Assembly (NCBI GenBank): GCA_024278345.1
Contig: JAJRTK010000336.1
Coordinates: 1-5,330 of the forward strand
Reading direction: 5' to 3'
DNA from: a bacterium
GTDB lineage: Bacteria; CSSED10-310; JAJRTK01
Length of the DNA stretch: 5,330 nucleotides
Positions 1 through 5,330 of this stretch are shown here, in pieces; the first letter of the stretch is position 1, and each line of letters begins with the position of its first letter. The notes beneath the pieces were generated by a model. That model saw only the letters and a list, made by a program, of their open reading frames with translations. It was not told where the DNA came from and made no database searches. The position numbers and the translations under genes were made by a program.

Positions 1-137
1 AGGACCACGAGCGCCATATCCACTTGTTGCCGAGCATCGGCCGGAACATGAAGGTTGGCATGAATCCAACACATGCCCAGCACGATTCCCAGAGCGGCGA
101 TTCCTCTTTCCCAATTTCTTTCGGTCCGTCCAGACAC
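1..137 (-). CDS. Exported protein, probable DUF1194/vWA-like family, N-terminal part only
   Basis: This gene runs off the left edge, so only 45 codons are visible. It was found by reading the minus strand directly. It starts at a GTG (137-135) preceded by AAGGA with eight bases between, a good ribosome binding site. The N-terminus reads as a signal peptide: a short n-region with Arg and Glu (residues 4-11), a hydrophobic core at about residues 13-27 (IAALGIVLGMCWIHA), and a likely signal peptidase I site after ADA (33-35). The mature start, RQQVDMALVV, matches the way DUF1194 proteins enter the first beta strand of a von Willebrand A fold, where the metal-binding DxSxS motif would follow. That motif lies outside the window, so the family call is inference from a short stretch. 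The reading of an exported protein is firmer. It lies downstream of the 601-1503 gene on the same strand, with the folded element between them. Confidence 0.55.
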   Translation of the reverse strand, partial: MSGRTERNWERGIAALGIVLGMCWIHANLHVPADARQQVDMALVV

Positions 138-173
138 GTCGCCGGTCCTTTCCAGCTTTGGTCTTCTCTCCCA

Positions 174-201
174 GTGATACACGACACTTTGATTCTCTCA
201 A
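174..201 (-). promoter_or_regulatory. Possible sigma-70-type promoter for the partial exported-protein gene
   Basis: On the minus strand TTGAGA (201-196, five of six matches to the -35 consensus) is followed after 16 bases by TATCAC (179-174, four of six matches to the -10 consensus). The resulting leader to the GTG at 137 would be about 30 bases. The match is modest and rests on consensus alone. Confidence 0.35.
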
Positions 202-203
202 AG
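187..203. promoter_or_regulatory. 17-base inverted repeat over the possible -35 box, candidate operator
   Basis: CTTTGA-TTCTC-TCAAAG is a perfect 6-base inverted repeat with a 5-base centre. It overlaps the possible -35 box of the leftward promoter, a usual place for a repressor site. It resembles an FNR/CRP-type half-site arrangement (TTGA...TCAA), but the spacing is one base shorter than the FNR consensus, so no regulator is assigned. Confidence 0.3.
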
Positions 204-451
204 ACACAACTTCGAGCGCCACCATCCCCGAATCCCGGACAGTAGCGAGATAGTCAGGCGCCACCAAGGACGAGAGCCGGAGCAGGGCGGAGACACACCC
301 AAGGTGATTCGGCCACCCTCCCCAAAAAACGCGTAGCGTAAAAAAAAGAGGCGTGGGGAACTCGTTGCTTTTCATTGCAACGGGTCCTTGCTAGCTCCCT
401 GGCGAGATCCTGAACCGGAGCGTAGCCGGAGATAATGGCCGCAGGCCATAA

Positions 452-504
452 CCAGCGTTCCCGGCGGAGGTCCGGAGACCGCCTCCGCCGGGTTCCTGCG
501 CTGG
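452..504. repeat. Long hairpin arm with the core shared by both element copies
   Basis: CCAGCG (452-457) pairs with CGCTGG (499-504). After an internal loop, CCCGGCGGAGG (460-470) pairs with CCTCCGCCGGG (482-492) without a mismatch over 11 bp. GCGGAGGTCCGGAG (464-477) and GCCTCCGCCGGGTTCC (481-496) are repeated exactly at 5295-5308 and 5314-5329, which makes this the best conserved part of the element family. Confidence 0.7.
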
Positions 505-541
505 AAGCCCTGGCGCTGGGCCCGAAACTCACTGGGTGGCC

Positions 542-576
542 GGTGCCGAGCGGCAGCGAGAGCTGCCGAAGGCACC
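542..576. other. Two-part stem-loop with GAGA tetraloop
   Basis: GGTGCC (542-547) pairs with GGCACC (571-576), and GGCAGC (552-557) pairs with GCTGCC (562-567). The two stems are separated by an asymmetric GAGC/GAA internal loop and capped by GAGA (558-561), a GNRA tetraloop in the plus-strand RNA. It lies 24 bases past the stop codon of the leftward gene ending at 601 and could protect or help end that transcript. No T-run follows on either strand, so it is not a standard intrinsic terminator. Confidence 0.6.
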
Positions 577-600
577 ACCGATGGACGAGGCCCTTTCCGG

Positions 601-1503
601 CTAATGGAATTTCGTTCCAGGTTCTCCAGTTTTCCTCATTTTCCAGCCAAGGATGAGGAGGAGTAGGGGGAGAAACAACAAAAACGCGGAGCTTCCGTTG
701 GTCGCACCGGAAGGAAGACCTGCCGTCACTGGAGTCGCTGTTGCCCCCGGTGTCGGAGGCCCTCCCATGAGGGTGGCGCTGTATCGGTCGCCCGAAAGCG
801 TGGTGAAGCTGGCTGAAACCGCGAAAAGAACTCCTTCCGCAATCGGGTTGTCCACGGAGAGCTGGAAACTACCGCTGGGTGTAAAGCGTCCGCTCGCCGT
901 ACTGGTGACGTCGATGAACTGCCAACTCGTGGCGTCGGCGGTGAACTGGAAAAGGTCGCAGCGATCACAATTCGGAGCGTTGGGATCCACTGTAATCACG
1001 AGCCCTGTAGCATCGCAACCGGCAAGAGTCCTACAGACCGCCCCATCCACTACGGCCGAGCTTGTCAAGAAGCCACCACGGGTCAAAAACGACATGGAAA
1101 ACTTGGGCGCACGCGACGCTACCAGATAGAGTTCCTGGCCATAAAGATCGCCGTAGAGAGCGTAGAACCGAGACCAGGCGTCTTCCACAAGAACGATGAG
1201 CTGATCCACTGCCGCACGACAGGCCGCGTTTGCCAATGTTTCCGGAAACTGCTGGTCGCAGACGGTATCCAAGGCCATTTCCAGAGCGCTTGTCACTTGC
1301 GAGATGTCTTGCGCCAGAGGGAAGGCGGAGGAGGTGAAGTCCACCGGCTCTCCTCCCGAAACTTCGGCATGGACCGAAAGCTCCAACGTCGGTACCACGT
1401 CATTCCGCTTCATCGACCAAGTTCCTGGGTCCAATGCCATCGCTTCAGAGGCCAGGCAGAAGAGCCCGATGATCCCCCAAAACCGCCTGTGTGAATCCAT
1501 CAT
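601..1503 (-). CDS. Unrecognised exported protein with C-terminal membrane tail
   Basis: I do not recognise this 300-residue family. The chosen start is the ATG at 1503 (an adjacent ATG follows at 1500), because GGGAGGA lies nine bases upstream; a longer reading frame from 1575 has no comparable site. The first 23 residues form a signal peptide (HRR, then a hydrophobic core FWGIIGLFCLA) with a probable signal peptidase I site after AMA (21-23). The exported part contains six cysteines (82, 95, 157, 163, 179, 182), including a CDRC pair, which suggests disulfides. From about residue 200 it is rich in Ser, Thr and Phe and looks like beta structure. A Pro/Thr/Ala-rich linker (about 249-262) leads to a 16-residue hydrophobic stretch (273-288) and a basic end (WKMRK). 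This arrangement resembles tripartite C-terminal sorting or anchoring tails, but no known sorting motif such as PEP, IPTL or GlyGly is present. It is divergent from the small ORF and hemN. Confidence 0.8.
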   Translation of the reverse strand: MMDSHRRFWGIIGLFCLASEAMALDPGTWSMKRNDVVPTLELSVHAEVSGGEPVDFTSSAFPLAQDISQVTSALEMALDTVCDQQFPETLANAACRAAVDQLIVLVEDAWSRFYALYGDLYGQELYLVASRAPKFSMSFLTRGGFLTSSAVVDGAVCRTLAGCDATGLVITVDPNAPNCDRCDLFQFTADATSWQFIDVTSTASGRFTPSGSFQLSVDNPIAEGVLFAVSASFTTLSGDRYSATLMGGPPTPGATATPVTAGLPSGATNGSSAFLLFLPLLLLILGWKMRKTGEPGTKFH

Positions 1504-1606
1504 ATTCCGAATCCTCCCGGAAAGGTGACGAGACTCAGAGGGAATGTTTTGTTTTCCGCTGGTCCAAGAGAGCAAGGAAACCCCTTTTCAAGATAGCAGA
1601 GATCTG

Positions 1607-1620
1607 TTCCCACAGGGGAA
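1607..1620. promoter_or_regulatory. Perfect short inverted repeat upstream of the leftward gene
   Basis: TTCCC-ACAG-GGGAA is a perfect 5-bp inverted repeat about 105 bases upstream of the exported-protein start. It could be an operator, but its short length makes chance a real possibility. Confidence 0.2.
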
Positions 1621-1650
1621 TGCTGCCTCCTGTTTCACTGCCTGAATCAG

Positions 1651-1669
1651 CCGGGAACCTTTTTCCCGG
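1651..1669. other. 7-bp stem-loop in the divergent intergenic region
   Basis: CCGGGAA (1651-1657) pairs with TTCCCGG (1663-1669) around a CCTTT loop. On the plus strand it is followed by ATTTCTCAT, too poor a T-tract for a confident terminator, and there is no plus-strand gene upstream within the window for it to end. Confidence 0.35.
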
Positions 1670-1778
1670 ATTTCTCATCAAATCCCGTCGCGGGCACGCA
1701 GCCGACGAATCCGACGATAGGCAGGCGCCGGAGGCGTAGTAGAGCTAAGTTGAGGATGCCTGACCGAGGAGGGGGCTG

Positions 1779-1928
1779 GTGGATGCGATGATTGCGTTGA
1801 CGCAGCAGGGAAAAAAACGCCATGCCTCTGGCACCAACAAGAGTTTGTCATCGGACAAAGACCCGCTCATAGTGAGACCGGTGGCGGATCTGGGTCGCGC
1901 TCTTCCTTTGGGCCGATTTTTTCGGTAA
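1779..1928 (+). CDS. Possible small protein of 49 residues
   Basis: The frame starts at GTG (1779), six bases after AGGAGG (1767-1772), an excellent ribosome binding site, and ends at TAA (1926-1928). An in-frame ATG at 1788 is the alternative start but is too far from that site. The product is basic, with a short mildly hydrophobic start (DAMIALTQQ), a KKRH cluster at residues 12-15 and an Arg-rich end (LGRFFR). There is no signal peptide, membrane segment or metal motif, and I recognise no family. Third-position GC is near 60 percent by count, not clearly different from neighbouring genes. It lies 237 bases upstream of hemN on the same strand, so it could be an independent small gene or part of a hemN leader. 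The binding site is the main support and the frame may be spurious. Confidence 0.3.
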   Translation: MDAMIALTQQGKKRHASGTNKSLSSDKDPLIVRPVADLGRALPLGRFFR

Positions 1929-2154
1929 GCCCTTTTCTCTCTTTGTGTTGCCTTCCACTCCCATCGGGCGGCGGCCGCCACCCGCTGCTCGCCATTTGCG
2001 GGCTTCGGTCATGGCGGGATCGACCGCAACCATGAGAAGAAAAAGCGTTTCTTGGAAATTTTTGCCTGAAGGCTGCCCGTGGCCCAAAATCGGCCTGACC
2101 TTGTTGACTGGAGCCCTCTCCTTCTGGAAGAGGCCGCCGGAATCCGGACTCATT

Positions 2155-2165
2155 GGAGGACTCAG
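2155..2165 (+). promoter_or_regulatory. Ribosome binding site that fixes the hemN start
   Basis: GGAGGA (2155-2160) stands five bases before the ATG at 2166. This selects that start over an in-frame GTG at 2079, which has only a weak GAAGG and would add 29 residues that are not part of the HemN family. Confidence 0.75.
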
Positions 2166-3560
2166 ATGCCAGATACCAGACCGGCCCTTGTCTTCGACCG
2201 GGAGCTCATTCTCAAATACGACAAACCGGGACCGCGATACACATCCTACCCCACCGCGCCGCATTTCCACGAGAATTTCCAGCGCCAAGAGTACATCGAG
2301 GAGATCCAGCGGACCAACTCTATCCACCAGCCGCCGCCAATCTCCCTCTATATTCACCTGCCGTTTTGCCAGTCGGTCTGCTATTTCTGCGGCTGCAACG
2401 TCCATTTCACCAAGGATCGATCCCTGGGAACCCGCTATGTGGAGCGCCTTCTTGCCGAGATGAAGGCACTCTCCCCCATGCTTCATCCTCAACGCCAGGT
2501 CATTCAGATCCATTGGGGCGGCGGGACCCCCACCTTCATCTCCGCCTCGGTCCTAGAACGCTTGTTCAATGGCATCCAAGAGTATTTCAACATTGCCGAC
2601 AATGCAGAGATCGGCGTCGAAATCGATCCTCGAGAGGTCCAACCCGAACATTTCGACCTCTTCGCTCAGTGCGGATTCAATCGCATCTCCATGGGGATCC
2701 AGGATTTTGATCCGAAAGTCCAGGAGGCTGTTCACCGCATTCAGCCAGAGAAGCTCACCCGCTCGGTCATCCGGCGCTGCCGCGAGCTGGGACTGGAATC
2801 CATCAATATCGATCTGATGTATGGGTTGCCCCACCAGACCGCGGAGAGCTTTCAGCGCACGGTCGATCGGATCATCGACATGGACCCGGATCGGATCGCC
2901 GTCTTCAATTTCGCCTATCTGCCCCAGATGATCAAGCATCAGCGAGCATTGCCAAAGGAGGCGCTTCCGGTGCCCATGGAAAAACTGGCGATCCTTGAAA
3001 TGGTCGTTCGGCGGTTCCAGGAGGCAGGCTATCTATTTATCGGGATGGATCATTTCTCTAGACCCGATGACGAGCTGAACCGGGCCCTGGAGAAGCGGAC
3101 GCTCTATCGCAACTTCCAGGGCTACACAACCCAGGCCGGCTGCGACCTTTACGGGATCGGCGTTACCAGCATCGGTCAGGTGGGGCGCTGTTACGTACAG
3201 AACCTCAAAAAGACCGCCGCCTACGAGGCCGCCATCGACCAGCACGGTTTGGCTGTCTTCAGAGGTGTCCAACTCACCGACGATGACCTCCTTCGGCGCG
3301 ATGTCATCACCCGGCTCATGTGCCATTTCGTGCTCTACAAGAAGGAGATTGAGGATCTGCACGGGATCCACTTCGACAAGACCTTTGCCGGCGCAATGGA
3401 AGGGCTCCGACCCATGGAGGAAGATGGCTTGGTGAGCCTGTATTCGGATCGGATCGAGGTCCAACCTTTGGGAAGGCTCCTCGTGCGAAACATCGCCATG
3501 CACTTCGATGCCTATTTGGGGCGGAGTGCGGGGAAGGCCAGGTTTTCAAGGACCGTGTGA
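2166..3560 (+). CDS. hemN: Oxygen-independent coproporphyrinogen III oxidase (HemN)
   Basis: HemN is a cytoplasmic radical-SAM enzyme that oxidatively decarboxylates two propionate chains of coproporphyrinogen III to vinyl groups, giving protoporphyrinogen IX for haem without oxygen. The 464 residues fit the family (about 457 in E. coli). Near the N-terminus KYDKPGPRYTSYPT (residues 17-30) is the signature that separates true HemN from the HemW look-alike. The cluster-binding motif is C68-x3-C72-x2-C75-x-C77, including the fourth cysteine usual in HemN, preceded by SLYIHLPFC. GGGTP (118-122) helps bind SAM, and ISMGIQDF (174-181), INIDLMYGLPHQT (213-225) and the C-terminal RNIAMHFD (441-448) also match. 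All key residues are present and the frame is intact, so it should be active. It is the first of three closely spaced genes. FNR-type control is common for hemN, but no such box is visible here. Confidence 0.96.
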   Translation: MPDTRPALVFDRELILKYDKPGPRYTSYPTAPHFHENFQRQEYIEEIQRTNSIHQPPPISLYIHLPFCQSVCYFCGCNVHFTKDRSLGTRYVERLLAEMKALSPMLHPQRQVIQIHWGGGTPTFISASVLERLFNGIQEYFNIADNAEIGVEIDPREVQPEHFDLFAQCGFNRISMGIQDFDPKVQEAVHRIQPEKLTRSVIRRCRELGLESINIDLMYGLPHQTAESFQRTVDRIIDMDPDRIAVFNFAYLPQMIKHQRALPKEALPVPMEKLAILEMVVRRFQEAGYLFIGMDHFSRPDDELNRALEKRTLYRNFQGYTTQAGCDLYGIGVTSIGQVGRCYVQNLKKTAAYEAAIDQHGLAVFRGVQLTDDDLLRRDVITRLMCHFVLYKKEIEDLHGIHFDKTFAGAMEGLRPMEEDGLVSLYSDRIEVQPLGRLLVRNIAMHFDAYLGRSAGKARFSRTV

Positions 3561-3588
3561 CAGACGAACCGGACTTGGACCGCCACCG

Positions 3589-4527
3589 ATGGCTAGCCCC
3601 GGAGCGAACGACAACTTCTTGGAGAATGACGCTTTGAACGCGAAACGAAGATTTGCTGCCGCTCGATTCCTTAGGCGAATACTCCACCGCCTTGATGCCG
3701 CGGACCTACGGATACTCAAACTACTTCCGATCCCATTGAAGAGAAAACTCTATCGTGGCCTTTTTCGACGTCTAGCTAGCATTGGAAGAGGCGACGTGGT
3801 GACCGTAGACGGTTTTTTATTGCATCTGCCTCCCAATGCTTGGCAAGTTTTTAGCAACGACGGCCTCGAGCTTGAGGTTCGCTCGCTTATTCGGAAAACC
3901 CTGCAGCCCGGCGATGTTGCCATTGATGTTGGCGCCTACATTGGCTTTCATACGTTGTTGATGGCGAAGCTGGTAGGTGAAGAGGGGGCTGTCCATTCTT
4001 TTGAGCCGGCCCCGGACAATCTCCTCTATCTGCGCAAGAATGTCGATAAAAACGGGTTTGGGAATGTCAAGATCCATCCTTGCGCCGCGGGAACGACGAA
4101 TAGCGAAGTTGAGTTCTATGTTGGTGAAACCAGCACTCTGAACTCTCGGTCTTCCCAGTATAAATGGTCGAAGAAGATCAGAATTAGTGAGAAAAAAATA
4201 GATAACTTGGCGATCGACAGAGTCAAGCTCGTGAAGATCGACGTGGAAGGTTACGAGCTGCAAGTCCTCGAAGGGATGAGCCACACATTGGCGAAAAGCC
4301 ACGATATTTGCCTTATTATTGAATGGAATCCTGATGCCTTGGTCTCCAGTGGGCATCACCCAGACGATCTACCAAAGCTCCTATTGGCGGAAGGGTTTCT
4401 TCTTGCTCCCGCATCGAAGCCGAATCACCTGTTTCACAGCTTGAAGGAACTCCACGTCGAGTGTGGAATGGACCAAAGAAATTACACGAATCTCTTTGCC
4501 GTTCGAGATCCCGCTTTTGTCTGCTAA
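3589..4527 (+). CDS. FkbM-family SAM-dependent methyltransferase
   Basis: This 312-residue protein is an FkbM-type O-methyltransferase; family members methylate hydroxyl groups on sugars, lipids or secondary metabolites. The class I fold is clear: motif I DVGAYIGFHT (113-122) binds SAM, FEPAPDN (138-144) holds the acidic residue after strand 2, and KIDVEGYE (216-223) is the FkbM signature, followed by LIIEWNP. A basic N-terminal region of about 60 residues (many Arg/Lys with Leu) may lie on a membrane or partner. The start is uncertain. ATG 3589 lacks a ribosome binding site, whereas TTG 3634 has GGAG nine bases before it and would remove 15 residues. It begins 28 bases after hemN, so the two are probably co-transcribed. 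Third codon positions are visibly richer in A and T than in hemN or the next gene, which suggests separate acquisition. The substrate is unknown; the adjacent acyltransferase hints at a lipid or envelope glycan. Confidence 0.9.
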   Translation: MASPGANDNFLENDALNAKRRFAAARFLRRILHRLDAADLRILKLLPIPLKRKLYRGLFRRLASIGRGDVVTVDGFLLHLPPNAWQVFSNDGLELEVRSLIRKTLQPGDVAIDVGAYIGFHTLLMAKLVGEEGAVHSFEPAPDNLLYLRKNVDKNGFGNVKIHPCAAGTTNSEVEFYVGETSTLNSRSSQYKWSKKIRISEKKIDNLAIDRVKLVKIDVEGYELQVLEGMSHTLAKSHDICLIIEWNPDALVSSGHHPDDLPKLLLAEGFLLAPASKPNHLFHSLKELHVECGMDQRNYTNLFAVRDPAFVC

Positions 4528-4580
4528 TTCAGACACCTCACCAGGTATCGTAGCCAGGTGGGAAATAACGGAAAAGAAAG

Positions 4581-5156
4581 ATGATCAAGAAGCTCATTGG
4601 TCAGATTTATCTCAAACTCGCCGGCTGGCGGTGCGTAGGCACTGTCCCGGAAGGGAAGTGCGTCATCATCGCCGCTCCTCACACCTCGAACTGGGACACG
4701 CCCCACATGCTGGCCATAGCCTTCCTCACGGGCGTGAAGCTTTCGTGGATCGGCAAGCACACTCTCTTCAAAAACCGGTGGGCGAACCGGTTCTTCCGCT
4801 GGCTCGGGGGTATTCCCATACGCCGGCATCTTCGCCAAAACGTCGTCCAACAGATGGCGGAGGTTTTCGATGAGCACGAAGAGCTCATCTTGGCCGTTTC
4901 CCCCGAAGGGACGCGCGGGAGACTGGACCATTGGAAGTCCGGCTTCTACTATATCGCCCTTACAGCCAAGGTGCCCATCTGTCTAGGCTATCTGGATTAC
5001 AGCCGGAAAATAGGCGGGTTCGGACCCTGCCTCCATCCCACTGGCAACGTCCAAAAAGATATGGACCGGATTCGGGCCTTTTACATCGACAAGAAAGGCA
5101 AGCACCCGGAGCAGTTCGGTCCAGTGAGGCTCAAGGACGAGCCCGACCTCTCATAG
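4581..5156 (+). CDS. PlsC/LPLAT-type lysophospholipid acyltransferase family protein
   Basis: The 191-residue product belongs to the lysophospholipid acyltransferase superfamily (PlsC-like, Pfam Acyltransferase), whose members move an acyl chain to a glycerol-phosphate or similar hydroxyl at the inner membrane. Motif I is H34-TSNW-D39, the catalytic HX4D. Motif II is GIPIRR (77-82). Motif III is SPEGTR (107-112), which binds the phosphate of the acceptor, followed by WKSGFYYIA. Motif IV starts at VPICLGYLD (131-139). It is shorter than PlsC proper (about 245 in E. coli) and matches the compact group usually annotated simply as acyltransferase, so the acceptor cannot be named and no gene symbol is given. 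The start is supported by GGAAAAG a few bases upstream, a weak site. It follows the FkbM gene by 53 bases with no clear terminator between, which fits one transcript. Codon use is rich in G and C at third positions, like hemN. Confidence 0.9.
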   Translation: MIKKLIGQIYLKLAGWRCVGTVPEGKCVIIAAPHTSNWDTPHMLAIAFLTGVKLSWIGKHTLFKNRWANRFFRWLGGIPIRRHLRQNVVQQMAEVFDEHEELILAVSPEGTRGRLDHWKSGFYYIALTAKVPICLGYLDYSRKIGGFGPCLHPTGNVQKDMDRIRAFYIDKKGKHPEQFGPVRLKDEPDLS

Positions 5157-5160
5157 AATC

Positions 5161-5173
5161 AGTGCGCAGCGCC
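5161..5173. repeat. Isolated GCGCAGC mini-hairpin after the acyltransferase stop
   Basis: GCGCAGC (5164-5170) forms a GC-GCA-GC mini-hairpin, extended by a G-T wobble and a G-C pair. The same loop recurs at 5227-5233 inside the second folded element, so this may be a fragment of the same family. It is short, and chance is possible. Confidence 0.3.
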
Positions 5174-5186
5174 TTCCAAGATAGAT

Positions 5187-5214
5187 TGGCCGGCCTCGGT
5201 CATGGTACCGGCCA
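5187..5214. other. 7-bp stem-loop downstream of the acyltransferase gene
   Basis: TGGCCGG (5187-5193) pairs with CCGGCCA (5208-5214) around a 14-base loop. It lies 31 bases after the stop codon and could form the 3' end of the hemN-FkbM-acyltransferase transcript. ACCCGAAAAAA rather than a T-run follows, so it is not a standard intrinsic terminator. Its right arm overlaps the GGCCACCC block of the second element, so the two structures would compete. Confidence 0.4.
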
Positions 5215-5330
5215 CCCGAAAAAAGCGCGCAGCGCACAAAGATGTGGGTCCAGGGAGCTGGCTCCCTGGCGTGGGTCTGGGAGCGGCGCTCCCAGCGGAG
5301 GTCCGGAGGCGGAGCCTCCGCCGGGTTCCA
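5210..5330 (+). repeat. Hairpin-rich intergenic element, copy 2, cut by the window edge
   Basis: This copy has the same order of blocks as 310-576: GGCCACCC (5210-5217), an A-rich stretch holding GCGC-GCA-GCGC (5225-5235), GGGTCC (5246-5251), GCTCCCTGGCG (5261-5271), GCGGAGGTCCGGAG (5295-5308) and GCCTCCGCCGGGTTCC (5314-5329). Its hairpins are cleaner: CCAGGGAG-CTGG-CTCCCTGG (5250-5269), CTGGGAGC-GGC-GCTCCCAG (5277-5295) and CGGAGGC-GGA-GCCTCCG (5304-5320). The last can re-pair as GCGGAGG/CCTCCGC (5295-5301 with 5315-5321). From GGCCACCC to GGGTTCC it spans 120 bases, against 186 in copy 1. The partner of GGCCACCC should lie beyond the right edge. Confidence 0.6.

Follow-up and report, generated by a model that had tools for sequence, protein, structure and literature searches.

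Positions 297–592 of the analysed stretch of DNA (5,330 nucleotides, hereafter the window) very probably represent one old copy of a family of non-autonomous DNA transposons (MITEs), here called family A. On this reading the element adds a new family to a known class of element and is not a novel RNA. The family occurs in high copy number with terminal inverted repeats (TIRs) and 8–9-bp target site duplications (TSDs), and this combination constitutes MITE anatomy. For the same reason there is no support for the headline proposal of the initial annotation, in which positions 310–576 encode a hitherto undescribed ncRNA on the plus strand.

Alignment to other copies in the genome places the element, which is of the long type and is drawn on the plus strand with its A-rich tract on the left, beyond the limits originally described, from a left boundary at approximately 297 to the end of the right TIR at 592. 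The left TIR (297–310, plus strand; ACCCAAGGTGATTC, cf. GGCCTTGGTCATCGTTTC) was compared by eye with copies in which this end is intact and is degraded, whereas the right TIR (579–592, minus strand; CGATGGACGAGGCC) is intact and of the type that terminates many other copies. No TSD is recognisable around 297–592, and this together with the degraded left TIR indicates that the copy is old. The left arm of the inner closing stem (310–318, CGGCCACCC) is the inner part of a long terminal repeat that reads GGCCACCC in most copies, and its right arm (534–542) reads GGGTGGCCG. Between them, all on the plus strand, lie an A-rich tract with a small palindrome (ACGCGTAGCGT, 324–348), shown by core motif search and BLAST of family A against family C copies (see below) to begin a core module common to both; a hairpin cassette also found in family C (CTCGTTGC/GCAACGGG, 361–384), with 98.4% of cells paired across 10 copies; a hairpin CTTGCTAG/CTGGCGAG (387–406), in place of which most other copies have AGGGAGCNNGCTCCCT; a hairpin ATGGCC/GGCCAT (435–449), which holds one of two compensatory pairs (G-C to A-T in 2/10 copies); and an 11-bp hairpin CCCGGCGGAGG/CCTCCGCCGGG (460–492), which is present in nearly all copies and is the most widely kept of the family. 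The subterminal hairpin GGTGCC...GAGA...GGCACC (542–576, plus strand) follows; some copies also carry it at the left end as an inverted duplicate, as in loci L018 and L022, where the TIR thereby grows to nearly 60 bp.

A second family A copy, whose TIR (GGCCTCGGTCATGGTACCGGCCACCC) was read directly and whose sequence is that of the 201-bp type described below, occupies 5192–5330 (plus strand) and is cut off by the contig end. The remainder of the window contains genes for a Radical SAM/HemN-like protein (2166–3560), an FkbM methyltransferase (3589–4527) and an acyltransferase (4581–5156), preceded on the minus strand (601–1575) by a 324-aa ORF with no Pfam match, the 3′ end of which is no more than about 10 bp from the element and the predicted C-terminus of which, a hydrophobic stretch followed by basic residues, resembles a sorting signal. 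A different short palindromic repeat, family B (GTTGNGTTCCGCTCCCATCGGCGGC...GTCCGCCGCNACTCGCC), also seems to have a copy at about 1936–1998; searched with a permissive pattern for it, a 735-kb sample of the genome yields 144 sites, many of them chance matches.

The genome of origin is a MAG of 6.06 Mb in 550 contigs (87.9% complete), and genome-wide counts given here rest on searches of it plus the 735-kb sample. Window positions 290–600 gave 55 BLAST matches, and a terminal-repeat pattern allowing one mismatch was found at 679 sites, compared with 50 for a reversed-pattern control. If these sites pair up, the copy number would be approximately 300, probably a few hundred, a figure that is an estimate given that the MAG is incomplete and fragmented and that many contig ends fall in the element. 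Family A TIRs begin GGCCTCGGTCATSG and are often extended to about 24–26 bp through the GGCCACCC segment; set side by side, the common ends read GGCCTCGGTCATCG and CGATGACCGAGGCC, with an inner stem formed by GGCCACCC and GGGTGGCC. Dozens of copies were aligned. The main size class is exactly 201 bp, with perfect TIRs of 24 bp, and the exact 24-bp end GGCCTCGGTCATGGTACCGGCCAC accounts for 53 of 147 distinct ends. Copies of this class are often situated at contig ends (7/24 starts and 5/10 ends in the 735-kb sample), and 12 of the 34 sampled contig ends are no more than 250 bp from a family A copy; the family breaks its own assembly. No match to family A was detected in 20 other genomes (7 from the same phylum and 13 more distant) or in the plasmids and viral contigs searched, and a pattern scan of genome contigs returned at least 13 single hits spread across unrelated taxa, which are taken as chance matches. 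Two TIR pairs among those spaced 0.46–3.3 kb apart (L058 and L157) were read as potential larger elements and rejected, the TIR matches lying by chance inside ordinary genes.

Evidence for transposition comes from the flanks of the copies and from an interrupted gene. TSDs of 8–9 bp border 10 of the 20 non-redundant complete copies for which both flanks are available, against a mean of 0.06 and a maximum of 1 when flanks were re-paired in 2000 shuffles. One copy (G000:C5:335-535) splits an ISL3 transposase gene; removal of the element and one 9-bp duplicate (GTTCAAGCG) in silico restores the frame, which runs on for 197 aa, and the rejoined frame gives one continuous match to PF01610 (E 1.4e-48). 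This comparison of empty and filled site demonstrates insertion for the ISL3 copy, not for the copy at 297–592. Nested insertions among copies were also observed. The right end of the same ISL3 element (locus L050, which holds the family A copy at 335–535) is situated at about 840–870 and seems to adjoin a piece of a family A core (CAAAAATGTGGGTCCAG), which suggests that the ISL3 element had itself inserted into a family A copy.

Searches of the MAG for five DDE families (PF12762, PF01610, PF00872, PF01609 and PF03050) detected no autonomous element with family A TIRs. Among potential partners, IS1595 carries its own TIR (GGCTCTATATGCG), ISL3 is itself a target of the family A element, IS256 and IS66 have no match in the genome, and DDE_Tnp_1 is represented by just one ISAs1-like fragment; none was retained. 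The autonomous element may be absent, belong to another family, or have been lost in the broken assembly.

The fold at 310–576 is real, and its structure exceeds chance. All of the stems claimed in the initial annotation are present in the sequence where they were placed, including the closing stem, the uninterrupted 11-bp stem (460–470/482–492), the GAGA-capped hairpin (552–557/562–567) and further hairpins, and all are included in the minimum-free-energy fold of 300–590. On the plus strand this fold has an energy of −146.3 kcal/mol, in comparison to −117.0 ± 5.7 kcal/mol for dinucleotide shuffles (z −5.1), and 0/200 shuffles were as good, bearing out the assertion that such dense nested complementarity is not expected by chance. 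The minus strand is nearly as stable (−139.6 kcal/mol, z −4.3), as expected for palindromic DNA, and because both strands fold almost equally the strand cannot be chosen from stability alone. A scan of window positions 200–700 for terminators and promoters found none.

It could be proposed that the element carries a functional plus-strand structured ncRNA, the gene for which has been multiplied by riding on mobile DNA, and that the RNA fold itself is under selection. Consistent with this are the plus-strand z score of −5.1, the retention of core hairpins across copies and two element families, and compensatory changes from ATGGCC/GGCCAT to ATGACC/GGTCAT and from CCAGGGCT/AGCCCTGG to CCAGGGCC/GGCCCTGG, and also, seen in the copy sequences themselves, from CTGGGAGC/GCTCCCAG to CCAGGAGC/GCTCCTGG. 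However, folding of the minus strand is almost as favourable, entire hairpin cassettes differ from one copy to another, and the covariance check proposed earlier gave a marginal outcome. Some pairs do change on both sides, namely 2 of the 53 predicted by RNAalifold from ten long-type copies and 2 of the 39 in the named hairpins, but the RNAalifold covariation term was +1.85 and the latter count was equalled by 144/500 shuffles; in the same 39 pairs 90.9% of cells are paired, and the covariation score is slightly over the shuffles, being reached by 14/500. Departures from pairing in four stems of 27 distinct 201-type segments comprise 5 G-T, 6 A-C, 5 double changes and 6 others. Selection on a plus-strand RNA would favour G-T, and 5 against 6, albeit small numbers, gives no sign of it. 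Template switching or conversion within palindromes could also explain both the double changes and the replacement of entire cassettes. In Rfam, the sole match overlapping the element is gntR-DTE (19.7 bits versus a threshold of 63.6), and ten further loci have no match at the gathering threshold. The case for a strand-specific RNA under selection is weak, and we regard this explanation as improbable. Even less credible, to the point of being barely worth entertaining, is the idea that a Y1 transposase (RAYT, or TnpA with IscB) mobilises family A as a REP/REPIN or HEARO/omega-RNA element, although the family is palindromic, dispersed and often located at gene ends, and a link to REP-type palindromes or transposon-associated guide RNAs had been raised in the initial annotation. 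That remark was on the right track regarding transposons and REP-type palindromes. The Rfam search of the window, however, gave no HEARO match even at E ≤ 5, and IscB (NF040563) matches in the genome reach just 44 and 35 bits against a cut-off of 175. The single Y1_Tnp match in the genome (21.5 bits) is likewise under its cut-off of 23, with no RAYT above cut-off, and TIRs with 8–9-bp TSDs are at odds with the single-strand transposition of IS200/IS605, which is not known to generate a TSD.

A second MITE family, family C, has a different TIR (GGGTATCCACGCAAGGCGGGACA) and is represented by copies at L046:1037-1278, L077:1204-1469, L070:1000-1279 and L144:15967-16302. It makes 8–9-bp duplications, of which GAACCACA, CCAGTCGG, GCGGAACG and CCCTGGCAT are examples only, given without a shuffle control. 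The core motif AGCGYACAAAAATGTGGG was found at 75 places, 54 of them A-type, 7 C-type and 1 A+C, and A and C copies align across 47–102 bp of core, with 76–81% identity in the longer matches and E values down to 3e-17; furthermore, locus L014 joins an A-type right half to a C-type left end, which may reflect hybrid formation or nested insertion. It is possible, though we consider it the less likely interpretation, that the palindromic core cassette moves or recombines independently and has entered MITEs of two TIR types, such that shells and core have separate histories. The three contexts of the core motif, the alignable A and C cores and the composite L014 all speak for this; nested insertion, gene conversion or inter-copy recombination could, however, yield the same pattern, and among the copies compared the core alone has no separate boundaries or TSDs. 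Such an origin for the core is compatible with, rather than opposed to, the identification of the element as a MITE. A stronger version, which we think rather unlikely, would have the hairpin core as a modular cassette system with its own function, either as a transposition enhancer in the form of a folded DNA strand or as a regulatory RNA, and with transfer between MITE families that differ in their ends and possibly in their transposases.

For the family A MITE we propose that the GGCCTCGGTCATSG termini, with their inner extensions, serve as predicted transposase binding sites. A DDE-type transposase, the class that we infer, would act in trans to excise or copy the element, and insertion at staggered cuts would give rise to target duplications of 8 or occasionally 9 bp. 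The multi-branched fold would then correspond to the inverted-repeat ends, forming the closing stem, and a core built from GC-rich palindromic cassettes, which copies probably exchange and which the second MITE family shares. A transcript crossing the element would be predicted to fold strongly, as do known bacterial MITE transcripts, and could affect neighbouring mRNA, although a dedicated RNA function of the element is not indicated. What is unusual is the GC-rich multi-hairpin core and the sharing of cassettes between families, which provides a case of hairpin cassettes common to two MITE families within one lineage. More generally, a single copy of a high-copy MITE can mimic a large structured ncRNA in its folding energy, nested stems and few compensatory changes, and ncRNA screens in MAGs need a check of copy number, TIRs and TSDs.

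In comparison to known systems, family A resembles the HEARO/omega RNA of IscB in its large multi-branched fold and its link to mobile DNA, but differs in having TSDs and no Rfam match, in a genome with no IscB above cut-off. It shares palindromes, dispersal and composite arrangements with REP, BIME and REPIN sequences (PMC2817692, PMC3116915); REPs, however, are 20–40 bp in length and are tied to RAYT Y1 transposases (PMC2817692, PMC3116915), whereas family A has long TIRs and 8–9-bp TSDs and its genome has no Y1_Tnp above cut-off. Like ERIC, present in up to 711 copies in Photorhabdus, and Correia (NEMIS) elements, which are small high-copy mobile sequences with base-paired transcripts (PMC10969869, PMC2229807), family A is small and abundant, but the ends of those elements are mostly 5′-TA-3′ (PMC2229807), its own ends and target duplications differ, and it is multi-branched in place of one long stem-loop. 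Closer parallels are QMITE2 of Coxiella, with 7–9-bp repeats, 23–29-bp TIRs and a strongly folding transcript, and MITEAba12 of Acinetobacter, with 1–22 copies (PMC10969869). As in these elements, family A is approximately 200 bp with little coding capacity, TIRs of about 24–26 bp, 7–9-bp direct repeats and a transcript predicted to fold strongly; it is distinguished by its own TIR sequence, a core rich in GC instead of AT, several exchanged hairpins within the closing stem and, relative to MITEAba12, an estimated copy number well above 1–22. Family A thus agrees with published descriptions of bacterial MITEs (PMC10969869, PMC2229807) in its length, its termini, its target duplications and the strong folding predicted for its transcripts.
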